Origin: Morinoia aosen
Lineage: Eukaryota; Arthropoda; Malacostraca; Amphipoda; Talitridae
Direction: 5' to 3'
NCBI GenBank assembly: GCA_030386875.1
Contig: CM059567.1
Location: 84,065,130-84,129,129, forward strand
DNA: 64,000 nucleotides
In this document: positions 1 to 64,000 of the stretch, in pieces
How the letters are laid out: each line of letters begins with the position of its first letter
How positions within the stretch are numbered: the stretch's first letter is position 1
Notes under the pieces: generated by a model
Seen by the model: the letters and a program-made list of their open reading frames with translations, nothing else
The model's database searches: none
Told to the model about the DNA's origin: nothing
Program-made: the position numbers and the translations under genes

Positions 1-1784
1 TTTGAATTTTTAAAATCATTAGAATGGTGCATTCTCATCATAATTTGATGGTGGTCTGTCAGGTGCTGCTGAAAGGTTCTGCCAGTTTCGTAGCTTCGTA
101 ACAAGTGTTAATGAACTTGAAAAATGGACCATAGGAAATTAGGGGTGATCTCCGAAGGCTCTCGGAGGCTAAGGCTTCCGTAGAGTTTTGTCGCACAAAA
201 ATTGAATCTCAGTGTGTCAAGCAAATCATTTGGGCTTGTGACAATTGAACTATGCTAATCCAGCACGCGAGTAGCAATTATGTTTTATTGATAAATTGTA
301 CTCTCGTAGTGAGTATACGGAGACGAAGCTCTTTGCATCAGCCTACCCAAGCGCTAAAATTCGTAACATTTGAATTTCCTTTAACAGCGTGAGGGGCGTT
401 CATGTCAATGTGCAAGTATGGCTACTTGAGCGCGCAACATCTTTCAAAAACGACCGTAAATAAGTGACAATGTAAAAAAAAACATGTTCTGACTTCTACT
501 TTCATGCTCCCACAGTTATTGCTGTTTTTACACTTGTTATAACACAATTTTTGTGTCAAAATTTCGACCTGCTTCATCGGGTCATCTCATAATTTTGTTC
601 GATTTTAATTCTGTCAAAAATGTTACTTTTTTCTCTTGAATATATTTTGCGAAATAAGGGCATTTTTTATTAAAATTACGAATTTTGAGGTGTAAAATAG
701 TACGCATAAGGTGATGATGTGCATTCTATTTTATAATTGAATTAAATGTAATATATCGAGCAATCGAAAGATCGAGGTTTTTAATTAGTTGTGATTACCC
801 AAGATGCCTTTATTCATGGTGCGTCAAATAAGATAGGTTGAAAGAAAAGGTCAACTCTATTATTGAATGTTTCTCGTGGCCACGAACAAATTGTGTTTCC
901 ATGTAAAATACATTCAATAACTACATTGTATTTTGCAAAATGTAGTAATTGAAGCTTCTCGAACTATAGCCCTGCGCATGTTTCCTCCGGCACCACTTGA
1001 AAATTTTTTCACTGCACTTCTCCATGGACCATATGACTACTTAAGTTTAGTTGACTTTCGAAAATCTGAAAAAAAATTGAAACTGGTACATACATCATAA
1101 TTTTGTTTTTTGATATCTGAAACTGATCTATTTCAGTATTAAAGATTAGAAACCGTGCAAGTAATTGGAGGGAAATCGTGGAAAATACCCTGATGAATTT
1201 TTTTTCAATACAATGTTTATTTCATGAAAAGTTTTCCTTGTTGATACTTCAGATATTAGTGAAGGATTAATTTCATTTAATTTATCTTTAGCACTCATGC
1301 CCTACAGAAGTTGGGTTGCTTTGTTTAGCTTTTTGGTGGCCGAAATTGTTCAGTGTGTGCATAAATTACCAGTCCTTCAGGGTTATGCTTAGAGAAAATT
1401 CAATTTTCATTTATTTCTCGATTGAAAACTTGGAACTACGAGTTTTTTTTTTGTGTTGTTGGTACACACTATGTTCTTCAGTATTTTGCTGTGAAAACTT
1501 CTCTGATTTCCTCGCTTCATGTTCACGTAAATGATCTTCTCGCTCAGTAATTCGCTTGTTGCTTCGTGCAGTATTCGTTACGAAGGAGACATCGCATGCT
1601 TTTTTTCTGGCGATCGTACATAAAAGTTTTCCCGAGAGCCAATTATATAAACATTAAATATACGAACCCTCATTATACTGTTAGATTTTGTTTTAATGCT
1701 GCCATCTTTTTCAGTACGCATATTGAGTTGTCGTTATCTCAAATAAAAGAGTAATTGAAATTAACCAGTATTCTGTGTTTGCAG
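1..1784 (+). other. NOS1AP: Intron of NOS1AP-like gene (partial)
   Basis: AT-rich sequence ending in a splice acceptor (tgtgtttgcag, to 1784). The window opens inside this intron. The upstream exons, which should encode most of the PTB domain, are off the left edge. I see no convincing exon, repeat or transposon here; the open frames at 1316-1754 lack coding character. Confidence 0.6.
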
Positions 1785-1932
1785 AGCCAAGCGATGCGCA
1801 TCGTGCGCACCATCGGCCAGGCGTTCGAAGTGTGTCACAAGTACAGCGCTGTCAAGAACCCCTGTCCTCCCTCGCCATCCTCCTCACACTCCAACGAAGA
1901 CTCCGACGACTCCGCACATAAGCGAAAGAATG
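1785..1932 (+). CDS. NOS1AP: NOS1AP-like adaptor, exon encoding end of PTB domain
   Basis: This internal exon encodes 49 codons plus one base. It opens with SQAMRIVRTIGQAFEVCHK, which nearly matches the last helix of the phosphotyrosine-binding domain of vertebrate NOS1AP/CAPON. A Ser/Pro/Asp-rich linker ending in KRKN follows, as in the family. The acceptor is tttgcag and the donor G|gtaagt is strong. The exon ends in phase 1 and joins the phase of the exon at 5523. NOS1AP is a cytoplasmic adaptor that, in vertebrates, links neuronal nitric oxide synthase to partners and to Scribble-type polarity complexes. The PTB domain binds partner peptides. The start codon and most of the PTB lie off the left edge. 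The assignment rests on protein similarity and on four further exons in consistent phase. Confidence 0.9.
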
Positions 1933-4900
1933 GTAAGTGAGATGTTCATTCTATTCTGACAAGCTTTTACTTTTTGCGTGTAGAAAAGTAAGTAGGTATA
2001 TCATTGATGTATTCGGAGGTAATTTTATGTGGAATTCAGTGCGCAGTTTTTTAAATTGACAAGTAACTCATGAATTTCTCACGAGTTCTCATGAGTCATG
2101 TACTCGAGAAAGTTACTAAACATGAGTTTTAGCTCCCTTTGCTCTTATTTTATTGTTGCGAAAAACAACGCTTCAGGTCAAATTTTATATGGTGTATGAG
2201 GTTCATTTGTTAGACTTTCATCTCTAAGAACTGCTCGCCTCGATGTGTACGGCAATGTTTCCACCATATTTATTTCATTAAATTCAACGAATTATTAGGT
2301 CTGATATGAAATGTAATCATTACTACTGATATGTTTCGTGAGCTGTTGCGTACAGCTCTCTAGTGTCCATATCTAAAGGCAAGAATTGATTAGTTTTTAA
2401 TATTTGTTTTTGTTTGTGTTATTATTTTATTGTCATCCAGTTCGATTGCATCATAAATAGGCCCTGTAAATGCCATTGGTCTCAAAAATATAAAAATTTT
2501 ACGTCTCACTGCAGGATATTATTGAGCAAGTCTCTGTATTAGCAAAAACAACAAGCACGACTTCGAGCTAGCATACGAGTAACAAGCGAACCTAGCTCCG
2601 CACTTGCTGAAAAATTACACCACGAAAATAATACCTGGCAATGCTGTACTACATGCAAGTCAAAGACAATGTTAGAATTCAGGGAAAGGAATAGATGAAA
2701 ACTTGGACTCAGAGCAAGCACTAAGAACGCTCAGTCAACACTACATTGTAGGTCTGTTAGTTCAACTGTGACATGAACTTGTAGACTTATCTTAGCCTCA
2801 GGCTTCATAACCTTCGTACGACCAGCTTGTAAAATTTGGCTGTTGCGTAAAATATTTCTCCTGCTATGTAATGATGTCGGCTTAAACTTTCGAATTTGGA
2901 GAATCAGAGTGCTGAAGGATGAAAACTCAAGTAAGTTAGACTCGCAGTCTACCCTATTTATTTTTTAAATGAAATGCTCTTGCTCGCTTTAGGGTTTTCT
3001 AAGCAGCTGTAATTTATGTATACATTGTTTACTTAGTGATCATATGTTTAATCTTTGACATTTAAATGCACGGTCATGCAGTTTTCACTCCTCGACTCTA
3101 CATAGTCGATATTCCAAACAACTAATGCTCATCATTATCCGAATTAATATTTCGAGGGCATTCCCTTGCTGATCTGTGATGATAGTAGAATTAAACAATC
3201 TAATTAAAGGTTTTTAGCCATATTTTGCTGATATTTTCTCATTTCGATTTACTTCATGAATTTGACGTGATCTGATTTGAGATGGAAATCTATTAGCCAA
3301 TTTTAGCTGAACTAAGTTCATGAATGCAGTTGAGATTACTCATGTGATACGACTGTTGCTAATCCTGGCCTTGTAGTTTTTCATTCATGCTTCTTTACTC
3401 ATGTTGTACTTGAGCGTGTGTGTGCCTGTTCACAATTCAAATTAGAGAATCAAATTACCTGTAATCATTGCTTCAGCTTCGTAGCAATGTTTATTTGATA
3501 TATTTCATTGAAATAATGACAAGTTTTATTTGATAAATGGATCTGTTAGTACATGTAGTGATAAAATTTGGATTTGCACAATACATATCAAAACAACTGC
3601 GAACTCGAGGTATTTTCTGAGAAAGCACTGACTGAAGGATCTGCGGCTGTCATCACATTTTATCGCTACCGTAACAAAACGTCCGGCGTCTTTCATTTTG
3701 CCCTGAACTCACTCGCGGTCGCTTGGCGCCACTGCAACAATGAACGCTTCCGGGTATATTTCATTTCTGAACGACCCATTTCATGAAGCTTATTTGAGTC
3801 TGCAATTAACTAAGAAATGACAGTTCAGAGACAAGTCTCTTCTCGTTTGTAAACGACGCAAGCAATAAAAATCATTAAGCTCTTTGAGGCTAAGCACAGA
3901 ATGGCGCTCCGACCGTGAAGCAGCTGCTTCTCTAGCACAATAAAGAGACATTACCTGCCCTAGCTTACGTCGATAAAAAAGTGATACTGTGTTGAAACTC
4001 TTTTGTTGTTTTTTATTGCCTTTCGCGTCCATGTGAGACAGTGAATTCGCAGAACTTTGAGGGTAGCATAAAAAAATCAGTGAACCCATGTTTGATGCTA
4101 TAAGTGTTAGGCATCGCTTTATAACGTCCATGTCCATTGTGTCGATTTTACCGGTTGTTAAACGACCACGCATGATGTTTCTATATTGTTGCCTCACAAT
4201 ATAATTGTTTGTTGCCTGACAATATAATTGTTGCCTCACAATATAATTTATGTCTCACATGCCGTGAAGATATTACCAAGGTACCAGGTTAACTACATCA
4301 CATGAAGCCAATTCGGCGTCGTCCGATGCTACCCTCTACCGTATGCCACCATGAAAGTACTGTTTTGGCTCATTTAGTAAAAGGTCAAAAATAGCATCTG
4401 AAGACAAAACTTAAACCCATCTGTGTCGGTTGCACATGAACATTTCCATTGATGAAGATTTCTTCAGAGAAGATTGCATCAAGTTTTACCTCTGGCTATT
4501 TTTAATTAGTGCTGCCTTTTCGACGTAATGACACTTAATTAGTCGTATAAATCTGGATCAACGTAATTCCTTACTCGTTCTTAATGTCGAGTCGATGTAT
4601 TCAAAATACTTTTATAGTATTTACCGATTTAATGTCAAAACAGTCTAACACCCAAAGGTTTTTGTTTTGAATCCTAGTTTAAAATGTTTTTTCAACGATT
4701 GTTTTCTGTTAGCAAATTTCTTTCTTGCACATTTACTAAAGCCTATAAAAACTCAAGAAGCATTGACCCAGAGCGGTTCGACATCGGTACGCTCAACTAA
4801 ACAAAGCTTCAAACGTGAACTGAAGGGCAAGAACTGTATCATTATCTTTACTATTGTCAATACAAGAGACCCGTAGATTACACCCTTTTGAGCTCGATGA

Positions 4901-5522
4901 GTCTAAAATAATTGTGTATCTGTACGGATTATGGTGCGCCACCAGCATTACATGCGGTAATTTTTATTTTCTCTCATCATAGTGAATGTGATTTATTTTA
5001 CTGACTCTTTTCTGTAAGAATTTACTTCATGGAATTGGTCTGGCTAGATTTGAGATGGAAAATTTCTGGCCAATTACTGCTGTTCAAAGCTCTCACATGT
5101 AGTCTGTATTATTCATGGGAGTTGACTGCTGTAAATCCTAGTTTGTCTTTTGGAACAATTTCTTACTTGTCTGTGCTTTAGAAATACGAACTAAAATAAA
5201 AGTTAATTGAAATGATGACACTTAGATGCCTACATGTCTAATGACTAAATCTTTAGCCTGAAGACCCTTCGTTTTTGCTATACGTTTTGAGGCCACAAGA
5301 TTGAATGCAGCAAATGTGCTCTAAAAAAAGTAGGTTATGTGATTTGTTAGCGAAAATGTGTATCAGATTTGTATATGTAATCATTTTGCATCTTGAGATC
5401 ATCGTCTGATAGATTAATGTTACTAGAATCGGCGCAAAAAAGGTCGCTTCTAGGCATTCACCACTTCGCGAACATTTTGGGGCGTGAGATGTTTTATATT
5501 ATTCCTGAAATTTATTTTCCAG
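1933..5522 (+). other. NOS1AP: NOS1AP-like intron
   Basis: A 3.6-kb intron bounded by gtaagt and ttttccag. Apart from a small tandem repeat near 4.2 kb it holds nothing I can identify. The 149-codon frame on the minus strand (3790-4239) runs through that repeat and looks like a chance frame. Confidence 0.7.
4185..4245. repeat. Short tandem repeat, about 3 units of 20-24 bp
   Basis: The motif TTGCCTCACAATATAATTG occurs about three times in succession, with one C/G change and small indels between units. It lies inside a NOS1AP intron and has no coding potential. Confidence 0.7.
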
Positions 5523-5653
5523 ACATTCAAGACCAGGAGAGCGGACAGCTGATGCTCACTCCTGACGACCCGTGTAATACAAGCATCGCGTCCACCACCA
5601 GAGCCGGTGACCCGGACCTGCTCACCTCCTCTCCCACTCATGTGAAGCGACAG
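5523..5653 (+). CDS. NOS1AP: NOS1AP-like adaptor, acidic/Ser-Thr linker exon
   Basis: This exon is 131 nt and completes the phase-1 codon of the previous exon (G|AC = Asp). It encodes DIQDQESGQLMLTPDDP followed by a Ser/Thr-rich stretch ending THVKRQ, with no stop codon. The acceptor is ttattttccag and the donor CAG|gtaagc; it ends in phase 0. The peptide has no catalytic motif. By position it is the low-complexity linker that separates the PTB domain from the coiled coil in NOS1AP proteins. Base composition is clearly more GC-rich than the flanking introns, as for the other exons. Assignment rests on splice signals, phase and context, since this linker is poorly conserved in the family. Confidence 0.8.
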
Positions 5654-7640
5654 GTAAGCGACGTCCGATGTCGGCTACTCAGTCTCAGCTACAGGGCTGC
5701 TGTCAGGACTGGTTTTATGAGCAATCTCTCACCATACGAGAAAGAAACGGATTAAATTACTTTCTTATCTCCAGACGTAGTCTTGTTCACGTCCTGTGCT
5801 TACGTTGCAATTGCGTCGGTGTTCGGGTCGGTTTGAGCGTTCTTGCAAAAAGTGTGAAAAATTTGCATGAGGAAAATATCTGATAGTTAGGTCAACGTTT
5901 TCCCTGAGATCATTTGAGTGTAGGTTAATGTCAAATCGGAGATTGATCGTGGGTAGAGTAATCTTGATTTTCTAATTCCGGTCGTGCGGAGAAAATTGCG
6001 TTCTAGGATTGCTGACCGAAATGCATGGATGGATCGGTCAGTCGTCTAGTTTTATTAGTTTTTAGTGGGTCGAGCTCTTCTGTTTGTGTTGGTGTGCGTG
6101 CGTTTCGTGTTACTGAATCGTTCATTGATGAAGTGAGTTGTCGCCCGAAGATCAATTGAGATCTGTTTGGGGTGTTTCTATTCTGATGAGCCCTTGGAAT
6201 GTGGTTGGCCGTGTAGACACAGAATCTATTAATTTCTTGCGAAGCTGACGAAAGTAGCTGAATCCCTTGCAGTTTGTTATGTTGTTTCGCACTGAAAACT
6301 TAATCTGCCTGATTAATGTTTTCTAGCGGAATTATTTCAATATTTCCATTTGTCATATGTAATGCAGCGTTCTGATTAACTTGCAGTTGCTTCTTCTTCT
6401 GAATAGTGATGATACTCGGTACCCGTGCTGGACTTACGTAGTCCTGTGTGGAGTCATGTACTTCTATGCTTGTTATCCAACGATAATTATTCTCCGTTGT
6501 TCTGAAATGGTATTTTTAGCGTGTTTATTCCAGCCCTATAGTATAAGAAGTTTATATCTTGAAGTCTGGCCCAAAGCACATGGAGCGTTGTGTGTAGTGT
6601 CTGGCGGTTGTCGCATGTTTCAAGTTCACCTGATTGCTTTGGTTTATGCTCCTGTGTGATATTTTTCCGGATAGTGCCTTGAAATTTCGTAGAGGCCGTT
6701 GCATTTTTTGAGTTTCTCGTGTACTAGTTCATTTTCCATCTTAATAATTTTGGGTTGAACTTTGGTTTAGTACAAGTTCACGTTAGAGTTACTTACTTAT
6801 TGAGCTGATTAGAGGGGGTGAATTCTTGTTCATTTGTCGAAAGGGAGGTAAGATATAATGCTCATTATTATGCATATGAAAGGTTATATCCAAATGCATT
6901 CATTTAAAGATATTGCTTGATCACGTAAAAGTGTAACTTAGAAAGTTTTCTCTGTCAAGCGCCATCTGTTGAATAAATTGGCGCTTACGTAATAGTTCGT
7001 GTCGCAAATGTTACGTGTGGCTAAAAAAGTGACATCTCGCAATTTTACCGCACTCACTCATGTTATCAGCCGTACCTGCTCCAGGAGACTATAAAGAATT
7101 ATAATTCTCATTATGTATTAAAAATTTTCATGGTAAACCATGCCATACCGTGGAAAATCATGCCTTGATACACCATTTTAGAGACATAAGTATCACACGT
7201 CTCAGCGTATCACACTATACCATGAAATGGGTTAGAGACACAGCTCTCTCACAGCACGAAGTTGTGCAATCTGTCAAGTAATTCGAATATCTGGTCCCGC
7301 CTCGGGAGCTACTATGATTAAGTCAGTGGTTGGTATATTTGTGACCTATGATTCAATTGCGCTGCTGAATTGACTTCTTATTTTGCTGCAGACCAAAATC
7401 GATTTATTCGTTTGTCATGGTTAGAATGTTAGCAATTTCTCCAGTGCCAGAATATTGATGGTTGTGTAAGCATGTAGCTTTTCAATGGTAGAATGGTAAC
7501 AGTTGTTATATTGGTGCCATTTATTGCATCAGCGTTAGGGATGGTAACAGTTGTTGCATCCACTTGAGGTCTTAGTTGTAGCTTCAGCGCAATGAGCTCT
7601 GCAGATATAGCGTCAGTAATCGGTCTCCCATTGCGTGCAG
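5654..7640 (+). other. NOS1AP: NOS1AP-like intron
   Basis: A 2-kb intron from gtaagc to ttgcgtgcag. A short imperfect direct repeat (tggtaacagttgttatat and tggtaacagttgttgcat, near 7494 and 7543) is the only structure noted. No exon or transposon is recognisable. Confidence 0.7.
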
Positions 7641-7829
7641 ACGAGCAAAACAAGCACGAGCTGCGCAGACTCCGGCAGATCAGACGCACCACTAGCGCTG
7701 CACCACGAGCTGCAGCTGGTGCGTGAGCAGCTGGAGCAGCAGCAGCAGCAGACGCAGGCGGCGGTGGCGCAGGTGCACCTGCTCAGGGACCAGCTCGCTG
7801 CTGAGACCGCTGCCAGGCTCGAGGCGCAG
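7641..7829 (+). CDS. NOS1AP: NOS1AP-like adaptor, coiled-coil exon 1
   Basis: This 189-nt exon in phase 0 encodes 63 residues. The second half contains [19 protein letters not shown] and then TAARLEAQ, which is almost identical to the diagnostic coiled coil of vertebrate NOS1AP, preceded by a run of five glutamines as in that protein. The segment [14 protein letters not shown] corresponds to the family's helix leading into the coil. The acceptor is gcgtgcag and the donor CAG|gtttgt is somewhat weak. The coiled coil is thought to mediate self-association and partner binding. This exon and the next are the strongest evidence for the gene call. Confidence 0.95.
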
Positions 7830-8314
7830 GTTTGTACCTAGTTCTTCCCTTTCCTATGTTTATTCGCTTTTCCTTCTTGTCTCTAGTTTTTAAACCTTTT
7901 AGTTGTCTCTTATTTGTCTTATTTGCATTATCTCGTAGAAACTTCATAAGCCTAGTTTCTTATACAGTAGGATCATGATGTGGAATTGCGGGATAAGTCA
8001 CGTGTTGCGGTGCATAATGGGAGTTGTTTGACTTGTTTTCAACTATCCACAACGTTGAGGAAAAATGCCTTTGTGCTGACCAATATTCTTATCATTATTG
8101 AGTTTTTTTACTTGGATTATTGAGTGACATGCAGTGAGTAAGACAAACTCTCGTACCTGAAGAGAAACTCGACAACATGGTTTAGAGTGCACGCTTGTGT
8201 GTGTGTGTGTGACCGAGCTAAGGTGTGGCGACTGCGGAGATCGTGTGGTTGAAGGGTGCACAAGTTTGTGGTGGTGGTAGAGACTGAGGACATAACGGCT
8301 GTGTGTCGACACAG
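7830..8314 (+). other. NOS1AP: NOS1AP-like intron with a TG run
   Basis: A 485-bp intron from gtttgt to gtcgacacag. It includes a short (TG)n microsatellite around 8194-8211. Nothing else was seen. Confidence 0.7.
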
Positions 8315-8473
8315 GCCCGCACTCACCAGCTGCTCGTGCACAACAAGGACCTGCTGGAGCACATCCAGGCGCTCGTGCTGCAGATCAGGGAGCTCGAGAT
8401 GACGGCAACTCCGGTCGTCCCCCTGCCGCCGTCCATCCCTCCGCCCCCAGACACAGCCGCTCCTTCCTTGCAG
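8315..8473 (+). CDS. NOS1AP: NOS1AP-like adaptor, coiled-coil exon 2 and proline stretch
   Basis: This 159-nt exon in phase 0 encodes 53 residues. ARTHQLLVHNKDLLEHIQ followed by ALVLQIRELEM continues the NOS1AP coiled coil; the vertebrate protein has a very similar ARVHQLLLQNKDMLQHI segment at the same place. It ends in a proline-rich stretch (PLPPSIPPPPDTAAPSLQ), a possible SH3 or EVH1 ligand by composition, which is inference only. The acceptor is cgacacag and the donor CAG|gtcaga. The next exon in the main transcript is inferred to be at 9991; an alternative short last exon may lie at 8984. Confidence 0.95.
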
Positions 8474-9990
8474 GTCAGACGCGGGATTTGACTGAAATCA
8501 AAGAGTCGAACCAAAAAAGTCGAAGTATAAAACGCAGTGTGTGAATTATTATTAGGATTCATTAAATGCTGAAGCTTGTAAGGGTAACTAAACCATTCCT
8601 TAACACCAGTACCGACGTTCAATTTGTTTACTTACACTCTTTTTGATTTGGTCTCAAGACACCGAAAATATCAAGTATGATAAGCCAAAAACATCAAGCC
8701 TTGATTTGTCGTAGTGTTAACTAGCGAGATGTTCGTCAGCGTTGACGTCTCACTTGTGCTGTACATTGAAGGTCGTCTTTTTTTGTCTACTAGTATTTTG
8801 TACTATAGGCAGTATTCCGTAGCACGGCCGGTATTGACTTATATTTAATACCTCGTAGAAACTAGGTGCACCAGATTTTGGTTGTTCTCAGGTGTTAGTA
8901 GTTCTGAGATTTACGCTCACTCTCTTATACTTCGCCGTACTTGTGTTCTGTGACTAACAGTGTGACGTTTGTTTTTGTTGCAGAACATGGATAACCAGTA
9001 ACGTAGCGTTGGTTGCAGAAACGCGGAGCTTTGGTGTGTCACTAACTTGGTGTGCATCCCCCGGGGACTGTGCGCTCCCGCTCCTGTGTTGCTGTTAGCG
9101 CTGCGCCCTTGGCCCAAATCTGCACTCTATCACTTAGACTATCACTGGCACTGTTTTAAGTTAGACCTAAACTATGTGTGATTTTACTAATAAATCAGTA
9201 GTAATTTATTTTATGGCATTTCGAACTTAGATGGCCATTTCACAGAAATGTGTTAGGGTTTGCTCGTGAGTTTGACCGTACGTAAGTGGAACATGTGACC
9301 CCGTGTAGTGTGTCCGCTGCGCTGCTGCAGACCGCTGCCACTCCCTCGCTGCTGGGCTCCTGTTTGCTGCTCGTCATGTCTGCGTACGTGAACCTTCTTT
9401 ATCCAAATTCCTCCTATGTGTTAGTACAATTTCCCTCTTAAATCCTGTGCTGAGCTTTGACATAGTGTCATTTCAACTTCAATGCTTTGTTGGGGGTTCA
9501 GTTTTGCGCAGTCTTCAATTTGTGATTATTTTCCTTTGATAACTGGCCTAGTTATGAACGCTCATTTGTCTCAAATTTTCTTGCAGTAACATTTCGTCGT
9601 CCGAATAGTTTTGAAGGTCTACTTCTAGAAACAGCTCGAATATCATTCATTAGATGTCGAAAGTGTTCTTTCAAAGTTCACTGACCCTTGACGGGCTGAT
9701 TCTTTCTCAGTCTTGTTGTCGATGACGACAACCTGATGCCAGTACCAGGTTAATAACAACAATGGTAATATCGATGAGAAAAATTATTCAGGTAGTAAAG
9801 ACTTGAAATATTGAGTGTTCCTTAAGTTTCACTTCAATTTCATTATTTTTGCCGTCGCCTGTAGAGTAACAAAAAAAAACTGCGTTTTTCTGTAGAAATT
9901 ATCATTATCGTTGCCTGTGAAACACTATAATTTCAATAAAATCCTCTTCCTCGTGCAGTAGTCTGTTTCAATTCGATCATTTCATTGCAG
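8474..9990 (+). other. NOS1AP: NOS1AP-like intron before the terminal exon
   Basis: A 1.5-kb intron that also contains the candidate alternative terminal exon at 8984 and its poly(A) signal. A GC-richer patch at 9300-9390 sits after a possible acceptor (gctgctgcag, to 9330) and is open for about 35 codons. It resembles nothing I recognise and I do not call it an exon. Confidence 0.5.
8984..9194 (+). CDS. NOS1AP: Possible alternative short last exon of NOS1AP-like gene
   Basis: After a strong acceptor (gtttttgttgcag, to 8983) the phase-0 frame reads N-M-D-N-Q and stops at TAA 8999-9001. An AATAAA signal follows at 9189-9194. Splicing 8473 to 8984 would give a protein ending just after the proline stretch, lacking the 177-residue Q-rich tail. 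The acceptor, phase and poly(A) signal are seen; use of the exon is inference. It could equally be a decoy acceptor within an intron. Confidence 0.35.
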
Positions 9991-10524
9991 AATTCTCCGA
10001 GGCTTCACCATCAGCTCCAGCAGCAGCTACACCACTACCAGTTACAACAACAGTTGCAACACCATCAGCTTCAACAGCAACAAATCGAACAGCAGTTGCA
10101 GCAGAGTCAGCAGCAGCAGCAACTGGAACACCTGCAAAGAAACAGCAACAGCAGCAGCGAACAGTCATCGCGCGAGAGCGTGACTGCCTGTATAGCCAAT
10201 TTGTTCCCTCAGGACACCCATTCGCCCTCTCACATGTCCAAGCAACATTCCTCTTCAACGACAGTGTTTTTCCCTGGTGACCCTCAGGCTTACCCTCGGT
10301 TGCCCCTTGTGCCAGAGAACGCTGCCCTGCCTTCCCTTATCCCGCCGTCCTGCTTCAATCTTGGCCCCGCGGGGATGCCGACGCTTGGCAGCTCTGCCCC
10401 GCCCCTCGGGCTGAGCTCCATCAACCCTGGCCCCATCACTCGCGCAGCGTCCGAGAAAGTGCCCCGACAAAACACGCTGGCTCAACTGCAGCGCATGGCC
10501 TGGGGTCGCCATACGACCAAGTAG
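9991..10524 (+). CDS. NOS1AP: NOS1AP-like adaptor, terminal Q-rich exon
   Basis: This terminal exon in phase 0 encodes 177 residues and ends at TAG 10522-10524. The first ~50 residues are an imperfect Q/H/L repeat (QLQQQLHHYQLQQQLQHH and similar), then a Ser-rich segment, then a Pro/Gly/Ala-rich stretch and a basic end (QLQRMAWGRHTTK). The acceptor is tttcattgcag. The frame agrees with the exon ending at 8473. The tail differs from vertebrate NOS1AP, which ends in an acidic, hydrophobic PDZ-type ligand; no such ligand is visible here. The Q-rich part is coded mainly by CAG/CAA and CAC/CAT and is likely length-polymorphic. Coding status is supported by high GC content relative to neighbours and absence of stops over 534 nt. 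Confidence 0.8.
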   Translation, partial: NSPRLHHQLQQQLHHYQLQQQLQHHQLQQQQIEQQLQQSQQQQQLEHLQRNSNSSSEQSSRESVTACIANLFPQDTHSPSHMSKQHSSSTTVFFPGDPQAYPRLPLVPENAALPSLIPPSCFNLGPAGMPTLGSSAPPLGLSSINPGPITRAASEKVPRQNTLAQLQRMAWGRHTTK

Positions 10525-11110
10525 TCAATTCCTTAACCCAAGAAATATACTTACTGTCACGCTCCTTCTGTTGCGCTTTTGATGGCTGTAAATTCTTGCT
10601 CTCTCTCTTACTCCAGAGCTTATATACTCGTATTACGTTTCATCGTGTCTCTGGTACTCGTTCATTTGGCCCAACGTAGGCTGGCTGTGATGCTCGTTAC
10701 TGTGCAATTCAGTCCTTTTCTTTCCTTCTGAATTCATCTATTTATTGCCCCGTGTACCTACTCTTAATTAGCGTTTTACTCGACTATGATGCTCTTATGT
10801 GTTCTTTATTGTACACAGATTATTTGTGTTTTTGTTTGACGATGACTCCTGGATAAATTAAAGGTTAAATGTAGTCGTCGTTTAAGCTTCTTAGACTCCA
10901 ATATCTGTGTTTGATCTGATTTGTTACGCGAAGTGCGATAGTTATAACAGATAGATCCTTTAGATCCGTCCAATAGCGTTTTCTGCTCATGCGCTTCTCG
11001 TCTACTTTGTATTGATCGTCTTTACTTGGTTGTGAGTCTCCTCAGCTCTCGTGGGGTTTGTTTGTTTGTTAAGTGTCCAGAAGACCAATAAATCCCATCG
11101 ACTGACAGAG
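10525..11110 (+). promoter_or_regulatory. NOS1AP: 3' UTR and poly(A) signal of NOS1AP-like gene
   Basis: No AATAAA is seen between the stop codon and 11087-11092, where AATAAA appears. A transcript end about 15-25 nt downstream would give a 3' UTR of about 590 nt. The signal is seen; the cleavage site is inferred. Confidence 0.5.
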
Positions 11111-14100
11111 TTGTATCATATTTGTTTCACATTGTGAATATCCAGCCATGTTAAATGCAGACAATTTTTGTCTCTTCAAACTACAGGTATTACCTTTTCC
11201 AAGTGAGGGTCAGTCGGAGTGACTGAAATAATTTGTTGTCTGCGTTCAATATCGGAAGTTTTGCATAATAATCTGGTAGACGAGTCATAGATTGGGACTT
11301 ACGATGATCAGTGGTAAGTGCTGTGCGGTCATGACTTAATTCTTCACAGCCTTCTACATCACTTCTTTTATTTTTGTCCGATTTTTCATCTGAGCTTCGA
11401 CCTTACTTAAGTTTTGCGTATTCTATGTAGTTGTCCGTTACTTAATATTAGTAATATACGTTATTACAATTATAGTTTTTACCAGTTAGCGTCCAGTGAC
11501 CAATAAGTATTTCACACTAAGAACTTCAATGTACGCTTGTACATTGATTTGTTCTGTAAATTGTGTCTTGCCATTCATTCTTATTCCATCATCTGCTTGC
11601 TCGAGTGCCATTTCCTGTTCTCTTTTCCAAGTAAGAGTTTGACCTGCTTCGTAGTTGACGGCTGCTTTGCTGAACTTCCTGAGAGACTTAATGGATCCGT
11701 CCGCCCTTGTCACCAGTTGTCTGTGCTTTTTCCTACCGCGTGAGGAGAATCGCTCCAGCACTGAAACTTCAGGCTTGTGCGGCTTATGCCTTGTCATCGT
11801 TTTTGCGTTTACGGTCTTCGCACCTAGTGCGGTTCATGATTATTTTTTATTGTATCTCCACTTCCACTACTCAATTTCTGGTAAATTATTGGTGACCCCA
11901 CTGATCTCTAAAAAAAATAATAATGGTAAACTGATCTTTATCTTTTATCTCATCTGAGCTATCTGTGTCTGTATAACACGGTTTTTCTAATGAGCGTTGC
12001 AATGCTTAGACAAGTTATGAATCATTCTTTAGTTATTTTGGGCTATTTATTCATGTGGTATTCGTTAACGACTGATAAGCTTCAAAACCATGTATGGAAG
12101 AACTTTACCTCTTTAGTCTTTGCAGTCAGAACGTTTCTGTGCTTTTAAAACTTTTTCTTTTTTGTTTTTTCTCAACTAGTTTGCGGAAAATGCACTTCAA
12201 TGAGAATGTATCCACATTGGTAAGACTATTTTGATATTTCAGTGGGTGATGTTTGTTTTCGAAAATTTTCATCAAAATTCTCTATTTGATATCTTATGAA
12301 GACTTAGCCACTGACTTCCACCCTGTGACGTTCTCTTTTTCGGGTAATGAAGACCTCGTCTGACTCGGTCATTGATTGATCTTTGTTGAGTGTTTGTATC
12401 ATGACAATACTTAGATGAATGGTTGTTTGGTATGACAAGTAGCAGTTGTTATGTTTATAGGTCACACTTGACCCATCCTGCTTTAGTGTGACTTGATGTT
12501 TGACGGACACACTTTGTTTCATCGTCAACTTTTTTGGACTGAATCAGTTCGTTTTGTTGTGTTATCGTCGCTGAAAAATTAAGTTCAGTATTATTACGCA
12601 ATTTCGTTACCAATTTAATGTAAAATTCAAATAAATATACACGTGATGAAATATGTATGAAATAAATTTTTATAAATTGAATTATTGAGTTTGCTAATGA
12701 ATCACAATGGAATTTCGAATAAATTTGTCAAAGATTACGAGGCGGGCATTGGACGAGGCTTTTGCATTCTCCAGAATTCGTGCACTTCATTCACAATGGT
12801 ATTCGATGTTGCGTAGTATTCTGTTTCGAGCGGATTTGAATGGTGATTTTGTTTATGGCTGATGCCAGAAATGACAAAATTTTGCACCCGCTATAGTTAC
12901 GTTACATGCTATTTTCAGTCCGAACTTCCGAACAATACACCTTCACCTGTTATCAAGGAGTTCGTTGCTGCGAAAATTCAGTACGTAACACTGCAAGAAG
13001 TGGTCATTTTAGCTCTCCATCCAGAAATCGCCTTCACAGCTCGTATCCCTCATTCGTTTGCCGTGTCCGGAATGTGTTGTAGCAACGCTCCTCTGGACAG
13101 CGCTGACGTCTCGGCCTTGTTCTGATTGGCCTTCTGTATTATATTGTCGATAATTAAGCTTACTTCTAGAGCACCCTGTATGGGCGAGTGTTTGTATATA
13201 GGAAGTCAGATTAATGTTCCCCTCGCACTTTTTGTACCCCATTGACGTCCAGACTTACTCAAGTAAGGGTTGTGGATCAAATGTGTTTGGTTCCACACGA
13301 CTCCGTGTTTGCTTTGTGCTCGCTCGCGGTGGTAGTTCTGTTAGTGTAAAAGGCTAATTTCTATGTGAAGTTGAGTTCGATAGAAATTCTCACACATTAT
13401 GGTGTCCATTCATTCATTCGTCAGTTTCCAATCCTGAACCCATTTTCAATACCTGTAGAATATAAGAGATAAATTTTATGTTCATTTTTATCCTGCCATT
13501 GTACGTTTTATCCTACCATTGTACATTGTACGTACGTAATTGCCAGTGCTAGTGTATTTGATCTGAAAGCTTCTATCATTTAGAAAAAGGAAAGTATGTG
13601 AGCATCTGGTTTGAGCGCTGCTAATGTTTTCTTCATCTTTTCCTCAAATTAACAACGGTAAAAAGAAGCAACTTGATGGTTTGTCGAGTGAAGCCGAAGT
13701 CTAAATGTGAGATTCTTCCCTGAGCTGCTGAAATGGAGACCTACCCCTTCCAATTAAAGCTTGAATCAGAGTACGTTAAAGTTAGCCACTTTGACGGGTT
13801 CCCGCGCGAAACACTAAATATCTTCAAGCACCAGGCTGCAGTTGAAATGATCGTTTGAGAAATTGCTGACGTTAAAAAATCAAAAATTATTTTTTAGGGA
13901 AATTAGAATCTATGATCATTTGTAATACACCTCCAAAAATAAAAATATGATACGAGAAAGTGCGATACAAAATATATTACGCAAATTATCCTTGCAAGAG
14001 CTAGAAAAGAACTATCGACCGTTTTTGTACGACATGCTCTCAACACAGCGTTGGGAGAGCGCTGTATTTTACAACTATTCAATGCTTCTATGCTACGGCA

Positions 14101-15640
14101 CCCTAAATTATTTAAATTTGGTCCAGGACTCAAAGTAAACGTTAACTCGCCTATACTACTTGAATTATATTGCCTTCAGCGCGAGTGAGAGAGAAACTCG
14201 AGGACAGAGAAACTTAAAAAAGAACTTGTCTTATTTCTGTCAAGACATTTTCCTTTCCGCAAATTGATTTTAAAATGGAGTTAGTTGATACGTATCGAAT
14301 AGAATCCCATTTAAATTATGAAGATAAAACTTCTCAAGACATGCTCTCATCTGTCACTAGTAAATATAACTGCGCTCAGAGTGCGTTTGAATACTTGGCT
14401 GAACTACTCGAGCTCCCGGTATTCGTATTGCTGAGCATGCCGGCAGGAGTTTCTTTCCGCACCGTCACATTGCTCAGTCCGCTTTCTTGCACGGAAATGT
14501 GACCTTTTTAGTTTCGTTAGATGATTTCAAAGTAATATCCTCTGTATATAATGAAATAAACTTCATTTTAGAATCGTTGTTCAATGTACACTTCAAAAGA
14601 TACACCGGTTTTAAACGACATGCAATCAGCATTCCCTTTGCAACTAGTGTGATATTAATGCTAAACTTTTTTCACTTATTTTTTCAGAATTTTTCTTTTT
14701 CATTTTTCTTTTCGTTTGATTAAAACATTTTGATCTGCATCTGACATCTGACTAGTTTTCTCTCGTTTCAGAGTTGATTATGACGGAGGAGGTCAAAACG
14801 TTCAAAAAATATATTTTTACTCATTGAATTTTTCAATAAGATAATAATTTCTGTATATACGTGTTTCTTGGCACTTATATTTTGATTCGGATGTGTAAAA
14901 AGCAAAATATAGCAAAATATTTGTGAACACACAACAAAAAGGAAAATACGTATACATATACAACATAAATAAGCAAAATATTGATATATCTACAACGAAA
15001 ATGACACACGAGGCTATCGTACGCGTTCAGCAGGATGCGCAAAGACGAATTTCTGCCACTGACCTGCTTTTCAGACATTAGTCTTCAAGTTCGTACCTAA
15101 CGTTACGAGGTGACTCAACGAAAAGCTGACTCTTTCATCTTTTTTCTTCGTAGTTAGTCCGAAAAACTTCACGACAGAAATTATCAACAAATAAACTTTG
15201 ACTAAATATATCATGGAAGATATGGAGAAGTTGGCCACGGAAGGTACGACACTGCACAGCTCCAAATTATTAAACAATGTTCATTTACCAAAACGGAAAT
15301 TTGTCAATCACAGAACTCAGTTTAATTCAACATGCCTTGAAAATGAATCTGGAGAAGGATCACCGAAGGAGCAAAAACTAAATACGGCAGCCATAATTTT
15401 ACTGAGCATAGGAGCAAGTCAGTAACAGAAGAAAAGAAAACATTTAGGTATGTAGTGCGGCCGGCACGGTTCGCCCTCATGGCGTAGCGGTAGGAGCCCG
15501 GAGTTTAGAAACGGGCCAGCGAGGTAACCCTCCGCACTCCTCCAGCTCTTCTCAAGAAGTATGAGCCAATACTCCTACCTTTGAGAGAAAATATATTTTA
15601 ATATTAAATTTAAATACCTTGCAAGGAAACTAAACGTTAT
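11111..15640. other. Intergenic AT-rich DNA, nothing recognised
   Basis: The 4.5 kb downstream of the NOS1AP-like gene holds many short open frames but none with coding character, conserved motif or paired splice signals. A short stretch at 15468-15530 contains a tRNA box-A-like string (TGGCGTAGCGGTAGGAG) without a matching box B. The (AC)GTAC/TCCTACCATTGTAC duplication near 13500-13530 is minor. Confidence 0.5.
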
Positions 15641-15649
15641 GCTGAAGCG

Positions 15650-16200
15650 GCTCACAAAACCTCAGGAAAGATTTAAAAACACTTTATTTTACGTGCTTGT
15701 AGCAGCTAAACAAAGTTAGTGCAAACAATGGCATTTAGCCAACTAGCTAGACTGGCAGCGAGGCTACAATAAGAGCTTAAGCCAATTTGAGCCCAAAGTT
15801 CATAGTTACATACGGCTCAGACTAAAACTAAGTTATAATATCCGTTCGCTCTGGCAATTATCGAAAATAATCGAAGCACTGAGATGGAAAGAGAACACCG
15901 CACTGAAATTACTTCCCAACTCACCATAAAGGACGTGCTTAGTAGGCCGTTCCTCCGTGTAGTAGCGCTCAAGAGACGTGCGCCGCCCGAGGAGTGCAGG
16001 CCCGCCGCAGCGCCCCGCCCCGCAGCGCCCCGCCGCGTGAGGTGAAAACATAAAAGGCGCGGAGTCGCTGCTGGAACCTCCCCATGCTGCGTCAGGCCAA
16101 GAGAGCGCAGAGCTGCCCTGGCTCCAATCTTCGGCTTGGAGCTTCACGAAGAGCTTACATGTTTATAAATAAATTTAATTCTTTCATATTTGTTGACATC
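15650..16200 (+). promoter_or_regulatory. GC-rich promoter-like patch, possibly a decayed LTR
   Basis: Within AT-rich DNA, 15955-16130 is strongly GC-rich and contains a direct duplication of GCAGCGCCCCGCC (about 16008-16033). A TATA-like CATAAAAGG lies at 16049-16057 and an AATAAA at 16168-16173, about 110 bp downstream. That order (TATA box, short transcribed region, poly(A) signal) is typical of an LTR R region. I found no matching target duplication, TG...CA ends or primer-binding site, and no coding body follows. It could instead be a CpG-rich promoter. Confidence 0.3.
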
Positions 16201-16404
16201 CCATTTTGAAAAAGCATAACAAACAGAAGTAGAATCCTTCAAAGAACTGTCTTAAAGTAATGTCCCAGGTAGCAGGGTAATAAAGATGCTGATGTCTCCA
16301 TAACTGAGGAGTGCTGATGAAGCCTCCTTGCCTGAGGACCGTGTGTTGAAGCCTCCCGAATCTGGTATTTTTTGGAGGAGCTCATTTGCGTTTTTAATCT
16401 ACAG

Positions 16405-17042
16405 ATGACTCAAGAAGAAGAACGGTTTATTCAAGAACAGCGAATGTTTCAGGGTAAGGCTTGTTGGTACACAAGCCCAACACAGGTGTTAACTCTTTCT
16501 ATAGTGCGTTTTTTATTTATTTTAGTGACATGAAAATAGTCACTAAAATTAAACTTACAATTTGCCATAGCTGGTTTTATTCTACAGCATGTGAGGCCCA
16601 TATCTGCATGAAACAAGTTAATAATTTGACGGATTGCACATGGTAACAAGAACGGTAAATTGTGCTCACTATGGCAAGGGATAATCATAGGTCTTGGCCT
16701 GCCCTCATTTCAGAGTCTGATATCAACATGTATGAGATATCTTTAAATGGAACAGAAACTTCGAAAAGAAATGCGTGATCATAAAGGCGTTCCTACTGTC
16801 CGAAGCAATCCTCACAAGCACATATATAGGCTAATACTTTGAAATGCTTGTATGAGTTAATTTGAACGTAGGATGGACTCCCGCAATGCTCAGCTTCCTT
16901 CTCTGAAGTTGATAATGAAGTTTTCAATGAAGTGTCTAAGCTCGTTCTTAATATACCTACAGGTATAAAACATTGGAATGTTTCACCCCCTAATCCGAGA
17001 AATGAATGGAGACCAATGCCAGTTAGTATGATAGAGATGTGA
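16405..17042 (+). pseudogene. Unrecognised coding-like exon series, probably broken
   Basis: Three segments look like exons. 16405-16453 follows tctacag and ends at AGG|gtaagg, encoding MTQEEERFIQEQRMFQ. A second follows the acceptor ctcatttcag at 16713 and reads SDINMYEISL, then shifts frame to MEQKLRKEMRDHKGVP and TVRSNPHKHIYR. A third, 16872-17042, follows an AG and encodes 56 residues to a TGA, including EVDNEVFNEVSKLVLNIP and KHWNVSPPNPRNEW. The residue composition is protein-like and unlike neighbouring AT-driven frames. I do not recognise the family. The frameshift in the middle segment suggests a pseudogene or gene fragment. Splice signals support the first two segments; the third acceptor is weak. 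Confidence 0.4.
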
Positions 17043-17486
17043 AAATTTTATTTTAACTAAAAAATACTTAAGCAGTTGAACACGATGGTAATAACCTGCA
17101 ATAAATAAAAGATACTTTTCCTGTTACAGTACCCCTAATTTCACTGATAATAAATAAATGATGTCTCCTCTCAAAAAACTATACTCACACTTTAACTGTC
17201 ACTGATATGCTGCTTTTTTGCATTACTGGTGTATTTAATCCATCACAACATGACAGGATATTAGCTTACATTGAAAGAGCGGAAGTTTGTTCTGAAATGT
17301 TATTGAATGATCGAAAACGCAATTGAAGCGCAAAAACGATTTAGAACTGAATTCGCAAAACTACGACCAACGCGCTGGATCATTTGTGGTGTTCTGCTTC
17401 AGCTAATTTACGCTCCGGGCAGACTATGAATATCTAAAGACTTTGAAAATCAATGCCCGAAGCGATTGTCTGAGGTACTAACGAAC

Positions 17487-17950
17487 CCTACAGGGTAAGA
17501 AAACACAACTGGAATAAATGCCGTTTTATTGGGAATATCGCCAACATTAATGGTACACGATGACAATATTACTGTCAGGTAGTAATGCGCACCAAAGTAC
17601 GTCTTGGACGACCGTCAGACGATATTAGGTGGCAGCACGGAAGGCGGTATAGTGACTTTTGAATGCGAAGCGGCGGTAGAGGCAGTTGAGGCTGTAGCTG
17701 GAGAAGCGTCTGTGGTGCATGTTGTGAAGATCGAAGCCGCATAGAGAAGACTGGCCAAGGGGGAGCTGGCCGAGCTTCTATTGCACCCCGTTTTATAGGA
17801 CCTGGTGAGTGCGGTAACGTGCTGAGCATGCGTCCCCATTGGTTGGTGGTTAGGTGGTGTCTCGACGCCCTCCGTTGCGTGGGGTGGCGGTTGGTAGCTC
17901 GAAGCTTGTGTGGTGATGTAAAAGCGAACGGCTTGTTGATACCACCACAC
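17487..17950 (-). mobile_element. Putative solo LTR (minus orientation)
   Basis: Read on the minus strand, this GC-richer block begins TGTGGTGGTATCAACAAGC (from 17950), contains TATAAAA at 17797-17791 and an AATAAA at 17530-17525, and ends near TTTTCTTACCCTG. A TATA box followed about 260 nt later by a poly(A) signal inside one compact block is the layout of an insect retrotransposon LTR, perhaps BEL/Pao-like. No gag or pol remains on either side, and I could not match a 4-6 bp target duplication, so the ends are approximate. The alternative is a host promoter on the minus strand, but no gene follows it. Confidence 0.4.
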
Positions 17951-18339
17951 ATTGCTCGCGTCACAGACAAATTTGAAGCAGATGAACTTCATTTTGAAGG
18001 GAAGTGTCTCAGATACAAAATTTATCGCACCAAGCCAAGAACAATAGATGGAAGCAAAATTGAAAATTTAAAGACAATGCCGTGATATTCCTACTGACAT
18101 GTTCCGTTTTCACCTGACGTTTGCAAATCACTTGGTGCGCGTTATCAGGGTTGTCTGGACAAATTTTGTCATCAATTTGAACATTATCGAACATGATTCT
18201 TCCATTACATTTGTCTCCTGTATTCGAAGGCATTCCATTTTACTCTATGTTCCTAAATAATGTTTTCCTCGTCATTCGAAGTGTGAATACATTTTTTGGG
18301 ACACCTTGTATATCTACGAGTATGGCTAAAAACAAATTT

Positions 18340-19680
18340 CCAAACTAGTGGAAACTATCCATCACTATGACATGCATAAACCCGGTGATATCAATAAAGC
18401 AACAAATTACAGACCAATCAGTCTTCTACCTGTTAGGTCAAAAATATTGGAAAAAGTAATTCCAAATCAGCTTTCGTCTCATGTGGATGAATCATACCTA
18501 CTTCATTGCAATCAATATACTTTCCGGAGGAACACCAGTACTTGAGATGCTTTGCTTACTGTCACAAAAAAAAATAAAATTATATAGACTTAAAAGATTT
18601 AACTCTCTTACTACTGCTTGATCTCTTCATAGCGTTCGATAGTGTTGAACATAATAACTTTTGTAAAAATATCGAACTTTGGAATAGACACAGCGGTTTG
18701 AGAGTATATAACATGCCTACTGAACAGCTCTCATGCAGTGTGCCTAAATAACAAACTATCTCCATTTATTCCAAATAACTTTAGAATGCCCCAAAGTTCG
18801 TCAATTCTCTTACTTTCTTTAATGATTTCACCACTATATGCCAGCAAGCACAAAAATCTCAATGTATGCTGATGATTTCTAAATTACCTTGAAATTTTCG
18901 ATAGCTGATTTAAAAGAATCACAAGGCAATGCTAAAAGCCGTCTAAAAACCTGAAATCGTGGTATGACCAAAATGGCCTTAAGCCTACTGCAAGTAAAAC
19001 GCAATGCATTATTTCTGGATCAAAAAATGCGATCAGAAAATTCACAAAATATTCCTAATGTTTGGAGACGATATAAACGAGCCAGTCGACAAAGTAAAAA
19101 CCTCGGAGTTTGGGTTGATGAAAACCTTATTTTAAAATCCCACGCGAAAACAATATGCAACGAAATTGGTGGAACCTTATAATGATTTTTCATCGTATTA
19201 AGAATATACATAACAAAAAAGTTAGATTATTGGTGTTTCAGTGTATAGTGTTATCATGTTTAGATTATTGCAGTTTAATCAGGGGAGATATACTTCAATA
19301 TCTTCAAAAAGAAATGCAAATATGTATGAACTTCGCCACGAAAATGGTGTGCAAAGATAATTTCGAGAAATGCGATCATACAACCCTTCATACAAAACTC
19401 TGTAGGACCCCAATACCAGGAAGATTCCACATTCATAAAGTTCTACTCCTGTTCTTATCTCTTTACTTTCCTCAGAGTAATGCAGACGTAAAATTTATTA
19501 CACCCAATATTCCGGAAGAGAAAACCAATCAGAGGAATGATAGCTTAGTTACCGTTCATCCGACCAGAGACAAAAATCTTTCTCAGTTTCTATGGCTTTA
19601 CTGTGGAATAAGCTTCCTCGGCATATGAAAAAATTTTAAACAGTAAAAGAATTCAAAACGAACGTGTCCCTCCATTTCCC
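18340..19680 (+). pseudogene. Decayed non-LTR retrotransposon reverse transcriptase
   Basis: Fragments in several frames, in the order expected for a non-LTR pol ORF. NKATNYRPISLLPVRSKILEK (18399-18461) is RT block 1-2. 18610-18650 resembles the LDL..AFDSVEH motif. The catalytic YADD lies at 18865-18876. KNLGVWVDENLILKSHAK follows near 19090-19150. 19155-19628 covers the C-terminal domain (KEMQICMNFATKMV ... LYFPQSN). Multiple stops and frameshifts show it is inactive. The blocks suggest a jockey-superfamily/CR1-like element; the clade is not certain. The same C-terminal domain recurs at 39310-39698, so one family inserted at least twice. No upstream endonuclease or ORF1 was recognised; the copy is 5'-truncated. 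Confidence 0.8.
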
Positions 19681-22430
19681 ATATGTCTGTCATAGCACGT
19701 TATGCAAGATTTCGTTGATCTACATTGTCTAACTCAAATTAAACGATCGACCATTTGTTTGCCTTGAATCTTCCTACTGTTACTTTGAGGTCAACATTTC
19801 AAAATTTGTGATGCAGCAACACCTTCTCATATTTCAGTTAATTTTGTTCATTTCTTTCTAGCCCCACTGCGAAGACCCCACATTTAGCCTGTATAGTGTA
19901 GTCGATTTTGAAACCACAATTGAGCTCATTTGTAATCTATGCGTAGAAATTGTGTGGCTATTTGTTACTTAATTCTATGCTATACCAATTGATTACTTTG
20001 TTCCTATTTTATCTCAAGTACACTTTTCTGTATGTTGTCATAGGGGTTACCAAAAGAATAAAAACCTACAATATTTTTTTGTTTGTCTTAGAGTATAATT
20101 TGATATTTCTAGTAATTCTGTCCGAAAATTAGAAACTATCTCATGTTTTAGTCTTGAAATCTTTTCAATGCAGTCTTAAAAAAATTTATTGCTACCCCAG
20201 TAAGCGTCACACGTTTCAGTACCGCAAAATAACTTAGGAAAGATTTTCCTTTCGAAATTTCACACTTTCAAACAGTCGTTGGTATTTTGACCTACGCTCA
20301 CTCAGAGGCGGTGGACTGCATCCCTCGCTGGAGATGGCAGTTGAGACAGCAGCAACGATCTAAGCAGAGGGCACGCCTATATGGCTGCGAGGCGAGGGCT
20401 ATTTCCTTATTAATGAAGCATAAGCCTCTAATTTTACATGCGGCAAGTTGTATCATTTAACTAAGACGAACGCATTCTTCTTAGATAACAGTGATTTTCG
20501 GTGATCTGAGACAACTCACGTCGGTCATGAATATCGATCGTTACCTCAAATACAGTACGTGGCTAGGCGGCTTCACAATACGTAAGACTCGTCTGTCAGC
20601 AGGATAATTCAGCCTTAAAGTTGAGTGTTCCCAACAATTCACTCTGTGTCTAATCCTCCGTATTCCGACCCCTCCTGCTGTTTTGTGTTCAGTCGACAAA
20701 TTTTTTATATAGCGGAATGCATCAATAGTATTTTACTACCCATTTCTTCGTAGAAAAGAAGACACAGAGAATGGGGAGAAAAGAAAGCCTTTATTACTTG
20801 AATTAATAAAACCATCAACGGTATTTGCTTATCATTCACCTTAACTTTCCTATAGGTACCAACTTTCACTGTTCGTGTTCATAGAATTAATTATATTGAC
20901 CCCTGTGAACGTAAATGTAATACCTTTTGAGTTGTGGTATCTACCGTTTCACTTAATCTTCGCGATGACAGGAAATATTATTTGAACAAGGTTAGAATAC
21001 CTAAAACTGCACATTCAAAAAAGAAAATAAAGAAAATAAACGTTTTACATGTTTTCCGAGTAATAATCTGACTCAAGAAATCCTGTCTTGAAAACTCATT
21101 GATAGAAAAGATTGACTTTAAAAGAAAGAAAGATCTGTCACGACGTCGATGATTGATTACGAAAGAAATAAAGGTCGTACAATTATGAATCCAAATGCTG
21201 AGAGCTAGCAATTCCATTTGAATGAATTTTTCATCGTTTTCTGCCTACTTTAGGTTACATTATTTCTGATACGTGTTTAAAATTTTATTCATAGCAAAAC
21301 GTGAGGTTCTTTTTATTTTTATGGCATCTGTTTACTGTTGAGCTTAGGTTTTAAAATTATCTCATTCAAAATAATTTGAGAGATTTATCCTTGGTGTCGG
21401 GAGAAATTTTTACGCTCACCAAACCCCTCCAGAACGTGGCGTCATACTTCTACATAGCAAACATCTGCATCAGCAGGAAAAGATACACACTGCAGCAATT
21501 TCAGATCTTAACCTGAGGGCTCATAACCTCATTCCTGTAATTCTTTTCCTTACACTAGCAAACTTCTCACACTGAAAGAGTTGTGTATTTTTTATTTGTT
21601 TATTCGGGTAAATATGGGAAAAGGTGTTCAAACATTGCCCTCTCACCCTACTGCACCCAAAGCCATAAGAAACATATTATTGAAGTTAACGCCATACCTC
21701 ACAATACGCGTGAACGTACAGCGCAAATCTTCAGAGATCGATTCCCACAATGCTTTGCTGTTACACAAATTTACGACTGCTAAATAACAACTACGTTCGT
21801 CTCAAAGTAGAACAAAAATGAAATAATCTTTACTCGGTTGATGAAATGACTACCAGCCATTTGAATATTCTTATTGATATTGCTAGCATGGGATAACTAT
21901 AGATCAAGCTGGTGATTACTCCGTTTTATCGAGTATAAGCATGAATTTTTACGATAAGATTAACGCTCTAGTATGACTGTAATATTTTACAACCTACTGA
22001 GTCCTTCCATCCGAAGAAGTTGCTGACCAAAATCGAAGTGCAAATAACGGAAATAGTTCCATACCACCTTCTCCTTGCTTAGAAGTGCTCATTACTGGCT
22101 ATTTTCGTGGTTAAAATACTCAAAATTGCAATTCATAATACACCACAAAAACCTTGACTTATTTGTAATTAGTTATTACGCCTGTCGATGGGAAAGCATG
22201 AAACATAGACGCCAAGATATGCTAATCTGCACCTTTCAGTACTTACTGCAAGTTTTTGGACGACACCAGTATCTAGTCCATAATTTTGAACATAATCCGC
22301 AAAAGATCGACGTTATGAGATGAGTGTCTCTCCCACACGTATCAATAGAAGCCTTTAGAATCTGACGTGCGGTATCAGCGAACAGCTGAGTTCTGAGCCC
22401 CATGTTCCCTCATTTTAAGAAGTTAACAGC
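19681..22430. other. Intergenic DNA, mostly featureless
   Basis: No supported gene. A GC-richer patch at 20283-20405 (GGCGGTGGACTGCATCCCTC and on) breaks the AT-rich background without a recognisable frame. At 21583-21783 two overlapping frames read protein-like strings (for example SHKKHIIEVNAIPHNTRER) that I cannot assign; this may be a relic of a gene or transposon. Confidence 0.4.
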
Positions 22431-22590
22431 CCGTTTTCAAGCCCACGTGGGTTCCTCACTCCCTGGTACGGGTAGAGCGCCAACAGCGCTTGTGTGTACT
22501 TACGTGGAGTTCGCACCTCCATCACAGTAGCAGCGAGTGCCGGCCCCGACCCACGGTCTACAGTGCCCGCATCTTGACGTTTTGATCATC

Positions 22591-22758
22591 AGTTGGTGAC
22601 TGCCACCGGTCTTCGTCGGTCACGGGAGCGAACTCAGTGCTTATTATTATTATTCGTCATCGATTTGTTAAGCAGCAATCAACCTTGAAAATAAGTCACA
22701 AAATTACTTTGGGTTGATAGTTTCATTCAAGTGAACAGCTGAAATAAGTCAGAACAAA
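22591..22758 (+). promoter_or_regulatory. SLC5A7: Candidate SLC5A7 core promoter and non-coding first exon
   Basis: An initiator TCAGTT places +1 at A22591. GGTCA at 22618-22622 falls at +28 to +32 and fits the DPE consensus RGWYV at the canonical spacing known from Drosophila TATA-less promoters. No TATA box is near -30. The 168 nt from +1 contain no ATG and end at AAA|GTAAGT (donor at 22759), and the block sits in a GC-rich island (about 22440-22640). The first SLC5A7 coding exon begins exactly at an acceptor (gatctctag|ATG), so a non-coding upstream exon is required. This is the best candidate I see, but linking the two is inference. Confidence 0.5.
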
Positions 22759-24595
22759 GTAAGTAAATTATCCAGTACCCGTATTTTCGTCTCAATGTGC
22801 AGAAGCTGTTGGTGTGTAATGTACTTATTGAGAGAAAGGCAAATGGAAACAAGCTGCTTGAAATATTTTCCGCTTGTAAAGGTCATTTATTTTTTCATAC
22901 GAATTTTCACGGTGCTTACGAAATTAGACAATTTTTTCACTAGAAAGTCTTAATTAGATACGAATAATGATGGTGATAATAATAAGATTTATCACAATCA
23001 TGTATATTTTTGCATGTAGGACAGAAGAGTGACAGCATCTAACAGTCACACCGACGCATTGTGAGTTAGATAAGACATGGGATTTCTAGGATATCTAAGA
23101 ACAGGTAAACAAATTCGAAATTTAAGTCTAGAAATTATCGAAAAGGATTTATGCTTTTAGATGACAATTCAATATAAATAAAAGACGTCTACGCCAACTT
23201 CAGATTGAGAAAGAATTATGGAGTCGCAACAATGCATTTCATAACTCAGAGATAATTTTTTCGTTCAACGGTGGCTACATTCATTTATCTATCTCTGTTT
23301 TACCTTTATTGATTGTTTTCTGTCAATTTGAGGTCTTGTAGATTAAGTGCCAAGGATTTGTTGTTGCCTCTTCACAATACCGTCAGCGAAAATGAGAAAT
23401 AGCAGAGGTGAGAAGGAGTTCATACTTTGGTTTATTTATACTGTTTGCTGCTCTAAATGTTAATAACCAATTTACTACATAATTTTTAAAGTTTGACTGG
23501 TATAGTATTACTCATCAGGAAGTTGTGGCCTATTTTACACAAAAAATGTTATAAACTACCAAATAATGTGAAGAATATTTGACATCTCTCTTCAATATTC
23601 GAATCGAGGAATTGCAGATGTTTGAGAAAGACTTGAGTTGTTGATTTTCTAGATGGAAGATTGAATTCTATACTACATATGTAGATGTGAATTTTGCTCA
23701 AGGTTAGGGTATACTTTATTATAAATTATTGTTTTGAAATTCCTTCAGAATTCCACATTCAAAATAACTGTGTGCAGGAATGAGTGAAGTTAATAGATCG
23801 ATGTATATAATTATATTTTTCATTTAAAATTGTCTTTTTTCGCTTGATTTGTTGTTTAACTCTTTATTTAATTGGAAACTTCTGTAGCATCCACCGAGCA
23901 AGGATGAAAGAATAATTTGAGTTCCCGCAGGCTATGTGACTGCCTGGATAATTTTTTTAGAATTTTTGTAAAATTGTAGATAAATCATACCAATCATTCA
24001 GTATGTTGACAATGTCTTTCTCACTGGTAAGAGGTATACTATTTTGCACGATTTTTTCACTTTTTTAAAATTATTATATTGCCTGCGCACAGAGTTTCAT
24101 TGACTTCTCATATTTTGTAACTTTTTTGAATTAGGGAAACTATTTAGTGAAAGGTAATTGGCGAGTTCTGACTTTGGCTAGTCGAATAATTTGGGAGTCT
24201 TCGAAAATTAATTTTTTGCTCTTGTTACAAGTTCAAATATGTTTGCCATTCTTTCATGTTGGACATAACTTCCCCTCTGATTCAAAGCTTCTAGTCTTAT
24301 AAAAGAATTGTGCTGGTTTACGATAGGGCAGTATCGGCTGCATATCTTATTTAAATAGCCTAACAAGGCTAACGACAGTTACGTTAGCGTCTGCTTTATT
24401 TAATATTGACTCACAACATTGCCTGATTATTTTTTAAGTGTATTTTGGAAGGTCAGGGAATATATTAGGTCGAACTTGAAGTTTACACTAAAGGCTGGCC
24501 AGCAGTTATGAGGGGAGTAGGTGCAGGAAAATTAAACTTTCCTTTCTCATAGAGAGGTGAGATTTTTATATTTTCGGTCAGTGATGCTATAGGTC

Positions 24596-26275
24596 CGTGC
24601 TCTTCAAAGTGTGGGTCGCGATCATTCAAAGGGGGTCGTGAAACGTAGGATCATACTTTTCTTATTTATGCAAAAATGTTTTTCAGAATAAAATTTATTA
24701 TTTTTTACGATTAATCATTAATAAATAACGATAAATCAAGTGATAGTTTCATTTTTAACCATGAAAAAACATGTATAAAGTAACTCACCAACTTAATAAA
24801 AATGCTAAGCCGGAATTCTATGTTTCTAACAAATTTGGAACTTGTTCCATCGCATGATGTCAAAATTTTGAAGACCACTGCTTTTGGTCTGTTGGAAAGC
24901 TCGCATTAAAGGAAAACTACCATCGCATGATGACTGTAGAACTATCATTGCAAAGATTGCAAAGTATACCTATTAACACGAGGAGTATACAACTTATAAG
25001 CACAGGAGAAGATTCACAACCCGTGCAAGAAAACCATGTCAATAATGCTCATAGCGAAGGTGTTTTCTCAGAATATCCTTAATCTTCCTTATTATTGAGC
25101 GATCAACGGACAAAATAGGAAAAATAATTAAGGAAAATTCCATTGACTGACACTGCAAGGAGCAGAAGAATTTTGAAAATAAGCGAAGACCAGTTTGAAC
25201 TTTTACTTGAAAGGATTAAAAATAGTTCAAAATTTCCAATTCAATTGGTCGAAACAACGGATATCACACACACGGCACAGTTATTCGCACACATAAGGTA
25301 TTGCTACAACAGCGATGATCATGAAGACTTACTCTTTTGCAGGCCGTTAGAAGGACATACGTCAGGTGAAGCAATATTTTAAAAAGTAGATGATGTGTTT
25401 TTAAACAATTTTTAAAGAAATGGGATTGAATTGGGATAACTGTGTTGGGGTGTGCGCCGATGGTGCTGCAGCAACGACAGGGAAGAATGTTGGTTTCGCC
25501 AATAAAGTCAGATCTGTATGCAATGAAGGTATGTATAACCTTCACTAATTGTATAATTAATCGCGATGTGCTAGAAACAAAAACATTAACGAAGAATTGT
25601 GTGCAGTGCTAAAAGTTTCAGTTAAATAGTTAATTATATCCAAACCCGTGCTCTTAATGCTCGGCTCTTTACAAATTTGTACAAAGAAATCGGTTCAGTT
25701 TTGAATTCCTGTTGCTTTACTCTGACATTCGATGGCTTTTATGAGGTCGGGCTTTAAAAAAACTGATCGCTCTAAAAAATGAAGTCATGCTATTTTGATC
25801 AGATAACGACTCAGATTTGGTAAAACATAACAAAACCGAAAATTGGCTTTTCAATATTTGTTATTTATCGAATATTTTTGACGAGCTTAATGATCTCAAT
25901 ATATCATTACAAGGTGAAAATACAAATGTTCGTATATTAACTTCAAAAATTCAAACTTTCCTAAAGGAAGAAAAAGTATGATTAATGAATGTAAAAAAAC
26001 CTATATGAGATGTTTCCAAGTATAGAAGAGTTCATCACAGAAAATGAACTAAATTTGAAATAATCAAACCAATTATAATTATTCACTTGTTAAGCCTAGG
26101 TCAAGATAAAAAAAATCTTCATGAATCCGACATGAGCCGATTTGATTGGATCCAAAATCCAATTGATTTGATTGTATTGTATTTCTCATTTTTTTAAAGT
26201 TAAAGCGGTCGTATATCAATAAAATCTTTTAAAGGAGGTCGCAGCGGATAAAATTTTGAAGACCATGCACTGCTC
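24596..26275 (+). mobile_element. hAT-type DNA transposon remnant
   Basis: The left end has TCTTCAAAGTGTGGGTCGCG (24601-24620) and the right end reads, in reverse complement, TGGTCTTCAAAATTTTATCC (26265-26246); such TTCAAAGTGTGGGTCGC termini are typical of ZBED5/FAM200-like hAT elements. A second copy of the right end (AAAATTTTGAAGACCACTGC, 24862-24881) lies only about 285 bp after the left end. So either a short non-autonomous copy (24596-24882) sits beside an older coding copy, or there was internal duplication. I found no 8-bp target duplication. Confidence 0.6.
25143..26010 (+). pseudogene. hAT transposase pseudogene, ZBED5/FAM200-like
   Basis: The first frame (25143-25382) encodes LKISEDQFELLLERIKNSS, then TTDITHTAQLFAHIRYCY and EDLLFCRPLEGHTSGEAIF. 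A shifted frame gives NWDNCVGVCADGAAATTGK (25431-25490). About 25810-25975 gives ENWLFNICYLSNIFDELND followed by LNISLQGENTNVRIL. These strings follow the order and spacing of the RNase H-like core of ZBED5/FAM200-type hAT proteins. At the first conserved Asp region the family DESTD is VETTD here, so the catalytic site looks lost. Several frameshifts and stops break it, so no functional protein is expected. No BED finger is visible upstream. Confidence 0.7.
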
Positions 26276-26301
26276 TAAGTCTGTCTGTACGAATGAAAAG
26301 A

Positions 26302-26470
26302 TAAAAAGAAAAACAGTTTATTTCCAATAAAGTATAACATGAAATTTTTGTATATTGGTTTTTAAAGCACCTTACCATTTACATCCTTAACTGATAATAA
26401 CACATTGGTATCGTAATACCCGAGTAAAATGTTAAATAAAAAAATGATTGACAGAAAAGCACAACAAAAA
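26302..26470. repeat. Dispersed 170-bp repeat, copy 1
   Basis: This segment, from AAAACAGTTTATTTCCAATA through CTGATAATAACACATTGGTA to GATTGACAG, recurs in direct orientation at 27424-27590 with scattered changes. Related pieces (ATACATGGTTATCGTGATACC and variants, 26651 and 26717) lie between them. It may be part of a transposon family, but no termini are evident. Confidence 0.65.
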
Positions 26471-27423
26471 TGAGTTCCCTTCCTTTCCTAATCTGATTTT
26501 GAGAGTGCATTTAAATATAAGTAACTAAGAGGACACAATTCTCGTAACGCTTAGTTGAAAAATGTGTTCGTTTGTGTGCATTTATATTCAAATAAAAGCA
26601 ATAATCGTGTTCAAATACCTTCACGTAGAGATCCTTCATTGTTATTCATACATGGTTATCGTGATACCCATGCTAACTGTTGAAACAAATTATTTGGGTC
26701 CTCAATTGCTATTCATACATGGTTATCGTTGTACCCAAGTCAATTGTCGAAACATGATTCGGAGAAAAGCACGAAAAAATGGGTTCCTCTTCGTTGCGGT
26801 AGTCGGATTTTGGTAATGAATTTAAGTACAAGTGACTAAGAAAACATAATTCATGTGACGTATTGCTGAAAACCCTCTCGTTAATGCGCACTCGTATTAA
26901 AATATGAGCATAAGAACATAAGAACTAGTGATACGAGCGTGAGGGATTGACGTTAGAAGGAAAATGGACATTGGGCAGATTTGATTTATTTTGTCAAGAA
27001 CTATGAGGTCGACAGTCGGGATTTGAGACAATTTTTCACACTGACGCATCATCTAGTATGCCAAGTGGTGAGCTCGGAAAGAATATAATATTCACTATAA
27101 CAAAACAAAAAACTATTATGATATTTCTTACTTACGCTAATAGTACTGGCGCAAAGAGTTCATTGGAGTCAAAGACACGAAAAGTATTGTTGAACAATGA
27201 TACCCGTAATATTTTCAACATAGGTGGAACCATACAAAAAGTGTATTTCCCAAAATAGTGTTGACATAATGTATTCCCAAGAGTAAGAAAGTAAGCGGAG
27301 TTACCACACAAAACTAACAAGAGGAATTTAAGACCAGAATAAGAAGATTAAAAAATAATGTTCTTTAAAGCTATGACATTCGTCGAATCCGTGGCCTTTT
27401 TAAAATGTTTTAAAAGAAAAAAA

Positions 27424-27590
27424 GAAAAAAGAAAAACAGTTTATTTCCAATAGAGTAAAAACATGAAATGTTGATACATTGGTTTTTAAAATACCTTAAC
27501 ATTAAAATCCTTAACTGATAATAACACATTGGTATCGTAATACCCTTGCAAGATGTTGAAACAAAAAATGATTGACAGTAAAGCACAGCA
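27424..27590. repeat. Dispersed 170-bp repeat, copy 2
   Basis: Direct copy of 26302-26470, about 1.1 kb downstream. It is followed by GCTCGCATTAAAGGAAAACT (27599-27618), which also occurs at 24899-24918 inside the hAT remnant, so this block may derive from a rearranged relative of that element. Confidence 0.65.
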
Positions 27591-29923
27591 CAGTGAAGCT
27601 CGCATTAAAGGAAAACTATCACACTCGTTATTTCCCCATGGAAATTGAATCACTTGGCAGCCGTTGCTGAAGCTCTTCGTTGACTAGAATAAATACCTAA
27701 GTGAATGTTTGTATATATATGTACATTAAAACAGTCCATGCAACATACACAAAGCATGGGTTTTATTCAGCCTAAAGTTTCCACGAAAGGAATTGTCAGA
27801 AGAATTAGAAGGAAAAAACCTGTACCCCTATTTATCTGTGCCTGTTGTAGATTTTGGCTTGTACGTGAGCGGCCATTTGGAAGAAATATTTGCCTCCAAT
27901 GGCACTCAAATGAATAAGATTTTAGCGCCTGGAAATTCTGTTGAAGAATGACCATTAGAGTAACTTACACAGACGAGCAGCTGCACTTCGTAGTCACAGT
28001 TTTCGTAAAATTCTTTTTATGAGTTTTAGTTAACTTGCCAAGAATGTTTTACATTACTCCCTGCCATAAGTTCAGCATTTCATTGAATCATGTTGCTCAC
28101 ACAAAACTTAAAATTTCATTTGAAGAATTATTTACAATCGATATAGAATTATCTTCAATCCAGCATTGTGTTCTGAATGCACACATATTTCAAACATATT
28201 TCAACGACTGAATTTTGCAGAAAGGCTGACTGAATGCCATTCGTGCAAAGGTGTGACTAATTTTTTTTTTTTGAGTGAGTGCATGTTCGTGAATGTCGTG
28301 CTGCGAACGTAGGCGAAACCTCCTATTTTGGGATGAAAACTGTGGAATGCAGCACGAAATTGTGCAAATTTTTCTCATAGAAGTGTACGTAAACGCTCCC
28401 AGCGTTGATCATCAAATTCGCAGCAATTATTGTTGAGCACGTTTCACGTCATGTAACAACCAAGATATCTGCTTAGTTGAAGGCATTTCAATTCACCTTC
28501 CCAAACGCCATATGAGTGAAATCAAATCATGTGCCATTTAATTCAGCTTGTTTTTAAAAGATTAAAATCGGAAATTTTCCTTCGTTATATACCATTTAGT
28601 TATGGAATAGTTTTTCATCAATACCAGGATCTGGCGATGGTTGGTGGTTTATTTACAGTAGAAAAATTTATTAAGCACGCTTTCAATACACTTGTGTTTT
28701 ATCTTTGTGGCGTACGTAGATTTCCACAAAGTTTCCGTTATGATATATTACTGCGTCCGACCAACGCCAGAATTGATATAGTTCAAAATTTTGTAATATT
28801 TTTGACGAGAGAGCAGGAAATTTTTTTATTGTATCACTTAATTTATAACATAACTCAAATAATTATTAAAGATAGAAAATTAATGGTAGAAAATAAATAT
28901 TCCATGGAGAATGCAGATGATATTACTTCAACGAAATTTTGTTGTATCATTTTCAAAATATAGAAATTAAATAACGAGTATATCTAACAAAATATTTTAA
29001 TTTAATCTAGTTTACAATAACTCTAATGAGTGATTTCAAATACGATTCAATAGAAGGGGGAGAAGAGTACACAATTTTTCGAATGTTCTGCCTTTTTGGT
29101 TTGATCTACGAGAAAAATACAAACAACTAAAGGTTTTTTCTTAAAAAGTCTTCACTTCATATATATACATAGATATATTCGAATATTTTTTTTCTTTGAA
29201 TTCAGAATACGGAAACGCTGTGTTTCAGCCTGATCGTTTAATTCTCGCTTCTACTGTCCGTGTCTTTCACAATATTTTTTTAGCGCAAACGGAGAATTTC
29301 TTTGTGCTTGTTTTCTCGGTATTTTAAATAGTTTTCCTTCAAATGATTTATTACGACAGGAATTTTTCGGAGTATGCTAGTTGCATAGTTTATATAAATA
29401 CATACATTTATATATATTTCCTAAGTGTAATACTTAAAAATATCGAAAATCATGAGCAGTTATTTCTTCACATTTGTCGCATTCAAAATTTAGCCTGTAA
29501 AGGCCATTACTTCGAAAATGTTATACATGTAAATTACATTGGCCTTGAAAACCATGGCCAATGGATGAGAAAATAGCGAGTGCTTCTGCGGTGGGAATCA
29601 TACATGCCGATCTGGCGAAGAGCCTAAGATTTATAGGCTAGTTAACTCATATTTTCCAAGTACAACGAGAAACGTATGAAATGAAAGCGCTTTTGATTTT
29701 TGCCAACAAATAAATGGAAATTGGTTGAAGCATAATTCCTGGAGAAAAGTTTTCAAATTGGTTGCAAAGTAGGGACTTCTGCTTTCGACCAGCATTTAAA
29801 TACATTTGATTGCAAATGACCAGTTTAAAGATGGATCTCGTGCAATTTCTAGTCCCATGTTTATGATGAAATTTACACAAGATCTTGAATATAAAGCTCT
29901 CAAATAAAAATTTTGATCTCTAG

Positions 29924-30086
29924 ATGAATATTCCGGGGCTGCTTGGCATCATCGTGTTCTACCTCGTCATCCTCGGCGTTGGCGTGTTCGCCGCATGGAG
30001 GAGACGGAACAAGGGCAGCAGCGCTGAGGAGGTCATGTTAGCTGGCCGCTCCATCGGCCCCATTGTAGGCATCCTCACAATGACAG
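29924..30086 (+). CDS. SLC5A7: High-affinity choline transporter, first coding exon
   Basis: The ATG directly follows a splice acceptor (tttgatctctag). The exon encodes 54 residues plus one base: a short extracellular N-terminus, the first transmembrane helix (LLGIIVFYLVILGVGVFAAW), a basic cytoplasmic loop (RRRNKGSS) and the start of TM2 (GRSIGPIVGILTMT). The whole run matches the N-terminus of animal CHT1/SLC5A7 proteins ([22 protein letters not shown] in human). CHT imports choline with sodium into cholinergic nerve endings and limits acetylcholine synthesis. The donor is gttggt, a weak but usable site. It ends in phase 1 and joins exon 31748 to restore the family motif [14 protein letters not shown]. 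Confidence 0.93.
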
Positions 30087-31747
30087 GTTGGTATACCTCT
30101 CCCATCGAGTTATAAATTTCAAGAATCGGTTTCATGATTAGATATACATAAATGCAAAGATTAGGGATGTATTCTCTTTTCATTAATCAATGCGCAAGTC
30201 GCCTTTCAAGTTCTGATGGTTTGAAACTTTTACCTTCTTCACCCCATCCAGAAAGTTACAAAGCCTTGAAGTGCAGTATTCAGCTGAAAACAAATCGGTT
30301 TTGGTTAACCAAACCCTAATTACTCGATAATGTTCAAAGTACGAAAAATTAATTTGGAATAAGGTTAGACTTCTGATGAACGATTATAATTAGGCTTTGG
30401 CGAGCGTGTAAGCAGAATCTCTTATGTCTCTAATTATGAGGAACTGTCATGGGTAAATGCAAAAGTTTGTTGAATGTCCTGTGAAGCCTTCCAGAAAGCT
30501 TCTGTCTTATAATAATTATTTTTTTAAATGTTGTATATTTTTGCTATACAGTACATGATGTTACAGGGTGAGAAACGCTGTGGAGGAATTTTGTCGATGC
30601 TTTACTTTGTGTTACCATACCGCACACCATCTGTAATTATACGCTCTGGAATTTCGTGCGCTGTTGCAGTTGACATTTAATTCTCATCGAGCTCCTCAAG
30701 CAGCACATATACAATAGCTACCATGATGCGCTTGAATATTCAACGATCTTTCATGCAAACGAAGTCGTGACGATTGGGATTTTTAGATCTTGAAATTTAG
30801 TTTCAATATTAATACATTCGAAACCACTACTTAAGTAGTGATGACTCTTAATAATTTTTTTGATGTAAAATTGTTATTGGTGTTGTTCTAACACTTTTTA
30901 TCCGTTAATTATTTTGAATACCATGAGTTTGTATCTATATTTATTACTTGTGCGATATTCAATATTCAACGATATTCAACGAAACATAAATAACTTCACA
31001 AAAAAAGATTGGACGCGACCGGCAGTGAGTGGAGGTTGGCTGAGCACGTGTGGCTGAGAGCCAAGTGCCGCTAAGGACAGGCTAGGGCCGCTCCTGCGTC
31101 CGAGGTTGAGGAGGCCAAGGCTCTACGCATCAAGAATTATACAAGCTCATTTTTACCATGACGCAAAGATTGGCTGCTTGTGGTTCAGTCTCCATTTGAG
31201 ACAGTATGAAACATGGTTAATTGGTCGTTTTATGTCGACAGAATTGAGCGAGCCATGCTCTGAAATAGGGAATTGAAAGTGTACTCGTTTGAATTTATAG
31301 GTTATGGTTTTTTCGATATTTACCATGAGCCGGTAATAATTACGAAGTCCAACACTAACCGAAGCGATTTAGTTTTTTCTGAACTTAGATAAGCAATTTC
31401 TTCAATATGTTTGAAAGACTAATCCTACTTAATGACCTACGTGTTTGTTTTCCTAACACGTAGAAAAACTAGGACAGTTTGGCCAACAGTCAATTTTTTG
31501 CGTGTCTGTCACTTCTGCCGTCACGAGAAATCATTGAAAAATTTTCAAAATTATTTTTTCAATATGTTCGAGCATAAATTAAAACAGCTTAATTATAGCA
31601 GAATTCAAGGTATTTGAGATAATATTTTTATATTTTTTCGAATGAATTTGTAGATGCCCATTTTGTAAATTGCAGCTCCTGAGCTAACCGGACCCTTGAA
31701 CAAAATGTTTCCACGCATTGCATATAAAATCATTCCGTGCTCCGCAG
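30087..31747 (+). other. SLC5A7: SLC5A7 intron
   Basis: A 1.66-kb intron. A GC-rich island at 31008-31130 (GGACGCGACCGGCAGTGAGTG onward) stands out and may be the 3' piece of a retroelement or SINE; I could not identify it. A second acceptor (aaattgcag, to 31675) lies 72 nt before the one used, see findings. Confidence 0.7.
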
Positions 31748-31855
31748 CCACATGGGTGGGGGGAGGCTACATCAACGGCTCAGCTGAAAAAGTGTTCGAC
31801 GTGGGCCTCATTTGGTGCCAGGCACCATTTGGCTACGCAATCTCCTTGAGCATAG
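31748..31855 (+). CDS. SLC5A7: High-affinity choline transporter, second coding exon
   Basis: This 108-nt exon completes Ala across the junction and encodes [17 protein letters not shown], then [19 protein letters not shown], ending in phase 1. The WVGGGYING motif is the hallmark of CHT1 within the SLC5 family and lies in the substrate-binding region of TM2; the QAPxGYSLSL-like segment begins TM3. It is almost colinear with vertebrate CHT1. The acceptor is gctccgcag and the donor G|gtgggt. The next coding exon is 30.1 kb downstream at 61953. Confidence 0.95.
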
Positions 31856-32563
31856 GTGGGTAGCCTGGTTTAGCGTAGTTTTCCTCATGCAGTCATGTTT
31901 GCTGTCGGTTCATACGTCGTTTCATCGATGAGAGACATTTTGCTGAGATAAATTAACTATACAAGTTTTCTGGCATTCTTATTAGTTTTCAGTTGCGTTG
32001 AATAAAAGACAGAAACAGAAAACCTTTTATGAGCGTTTTCTCACGGTTTGTCAAAATAACAATCCCAAGATGCTTAGAATACGTTTAGAATGAATACGCT
32101 TAGAAGCTTAAATCATTTCTCACTATACTTTTGCGTGCTGCCCTATTTTGCATCCTAAATACTATTTTTTCTTAAAAAAAGGTCATCAAAAACCATTACC
32201 TTGTTCATAAACCGAAGCAAGTGACAGGATTGTAACGTTACTAATTACCAGCGTGAGCTGAGTGTCTGCCCACCAGCAACTTCCATTTCTGTCTCTAGCG
32301 GTCAAAACGTAAAGGTGCGGTTCCACCGGTGTGCTGTACTGTGCCGCACACTGTACTGAACAAATGTATGCGCCGGTGGAACCGTATAAGCGAACGACAA
32401 CAATTTGTACGCGAACATTTGAGAAAAGTGCGCGCACATCTGCGAACATGTGTGCGCGTACTCAACTTCTTTGTGTACTCGCTCTGACGAACAGGATTAA
32501 TTTGTGCGCGCACTCAGTTGTGTTTCCGCTGCTAAAGGGGAAACATCTGTGTGTTCGCGAACA

Positions 32564-32910
32564 ATGGAGTGGACGAACGATAAAGTTATTAAGTTTATTC
32601 AGGCAGTTGAGGCGCGTCCAGTGCTCTGGGACACTTCTGCATCGAGTATAAAAACAAGAATATAAAGCATGATGCAACAACGGATTTGGGCAAAGAATTT
32701 TGTTGCGATTCAACTGAGGTAATGAGAAAATGGAAGATTATTCTTTCTCAGTACCGCAGAGAGCGCAAGAAAGTTGCTGAATCTAAAAGTTCAGGTTCTG
32801 GCGTAGGTGACATTTATAAGCCAAAGTGGTTCGCATTTGATTATCTCTTTTATTCAAGGAAGACACTGTCCCAACGTCACTGTCAATACAGAATGGCAAA
32901 TGAATCAGCA
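32564..32910 (+). pseudogene. MADF-domain DNA-binding protein, frameshifted
   Basis: From ATG 32564 the frame reads MEWTNDKVIKFIQAVEARPV, then LWDTSA, and hits a stop after a frame slip near 32636. The other frame continues EYKNKNIKHDATTDLGKEF, then STEVMRKWKIILSQYRRERK and KWFAFDYLFYSRKTL. This is the MADF signature: an acidic/aromatic first helix with L-W, a central W-K..R..YRRE segment and a final F-D-Y-L. MADF is a Myb/SANT-like trihelical DNA-binding fold. Lying between inverted repeats, it most likely belonged to the transposon rather than to the host. One frameshift is evident and no poly(A) signal or intron structure is clear. Confidence 0.75.
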
Positions 32911-33000
32911 GGTAAGACAATGTGCATGTATTATTTGCAATTTAATTATACAGTTATAAAATACTTATCAATATTTAGGATCACCTTTCCGTGCTGACTA

Positions 33001-33186
33001 CAGGGTGATATTTTACGTGACCAAAATTTGACCATATGTAAAAAATTGACAACTGGCGGCACATGACACGAGTCGCTCAACTCTCAAGTATACAGGACTT
33101 TTACGATTTTTGCCATTCATGTAAATCGTTTTACTTTGCGATTTTCTACCTATGGTTAAATTTTGGTCACAGAAAGAAACACCCTG
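33001..33186. mobile_element. MITE with CAGGGTG ends, nested in MADF element
   Basis: 186 bp flanked by TA on both sides (32999-33000 and 33187-33188). The ends form inverted repeats of about 36 bp sharing CAGGGTG and then GTGACCAAAATTT(G/A)ACCATA. TA duplication and CAGGGTG ends point to a Tc1/mariner-type non-autonomous element. The 1.87-kb transposon at 58701 shares only the outer CAGGGTGTTT. Confidence 0.85.
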
Positions 33187-33310
33187 TATAGTCACATTGC
33201 GAACACTTAAATGGTTTATTCAAATTATGCACGATATCAATATGTATCTTAATATATACAAGCATTCGTGAGGCTTCTTGAAGATAGTATTACACCCTGT
33301 ACTGTAATAA

Positions 33311-33465
33311 CTAGGGCTCGGATAGTTATGCAGTAAAACGATAGATGCCACTAAAAATTCTTCGTACCAAAAATTTAAAATGAAAAATTTGACTGTACTA
33401 ATCTATATTTTCTATAACACCTCGTGCGTTTAACTTAAATACCCGAGGTGTTATCCGAGCCCTAG
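33311..33465. mobile_element. 155-bp MITE with CTAGGGCTCGGATA ends
   Basis: CTAGGGCTCGGATA (33311-33324) is repeated inverted at 33452-33465. The interior is AT-rich and non-coding. No clear target duplication was found, so the superfamily is unknown; TIRs beginning TAGGG would suit hAT. It is the second MITE nested in the MADF element. Confidence 0.7.
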
Positions 33466-33739
33466 CAAACTGCATATTACAACACTGGCTGCAGCACACA
33501 GCACAACCTCTTCTTGTCCGTCCATTTTACTAACTAGATCACTGAAGGCAAACTGTGCGGTCTGTGCCTAACTTTTTGTACGCGCACAGGTCAGCACGTG
33601 TTGCACTGTTCGCGTACAAAAAGCTGCGCACATTATCCGGTGGACCTGGGGTGTTCTTTTTGTGCGCGCGCTGACGAAGTTCTGCACAAAAAGTGCGCAA
33701 CAAATTGTGCAGCACACGGTTTTGGTGGAACCGCACCTT

Positions 33740-36700
33740 TAGAGGTTCAAAATTTCACCAACTAAGTAGTGAGCAGTCTAATTATGAATTCAAACAGTGG
33801 CATATTGACAACAAATAAACTTTATGCTGTTGGTATACTAGGTTCCCTTCAAAAAACAAAAGTCTTACTACCTTCTTAATTGATAATAGTACTTGTCATG
33901 AATTCGACCAATTACTGTCTTACACACAAGGACTATTTACCACACTTTCGGTAAAACATGCTGGTATAACTGCTGATTGTTGTATTCCACATTTTTTATC
34001 ATCATGAGTTTCAACGGATCTTTATCATTCTATGCCATCAACTATTCCTATCACTGAGAGAGTGAGGGTGTGATGAAATTTTAACCCTTTTTCCTGCATC
34101 GTTTTACGTAAGATCCCATGAGAAGAGTAAAATTGGTACGCATTCCTTTGTACCCTCTAGATATGAAAATGCCGAAAATTTTCGACATAAGCGAATACCA
34201 GTATGAAACTATTATCATATAAAAAAATACAAAGTACATTGAAGCGTTTTTGTACAATAAATTTTTGAGGCCTATCAGTGAACTCTAGTCAACAAGCATG
34301 TGGTGTGCTCTAACTAAATCTTTATAGCCTGAAAATGCCGTTTATGGAGCAAACAGGAAACACTATACTAAAAATCGAGTAACTGTGTGGTTTTACTCTT
34401 CGATTTATCTTGCAATCTATGTAGTGGTCTCTTCTGAAAGTTAATTTATAAGAAATTATTTATTTACTAACCTATTTAGAAATTGTATTCTTGATTATCT
34501 GATCCGACTTCCTTAATATGAAAGCAATTTTTTATCATCATGATTTTGTTGCAATTAACGCACTTTTTGCAGCGACGAATAAAAAGGTATACTCTGCTCT
34601 CTGGAAAAATTTACGAAAAAGAAGCTGCAAGCGAGTTATTATACTTTCACTGTAATTATCCAACTAATTCCATCTGTTCAGTTTTGACTTATATACCTAA
34701 AATTGATCGACGTATTAAATTTAATTGATAACTTTCTACTCGGGAAAAATCTAGGTACCTAAAATTTTCCGAGGATTAAAATTTTCTTGAACTCGAGTTT
34801 AAAAAACCCGAAATCTGAAGATTTGCAAATATGCGATGAAGTACAGCGACTAAATGTAAATTTTATACTATAACCTTACGCTGTCTCTTTGCTTCATAGG
34901 TCGTCTGCTTAATTATAAATACATGACATTTTTGAACAGATATAAACTTCCATAAAAATTTTACGAGGTATTTTTCCATAGGGTATTCGTGGTGAAGACA
35001 TAAGACATGAATTACTTGATTAAAATATAAACCTTTCCGATTGAGCCTGCCTTAATTTGCTGACCGTGAGTGAAGGTGGGCTTTGGTCATCGAAATCCAA
35101 TGTTTTTATTGACAATTCTTTCTTTTAACATCTAAAATCAATGCAAATCTTTGCCATAATTCGCAATTAAATTGATATTTGCGCGAAAAAAGTGAATGAG
35201 GATATTTATAAACCTATTATTTTCTTTCTGAATATAAAAGTAATACTCGTAACCTTCATGTGTCAAAGTTTTAATGCCAAAGAGAATTGGCAAAATATAG
35301 ATTAAATATATTTAATGTTATTTCAAATTCTTTATTGGTTTGAAAAGACTAATATTACAGGCCACGTTAGAGTTTAGTGATCGTTGGTAAAGCACAGAAA
35401 CATCTTTCTTAGAAGAGTTATCTAATATTTGTCTTCAACATACCTTAGTTGCTACAGTAATGATATTATCCTAATTTTTGTTATAGTTTTAAACTTTAAT
35501 ATTTAAAGTAAATGAAGCGTTGCACTAGGTGGCATAACAGAACATGTTTTTAAAGAGTGAAAAAATTTGAACAGTAATTCTTGACAGCCATTGACTCAAC
35601 GTACTAGCTACCAGCGGCTCTAAGCAGATTACATTTGCGATCAGAGGTTTTGTAACACGCCATCGTCAGCTATCCTAGGATCTGGTGCCCGGCTCGAATA
35701 ATTTCACTCAACACTTATTATGAAAAGTTTTATTATAAAGTGAGAATTATGGAGAAAGCGCTGCCGTAAACGAAAAGCGTCGAAATCGGATGCACCTGCA
35801 AGTAAATTAATGAGCTTCAGGATGCTTGGGTGCGTCAGTATCGTTCATCATCCGGTTATGATTTTAAATTTCTGTTAGCAATTCAAAAGAAGAGTACTAA
35901 AACAACACCAACTACCAAACTTGTACAGTATCAGCTGTAGATGGAACTTTTTTTCACAATTTTATTTGTAAACTATTGGTAGAGAAATTTTTTTTCTCTA
36001 AATACGAGTATCTAGCTAGCATGGAAAAATTACAAAAATCTAATTTCGATTAAGCGATACAGAAAATCATTTTCAATTAAATATTTCGTTTAACAGTCCA
36101 AGGGATTTCATTTTGAAAAAACTTCATGGTAGTTTAATTTCTTTCGGGCTAAGAAAGTATTGTTTTAACGAACTAGGTTATGGTCTAGGGTTCATTTTAA
36201 AAATCATTCATTAATAGCGCTTATCCTACATGTTTCTTCACCACCAACTGCAGAAGAAAATTAAGAGGCACTGTGAACTCCACATCAAAGTTACGGAAGA
36301 CTGTCATCACTGCGTGAACTGTCGCTTGGTAAATAGGAAATTTATGATCAGCTTAGCATACGTTAGGACAAGTTTGGCTTAGGATTGGCCAGGATGCGTT
36401 AGGATAAGTTATTGTCGGCTTAGGACAAGCTTGAATATGTTGAGAGAGGTGGGAAAGATTTGGCTCAACTAGTTAGTTTACAGCTGGATAGGTATAAATA
36501 GGCTTCGTTATTTAAGATGGGAAAATAACGATGAATTCTTTACCAGCCTTGCAAGTCTATTATTATTTCGTTACGCTTTGAGTGTCGCTGGGCGTCTAGC
36601 CAGCTCACTAAAGCCTGAAGCAATCATAATCTCACCTGCACGTGTTTAGGTCTATGAGCTGAAAATCTCAAGTTATAATAATTTCAGTTATTATAGTTTT

Positions 36701-37720
36701 AACAATTTACATCAAAAACTTTTTTCAATTAGAACAATTATTGTCCGGGAAACTAAGTTTGATGCGCACTCAGTGCGCACTTCGTTAACGTTTATTTTTC
36801 GGTGCTACTGTAGCGTGGGTATAAAGTCATTATATCACCTACCCATTTTCAGTTTGAGGTCTGCAAATTAATTGTTCATCGCTAAATTAAATGTTTGTAA
36901 ATAAGTAATACCCATTAGTAACCTAACCTGACGTTATACATAGTACTAGCTGGAGGTAGATCTCATGCTATAGTGTGGAAGACCTCACGCAATAGCAGCA
37001 CCCATTTTTTATTCATAAGGACAAAAGCGATGGGTCTCACCGTTTTCGTTAATGTGGTCATTTAATCAGGAATTTTTCAGTGCCGTTCTTCTATGCGAAG
37101 ATTAATCGGTTTTGAAATAACTGCTTGGAAGGCATTGAGAATATACTTGCACGGTTGTATAACGGATTTAATTTTTTATTATAACTGCACTATCACCAAG
37201 GTTTAAATAAGGTCAAAAATAAGTTCCAGCCAAAATGCGTTAAAATGAATCAATGTTTTTGAACGGTTTTTAGAGGTAATTAGTAAAAAATTTTCACTCG
37301 AACTAATTTTACCGTATCTCACATGACCTTTTGCAATATCCGGATGTTAGAGGCACATAGAAGCAGAGAAAACCGAGACCTGAATATTTCGTAGAGTATT
37401 CTCTTAACTCGCGCGGAGGACTTGCTCGTAAGCCCTGGGGTTCTCCTCGAACGTTACTATAGTGGTGTACTCTGAGCGGCTCACAGCAAACCTGACTTGC
37501 GTTTTGGAGAGTGAAATTTGAAAAACGTAATAATTAAGTTCTGTCTAAGCTTTTTTTCAGGACCTGGAGCCCCACAAACGTAGTATTCACAGAACAACCT
37601 GAACGACTGAGCACTCATTTAGATATGTCGATTTCTATGACAAAACAGAAAGTATTCGCAGCCAGTGCAATTCACATTTTCCCCCAAATATCTGCACTTC
37701 TAAGATTTCAGTAATATTTC
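33740..37720. other. Intron interior, nothing recognised
   Basis: About 4 kb of AT-rich sequence without coding frames or clear repeats, except loose TTAGGA-type repetition at 36355-36425 (GTTAGGACAAG, CTTAGGATTGG, GTTAGGATAAG, CTTAGGACAAG). No gene is supported. Confidence 0.5.
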
Positions 37721-37734
37721 GAGCATGACATGTA

Positions 37735-37810
37735 CAGGATGCAGCAGTCTATCATGCATTTTCGAGACGGCTGTGGAAGCCTAATATGCAGAATTGACTG
37801 CCGCACCCTG
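37735..37810. mobile_element. 76-bp miniature element with CAGGRTGC ends
   Basis: CAGGATGCAGCAGTC (37735-37749) pairs with GACTGCCGCACCCTG (37796-37810) with two mismatches in 15, and both ends are flanked by TA. This suggests a very short Tc1/mariner-type MITE. Confidence 0.6.
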
Positions 37811-37914
37811 TACTTCACTGCATGTACATTCTTTACCGTGTGGAAGTCCAATACGAACGGTAGCAATTCTTTAGAACGCCACGACGCCACACGATTTTTT
37901 CAAATTGTGGTTCA

Positions 37915-38330
37915 CTTTTAATGAAACTTGCGTAATATATGTAAAAAATTTTTTAAAACACATTTTATTCGTGATATATACTCGATTTTCTTGAATTTTT
38001 TCAGAGAAAAGTGATTTAACATCCCTCGCTTTTTGAGGACGTGTTGATTTAACTCCGCGCGTTAGTTCATGTATGTTTGGTGCACAACGCGGGATCTAGG
38101 TTAGGTTAGGGTTGATTGTGACTTTTCAAACACTACTTTTACCTACTTTCTTACTTTAATTTCCATTTTTTGGCTGGCGTTCTTAAACAGTAAACGCCAC
38201 GCGTTTTTATGTTTGTTTATGGTCCAATTATTATGAAACTTGCACAGTGTATGAAAAACTGAATACAAATACATTTTATTCATGGTATTTTTTTCAAGTT
38301 TTTTATAATTTTCTGGAAAATCGGGCGTTC
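37915..38330. repeat. Diverged direct repeat pair, about 100 bp each
   Basis: 37915-38010 and 38225-38330 share ATGAAACTTG, then ACATTTTATTC and TTTTCT(T/G)GAA-like blocks in the same order. Between them lies CTAGGTTAGGTTAGGGTTG (38096-38114), a short run of the arthropod-telomere-like TTAGG motif. The pair may be the ends of an unrecognised element. Confidence 0.45.
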
Positions 38331-39309
38331 TTAAAGTAAAGAATTCCCCGGACGGTTGAGTTCATTTTAGCTAACTGTTACGAACGCAAGCGCTCTGGGC
38401 TGTAAAAAACAGTTGTAGATAAATAAGATGAATAGATAAAATTTAATGTAATGATTTATGCAACTGCAAGTGTAGAAACACTGAGCAACTGCTGTAATAG
38501 TATTACTTTGCAACCGGTCTCCAACTATAATAATAATACGAATCAACAACATAGTAATAATATCTGAATGCATTTATTTTTTTCTACTCATCCCTAATCT
38601 TCATGAAACTTTAACTCGTCCTCTCTGAGAAAATTGCATAATAGTTGATGACCTTTGAAAAGGAGCATCAGCTAATTGCCCCACATTAACAATTGCATCA
38701 CCGTCAGGAAGAACGTATTAAATGAGCAATGCACCAGGAAGTGTTCTATATCGGCCATACACATGAAAGAGGAATGGTGTATGTTGAACTTGAGCTTAAG
38801 ATCTGCTTGCCAAACATCATTCTGCAGTTTTGTCTGACTCGGCCAACGCCGGAAGAAAAGCACCAATACAAGTATCCCCAAATAAATCGCATTACGTTGT
38901 TGACGCTGCACTCTTTGGACGCGCTCCAAGAACGTGGTTCTCTCACTGCTACTTTAGCGCGCACGCACAAGAAAAATCATATGGCAGCATTTCAAAACTG
39001 TCGGTTTTAACAAACTGCGTCGTATTGTTAAGTTGTTTAACTTCGAGTGGAACATTTTCAATGGCTGGCGTTTAAACATTCACAATTTGTAGTTTCTTTG
39101 TAAGAAACAGTTGTGAGACCAAATTCTAAGCGCAAGCAATCGACATTACTGCCAAGAATTAGAGAAAACATAAAAATATTTTAGGCTAAAACGAATGACT
39201 TGGACTGAAATTTGCAGTCTGTATAAAATAGTCTTAGGCTGTGTATTGTTTCTGAAATTTGGGAATTTTTAAACTTAGTTTTGAGCAACACTGGCCCCTA
39301 CTAAAGGCA

Positions 39310-39698
39310 TATGAAAGTGCATGAATTTTGCAGCGAAGGTGGTATGCAACGGTAATTTCAAAAGAAGTGATCACGTAACCCCTCTCCTCAATAAACTCGG
39401 CTGGATCCCTATCCAAGAAAGGCTCCTCATGCAGAAGGCCCGATACGTATTCTCCTCGTTATATCTTCCTCAGAGCAATGCTGAGATAGTGTGTTTCCAT
39501 CCACCCACTGTAACCAATCAAAAACCGAATAGAAACAATAATGTCTTAGTCAACTATCGTTTATCTCACTTAGGGCAGAAGGCTCTGTCCATATCAGGCG
39601 CCTTACTGTGGAACAAACTTCCCCTGAGTATTAAAGTCCCTCAAAGACCGAGAGAATTTAAAGCCAAAATAACTCGTCATCTTGTGTCTCAAGAATAA
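39310..39698 (+). pseudogene. Non-LTR retrotransposon C-terminal fragment
   Basis: The open frame 39321-39698 encodes MNFAAKVVCNGNFKRSDHV, then LGWIPIQERLLMQKARYVF, SSLYLPQSNAEI and a final KITRHLVSQE before a stop. It aligns block by block with the C-terminal domain of the element at 18340-19680 (MNFATKMVCKDNFEKCDH; LYFPQSNADV), so both come from the same family. This copy is 5'-truncated, as usual for incomplete target-primed reverse transcription, but its short frame is undisturbed, so it is younger or less damaged. No RT catalytic region remains. The element probably ended just after the stop. Confidence 0.75.
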
Positions 39699-39839
39699 TT
39701 CTTAGTTACAGAACACACAAAATAAGTACTGTCGAATCTCATTTGCCTGGTATCTCCATTGCTCAAAAATCTCCCTCGCTTATTGTTTTATAATACAAGA
39801 TATCACACAGCAGTTTTAAAGTATGCGTAGGTATTGTGA

Positions 39840-41035
39840 TTTGATCGCCTATACGCTGCCATTTGCAAACATGCTTACTTGAATATGTGTGTGCGTATAT
39901 AGGTGTATGTGGGCATATGGGTGTGCATATGTGCACGTACACCTGTGTGCACTAGAGTAGATAAACCAGTCGAAGGTTGCATTTTATGTCATTCCTCTCC
40001 ATTTCTGTGCAAGCATCAAACTAGACCGTCATGGTACCTATGTGTGTGTGTGTGTGTGTTTATCAATTGCAGACATTCTGCACCATATTACAAAGATAAT
40101 GTGACTTTCTTTCTAATATGAAATTGTGAAGCATCCATGTAAAAAAGCAATAAATTCGTTGTGTGATCATCCATTTATACTGCAGCATTACGCTTATAGT
40201 TATATGCTTATAATGATGTGATACCTATGTTTGTTTATCAATTGCCGACAATTTGCGCCATATTTCAAAGGTAATGTGATTTTTTTTTTCCTAATATGAA
40301 ACCTTTATAGGACATTAATGTTTTCTTTCTTATTCACGTCCCACAATCGTTTTCATGTTTCAGACTTAGGTAGACTGTTTTGTGCCACAATTTTTAGTAC
40401 GAAATTTTATAAAATTCATGCCATAATAAAAGATATTTTCTCCGTTTCCCTCGATTGGAATTTCTGGTTTATACTGACTGGTTTACGCTGACATTCGCGC
40501 ACATGCTTACTTGTATATATGTGTACGTGTGCACGTATATGCGTATGACACTAAATAGAATGCGTATGTATTGCCTCGATGCATAGAAATGCATTTGTGT
40601 ATCCTTACGAGTTTGGTGTAAGTATGTGCGTGCATGTGTATGTGTATATATTTGCGTGTATATGTGCACACATGTGTGTACTAGACCGACAACTAACATT
40701 TTACTAGAGATAATGGTCTTTTTTCTGTTCACTCTCAACTTGTAACATTACCTAACTCGTCATCTCTTTATTATTGTAAAGCATTCATGTAAAAACTATA
40801 CATTTATTGTGCGATCATCCACTTTTTGTTTAAATAAAATGCTTATTAACTAATGACCGCTATGTTAAAATTGTTGGATTAGAAATACAAAACTTATAAT
40901 CTTCTTGGTTCTCATGCTTATGTGTACGGGTATACATGTATAAGTATGTGTGTATATGTACATGTATATATATGTATGAAATATATATGTACATATATAC
41001 GGATATATATTTATATATATATATATTTTTCGTGC
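39840..41035. repeat. Complex TG/TA-rich duplicated region
   Basis: Several blocks recur in direct orientation. GTTTATCAATTGC.GACA with TCTAATATGAAA appears at 40058-40120 and 40232-40300. CATGTAAAAA followed by GTG(T/C)GATCATCCA appears at 40136-40172 and 40784-40821. ACATGCTTACTTG appears at 39870 and 40500. TG- and TA-rich microsatellites lie at 39885-39950, 40040-40056, 40495-40680 and 40920-41030. The pattern suggests a tandemly duplicated unit of about 650 bp plus a smaller 190-bp duplication, later diverged. Confidence 0.55.
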
Positions 41036-44000
41036 TTCCTTAAAATGACACTTTTGACCATTGGCCGAAACAAGCGATTCATGTATTATTTCCTGGCGTC
41101 AAGAATTGCGAAGTTTTATGTCATGTACATGTAAACTGTCAAAAGTGTTTTCACCTCACAATGAAAATGCATCGTCCATGAAATTGTGTTGTCTCTTATA
41201 ATTATCATTACATGTATTATCAAATGTAGATTAAGCAAGATTAGGAGTACATTGCCCTCAAATCATTTCTTTTCGACTAGTGACACGAGTTTTACAATAC
41301 TCGTGTGTGTGTATCATCTAAGTGTATTAATTTTAAGAGATTTTTTGAAAACCAATGAAGGTACTTTTGTACCATCTATGTTGGAAATATACTGTCTTTC
41401 TTTTTTCTTCTCTTTTTTTTCTTATGTTAAAATTACATGGTGGGATGTTTCCCCACAGAATAAAAAATTTCAATGCTAATTCAAGCTAATGGTTTCAGCA
41501 GTTAAAATTTATTCAAAAATAAAGTTAGAGATTGCTGAACTTAACTTACTTATAGTGACGAAACCACCGCTGAGTCCTGCGTTCAAGTCCTGAAGTTTTT
41601 ATTTATGAATTGCAACTCGGTGATCTGAGACCCTGCAATAACTAGGCCAGTCAAAATTTTTCATATGATCTAGTTCCATTTGTGTTCAAAACAAAATGTA
41701 ATCAGCTGCAAATTCCTCAAATGCAAAGAGAATTGGTTCTGTTGTGTGACATTCCATGGCTTTCCACTCATGAACCAGAATGTTAACGATCAGTTAGGTA
41801 AATGAACAATGAATTGCATAAATGTAGTATGTACCGTGTAGGCTTAATGAAATAGGTTCCAACAGCTTTTATACGTTTGTAATTTACGTGTACATCAGTG
41901 TGTTGCCGCTCTAATAGAGTCTGTGCTCTCAAATAATACAAAACGCAGTCCTGTGTGGGTTTTTTTTCCAGATGGTGACTCTTGAGCAACTAAAACCATT
42001 CGAAATCCGAGTGAGTCTGGAAAAGTACCAGTTAATGGAGCTTCTAATTTACATTTTCACACGCACTCTGGATAGACAGTATTTATGTTTTTCACTGCTG
42101 TTGTTGGATTCCTACTTTTGTGAAATTTATACAACATGCAATGTAGCATGTGATTCATTGTGAAATTTTTCTCTTCCATGGGCTATAGATGTGTTTAAAA
42201 CATTAACTAAAGTACATTCAAGTAAATGGGAAGTTTAACTGCATATCTGACATCAGATCTGACATATAAAAAAATTTTTGGACTTATTTTTATGTTATAA
42301 AGTTTGGTTAGAGAAATGAGGACAGAACGATCTGGTACCCCCAATATCTGCAATGTGAGAAATGGTGAGCTAGGTTTGATTTCGCCAAGTGTGAGTGCTA
42401 AAATTACCCCAACACGCAATCGCTGCATACATCAATGCGCTAGTACAATTTCATTCCCGTTAATCAATTAATAACATGGATGTATCCACACTGTTTAATT
42501 GGATGGCATTGGCCTACCAATATCAATGCTTTACCATCAAGCGCATAAGTAATTGAAATATGGAACTAAAGACCCGGGACTTTTACACAATGATTCCTCA
42601 TGCATGAACAGTTTACACCAAGGCATTTCAGACTATGTCGTACGCAGTAATTACGCACAACGCAAATAAAACCAATTTCCCTAATTTTTTTTCTTCCTCA
42701 TTCGATATAGTTTATTCTGACTTCAGTTCTCAATTCCGAACGTAAGATGGGACCTGCAGAATTTGTCAAGACTTGCAGTGATTGCAGATTTTTCGAAATT
42801 TTTCTATAAGATCATTGCGTATTCCCTTTAACGATCTGAATGAGGCAATCTTAGCAATACTTTATACCCGCCCCCATTTCAGAGCGTAACTTTCTCCATC
42901 CAATTTCGATTATTAGTAGTTGCCAGTCTTTGATACATCGATGATGTGTCGTCAACGGCTTTTAGTACTACTGATTTTTTGTCATTCAGTCAAATCTTTT
43001 AAAGTAATTCTGGACAACCCAAACTTCAATTCTGTTCCCAAAAATCGAAACTATCTTCAAATTTGATCATTATAACGGCACATAATCCCCTCGTTTGAAC
43101 ATTTCGACAATATCTGCTATCTATTTTGAAAAATATCTTTCGTTCATCCTCGCTCGCTTTATTAAAGAGTACCTACCATTATTTTAGCAAATGTATATTT
43201 TTTTCTCTCAAATTTTGCTTTAAAGCTAGCCCAATCAAAACAGGAGTTTTTACAAGTATTTCTCCTTAAGGGTAATTCTTCTCCTCTTCACAACATGGAT
43301 CGTTTCGGAGACCTAATTTCCCCTTTTTTACGTGATGCTCGAGATTTATTAAGAGCCCCACCTGTCAGCGCGATTTTTCGATTTTGCTTGACCAGTGATC
43401 CAATGGCTATGGGCTGTGAGAGAGAGGGAGAGAGAGGGAGAGGAGAGCTATAGCCCAATGAAACTTAGGGGAGGACAGTAACTCATCAATTCACCAATAA
43501 AACAAGTTTGATGAGTATGGAGTTCACCAGCAAAAGTAATGTTCGTCACCCTTCCCACCTCCGACGAAACAATAACAATACGCTTCGTATCCCGTTCCAC
43601 ATAGTCTAAAGTCCTTAACGTTGTACATAAAAGTTTTCCAGTTCAAGTTCAATATTAAGATTGATTGTGACTTCAGTCGATGTTTTGTGGCCTGCTCTAT
43701 CATAAAAATGATTATTTCCTTTGAGCCCATTCCGAAACTGTCACTACGTACTGCCACATTTATTTTTTCATTCACTAATCTTCATAAAAAATCATGTTCG
43801 TCACAATAGATTCCTTAAGAAAGAAAAAAATTGCCTCTCTTGTCTTGTAAATCCTTCAATGACCTCCGATACAAATAGTTTTATTCGGGGCGTTAAGTAT
43901 GGTAAATCAATCCCATCTCGAAGTAGTTTAATTTTAGTTTTAGGCCTACTTGAGTCTTATCAAACGAGGTATTTTAGCCATGACGTGAAATTATTTCCAG

Positions 44001-44060
44001 CTTGGGTTTGCATCCCTGGATCTCAGGATCTCGGATGATTTGGGGCTGCATTTTTCGGTC
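41036..44060. other. Intron interior, nothing recognised
   Basis: 3 kb of AT-rich sequence with no supported gene. A short (GAGAGAGG)n-like purine tract lies at 43420-43444. Confidence 0.5.
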
Positions 44061-44061
44061 C

Positions 44062-44366
44062 GGGAATTCCCGGCATTCTAAATAGCCTACATATTTCAAG
44101 GTGTTAATGAGAAAATAACTTAAAATCATGCTGTTTCCCTGGAATTTCCATATGCTAAATAATGTACATATTTCAAGATAATAGTGAAAAACATTAAAAT
44201 CATGCTGCTTCCCTGGAATTCCCGAGATTCTAAATAGTATAAATATTTAAAGATAATAGTGAGAAAATAATTTAAAAATCATGCTTTTTCCCATGAATTC
44301 CAGGGATTCTAAATAGTACACATATTTCAAGAGATTAGTGAAAACATAACCTAAAATCCTGCTTTT
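44062..44366. repeat. Four tandem units of about 76 bp
   Basis: Each unit runs GGAATTCCC..GATTCTAAATAG, then ACATATTTCAAG and TAAAATCATGCT..TTCCC. Units are about 44062-44139, 44140-44213, 44214-44292 and 44293-44366. Lying 170 bp upstream of a BED-finger hAT gene fragment, they may be the subterminal repeats of that element. Confidence 0.75.
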
Positions 44367-44535
44367 TAATATGATTAATCACTTAGAGAGCTCAAAATAA
44401 GACTTTTGTGTTTTAATATTATTGCAATTTACATCATTACACAGTGTAATCCACACTATCTCATAACATAGTTCAACTATTTCATCAGAATATATTTTGT
44501 GGTTTGGTTTTGCAGGTAATAAAGACTAGACTATA

Positions 44536-44912
44536 ATGGATACGATGGCAACGGCCAATGCTGTGAAAACTAAAGCCTTTGTGTGGCGATACTATGTTAA
44601 AGATGTAACTGGAGAAAGTGCGAAGTGTATAAAGTACGGTAAGAGTTTACTTTGCAAAGGCTGGTCTATTAATGGTTCATTACGTCACCTAAAGAGTGAA
44701 CACAGCATAGTGAAGCCTGAAACTGTGGACCCAGTTGCGTCAACTAGTAGCTGAGAAAAAAGAATTCGTATTGGAACAGAGCGCCCTCTTGCAAGGGAGA
44801 GCAGTAGTGAAAGCACTAAACCTAAACAAACAAAAATACCAAGTATCGTAAATGTACAGCAAAGTAAATCGGAAGAACAAGTGAACAAGCTTGTAGCAGT
44901 TGATGTCGTGTA
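44536..44912 (+). pseudogene. BED zinc-finger fragment of a hAT transposase
   Basis: From ATG 44536 the frame encodes KAFVWRYYVKDVTGESAKC, then IKYGKSLLCKGWSINGSLRHLKSEH, and stops after PVASTSS (44754). It then remains open in the same frame to about 44910 (RESSSESTKPKQTKIPSI). This is a BED zinc finger: aromatic W-R-Y start, a C-x2-C pair and the H-x4-H end (HLKSEH). The second cysteine is replaced (CIKY instead of CxxC), so zinc binding is probably lost. The transposase core is not found downstream. BED fingers sit at the N-terminus of hAT transposases and bind subterminal repeats, which fits the tandem repeats just upstream. A 5'-end relic of a hAT element is the likeliest reading. Confidence 0.7.
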
Positions 44913-46965
44913 AGAAAAAACTGTTATAAAGAGTCAATTTATTGGAGAACCCTTCTCAGATTAAGGGTTTTCGGGCTAAATCGCCAAATCCTGAGATGGG
45001 CTTGGGCAGCAAATCACAATAGCATAAATGTAAAATATAAAGAAATCCCGGGGTGGCAAACCCTATTTCCAACCACCTTTCTTCAAACTACATCTCGGTT
45101 GTCTCAACGGCTTGACACTGACGTGTTCAGCGCGCCCTATAATAATATCGACTGCATTTCTACGGCGCCATCTTCCCCGAAACATTCTGTTGTGCGTCTG
45201 CATATGCTACTCATTATTCAGTGAGTGCAATTGAATTCAATTGATATATATATATATATGTTAATCATCTATGCTGTTACTGGAATTATACGGTTTTTAA
45301 TAATTGTTAGTTATATGGATGCTGTGATGCAGCTTTTTCAAGCTGTATCGTCAAAGTAGATGTCAAATTGCTGTGGGCGTTAAAATGTGCTGTTTATCAT
45401 ACTTAGTGTCGGTCCGACGAACTTGAACCTATCGAATTCCTGTGAATTTTTTCCGCTTCCAAAATCATCGCAGTCGTTAAAGCACGAGTCAGATGAAATC
45501 ATAAGGTGTTATGCAAAAATTGACAATATAAATGAAAGCGAGCTGATAAATATCAGCTGCACTTGTTAAACAGACTCGAATTTAGAACTATTCTAGATGT
45601 AAAACTATAAAAAACTCACACAACTTCAGGATGAAAAACGAGTGATGCAATTTCAGGAAGAATGTTTTCAAGTGACAGGGTTTTAAACTGAGAAAATTCT
45701 CTCGGCCAAGGCAAAGTTTATCTGCCAGAATAAGAGTATCTTTTTTCATAAGATGTTTCATTGGTATTAGTTCATCATCTGCATCTCCATGACCACCTGA
45801 ACACGCACTTCTTCTCCTACGTAAAGCTCTATCGACCTGTCCAGTTTTGACATGTTGGTCATATCCCTCACACAGTGCCAACCGAAAATAATAGACCAAA
45901 TGAATCTTTCGAACTATCTTGTTTAATCAGTCTCTCACAATTAAATCAGTACCCTTATACAATCACCAATCCTGTAGAAATTTTCGATAACGCTAACGAC
46001 GACAAAAAAGACAGTTATGATGAATTCTTCTGCCACTGTCAGTCAGAGTCACCGGTCACTTAGACCACGAATTTAAAAACGATTTAAAAAACAGCGATGC
46101 ATTCCAACCAAGTCGTCAGATTTCATTTTGTTTTTTCGACGCAATCTCACCTGTATTTGTCGCTACTCCAATCGACTCACGAAGCCCTTGGACTTCCAAC
46201 AATCCTCAGATGTTATCGCTACTGTCTATCCTCCCTAACTTTCAACTGTTTCAAGGGTTCAGGCAACTTTTTTCGCTCGGCCTCAAATTTAAACAGCATC
46301 TCTCCAGACCCATATTTCTCAGGCTTGACCTGGTTTTCACGTTTTCCCATCTTCCTTCTATCAGCTCTATGCCAGAAAGTATCTTGATCTTTTTAGAGGT
46401 CTCTAGAGATATCTACACCACATTACCCGTTGAGTCATAATTTAGATTTCCATAAATTTGGCTTCGCAACAAAATGATTTGGTTTTAGAGCCTTTCCTTT
46501 CACATCAAAACCTCGAACCATTACTAAACTATTCTGTTTCTCACTAATACATGATATTTTGCTGAACTTTTCATCAATTCGAAAATCACGGTTCAATAGT
46601 GGTCACTAGCTGGACACTGCGATTTTGCATTGCTTGATTCTAAGGAATATATCAGCTGCGTGGCGCCATCCGTAGCACTCGTAAATCCTGCAGAACTATG
46701 CTATAATAACAGGAATCATGTCAATGCTGAATGGCACACCATTACAAATACCTCCATACTGTTCAAACTTGTTTTAGTAGTGAAATGATGTTACTGTCCA
46801 TCACCTATTTTTCATTCGGCAATAAACTCATTCACCCTCCTTTTCTCTTTTTACCCTATCACAATAATATCACTGACTCTTTATAATCTTTTTCTACGTT
46901 ACAAGCTCTCGCATTAAAAAAACACTTATTTGTCTATGTCTCGCCACTCATCGATCTGGAAACTC
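44913..46965. other. Intron interior, nothing firm
   Basis: No gene supported. A (TA)n microsatellite lies at 45244-45260. Short open frames at 45387-46440 have no recognisable family. Confidence 0.45.
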
Positions 46966-47011
46966 TATGAGGAATTTAAAAACAAGGAAAATTCTATGGA
47001 ACTTAATCATA

Positions 47012-47059
47012 TTTACAAGGAAAACGTTTCGGAGTCCAGCTCCATCATCAGTTCGTAAA
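47012..47059 (-). ncRNA. Hammerhead-ribozyme-like motif (PLE 1, left arm)
   Basis: On the minus strand the core CTGATGA, a 4-bp stem II (GGAG/CTCC, loop CTGGA) and GAAA are followed by CGTT. The flanks TTTAC-GAA and TTC-CTT-GTAAA can form stem I. It is identical in core to the motif at 49231-49278. Penelope-like elements are known to carry such type I hammerheads. Activity is not shown. Confidence 0.65.
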
Positions 47060-47873
47060 AGTACAAATCATTATGTCTGCAATGAAAGGAAAGAAAATGT
47101 TGGATAAAGGCATTACAGGAAAACACGAAAAATTAAAAAATTAAAAACATGGTTCAGAAAAAATAAGATCGACAAGAGTGTTAGCTAGTTAAAATTTGCA
47201 ATGGGTAGGAACTGTCAGTATTATTGAGGGCCGGTTTTCTTTTAAAAATATATAGCGACTCTCAAATTCTAAGGTCACATTCATTTGATGCTGAATCTAA
47301 GATTTTGAAGTCTTCAACGGATATCGGTGCGTTGCATTTTTCCGCGTGATTACGTACTACGGAGTGTGATGGGTGGGCTAATTGGTTCCCGTGCGGAAGC
47401 TTCGACCCCGATGCTCGGCCGTTCTGATATAAACATTTCGCGACGTCATGCCGACGTACGATGATGTGCACTGCGCACAACTGTATGAATAAATCATAGA
47501 GGCTCGCATCTCCATCGGAAGACTATCCTTGCACCGGAAGAAAGAAGCGATCTTAAAATTATTAACTAGAGCTACGCGTCACTGAAGGTTTCGAAAGTAT
47601 TTATCACACAATAATTTCAACTTGTACGACAATTTTTCAGAAGGCGCCCCAAAATACGGGAAAGAGCAATATAAAAGATTTGTATTGTTTTCGTCAATAG
47701 TCTGCGATGCGTATTGTTTCGAGAGGAATTTTTTACTTGGCAAATTGACGACACCCAAGGGAAAACCGTTAGTTTTAAAATATGTGAGCGAAAATTCGAA
47801 TTCACAACGAACATTTTTGAAGGATGAACATATTTTATAACCTCTATTGATTAAAGTTTGAACACAATTAATT

Positions 47874-48704
47874 TTGAAGCTTCTTGAACAAAAACTGAGG
47901 AAGCTTGAGCCTAATCCTGTGAAAGTCGGTTTGCAGTGCTCAAAAGTTATGGGTTTAACACGCAAGATGTTCAGTACACTACTGGAATTATCTGTAACGC
48001 AATCCTTCTTTATATTTGCTGGCAAACTTTATAAACAAATAAACGGCCTAGCAATGGGGCTTCCGCTGGCTCCGTCCCTTGCCAACATTTTTATGTGTTA
48101 CCACGAAACAAAGTGGTTAAATGAATGTCCCTCTGATTTTAAACCGGTGTTCTATAATCATAATAGATACGTAGACGATACTTTTGTTCTATTCGACCAT
48201 CCATCTCATGTTGAACAGTTCTTGAACTATATTAATCATAAACATCAATCAATTAAGTTTACTGTAGAAGTTGAAAGGAATAACTCCCTTGCATTTCTTG
48301 ACTGTCTCGTGACGAGAGACGGAAATCACTTTCAGACCTCGGTGCACCGCAAACCGACTTTCACAGGATTAGGCTCAAGCTTCTTCAGTTTTTGTTCAAG
48401 AAGCTTCAAAATTAATTGTGTTCAAACTTTAATCAATAGAGGTTATAAAATATGTTCATCCTTCAAAAATGTTCGTTGTGAATTCGAATTTTCGCTCACA
48501 TATTTTAAAACTAACGGTTTTCCCTTGGGTGTCGTCAATTTGCCAAATAAAAAATTCCTCTCGAAACAATACGCATCGCAGACTATTGACGAAAACAATA
48601 CAAATCTTTTATATTGCTCTTTCCCGTATTTTGGGGCGCCTTCTGAAAAATTGTCGTACAAGTTGAAATTATTGTGTGATAAATACTTTCAAAACCTTCA
48701 GTGA
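47874..48704 (+). CDS. Penelope-like reverse transcriptase (5'-truncated)
   Basis: The open frame encodes 276 residues; the first ~20 are read through the inverted left arm and are not RT. Recognisable RT blocks follow: FAGKLYKQINGLAMGLPLAP with SLANIFM, then RYVDDTFVLF with the catalytic YVDD at 48168-48179, NNSLAFLDCLVTRDG, and the Penelope-type tail VHRKPTFTG ... FPYFGAPSEKLSYKLK. This order (GxxMGxPLxP, YVDD, FLD, HRKPTxT) is characteristic of Penelope-like elements rather than LTR or LINE RTs. The N-terminal third is missing, so it is not a full-length enzyme. It ends at TGA 48702-48704, beyond which the same frame continues into a GIY-YIG endonuclease domain. Confidence 0.88.
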   Translation: MKLLEQKLRKLEPNPVKVGLQCSKVMGLTRKMFSTLLELSVTQSFFIFAGKLYKQINGLAMGLPLAPSLANIFMCYHETKWLNECPSDFKPVFYNHNRYVDDTFVLFDHPSHVEQFLNYINHKHQSIKFTVEVERNNSLAFLDCLVTRDGNHFQTSVHRKPTFTGLGSSFFSFCSRSFKINCVQTLINRGYKICSSFKNVRCEFEFSLTYFKTNGFPLGVVNLPNKKFLSKQYASQTIDENNTNLLYCSFPYFGAPSEKLSYKLKLLCDKYFQNLQ

Positions 48705-48938
48705 CGCGTAGCTCTAGTTAATAATTTTAAGATCGCTTCTTTCTTCCGGTGCAAGGATAGTCTTCCGATGGAGATGCGAGCCTCTATGATTTATTCATAC
48801 AGTTGTGTGCAGTGCACATCATCGTACGTCGGCATGACGTCGCGAAATGTTTATATCAGAATGGCCGAGCATCGGGGTCGAAGCTTCCTCACAGGGAACC
48901 AATTAGCTCACCCATCACACTCCGTATATAGTACGTAA
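48705..48938 (+). pseudogene. GIY-YIG endonuclease domain of the Penelope-like element
   Basis: In the same frame as the RT, past the TGA, the sequence reads RVALVNNFKIASFFRCKDSL, then CVQCTSSYVGMTSRNVYIRM with AEHRGRS, and is open to TAA 48936-48938. The SSYVGMTSRN segment (YVG at 48825-48833) with its following R and H is the GIY-YIG core used by Penelope-like elements to cut target DNA. A 4-bp insertion (TATA, about 48925-48928) relative to the left arm shifts the frame before the end of the domain. The left arm lacks that insertion but has its own 1-bp deletion near 47395. Neither arm therefore encodes a complete domain. Confidence 0.8.
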
Positions 48939-49230
48939 TCACGCGGAAAAATGCAACGTACCAATATCCGTTGAAAACTTCAAAATCTTAGAGATTCAGC
49001 ATCAACTGCATGTGACCTTAGAATTTTAGAGTCGCTATATATTTTTAAACGAAAACCGGCCCTCAATAATACTGACTGTTCCTACCCATTGCAAATTTTA
49101 ACTAGATAACAATCATGTCGATCTTATTTTTTCTGAACCATGTTTTTAAGCTTTTATTTTGTCGTGATTTCCTGTAATGCCTATATCCAACATTTTGTTT
49201 TCTTGTATTGCAGACATAATGATTTGTACT

Positions 49231-49278
49231 TTTACGAACTGATGATGGAGCTGGACTCCGAAACGTTTTCCTTGTAAA
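49231..49278 (+). ncRNA. Hammerhead-ribozyme-like motif (PLE 1, right arm)
   Basis: TTTAC (49231-49235) pairs with GTAAA (49274-49278) and GAA (49236-49238) with TTC (49268-49270), with CTT bulged, giving stem I. The core is CTGATGA 49239-49245. Stem II is GGAG/CTCC (49247-49250, 49256-49259) with a single extra T. GAAA is at 49260-49263. Stem III can only be the self-complementary ACGT (49263-49266), with T49267 as the presumed cleavage position. So short a stem III, often needing dimerisation, is known from retroelement hammerheads. Confidence 0.7.
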
Positions 49279-49325
49279 TATGATTAAGTTCCTTGGAATT
49301 TTCCTTGTTTTTAAATTCCTCATAA

Positions 49326-52277
49326 ATTTGCGATTAAAGCAAACAACTGGCCCGTTCTGGAAACTCTGTATTGTCCTCACTAAATATCACTCCAGCCTTC
49401 TTATTTCTCAAATTAATGCTACACAAATGACGTAAATTTAACAATTATCCCTAAGAATTTTTCTTATCATACACTTTTTATTTAAATTGGAATTATTCGA
49501 AATCAAGCTTATTAAGGTGAAACGTTCTCATAATTCCAAACATACGTTTATTTCGAGATGTCATTACACTCCATTTATAATTCTGACATGTTAACTGTGA
49601 TTCTGACTTTGTTAATATCAATAACATTCTATCACGATTCATTAGATCTGCAATACAATTTACTTCAAATTATAATGATTGAAAAATACCGTGAACTGAT
49701 ACATAACGTTGTTAAAAATGTGAGAGTTGAAAATTTCCAATGAAATTGTTTTCTCTCAAAATGTAGAGCTACTTTCACAGCTCTGACCAGTTTCCATGAC
49801 AATGCTATGTGTGTACCGCTAGGGTGAACAATGAAAGCAATCGTTTCTGGGGAATTTATGAGCACATCTGACCAGAAAAACTTATCTGATGAACCATGGA
49901 AATCGAAGGACCAATTTATGAAGAAAGAATTGATCAAGTGATCAGTTGGCTCGATCTAAAATGTTCGAAGAATGAAGTACAACAACTTTACCGTGCGTTA
50001 ATAAGAAACTATTCGTTATATTATTTTCCAAATATTTGTTCCAACAACTTCCATAAAGTGTCATCAATTTAGTCGTTCGTGTTTCTAATGTTGAAGATTA
50101 TTGCAAAGTGTTCTTCTGGCGAACTGTTCAAATCTTGACATGTCTTACGTCTTTGTCTTCGATTTCTATATGAAAGAGTGTTCTCAAATGTTTAAAAATA
50201 ACTTTCTGCTGTACATTCGCATAGATAATAACTTAAGACACTCGCATGAACTCATCTCACAGAACATAGTGATATTTAGAAATCAGAAAAAAGTGCATAA
50301 ATGAGTAAAGTTGAAAACTCACAGCTACAAAATCTTAATTTACCGATTTAATTAACTAGCGAAGAAATTTACTTCTACATGTCAATCCATAACTTTCTCA
50401 GAATGTCAATTCCAACTTTCTGTGTAAATTGTGCTGAATTTTTTTTTTGCTTTGAGTCTGCTAGTTCATTGGGTTCCATCACCTACATGTATGAGATGAC
50501 TTTCTTCAATGATGAAATGAATGAAACTTTCACAGTATGAACATTGATAAACGAGTATTTCACATCTCACTTTTTTGACTGACATAGCAATGCAAGCGAC
50601 CCCATTTAGTGAATAAGTGGGAAAAATTGTACAAAGGCAGCAGATCTGCGCTGAGCGACGGCAGCCAAGAGCGCACTTCAGAAAATAGACAGACACTACA
50701 GCGTCATAAAGTCATAAAAACTAACAGCTCATTAACAAATCACGAAGCTTAAGGTCGAGCAGTATTTTCTTTCTCACTCGGAAATACATCAGCTCTCACT
50801 CTCTCTCTCTCTCTCTCTCTCTGCAAACTCGTTGACCCGGTTCAGCGGACAAAGCTTAAGCTTCATGCATGAAAGAAATCCCATTTACTCTAAGAATTGC
50901 AGAAGAAATTTCAAGTAAACCTATCCAACAAGCAATACGTAGTCGCAATCTGAAATTGAATACCATGTTTGCCTTCATTGATTTCTACTAGATTAAGTAA
51001 TTACTCAAACTTCCGTCCATGTAAATTTATGTTTTCAATAAAGTATGAATTTTTACAATAATAAATTTATTATTGTTAGTTATTATCAGTTATTATTAGT
51101 TATTAGTTATTTATTAGTTATTATTCAAATATTTGAAAGCCCTAAATGATTTTATACTTTAAATTATTTTTAAAATACCTTAGAACTATCATTGGGATTA
51201 TTCTCAAGTGAAAAGTTCAAGTACACAGTGTACACGAAAGTGGAAGTCCATTAATTTTTCGAAGTTTTCAATACGATAGATATAATCGTTTCGAGAATAA
51301 CTAATTTCCAATCAAAAAGAAGCACGAATAAAAATGATGCTCGCTACTTTTTACGAGAAAACTTTGAATATAAAATTCTTGCGTTTACAGCATTGTTAAA
51401 CACAGGTTTTTAGAAGCAACTCATGTTAAATGAAATTGAGAGTATCATTCCGAAGCATGAATTCGATTTTAGGGACGATAGTTGTTGCAATACTTTTCAA
51501 ATGCGGTTTCTCTTTTATCTCAACTACATACATTCCTTTGATATGACGACTGTCTCTCGGTTGTTTTGACTTCTGTACTCTGTTCCACTCTTCCTTTTCC
51601 TTTCGCCTCACAATTATGGATTGCTGTGCCGGACAAGGCGTATACAGTCTATAAAAAGCGAATCTTCGCTCACTCCTTGAGCAGGTTTAAAGAGTTTAAT
51701 AAGTCTTATTTTTTCATAAATAATAAGTGTGAAATGAATCTGCTCTCACCTTCTTGAAATAGAAAATTTAGGTCCAACAAGCCATCTGAGATCAATGAGA
51801 GGAAGTTCGCACTGTTCATTGTGGTAATAGAATGCTGAATTTCGTTGGCATTAAAATGATTTAACGACGCCAGAATTACCTACACTGGCAGTGAAAGGCA
51901 ATATAATTTAAATATATTTGCAAATTATATGAGATGTAAAACATTGCGTGACGCATGTATTTGCTCCTCAAAATCCTGTACTATCGACCTAGAGCTTTTT
52001 GACTTTCATTGTTTACTATATGTACTCTAATGCCATAAAAAGCATTTCTTGAAAGCGTATTAAATATCAAGGAGGCAGGCCAAAAAATTAATTCTCAGGA
52101 GAGAGATGCTTGAATTTTAGTGGAAAAGTCGGTATATAAAATGTTTGAGTTACAATCTCGCCAAATTTTCATCATTAGTGCACCCTTTCTCGTGTGTGCG
52201 GGCAATGATGGTGATGAACATCGATAGTAAGCTGGGGCGAGTCCGAGTCGCGTGAAATATTCCACTGCAAAAACCGT
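49326..52277. other. Intron interior with microsatellites
   Basis: AT-rich; no supported gene. A (CT)n microsatellite of about 13 units lies at 50797-50822 and a TTAGTTATTA-type repeat at 51058-51126. Confidence 0.55.
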
Positions 52278-52660
52278 GCTGTTTTATTAGCTTTCGAAGA
52301 TGGTCTAAGCTCTCGTATTGATCATGCTACGAAGCACGCAACAAATGAAGCTTTTAAAATAATAGCGCAAGAAAGTGCAATGACACAGAGTCTTGCTCGG
52401 GGACAAATTAACACACATAATATTGCAATTTTAACCAATTGGCGTAAAGAAAATCATTCGTACGGTTAAACGATAAATCTACTGAAAAGCGTAGTACTCA
52501 CAGTTTACTCGCTCTTTGCGTAATGACTGCAGAGAATACAGGCAGAAATTTCAAATTAGCGACCATTCGAGAGTTGTCTACGGTTTTTCACCCGATTCAT
52601 TATGAAAAGTATAATAGTTTGATCTTAGAAAACCAACCATTTTTTCTGGAAAATCTGTAA
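52278..52660 (+). pseudogene. Split coding-like frame of unknown family
   Basis: Frame one (52278-52469) encodes AVLLAFEDGLSSRIDHATKH, then EAFKIIAQESAMTQSLARGQ and ILTNWRKENHSYG before TAA. A second frame, overlapping from 52463 to TAA 52660, encodes RLNDKSTEKRSTHSLLALCV, TAENTGRNFKLATIREL and HPIHYEKYNSLILEN. Together they give about 128 residues of balanced, protein-like composition with a single frameshift at about 52463. I do not recognise the family. It may be a transposon relic or a decayed host gene fragment; no splice signals bracket it clearly. The cysteine-rich exon begins 96 bp downstream, but the first frame has no link to it. Confidence 0.4.
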
Positions 52661-52755
52661 ATGATTGCTACGATTTTCTGGCATGCCTTCACATAACGAT
52701 CGGCTATCAAATCATGCGATTCACTATATTTCGTTTTTTTTTACATTTGCTCCAG

Positions 52756-52888
52756 AAAGGCCACTTAAGAATGGTGCCACGCAATCAAGGAACAAAATGC
52801 GTACATAGTCTCTGTAACATGAGTTTCTGCCCACCACCGGAAGGTTGTGAAGGTCGCGAAAAGAAGAGGTGCTGCATTGATCAATGTG
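52756..52888 (+). CDS. Orphan cysteine-rich exon, WAP- or VWC-like
   Basis: A strong acceptor (pyrimidine tract then gctccag, to 52755) and a good donor (G|gtaagc at 52889) bracket 133 nt that encode 44 residues plus one base. The cysteine pattern is C-x4-C-x4-C-x5-C-x7-CC-x3-C-G (KCVHSLCNMSFCPPPEGCEG then REKKRCCIDQCG). The CPPPxxC...CCxxxCG end resembles a WAP four-disulfide core, in which the last cysteine would lie in the next exon, or half of a von Willebrand C domain. Such domains occur in secreted proteins. I found no signal-peptide exon or partner exon nearby. It could be one exon of a gene nested on the same strand in the SLC5A7 intron, or an isolated duplicated exon. Confidence 0.45.
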
Positions 52889-53516
52889 GTAAGCAGGAAA
52901 TGATTGAAGATGTGCCTACCTCGTGGTAGACTAAAGAAGTATAGCTCAACGAATTGGTTTAAAATTCTTGATATTTTGAATGCGAAGATCGTTTGACTGA
53001 TGGTATTTGATACAATGAATCGTACGTTTCAATTTACTTTAAATACAAAACATGAGTGAGCTACGTGGATGTTTAGTATAATAATATTCAGTTGTTTTCA
53101 AATCGAAATATTTTCTTGATATGGAAATAAAAAATACTTATTTTAGTGTGTTGAAGCATCTGTAAGCAGCTGACAAGACTCGAGCCACTCGAGTATAATT
53201 ACTGTGCGTGCATTTGTGAAGAGATTAAGTGAATATTCATGGCATGGGCCAGCTCTAAGGAGCATACGAAATAGTGAGTAACTTACGCTTTGCCTAGAAA
53301 AGAATCTTGCTCTCTCACATGAAAGTGAAATATGTGCATTTTTGGGGCTCATGTACAGGATTTTTTTGTTTCCGTCGCGGTTTCTGAAATTGTTTAATCC
53401 CTGAAATGCTTTCTCTACTGAGTACGAATACTGTTCAGTAATAAATATCGTTGTGATCATATTCCCTTTCACGAGGTGCCATTTAGTTAGTAGTAACGTG
53501 TAGTGATGTACCGATG

Positions 53517-53590
53517 TATCGGTATCGGTATCGGCAGTATCGGCCATTTTTAGTGGTATCGGTATCGGTATCGGTATCGGCAAAATCCGG
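53517..53590. repeat. TATCGG hexamer array, left end of foldback element
   Basis: GGTATCGGTATCGG-type repeats, interrupted by TTTTTAGT, then continuing in inverted orientation as CCGATACTTTACCGATAC (53591-53609). They mirror the array at 57168-57285 and are likely the subterminal transposase-binding sites. Confidence 0.85.
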
Positions 53591-54749
53591 CCGATACTTT
53601 ACCGATACTTTCCAAAAATACGAATTTTATCATTCAAATGAAGGTCATAAATCATGAAAGTAAAAGTATTTAACCTAATAATACCCGTTGTGTGTTTATT
53701 TATATATTTATTTGGTGTCTGCGTTGTGTGAGTTTGCGGTATCATGGATACCGAATTCCTCAGTGTAACATTAAAAGATGGCGTTTCCATGCATTTAAAT
53801 ATTTGACATTTTATCAGGATAGGTTTTGTTAGGATAGGATAGGTTAGCTTAGATTAGGATAGGCTAGGTTAGCACAGGTTAGGTAATACTGTCAGAATTT
53901 TTTCTCGGGTCCGCCTAGCTTAACGATGACATTGTCCATGGAATCTCCACGGGTCCTGCTACTATCTAATAATACCCTTGGTTTATTTGGAGTCCGCTTC
54001 TTCCATTTTCTTTGTCACGCTCATGAGGAGAGTTATAGTGACCGTATCTGTGATACGAGTTTCACCAGTGCTTAAGAACAAGAATATTTTTCATCACGAG
54101 CGCTGTTAGGATGAATACATTCGTTGGGCATCACATTTGGAAAATTTGTTCAAGAAAGTTAGTGAGTCCCGTAATTTTTGACGGGCTGTGCGTACTTGTA
54201 ATCAAATAAAGAGCCTATTCATACCTAGTAAATTAGATAGCTAACTGTTGAATTATAGCGTTCAATCAGGCCCGCTAACTGAATTCACTACTTTGAATTC
54301 CCGATGAGTCACGGTCATAACTGAAAGCTATGTAAAATGAATAGTTAAACCCTGTAGCTACATAAAATTTTTAAACCTTTACGACTAAACCTTTATAGTT
54401 TGACCTAATGTCCATATCCTAAAGTATGTGACAGGCTAACAAAAACCAAACCAATTTAATAAAGTTGGAGGTGCATTTGAAAGTTTTTGTGAATTTAATA
54501 TAGAAATTGCCGAAAATTCTATTTTTATTTAGCTTGTAAATCGCCAAATATTACGAAGCTAATAATTTATTTTAACTTAGCATGCATATCACCGTTCATT
54601 ACGAATCTTGCATTTTTCTTCTATGTTAAGATGTTTGAACAATTCACGAACAATCTTATAGTTCAATACATCTGAACGGGTCAGTTGATTGCTTTCATCG
54701 CAACTTGATGAATTTAAAAACGAGGAAAATTCCAATGAACTTATTCATA

Positions 54750-54797
54750 TTTACTAGGAATACGTTTCGGAGTCCAGCTCCATCATCAGTTCGTAAA
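54750..54797 (-). ncRNA. Hammerhead-ribozyme-like motif (PLE 2, left arm)
   Basis: On the minus strand: TTTAC-GAA, CTGATGA, GGAG-CTGGA-CTCC, GAAA, CGTA, TTC-CTA-GTAAA. All pairings of the motif at 49231 are kept although the cleavage-site base is A instead of T and the bulge differs (CTA instead of CTT), so changes fall in positions that tolerate variation. Confidence 0.7.
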
Positions 54798-55762
54798 ATT
54801 AAAATTCATTACGACTACAATAAAAGAAAAAATAAAATGTTGGATACAGTAATTAGAGAAGAAAATCACGAAAACAAAAAAAATCAAAACATGTCCCAGG
54901 AAAGTAAAATCGACATGATCTACTTCCAATTTACGATGGGTAGGAACTGCCAGAATTGTTGAGGGCCAGTTTTCATTTAAAAATATGTAGCGACTCTGAA
55001 ATTCTGAGGTCACATGTAGTTGAAGCCGAATCTAAGATTTTGAAGTCCGCAGAGGATATCGGTTCGTTGCATTTTACTGCGTGATTACGTACGAATTGTG
55101 CGAATTCATTCCCCGTGCGGAAGCTTCAACCCCGATGTTCGGCCATTCTGATATAAAAATTTTGTGCCGTAATGCCGACGTACGATGAAGTGCACTGCAC
55201 ACAACTATAAGAATAAATCAGAAAGGCTCATTCTCCATCAAAAGCGTATCCTTGTACCGGAATTGTATAATTTTATGGTTGCTTCATTTTTCCGGTACAA
55301 GGATACGCTTCCGATGGAGATGCGAACCTCGATCTCTGATTTATTTTTAACAGTTAAACAGTTGTGTGCAGTGCACATCATCGTACGTCGGCATGACGTC
55401 ACGAAATTTTTATAACAGAATGGTCGAACATTGGGGTCGAAGCTTCCGCGCGGGGAACTAATTAGCTTACTCCTCACACTCCGCAGTACGTAATCACGTA
55501 GTAAAATGCAACTAAATCTTAGATTCGGCTTCAACTGCATGTGACCTCAGAATTTTAGAGTCGCTACATATTTTTAAACGAAAACCAGCCCTCAAGAATT
55601 CTGATAGTTCCTACCCATAACATAATGTAACTAAATAGTAATCTTGTCGATTTTAGTTTTTCTGGGACATGTTTTAATTTTATTTTTATTTTTTTGATTT
55701 CCTTTAATGAGTGTATCCAACATTTTGCTTTATCTTTTATTGCAGACATGATGATTTGTAAA

Positions 55763-55810
55763 TTTACGAACTGATGATGGATCTGGACTCCGAAACGTAT
55801 TCCTAATAAA
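55763..55810 (+). ncRNA. Hammerhead-ribozyme-like motif (PLE 2, right arm)
   Basis: TTTAC-GAA (55763-55770), CTGATGA (55771-55777), GAAA (55792-55795), CGTA, TTC-CTA-ATAAA. One stem II base (GGAT versus GGAG) and one stem I base (ATAAA versus GTAAA) have changed and weaken the pairing, so this copy is slightly degraded. Confidence 0.65.
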
Positions 55811-57167
55811 TATGATCAAGTTCCTTGAAATTGTCGTTTTTAAATTCTTCATCTTATAGATGGTTGCGTGTTTGCGGATATTTTCGGTTTCGGGGCTTAC
55901 CGAATTTTAATATTTTCTTTCGCCAAAGTATGTACTCGTATTTGGTGTGAATAACACGAAAATGACAATCCTTTTTTGGAGAAACTATTGTTTTGGTCCA
56001 CTTTTGGAGCCAGTTGCTATTATAGCTAGTCTACATTACGTTGCAATACGATTAGAAACACATATCTATTGAATGGATTTCATTTTGTTGTTTTTCTCAA
56101 CAATATAGTTAACATAGCAAGAGCATTTTATTTTTCACAATCGGAAACTTTTTTGTCAATATTTTTGTATTATTAGATATATAAGGAAATAATTTTATTA
56201 TAACTCCCATGTAGGAGTTATAATGATTTTATTTTAATACAAGTGTGCACGGCCTGCCAAAAATGGGATTCAATACTTTTCATGAACGAATTTTCAAGAT
56301 GTAGATGATAAACAAATACAGTATATCCATCCTAACAGTCCCCGTGATGAAAAATATTTTTCGCACCATTGAAACTCGTATCACAGATACGGCCATTATA
56401 ACTTTCCTTATGAGCGTGAGTGACAGAGAAATGGAAGAAACAAACACCAAACAAACAAACCAAGGGCAAGGGTATTATTAGGTAGCAGCATGACCCATGG
56501 AAATGCCGAGGACAATGTCATCGTTAAGCTAGATGGACCCATGGAAAAATTCCGTCAACATTATCTAACCTATGCTATCCTAATTCTATGTCGTGACTCG
56601 CACCGCCGCAAAGCACGTTCACGACGCGAAGGCCTAGCGATCGTCATTACATGGTAGCACCTGCGGTTCTTGTAGGCCCTACACCACTAATGCGTTTTCC
56701 ACTGTTGCCAATACGTAGAACGGAAAGTCGGGTAGGTTTAAAATGTTTATGCCGAACACATATGCACAAGAACACACAAAGCTCTCTTGACTCGGAGTTC
56801 ATCTCCGGTGACAAATCACCATTACTCAAAAATGATAACTTTGGGCACAGCTATTCACCAAATTACTATATTTAACTTAATGTCTTTTAATTATTCAATA
56901 TGGCCTGAAAGCTGCACGAAAGCGACATGGTTAGGAAAATGCGCAAGTTACGGCGATCACAACAACCTATCCAATACTACTAACCTATCCTGATAAAATT
57001 TCAAACATATCATTGCATGTACAGACGATCTTTCAATGTTACACTGTGGAATTCGGTCTCCGTGATACCGCAAACTCAGACATCCTATGTTTCTTAAGAA
57101 GCGGACACTGAACTAATACATAAACTAACATACAACGGGTATTATTAGGTTAGATGATTGTAAAAGT

Positions 57168-57285
57168 ATCGGTATCGGTAGTAGTATCGGTCAAAGTATC
57201 GGTATTTTCAAGTATCGGAGTATCGGTATCGGTCAAAAAATGGGTATCGGTATCGGTATCGGCCAAAAAAATGGTATCGGTACAT
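57168..57285. repeat. TATCGG hexamer array, right end of foldback element
   Basis: At least twelve TATCGG hexamers, some contiguous and others separated by CAAAAAA-type spacers, extending to the right terminal inverted repeat. It is longer than the left array. Confidence 0.85.
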
Positions 57286-57298
57286 CACTAGTAACGTG

Positions 57299-58035
57299 CA
57301 CAACTAAGCAGAAAAATTTATCAAACTTATTTCCTTCTAGTTTTTGCTATATATCGTTTCAAACCTCAGATATATCAATGAGTGTTGCCGTCATTGAAGT
57401 GAAAAAGCGTTCATCCTGAAGACATTTTGAAACTGGAAACTCTCGCTATCGACTAATGTTTTTGTAATGAACGTAAGTTGCTTTCTAAAAATCAAAGGAA
57501 TTAAGTAAAAATACTTACAGAAACTAACCGATCTACTCTGTTTATAATTTTAGTATCATTCTGCTGACGTAGGCAAAATTTCATCATGAATTGCTTTGAA
57601 AATTATTTCATATTATTCATTGGTCCACTTTGGTTTACTGAAGTTTGAAAATGCCAATTTCGTATTTCATATCTGGAGATACGTTTTAAAATTATTCAGG
57701 TCTGACTCTGACTCCAGTCATAACTAAAAACGCCTTATTTTCGAATTTTCCGTTCAATAGTCTTGACCCTCCAGATGTTGCCATTTTAATCTCTCCCAGT
57801 TCTTTTTCCACAAGAATGACTGAAAGCGGCAAAGTGAACTAAAAGTTAAGCGGTTGATTTGTCTATAAAATTAACGACTTCGTGCAAATCTGAAAATTTT
57901 TCAGAAAAAAATCGAGGTCACAAATATCAACGCTTCTTTTCAAGCAAATCTTCACGTTTTGAAAACGCCGTTCGCATTCAAGTTGCATAAGATTTTTGAG
58001 TTCCATAAACAAGTTACAGCGACATTCATTTAAGT
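57299..58035. other. Intron interior, nothing recognised
   Basis: About 740 bp of AT-rich sequence between the foldback element and a Penelope-like fragment. No features seen. Confidence 0.5.
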
Positions 58036-58640
58036 ATGATATATACTTATATAGATATATACAGTTACTCTAATTACTCCGAACGGTTACTCCATACCTC
58101 ATTCAACATCCTCCTGGACAACTATTTGCAAAAAGTGAACAGCAGCTTGCAGAAGGAGCCAAATACTCGTAAAACCACCCACCCAGTGTATTACCAAAAC
58201 CAAAAGTCATCCGTATACAAAACAAGCGAACGTACTCTGAAACAAATTATAAAAAACAACAAGAAATGTAACGCTGATAATGAACGCCTACGATTTGTAT
58301 TCTGTTACAAAAGCCACACCATCGCCAGCCTCAGCTACAGAAAAACCAACGTAACAAGTTTTCAACTTTCAACAAACTAACGTCGTGTATGAGTACAAAT
58401 TATGGTAGGTATGCCGTGGCCTTCACATAGCGTCTTCAATCGCTCACTCAGCAGCCAGCAACGGATGAAGAAACAAAACACTACAGCGGCATCATTTCTA
58501 AATTTTCTGCTTGACAATGGCGAACGAACGCCTAAACGCGTCGCACCAATTTTTAAATTTGACCATTTGCAACATTTTCGAATTCTTTGATCTACAACAA
58601 CAACAAACATCGGCATCTTTGGGATGCTTTATTTCCAATC
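58036..58640 (+). pseudogene. Second-lineage Penelope-like element fragment
   Basis: The frame 58036-58380 encodes THPVYYQNQKSSVYKTSERT, then LKQIIKNNKKC and ERLRFVFCYKSHTIASLSY. A shift leads to NVVYEYK at about 58379-58399. Later frames give RLQSLTQQ and APIFKFDHLQHFRIL. This follows the connector between RT and endonuclease in many Penelope-like proteins (YYxNQ...YK.xE..LK.II; LKFxxxYKxxKxxxLxxK; NVVYxxxC) and then the endonuclease tail (D..RL.ILEAL.I). It differs from the elements at 47-49 and 55 kb, so it represents another lineage. Stops and frameshifts make it a pseudogene; RT catalytic blocks are absent. Confidence 0.65.
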
Positions 58641-58700
58641 AAGCCTGATACATATGATCTTGAGCATTGGTTTTTCAAATGTCTTATAACTAACACTATA

Positions 58701-60567
58701 CAGGGTGTTTTTTTTTTACTTTGAACAATCTTCGAACTTAGGTACAAAAACTCAAAATAAATCGATTTTCATGAATGACAAAATGTCCAAACTTCTTTAG
58801 TTTTCGAGTTATAGTTACTTGAAGAATATTAGAACTTCAAGTAGGATTGCACGCGCGCACCATTTTTAGCACAACCTTTGATAGTTGAAGAGGTTTTTGG
58901 GCCCCACTAATGTAGTATTTTTGTAATTTCACAATTAAATTTGCGTGTACACGTTTTACAAATAAGAATAAATTGTCCTAAATGAGTAATTATCAATTAT
59001 TATCATGTAAGCTAACCATCAATCAGTAAGCATTGCAGGGCACAGGTAAAAAACATAATCAATACAAACTTTAATGTAAGAACTATAACGAAAGAACAAA
59101 CTTGAATACAGATTTATTACAACAGTTACTCGAAATGGCCTCCATGAACTTCAACACATTTACGACATCTAACAGCCAGTGAGCGCCTTACAGATTGAAA
59201 CACGCCAGGCATTTCCGTAATACGGCCAGCTGAGTCCACAATGCGTCCAACCAGATCCTGTTCCGATTCAACAGGAGTGGCATACACGAGGTCTTCCATG
59301 GTTCCCCACAAGAAGAAATCCAGTGGCGTCAAATCAGGTGATCTAGCTGGCCATGCTACAGGAGCACCTCTGCCAATCCATCGGTTTTGAAATTGGTTAT
59401 TCAGGAACAGGCGTGTTTCACGAAAGTAATGTGCTGGCGCTCTGTCATGCTGGAACCACTTCGCCTGCGTGTCTCCAAGGGCACGTCCTCCAGTAGTCCA
59501 GGCAAAACTTTGCGTAGGAAGATGGTGTACGCAGGTCCCGTGAGAGGAGAAGGTAATAGGTACGGACCAATTAAATTATTGCCAATAATGCCTGCCCACA
59601 CGTTGACACTAAATCTGTGCTGGTGACTATTAGGCTGAATAAAATGAGGGTTATTTCCAGCCCAGTAATGATTATTGTGACGGTTGAAAACCCCATAACG
59701 ACAGAAATAAGCTTCATCTGTGAAGAGAATAAGTTTTGAGAACCCGCGATTCATTCTTTCCTGTTGCATTAACCTCTGGCAAAACAGCATACGAGGTTCA
59801 AAATCACCTGGCATGAGCCCTTGCACTGTTTGGAAATGGTACGGATGTAATTGCTGTCGATGTATTGCCCTCCACACAGTAGTATGGTTTCGCAAGCCAA
59901 GACGTTAAGCAGCTGCACGAGTGCTGGTTCGTGGATGTTGCTCAAAGTATTCCACAATTCTATCCTCCTGTGGATGATGGCCGCGCCCAGCATTCCCTCT
60001 GTTAACGTTGAAGCTGCCGGTGTCACGCAATCTCGTATGCAGAGTAGCAAAATACCGGAAATCAGGCACTTCGCGCCTAGGAAACCTTTCTCTGTACATC
60101 CTCAAAGCGAGCCTACCATTTCCGCCTGCAGCTCCATAAATCAAATGCATGTCTGCCTTCTCAGCATTGGTAAATCTTTCCATGGTCACAGTGCAACGGC
60201 GTGTCAACAAATGGCGAACTGATACTGCAACACGGGCGTTCCAGTAATGTAGATTGTTAATAATAAATTTTATTTCATTATTTCAGTTTCACATTGCATC
60301 TTGAAATCTCGTCGTTGATTACATGGAATGGATAACCCATAATGATATGAGAAAAAATGCTTTAATTGTATTCGACAATCTCGAAACTAACAACTTTAAA
60401 TAACAATTGGTGTGCGGCCCAGTTATAACATGCACTTCTAAACATGCTTTGCGACGCCATAACTCGAAAACTAAAGAGTTTTGGACATTTTGTCATTCAT
60501 GAAAATCGATTTATTTTGAGTTTTTGTACCTAAGTTCTAAGTTTGTTCAAGGTAAAAAAACACCCTG
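58701..60567 (-). mobile_element. Tc1/mariner-type transposon, nearly complete
   Basis: 1867 bp flanked by TA (58699-58700, 60568-60569). Terminal inverted repeats of about 112 bp begin CAGGGTGTTTTTTT and share ACTTAGGTACAAAAACTCAA and TCATGAATGACAAAATGTCC. A transposase gene lies on the minus strand between them. The structure is intact and the TIRs are well matched, so the insertion is fairly recent, although the gene is already damaged. Confidence 0.92.
59126..60210 (-). pseudogene. DDE transposase (DUF4817/Tc1-mariner-like), two lesions
   Basis: The gene starts at the ATG near 60210 (or the internal METs at about 60183) and reads FTNAEKADMHLIYGAAGGNG, a helix-turn-helix of the DUF4817 type, then RRLRDTGSF-like and WRAIHRQQLHPYHFQTVQGL. 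The catalytic core follows: LILFTDEAYFCRYG (first Asp), VNVWAGIIGNNLIGPY, FQHDRAPAHYF (second Asp) and RSPDLTPLDFFLWGTMEDL (third Asp, spaced about 36 residues from the second). The end is CRKCVEVHGGHFE at 59126. An in-frame TAA at 59905-59907 lies between the HTH and the core, and a frameshift occurs near 59470. All three acidic residues remain. The likely role was cut-and-paste transposition of its own element. Confidence 0.85.
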
Positions 60568-60571
60568 TATA

Positions 60572-60755
60572 TAGGACACCATGACGGTTCCCCCGTAGAG
60601 CCGGTAACCATTTCCGACACCTTGGTTGAGTGGGGTATTGTGCTTGAGCTTTCCTTTATACCCAACAGGGAAAATTGCCGTGCCAGCGACGGGATACGAA
60701 CCCTCGTCTCCAACATACAAGGCCGATCCCTTAACCACTCTGCCACGGCGAGCAC
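60572..60755 (-). mobile_element. tRNA-derived SINE
   Basis: On the minus strand the head GTGCTCGCCGTGGCAGAGTG contains a polymerase III box A (TGGCAGAGTGGTTAAGG, 60745-60729) and box B (GGTTCGTATCCC, 60702-60691), spaced as in a tRNA with a long variable arm (Ser/Leu-like). The tRNA-like part (60755-60680) is followed by a GC-richer body to about 60572. The body excludes a functional tRNA gene. Its end abuts the TA flank of the 1.87-kb transposon. Confidence 0.75.
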
Positions 60756-60769
60756 TAGGAACCAATTGT

Positions 60770-61952
60770 AATTTTAGAGTAATCAAACAAAAAACTTGCG
60801 AATGCAAATTATGTTATTATTTTTAACTAAACCGGTATATATTTATTAATATACTGCGTGACCGGCACTTTGTTGAACAAACTTTAACATGAGGTCGAAA
60901 CTGTTGAAATGAACACTTGTTACTCGATAACAGCGTGGTCGAAACGGCATGGTCGGAGAGTTACAAGGACTGGAAATTTGAAACGCATTGGAGAAAATGT
61001 CGAATTTTGAGTGAGAGGAAAATGAAATGTAAAAGCTAGTAAAGCATGTTTTTATTATGAACGCAGGAGATAGAAGTACCGCCTTACTTGTTGTAAACAC
61101 ATAAACTAGATTCTCAAATTAGGTATGGTATATAACTCAAATTAGGCAGGGTATAGAACAGTATGGTATATAACAGTATTGTCTATAACAGTATGTTATA
61201 TAACAGTATGTTATATAACAGTATGGTATATAACAGATATGGTATATAACTGGAGTCAAATTAGGTAAAGTATGTTTTACATAACTCCAGTCTGCTGCGA
61301 TGCAGCGTTCAGACGCGTGTGCGATCGGACGCGATCGGAAACACCAGGATTTTCACGAATTCTTGCCGAGGCTTGAACAAGTTTACCGATGAGGTCTTCT
61401 TCGGAATGCATCGGTGTTTTTGGTACACTGAACTATCTAGTAGCTTAATTTCAGGAAATTTTGGTGGCTATGTGAGGGGCCTCGTCCAGAACATCTTTTT
61501 AAATACCTCGTCAAAATTAAAATTTGTTTCTTGTGGTCTTAATAATTTAAGCTGTTAATTTGCTCCTTGTGTTCAGGATAAAAATACTTTCGTAACTTCT
61601 ACATTTCATTTCCATGTCACTCTCAATCAAAGTTCGAGTTTTTCTCCAATGCATTCTTAATTTAAAGTTCTTGTAACTCTTTAGCGAAACATTTTTGACT
61701 ACACGGTTAGTGACGGAAAAGTGTTTATTTCAGCGGTCCTAACCCTATATCAAAATTTGCTCAACAAAGCGCGTGTCATCCTCTATTTATAAATGATGAA
61801 ATAAAATTTAAATACATAAATTAAAAAGTTAAAATTTAAAATTAAATTTTAAAAACAAAAAATTTATAAGGTGTGGATTAACATTTACATAGATGGACAG
61901 CTTTCATATTCGATGATCGGAAAAACGGTAATCGGAACCTTTTTTTCTGCAG
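60770..61952. other. SLC5A7: Intron interior before SLC5A7 exon 3
   Basis: AT-rich. Apart from the tandem repeat at 61140-61250, no coding frame, transposon end or RNA gene is recognised. Confidence 0.5.
61140..61250. repeat. Tandem repeat, about 6 units of 15 bp
   Basis: The unit AACAGTATG(G/T)TATAT is repeated about six times with point changes, bordered by AAATTAGGTA(T/A) strings at each side (about 61117 and 61258). Non-coding. Confidence 0.8.
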
Positions 61953-62108
61953 GAGGAGCTTTCTTCGCCCGTCAGATGCGAGAGGCCGGCTACGTGACCA
62001 TGCTCGATCCGTTGCAGCAGAAGCTGGGCAAGCGCATGGGCGGTCTGCTCTACTTCCCTGCACTCATGGGCGAGTTGTTCTGGTCGGCTGCAATTTTGTC
62101 CGCTCTGG
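61953..62108 (+). CDS. SLC5A7: High-affinity choline transporter, third coding exon
   Basis: This 156-nt exon completes Gly (G|GA) and encodes [20 protein letters not shown], then [20 protein letters not shown] and [12 protein letters not shown], ending in phase 1. The segment [32 protein letters not shown] is nearly invariant in animal CHT1 and covers the end of TM3, the cytoplasmic loop and TM4. The acceptor has a long pyrimidine tract (cttttttttctgcag) and the donor G|gtgagt is strong. The transporter needs about nine more transmembrane segments, which must be encoded beyond the right edge. Confidence 0.95.
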
Positions 62109-64000
62109 GTGAGTCCGACACATTTATGCAGAGGACCTCTCATTGTGTGATTCGTAATCTATTCCAGTAGTCTGAAGTGGCGCTGAGCGGTGATGCAGTT
62201 TTAAAGTCGATGATCAATGTTTAATATTGCTGCGAGTATTGTCAGTCGCAATTTTGTAATTCAGAGAAAGTCAAACTGGCAACCAACGAATACTTTCACT
62301 TCTTTGCTTCCGTAACCTGACACTTTCATTAATTCAGGGTGAATTAGTAATATTTCTATCACTAAAGTACGTCTTCATTACTTTGAAGTTGTTTTCACCC
62401 TGCAGAGTAAATGTGATGTACATATACCGTACTCTTGAATGTGATATACGTGTGTACCGTAAACATCGTGTGAACTGTTGGGATACAGCTACTTTCTTTC
62501 GATCTTTTACCACTATGATGATTAGTCTTTTACTCGGTGAAAAATTTTGCAGGAATACCAACAAAAAATTCATTAGAAAAAATTTTATCAGCTAATTTCC
62601 CGGAAAGCTCTTGTAACCTATCTAAAATAACATTATGTGCATCGTTATAAACAAGCTTTATCCATGTTTAAAACACTTGTATTTTCTACTCGCTAGCTTC
62701 CCTCTCTACCTACGTCCCCACTCATGACTATACACACTTCCTCAGCAAAATATTTAGACCTATTTTCATCCCTAACAATATGATAGAGTGGACTGTTTAT
62801 TCTCAGCAGTAATACATTCAGTGGGGGAAATAAATATTCGTATACCAAGAAATTATCTACCAAATTCAGATAGCAGTACACTGATCCGTATGGATGAATG
62901 ATTCAAAGCCATCAGCTGTAAATTTTACACTATGCTTCGATTTGTTACGAGCTGCTCATCATCACTTAACATACACAAATGAAAATTATTCCTGAATGAA
63001 ATGTAAAGTTCTTACCCTTTAAAAATCATAGGTACATAGTAAATCAGTATTCTGGTGCATTTTCTAAGTGCAATATATTCCACTTTACTAGGCATTAATG
63101 ATTTGAATTACGGGTTAAATACTTTGGTTTTTAATCTCCGACAAGATTAGTTTTAGTCAGTAATTTGCACCCATGACCGATTATATTTCTGGGAATTTTT
63201 TTTTTGCTTCAGCTCACATTTATTTTATTGTGTTGTGTAGTAACTTAAATGTGATTTATTTAGTGTTTTAATCGACATCATTGTTTCATTTATACCCTAA
63301 TTTGAATATTCATTTAGAAACTTTGCAATTTTGTTCAATATTTTTTGCAGATAATGACTGATGATGAGCTGAGGCTTGAAATGCTGCATTAAAATGCTTT
63401 CAAAATTCTTGTTTACTATTACCTTCGTGGTAAAACTGCTTAACGTAAAAAATTTTATCAATACAATCTCTGAGAAACTGAAATAAAACTAATTGACAAA
63501 TTACTTGTATTCAAGAGTAGGTAAGCACAAGAGGTAAGAAAAATCAGGAAATTTGACTATTAAAAGAAGTTAACACACTCTGAGTTGAATTTTTCTTAGT
63601 GATGGTGGTAAATGCAGGAATTTCTAAATTGCTCCTGTAATGCGTGTTAAAGTTGCATTTTTTATGTGATGCTACTGCCGGCAGCATCAGAAGTCAAGAT
63701 TCCTATGTTTTAGATCATTAATGTTCCACCGTTGTTGCCAGATGTCAATGTCCATTGTTTTGGCTATCAATATTCCACCGTTGTAGTCTCAGTAATCGAT
63801 GTTTCATTCTCCTGCCAACCAGTTCCCAAAAATACATATAATGCTTTAATAGTTAGTCTTCATTATTTTCTCACTTATTCTGCCACCAAGCATCTTAATA
63901 CAAGTATTTTAGCGATTAGTTTCGTTTCAGTTTATCAAAAATTTGTTTAGTAAAGAATTTCTTGGTGTACGAACACTTGTTTCCCTCCACTAAATGTTGT
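62109..64000 (+). other. SLC5A7: SLC5A7 intron (partial)
   Basis: Intronic sequence to the window end. No further SLC5A7 exon, and no transposon that I can identify. A weak hammerhead-like string at 63357-63395 is discussed among the rejected items. Confidence 0.6.

Follow-up and report, generated by a model that had tools for sequence, protein, structure and literature searches.

The four 48-nt motifs at the outer ends of two palindromes in the window (the whole 64,000-nt stretch of Morinoia aosen DNA analysed here) are, as far as sequence can identify them, hammerhead ribozymes (HHRs) of the minimal type I kind already published for Penelope-like elements (PLEs). Such minimal type I hammerheads of PLEs were reportedly described by Cervera and De la Pena in 2014 and by Lunse et al. 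in 2017. Judging from its target-site duplication and outward tails, each palindrome is a single PLE insertion, and the PLE copies in the window are best explained as insertion remnants, not working units. We assign a probability of roughly 0.9 to the full account, which combines PLE HHRs, insertion remnants in the window and the spread of palindrome 2 by a hAT-like carrier (Table 1).

Table 1. Coordinates of HHR motifs, PLE insertions and the hAT-like carrier within the window
Feature	Position	Strand	Remarks
Palindrome 1, one PLE insertion, tails outward	46967..49355	.	arms 46967-47939 (-), 48344-49323 (+ complementary stretch)
Target-site duplication TCTGGAAACTCT, left copy, 12 bp, palindrome 1	46955..46966	.	
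Target-site duplication TCTGGAAACTCT, right copy, 12 bp, palindrome 1	49356..49367	.	
HHR motif 1	47012..47059	-	left end of palindrome 1; exact core 47024-47051; H17 = T; 53.6 bits
Open frame with partial reverse transcriptase, Pfam RVT_1	47862..48701	+	E 5.5e-08
HHR motif 2	49231..49278	+	right end of palindrome 1; exact core 49239-49266; 53.6 bits; H17 = T at 49267
Long-tail extension, 32 nt, palindrome 1 right end only	49324..49355	+	beyond ACGT, the two tails measure 57 and 89 nt
8-bp duplication GTAACGTG, left of hAT-like element	53493..53500	.	
hAT-like DNA transposon copy carrying palindrome 2	53501..57290	.	ends TAGTGATGTACCGA / TCGGTACATCACTA; about 3.79 kb
8-bp duplication GTAACGTG, right of hAT-like element	57291..57298	.	
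Target-site duplication ATCTTATAG, left copy, palindrome 2	54653..54661	.	
Palindrome 2, second PLE insertion, inside hAT-like transposon	54662..55850	.	long tail left, short right
Target-site duplication ATCTTATAG, right copy, palindrome 2	55851..55859	.	
HHR motif 3	54750..54797	-	left end of palindrome 2; exact core 54762-54789; H17 = A; 49.4 bits
HHR motif 4	55763..55810	+	right end of palindrome 2; exact core 55771-55798; H17 = A; 49.7 bits
Fifth, decayed HHR motif, other PLE family	63348..63398	+	29.8 bits, E 5.7e-06 (covariance model built here)

The exact core (CTGATGA-N14-GAAACGT) is present at all four places where the first-pass annotation had seen a common 48-nt layout, and a looser core pattern returned the same four places in the window versus 0.11 expected from dinucleotide shuffles. 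All four motifs combine CUGANGA and GAAA with an H17 other than G (T, T, A, A), and stem III is reduced to the self-complementary ACGU in the window cores; for motif 2, sequence predicts cleavage 3' of T49267, with an ATG at 49280. The layout had been thought to include GGAG-loop-CTCC in every copy, which is wrong for motif 4, where GGAT faces CTCC; this damaged copy also has a C-A mismatch, the sole imperfection in an outer stem I, in agreement with the earlier statement that stem I is fully paired in three of the four. The host genome (1.99 Gb) yielded 4,132 cores versus 9 for the backward-read pattern; core conservation in the genome samples is imposed, because the patterns demanded CTGATGA and GAAACGT, and was freed partly in one search only. 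With stem I and GAAA fixed and the next four bases left free, CGT was found in 89 of the 100 listed places (counted by eye). The proposal of a Penelope-type element with a hammerhead-type motif, in which ACGT stands in for stem III, is supported.

Covariation among genomic copies, set as a test by the first-pass annotation, proved strong. Among 52 non-redundant HHRs, 77.0% of stem cells were paired versus 52.7% in shuffled sets (0/500 shuffles as high), and the covariation score amounted to 0.542 versus 0.209 upon shuffling (reached in 0/500) and at most 0.244 when slid. Pairs I.1, I.2, II.2, II.3 and II.4 exceeded all 2000 shuffles; pairs I.3 (50% paired) and II.1 did not rise above the shuffles, and the count of pairs changed on both sides was no higher than chance, being reached by 263/500 shuffles. 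By our own count, 107 distinct motifs comprise eight stem I types with full complementarity, and compensatory change backs stems I and II. The suggested check against the Rfam hammerhead gave no match at any threshold tried, neither at the gathering cut-off over the whole window nor at E<=10 over 46900-56000 or 49215-49300, which we take to mean that the Rfam models do not score the form that lacks stem III. With a covariance model built from genomic copies, the four window motifs reached 49-54 bits (E values between 6.7e-12 and 3.7e-13), which is not independent proof because the 49229-49280 copy had served to train the model and the other three closely resemble it.

These data also bear on the possibility that the motifs are inert relics, never acting and kept through recent common descent alone. 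Such a view fits individual window copies, and stem II is damaged (GGAT) at the right end of palindrome 2 in 15/15 loci (L009-L023), while a subfamily with GAAATGTG (H17 = G) accounts for 5 of the 100 listed places, again by eye. However, the eight fully complementary stem I types and the shuffle tests speak against it, as does an H17 other than G in 106/107 distinct motifs (T 78, A 17, C 11, G 1), and we consider this explanation unlikely, albeit not negligibly so. Compensatory changes and the non-G H17 suggest that the fold was under selection, in the founding elements at the least. A point against the account favoured here is that, for the anole PLE, passages of PMC11167929 state that HHR mutants left in vitro insertion unimpaired.

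The two palindromes noted before are real. Both arms of such a palindrome would begin at the 3' tail of the element and meet head-to-head, and an HHR would therefore come to lie near each outer end. For palindrome 1, we gave 47940-48343 to the right arm because the reverse transcriptase frame is on the + strand. The first-pass annotation had interpreted the HHR at each outer end as a means of trimming transcripts from either strand, which would make the palindromes functional units. In line with this, the cores of both HHR copies are intact in palindrome 1, and tails-out arrangements prevail among pairs under 3 kb (19/20, though 15 of the 19 represent a single hAT-borne arrangement) and under 5 kb (12/17 and 13/18). 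Yet tails-out is a common PLE insertion form, head-to-head being called the most frequent arrangement in passages of PMC3846280, and the spread of palindrome 2 is accounted for by its hAT-like carrier. Moreover, minimum-energy folds of palindrome 1 have 49/49 HHR nucleotides paired outside the HHR on both strands, and those of palindrome 2 have 47 and 48 of 49; by inference from these predicted folds, their partners in palindromic RNA would be provided by the other arm. The trimming role is not supported by these findings, and we regard it as quite improbable. When arms were folded alone, three of the four were without a hammerhead; the right arm of palindrome 1 formed stem II and the outer stem I, plus extra core pairs. 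Cofolding was predicted to give an extended intermolecular duplex, which does not speak for catalysis.

hAT DNA transposons create 8-bp duplications and have short terminal inverted repeats. The carrier of palindrome 2 is alike in its duplications and terminal repeats and differs in that the window copy holds a PLE palindrome with two HHRs. Of 15 loci with about 1-kb spacing, 13 were taken for comparison, and in every one of them the alignment spans almost the entire 3.8-kb unit, in three cases in two pieces. Terminal inverted repeats together with perfect, mutually different 8-bp duplications were found in 10/13 loci and likewise in the window copy, the ends being not found in two of the remaining loci and non-matching in one. 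The longest open frame overlapping the window copy comprises 151 aa. Junction copies of the hAT-like unit numbered 1,111 versus 0 for the control, and 1,434 of the 4,132 genomic cores bear the signature of the transposon-borne palindrome, so that neither activity nor selection can be deduced from raw ribozyme counts. We infer that palindrome 2 entered a hAT-like transposon once and that the transposon then carried it, one ribozyme damaged, to over a thousand sites. The idea that the ~1-kb palindrome is a mobile unit of its own was ruled out by the shared flanks and the hAT-like ends. In the passages and abstract openings that made up our literature search, amplification of HHRs through a DNA transposon was nowhere reported. 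The passenger status of palindrome 2, the tails and both target-site duplications were absent from the first-pass annotation.

The tandem anatomy is seen in one unit (L163), whose two HHRs have identical flanks and lie 2,965 bp apart; an ATG 9 nt after ACGT opens an 838-aa reverse-transcriptase ORF (Pfam RVT_1, E 1e-11). A reverse transcriptase, as expected for PLEs, is thus encoded in L163 and the window frame, and tandem units, duplications of variable length and a tail were found as well. For the GIY-YIG endonuclease domain, the intact L163 ORF gave no Pfam score at E<=0.1; the motif YVGSTYRALFMRVAEHAGRS was read by eye. The presence of type I HHRs in animal repeats might suggest retrozymes, which are reported from several invertebrate phyla in passages of PMC7229834. 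Retrozymes are non-autonomous, consist of short tandem repeats bearing canonical type I HHRs, and propagate through circular RNA. Of eight same-strand pairs under 5 kb, a single one, spaced 381 bp, falls within the 150-450 bp of retrozyme direct repeats, whereas six lie 2,645-2,970 bp and one 3,990 bp apart; stem III, and with it the canonical HHR, is absent, and the tandem unit encodes its own reverse transcriptase. Retrozymes are therefore extremely improbable. As to PLE HHRs, each ~2.97-kb unit of a tandem array has a ribozyme a few nucleotides upstream of its start codon, and the motif is therefore repeated along the tandem transcript. Going by what has been published for this family, two motifs paired via the self-complementary ACGU, or aided by a PLE protein, would cleave just upstream of each ORF; the anole HHR required protein (PMC11167929).

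Another observation of this study is that one tail exceeded the other by 25-43 nt in 14/14 accepted palindromes (perfect duplication of at least 12 bp; two further candidates were set aside). Both tail sites are used at loci with one exact motif, 10 being long, 7 short and 8 unclassified (n = 25). This coupling of a long and a short tail could, as a tentative conjecture that we hold to be possible yet doubtful, reflect a coupled two-ended integration reaction in which reverse transcriptases obligatorily start at two sites 25-43 nt apart, and every tails-out palindrome would therefore receive one long and one short tail. Here, a staggered cut would prime one cDNA per strand, with two reverse transcriptases perhaps docked in file on one RNA or, alternatively, working on two RNAs held together by the hammerhead ACGU dimer. 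We make no claim for a model of leading and trailing polymerases, in which the short-tail arm reaches further inside: it does so by 13-40 nt in L134, L135, L136 and L025, whereas palindrome 1 shows the reverse, its long-tail arm exceeding the other by ~400 nt. Across 15 palindromes, a rough script returned central loops of 0 to 630 nt (<=15 nt in 7/15), but its value of 231 nt for palindrome 1 disagrees with the 404 nt obtained by other comparisons. According to passages of PMC11167929, some steps of PLE integration still await validation; the one-long-one-short tail rule represents a concrete, testable constraint on Penelope integration.

Passages of the review PMC7761336 attribute thousands of minimal hammerheads to many genomes of animals, where most are scattered and their role is unknown. 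The minimal type I hammerheads of PLEs described there share with ours the type I core, the pLTR position, the missing stem III, thousands of copies and tandem units; unlike these, about a third of the cores counted here bear the signature of one DNA-transposon-amplified copy, and near pairs, among those listed, are mostly inverted instead of tandem. Adineta vaga Penelope, as portrayed in passages of PMC3846280, has a low copy number, and the terms "hammerhead" and "ribozyme" are absent from the main text of that source, which sets it apart. Common to both are head-to-head inverted pLTRs, 8-10-bp duplications, a tail that is optional at one inverted pLTR, and a pLTR including 12 (with tail 22) ORF codons. 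Poseidon of the green anole (PAc), for which passages of PMC11167929 report no strand difference in the start of reverse transcription, whereas in our data a single insert differs between its ends, has in common with our elements an HHR adjoining the ORF start, internal reverse transcriptase start sites that leave a tail, and cutting and extension of both target strands. The PAc ORF starts at stem II according to the same passages, while here the ATG follows ACGT by 9 and 13 nt in the two cases read.

A pattern search of the window recovered all four 48-nt hammerhead ribozyme (HHR) motifs where the first-pass annotation had placed them, each with an exact CTGATGA and GAAA core. The four-base stem II it described holds for three of them; the fourth has three bases. 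All carry ACGT in the stem III position, followed by H17, the predicted cleavage base (T, T, A, and A), and then by the three-base inner stem I. The Rfam hammerhead check came out negative, with zero matches over the window at the gathering cut-off, or around the motifs at E ≤ 10. A looser core occurred 4 times in the window versus 0.11 times in shuffles. In the host genome (1.99 Gb searched, 29 contigs), the exact core was found 2,067 + 2,065 times versus 5 + 4 times for the reversed pattern, and a variant with 6–13 free bases between the core parts gave 2,522 extra matches versus 40 in the control. Among 107 distinct motifs, drawn from the loci fetched to that point with the hAT-borne ones counted in, H17 was T in 78, A in 17, C in 11, and G in 1. 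When the bases after GAAA were freed, 5 of 100 places listed showed a subfamily reading GAAATGTG, with G at H17 and without the self-complementary ACGT, presumably dead ribozymes that were spread. By their sequence, the four window motifs look like genuine representatives of an already described kind of ribozyme.

Covariation was present among genomic copies. The three pairs of stem I were 78% paired over the 107 distinct motifs; 2000 shuffles averaged 50% and never exceeded 58%. For a non-redundant set, 217 motif instances were reduced to 52 by removing motifs with the hAT-linked flank and near-duplicates of motifs already taken. Here, 77.0% of stem cells were paired (52.7% shuffled, at most 53.9% slid) and 110 cells were changed on both sides (46.0 shuffled); neither value, nor the covariation score, was reached by any of 500 shuffles, the exact strength being uncertain because the sample comprises the first contigs listed and its related families are not independent. 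The observed level of further pair types was reached in 21 of 500 shuffles; the number of pairs with both-sided change (7) did not exceed the shuffles, 263 of 500 reaching it. Taken singly, pairs I.1, I.2, II.2, II.3, and II.4 each lay beyond all 2000 shuffles, and I.3 and II.1 did not exceed them. Given the variety of stem I types among distinct motifs (GAA/TTC, GTA/TAC, TAG/CTA, TGA/TCA, GAG/CTC, and TTA/TAA among others), there is little doubt that the HHR fold was under selection.

Features in the window (bare coordinates) and in the host genome
Feature	Location	Strand	Details
Weak HHR-like match	14764-14815		10.9 bits, E 2.9, covariance model from genomic copies
Fragment, with this match following it	14403-14815		resembles endonuclease end of Penelope-like element (PLE) by eye; Pfam search without match
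Four tandem copies of ~78-nt unit	44035-44344		63-80% identity to reference copy
Palindrome 1	46967-49355		perfect 12-bp duplication on flanks; ATG at 49280
hAT-like element	53501-57290		DNA transposon copy, ~3.8 kb
Palindrome 2	54662-55850		9-bp duplication on flanks
Broken ORFs	59126-60282	-	resemble Tc1/mariner-type transposase by eye
ORF	61853-62170	+	resembles choline transporter exon by eye
Decayed fifth HHR	63348-63398	+	GAGC-TGAG-GCTT family, another than the four; 29.8 bits, covariance model from genomic copies; tail resembles tandem-family tail by eye
Same-strand HHR pair	G000 C1:1068785/1069166		spacing 381 bp; sole listed pair in retrozyme-repeat size range
Tandem array	G000 C2:2811618-2822147		three same-strand HHRs, period 2,965 bp; inverted HHR upstream
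Tails-in HHR pair	G000 C2:24333301/24334712		spacing 1,411
Tails-in HHR pair	G000 C2:26239899/26241305		spacing 1,406
Intact ORF, one tandem unit	L163:77-2593		838 aa, RVT_1 match
Accepted inserts, duplication at least 12 bp	L132, L135, L136, L139, L142, L143/144, L145/146, L147/148, L149/150, L151/152, L153/154, L155/156, L161/162, palindrome 1		14 inserts

The tandem-array unit L163 contains two HHRs with identical flanks. Its ORF includes a putative GIY-YIG part (YVGSTY...AEHAGRS, assigned by eye) and its ATG lies 9 nt past ACGT, so that the predicted cut would fall 8 nt upstream of the start codon. In the two window palindromes, inverted PLE insertions with two HHRs each, the outer end of every arm is the tail 3' of the HHR. 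This tails-out orientation was shared by 19 of the 20 adjacent pairs closer than 3 kb among the first 100 exact-core places listed (0.58 pairs expected by chance), 15 of the 19 having palindrome 2 spacing and not being independent. In two later 100-place listings, 12/17 and 13/18 pairs closer than 5 kb were tails-out, the others being 8 same-strand pairs (six spaced 2,645–2,970 bp, the rest 381 and 3,990 bp) and 2 tails-in pairs. The latter, the only two among the matches listed, have near-equal spacing and are perhaps another amplified arrangement.

The proposal that the palindromic layout lets transcripts from both strands be trimmed is left unsupported by the predicted folds. At minimum energy, 49 of 49 HHR nucleotides of palindrome 1 RNA pair outside the HHR on both strands, as do 47/49 and 48/49 in palindrome 2; we infer that their partner would be the opposite arm. 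Arms folded singly (300 nt) formed stem II and outer stem I in one of four cases, the right arm of palindrome 1. Cofolding two copies gained 8.2 kcal/mol over two monomers; the predicted structure was an extended duplex between the molecules, not a pair of hammerheads linked through ACGU, and therefore gives no evidence for dimer catalysis.

From the sequence comparisons, palindrome 2 is a passenger of the hAT-like element. All 15 listed exact-core loci with its spacing have common flanks on both sides, and among 15 larger loci the 13 chosen for this spacing align to nearly all of 53.5–57.3 kb; L043 aligns partly, and L042 over 95 bases only, elsewhere in the window. The element ends in TAGTGATGTACCGA and TCGGTACATCACTA. 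Perfect 8-bp duplications, all different, were found at 10 of the 13 hAT-like loci (of the other three, two were without ends found and one was mismatched), and the window copy has GTAACGTG on either side. A search of the host genome that tolerated up to 3 mismatches gave 1,111 copies of the right junction, and 0 for the control. Of the 4,132 genomic cores, 1,434 continue into ATTCCTA, a sequence characteristic of the palindrome 2 insertion, and a share of these 1,434 could be free copies belonging to that PLE subfamily; the first 100 such places listed held 31 pairs, 31/31 tails-out at 1,003–1,053 bp. The damaged stem II of the right end (GGAT) recurs in 15/15 loci (L009–L023), and the right-end motif therefore spread in an already damaged state.

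Tail length was compared in 27 tails-out pairs, 2 in the window and 25 fetched: 12/12 from the first of the two later 100-place listings, one of these pairs marking the extremities of a larger array, 10/13 from the second, the 6–13-free-base listing, with the three widest left out, and 3 from the exact-core listing. In all 14 accepted inserts with a perfect duplication of at least 12 bp, the two tails differ by 25–43 nt, an outcome with a probability of at most 0.5^14 (~6e-5) under independent end choice. Five inserts have 9–10 bp duplications: palindrome 2, L025, L026, and L140 fit (differences of 27–48 nt), and L137, with tails of 52 and 30 nt, does not show the usual site pair. Two candidates for the longer class were set aside, L134 as consisting purely of AT repeat (here, too, the tails would be unequal) and L159/160 for a 16-bp flank match away from the arm divergence; this match does not abut the element, and a shorter apparent duplication lies beside it. 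The remaining six pairs (L024, L027, L133, L138, L141, and L157/158) were left unclassed. Both sites are in use among 25 single-exact-motif loci (tail long in 10, short in 7, unclassified in 8), some of which share flanks; given their inverted arms, L050, L063, and L070 may represent palindromes whose other motif has decayed.

The novelty is modest and has two parts: HHR amplification through a DNA transposon, and the rule for tails. The palindrome layout is already known, since Adineta Penelope (PMC3846280) shows the same head-to-head arrangement, with one of its inverted pLTRs bearing a tail. A difference between the ends of one insert was not found stated in the passages covered, the original Penelope papers aside. 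For an anole PLE, PMC11167929 describes two adjacent RT start sites, with both strands cut and extended and no start-site difference found between strands, whereas in the host-genome inserts the two ends differ within one insert; as read from genomic copies, the tail rule goes further than the anole findings.
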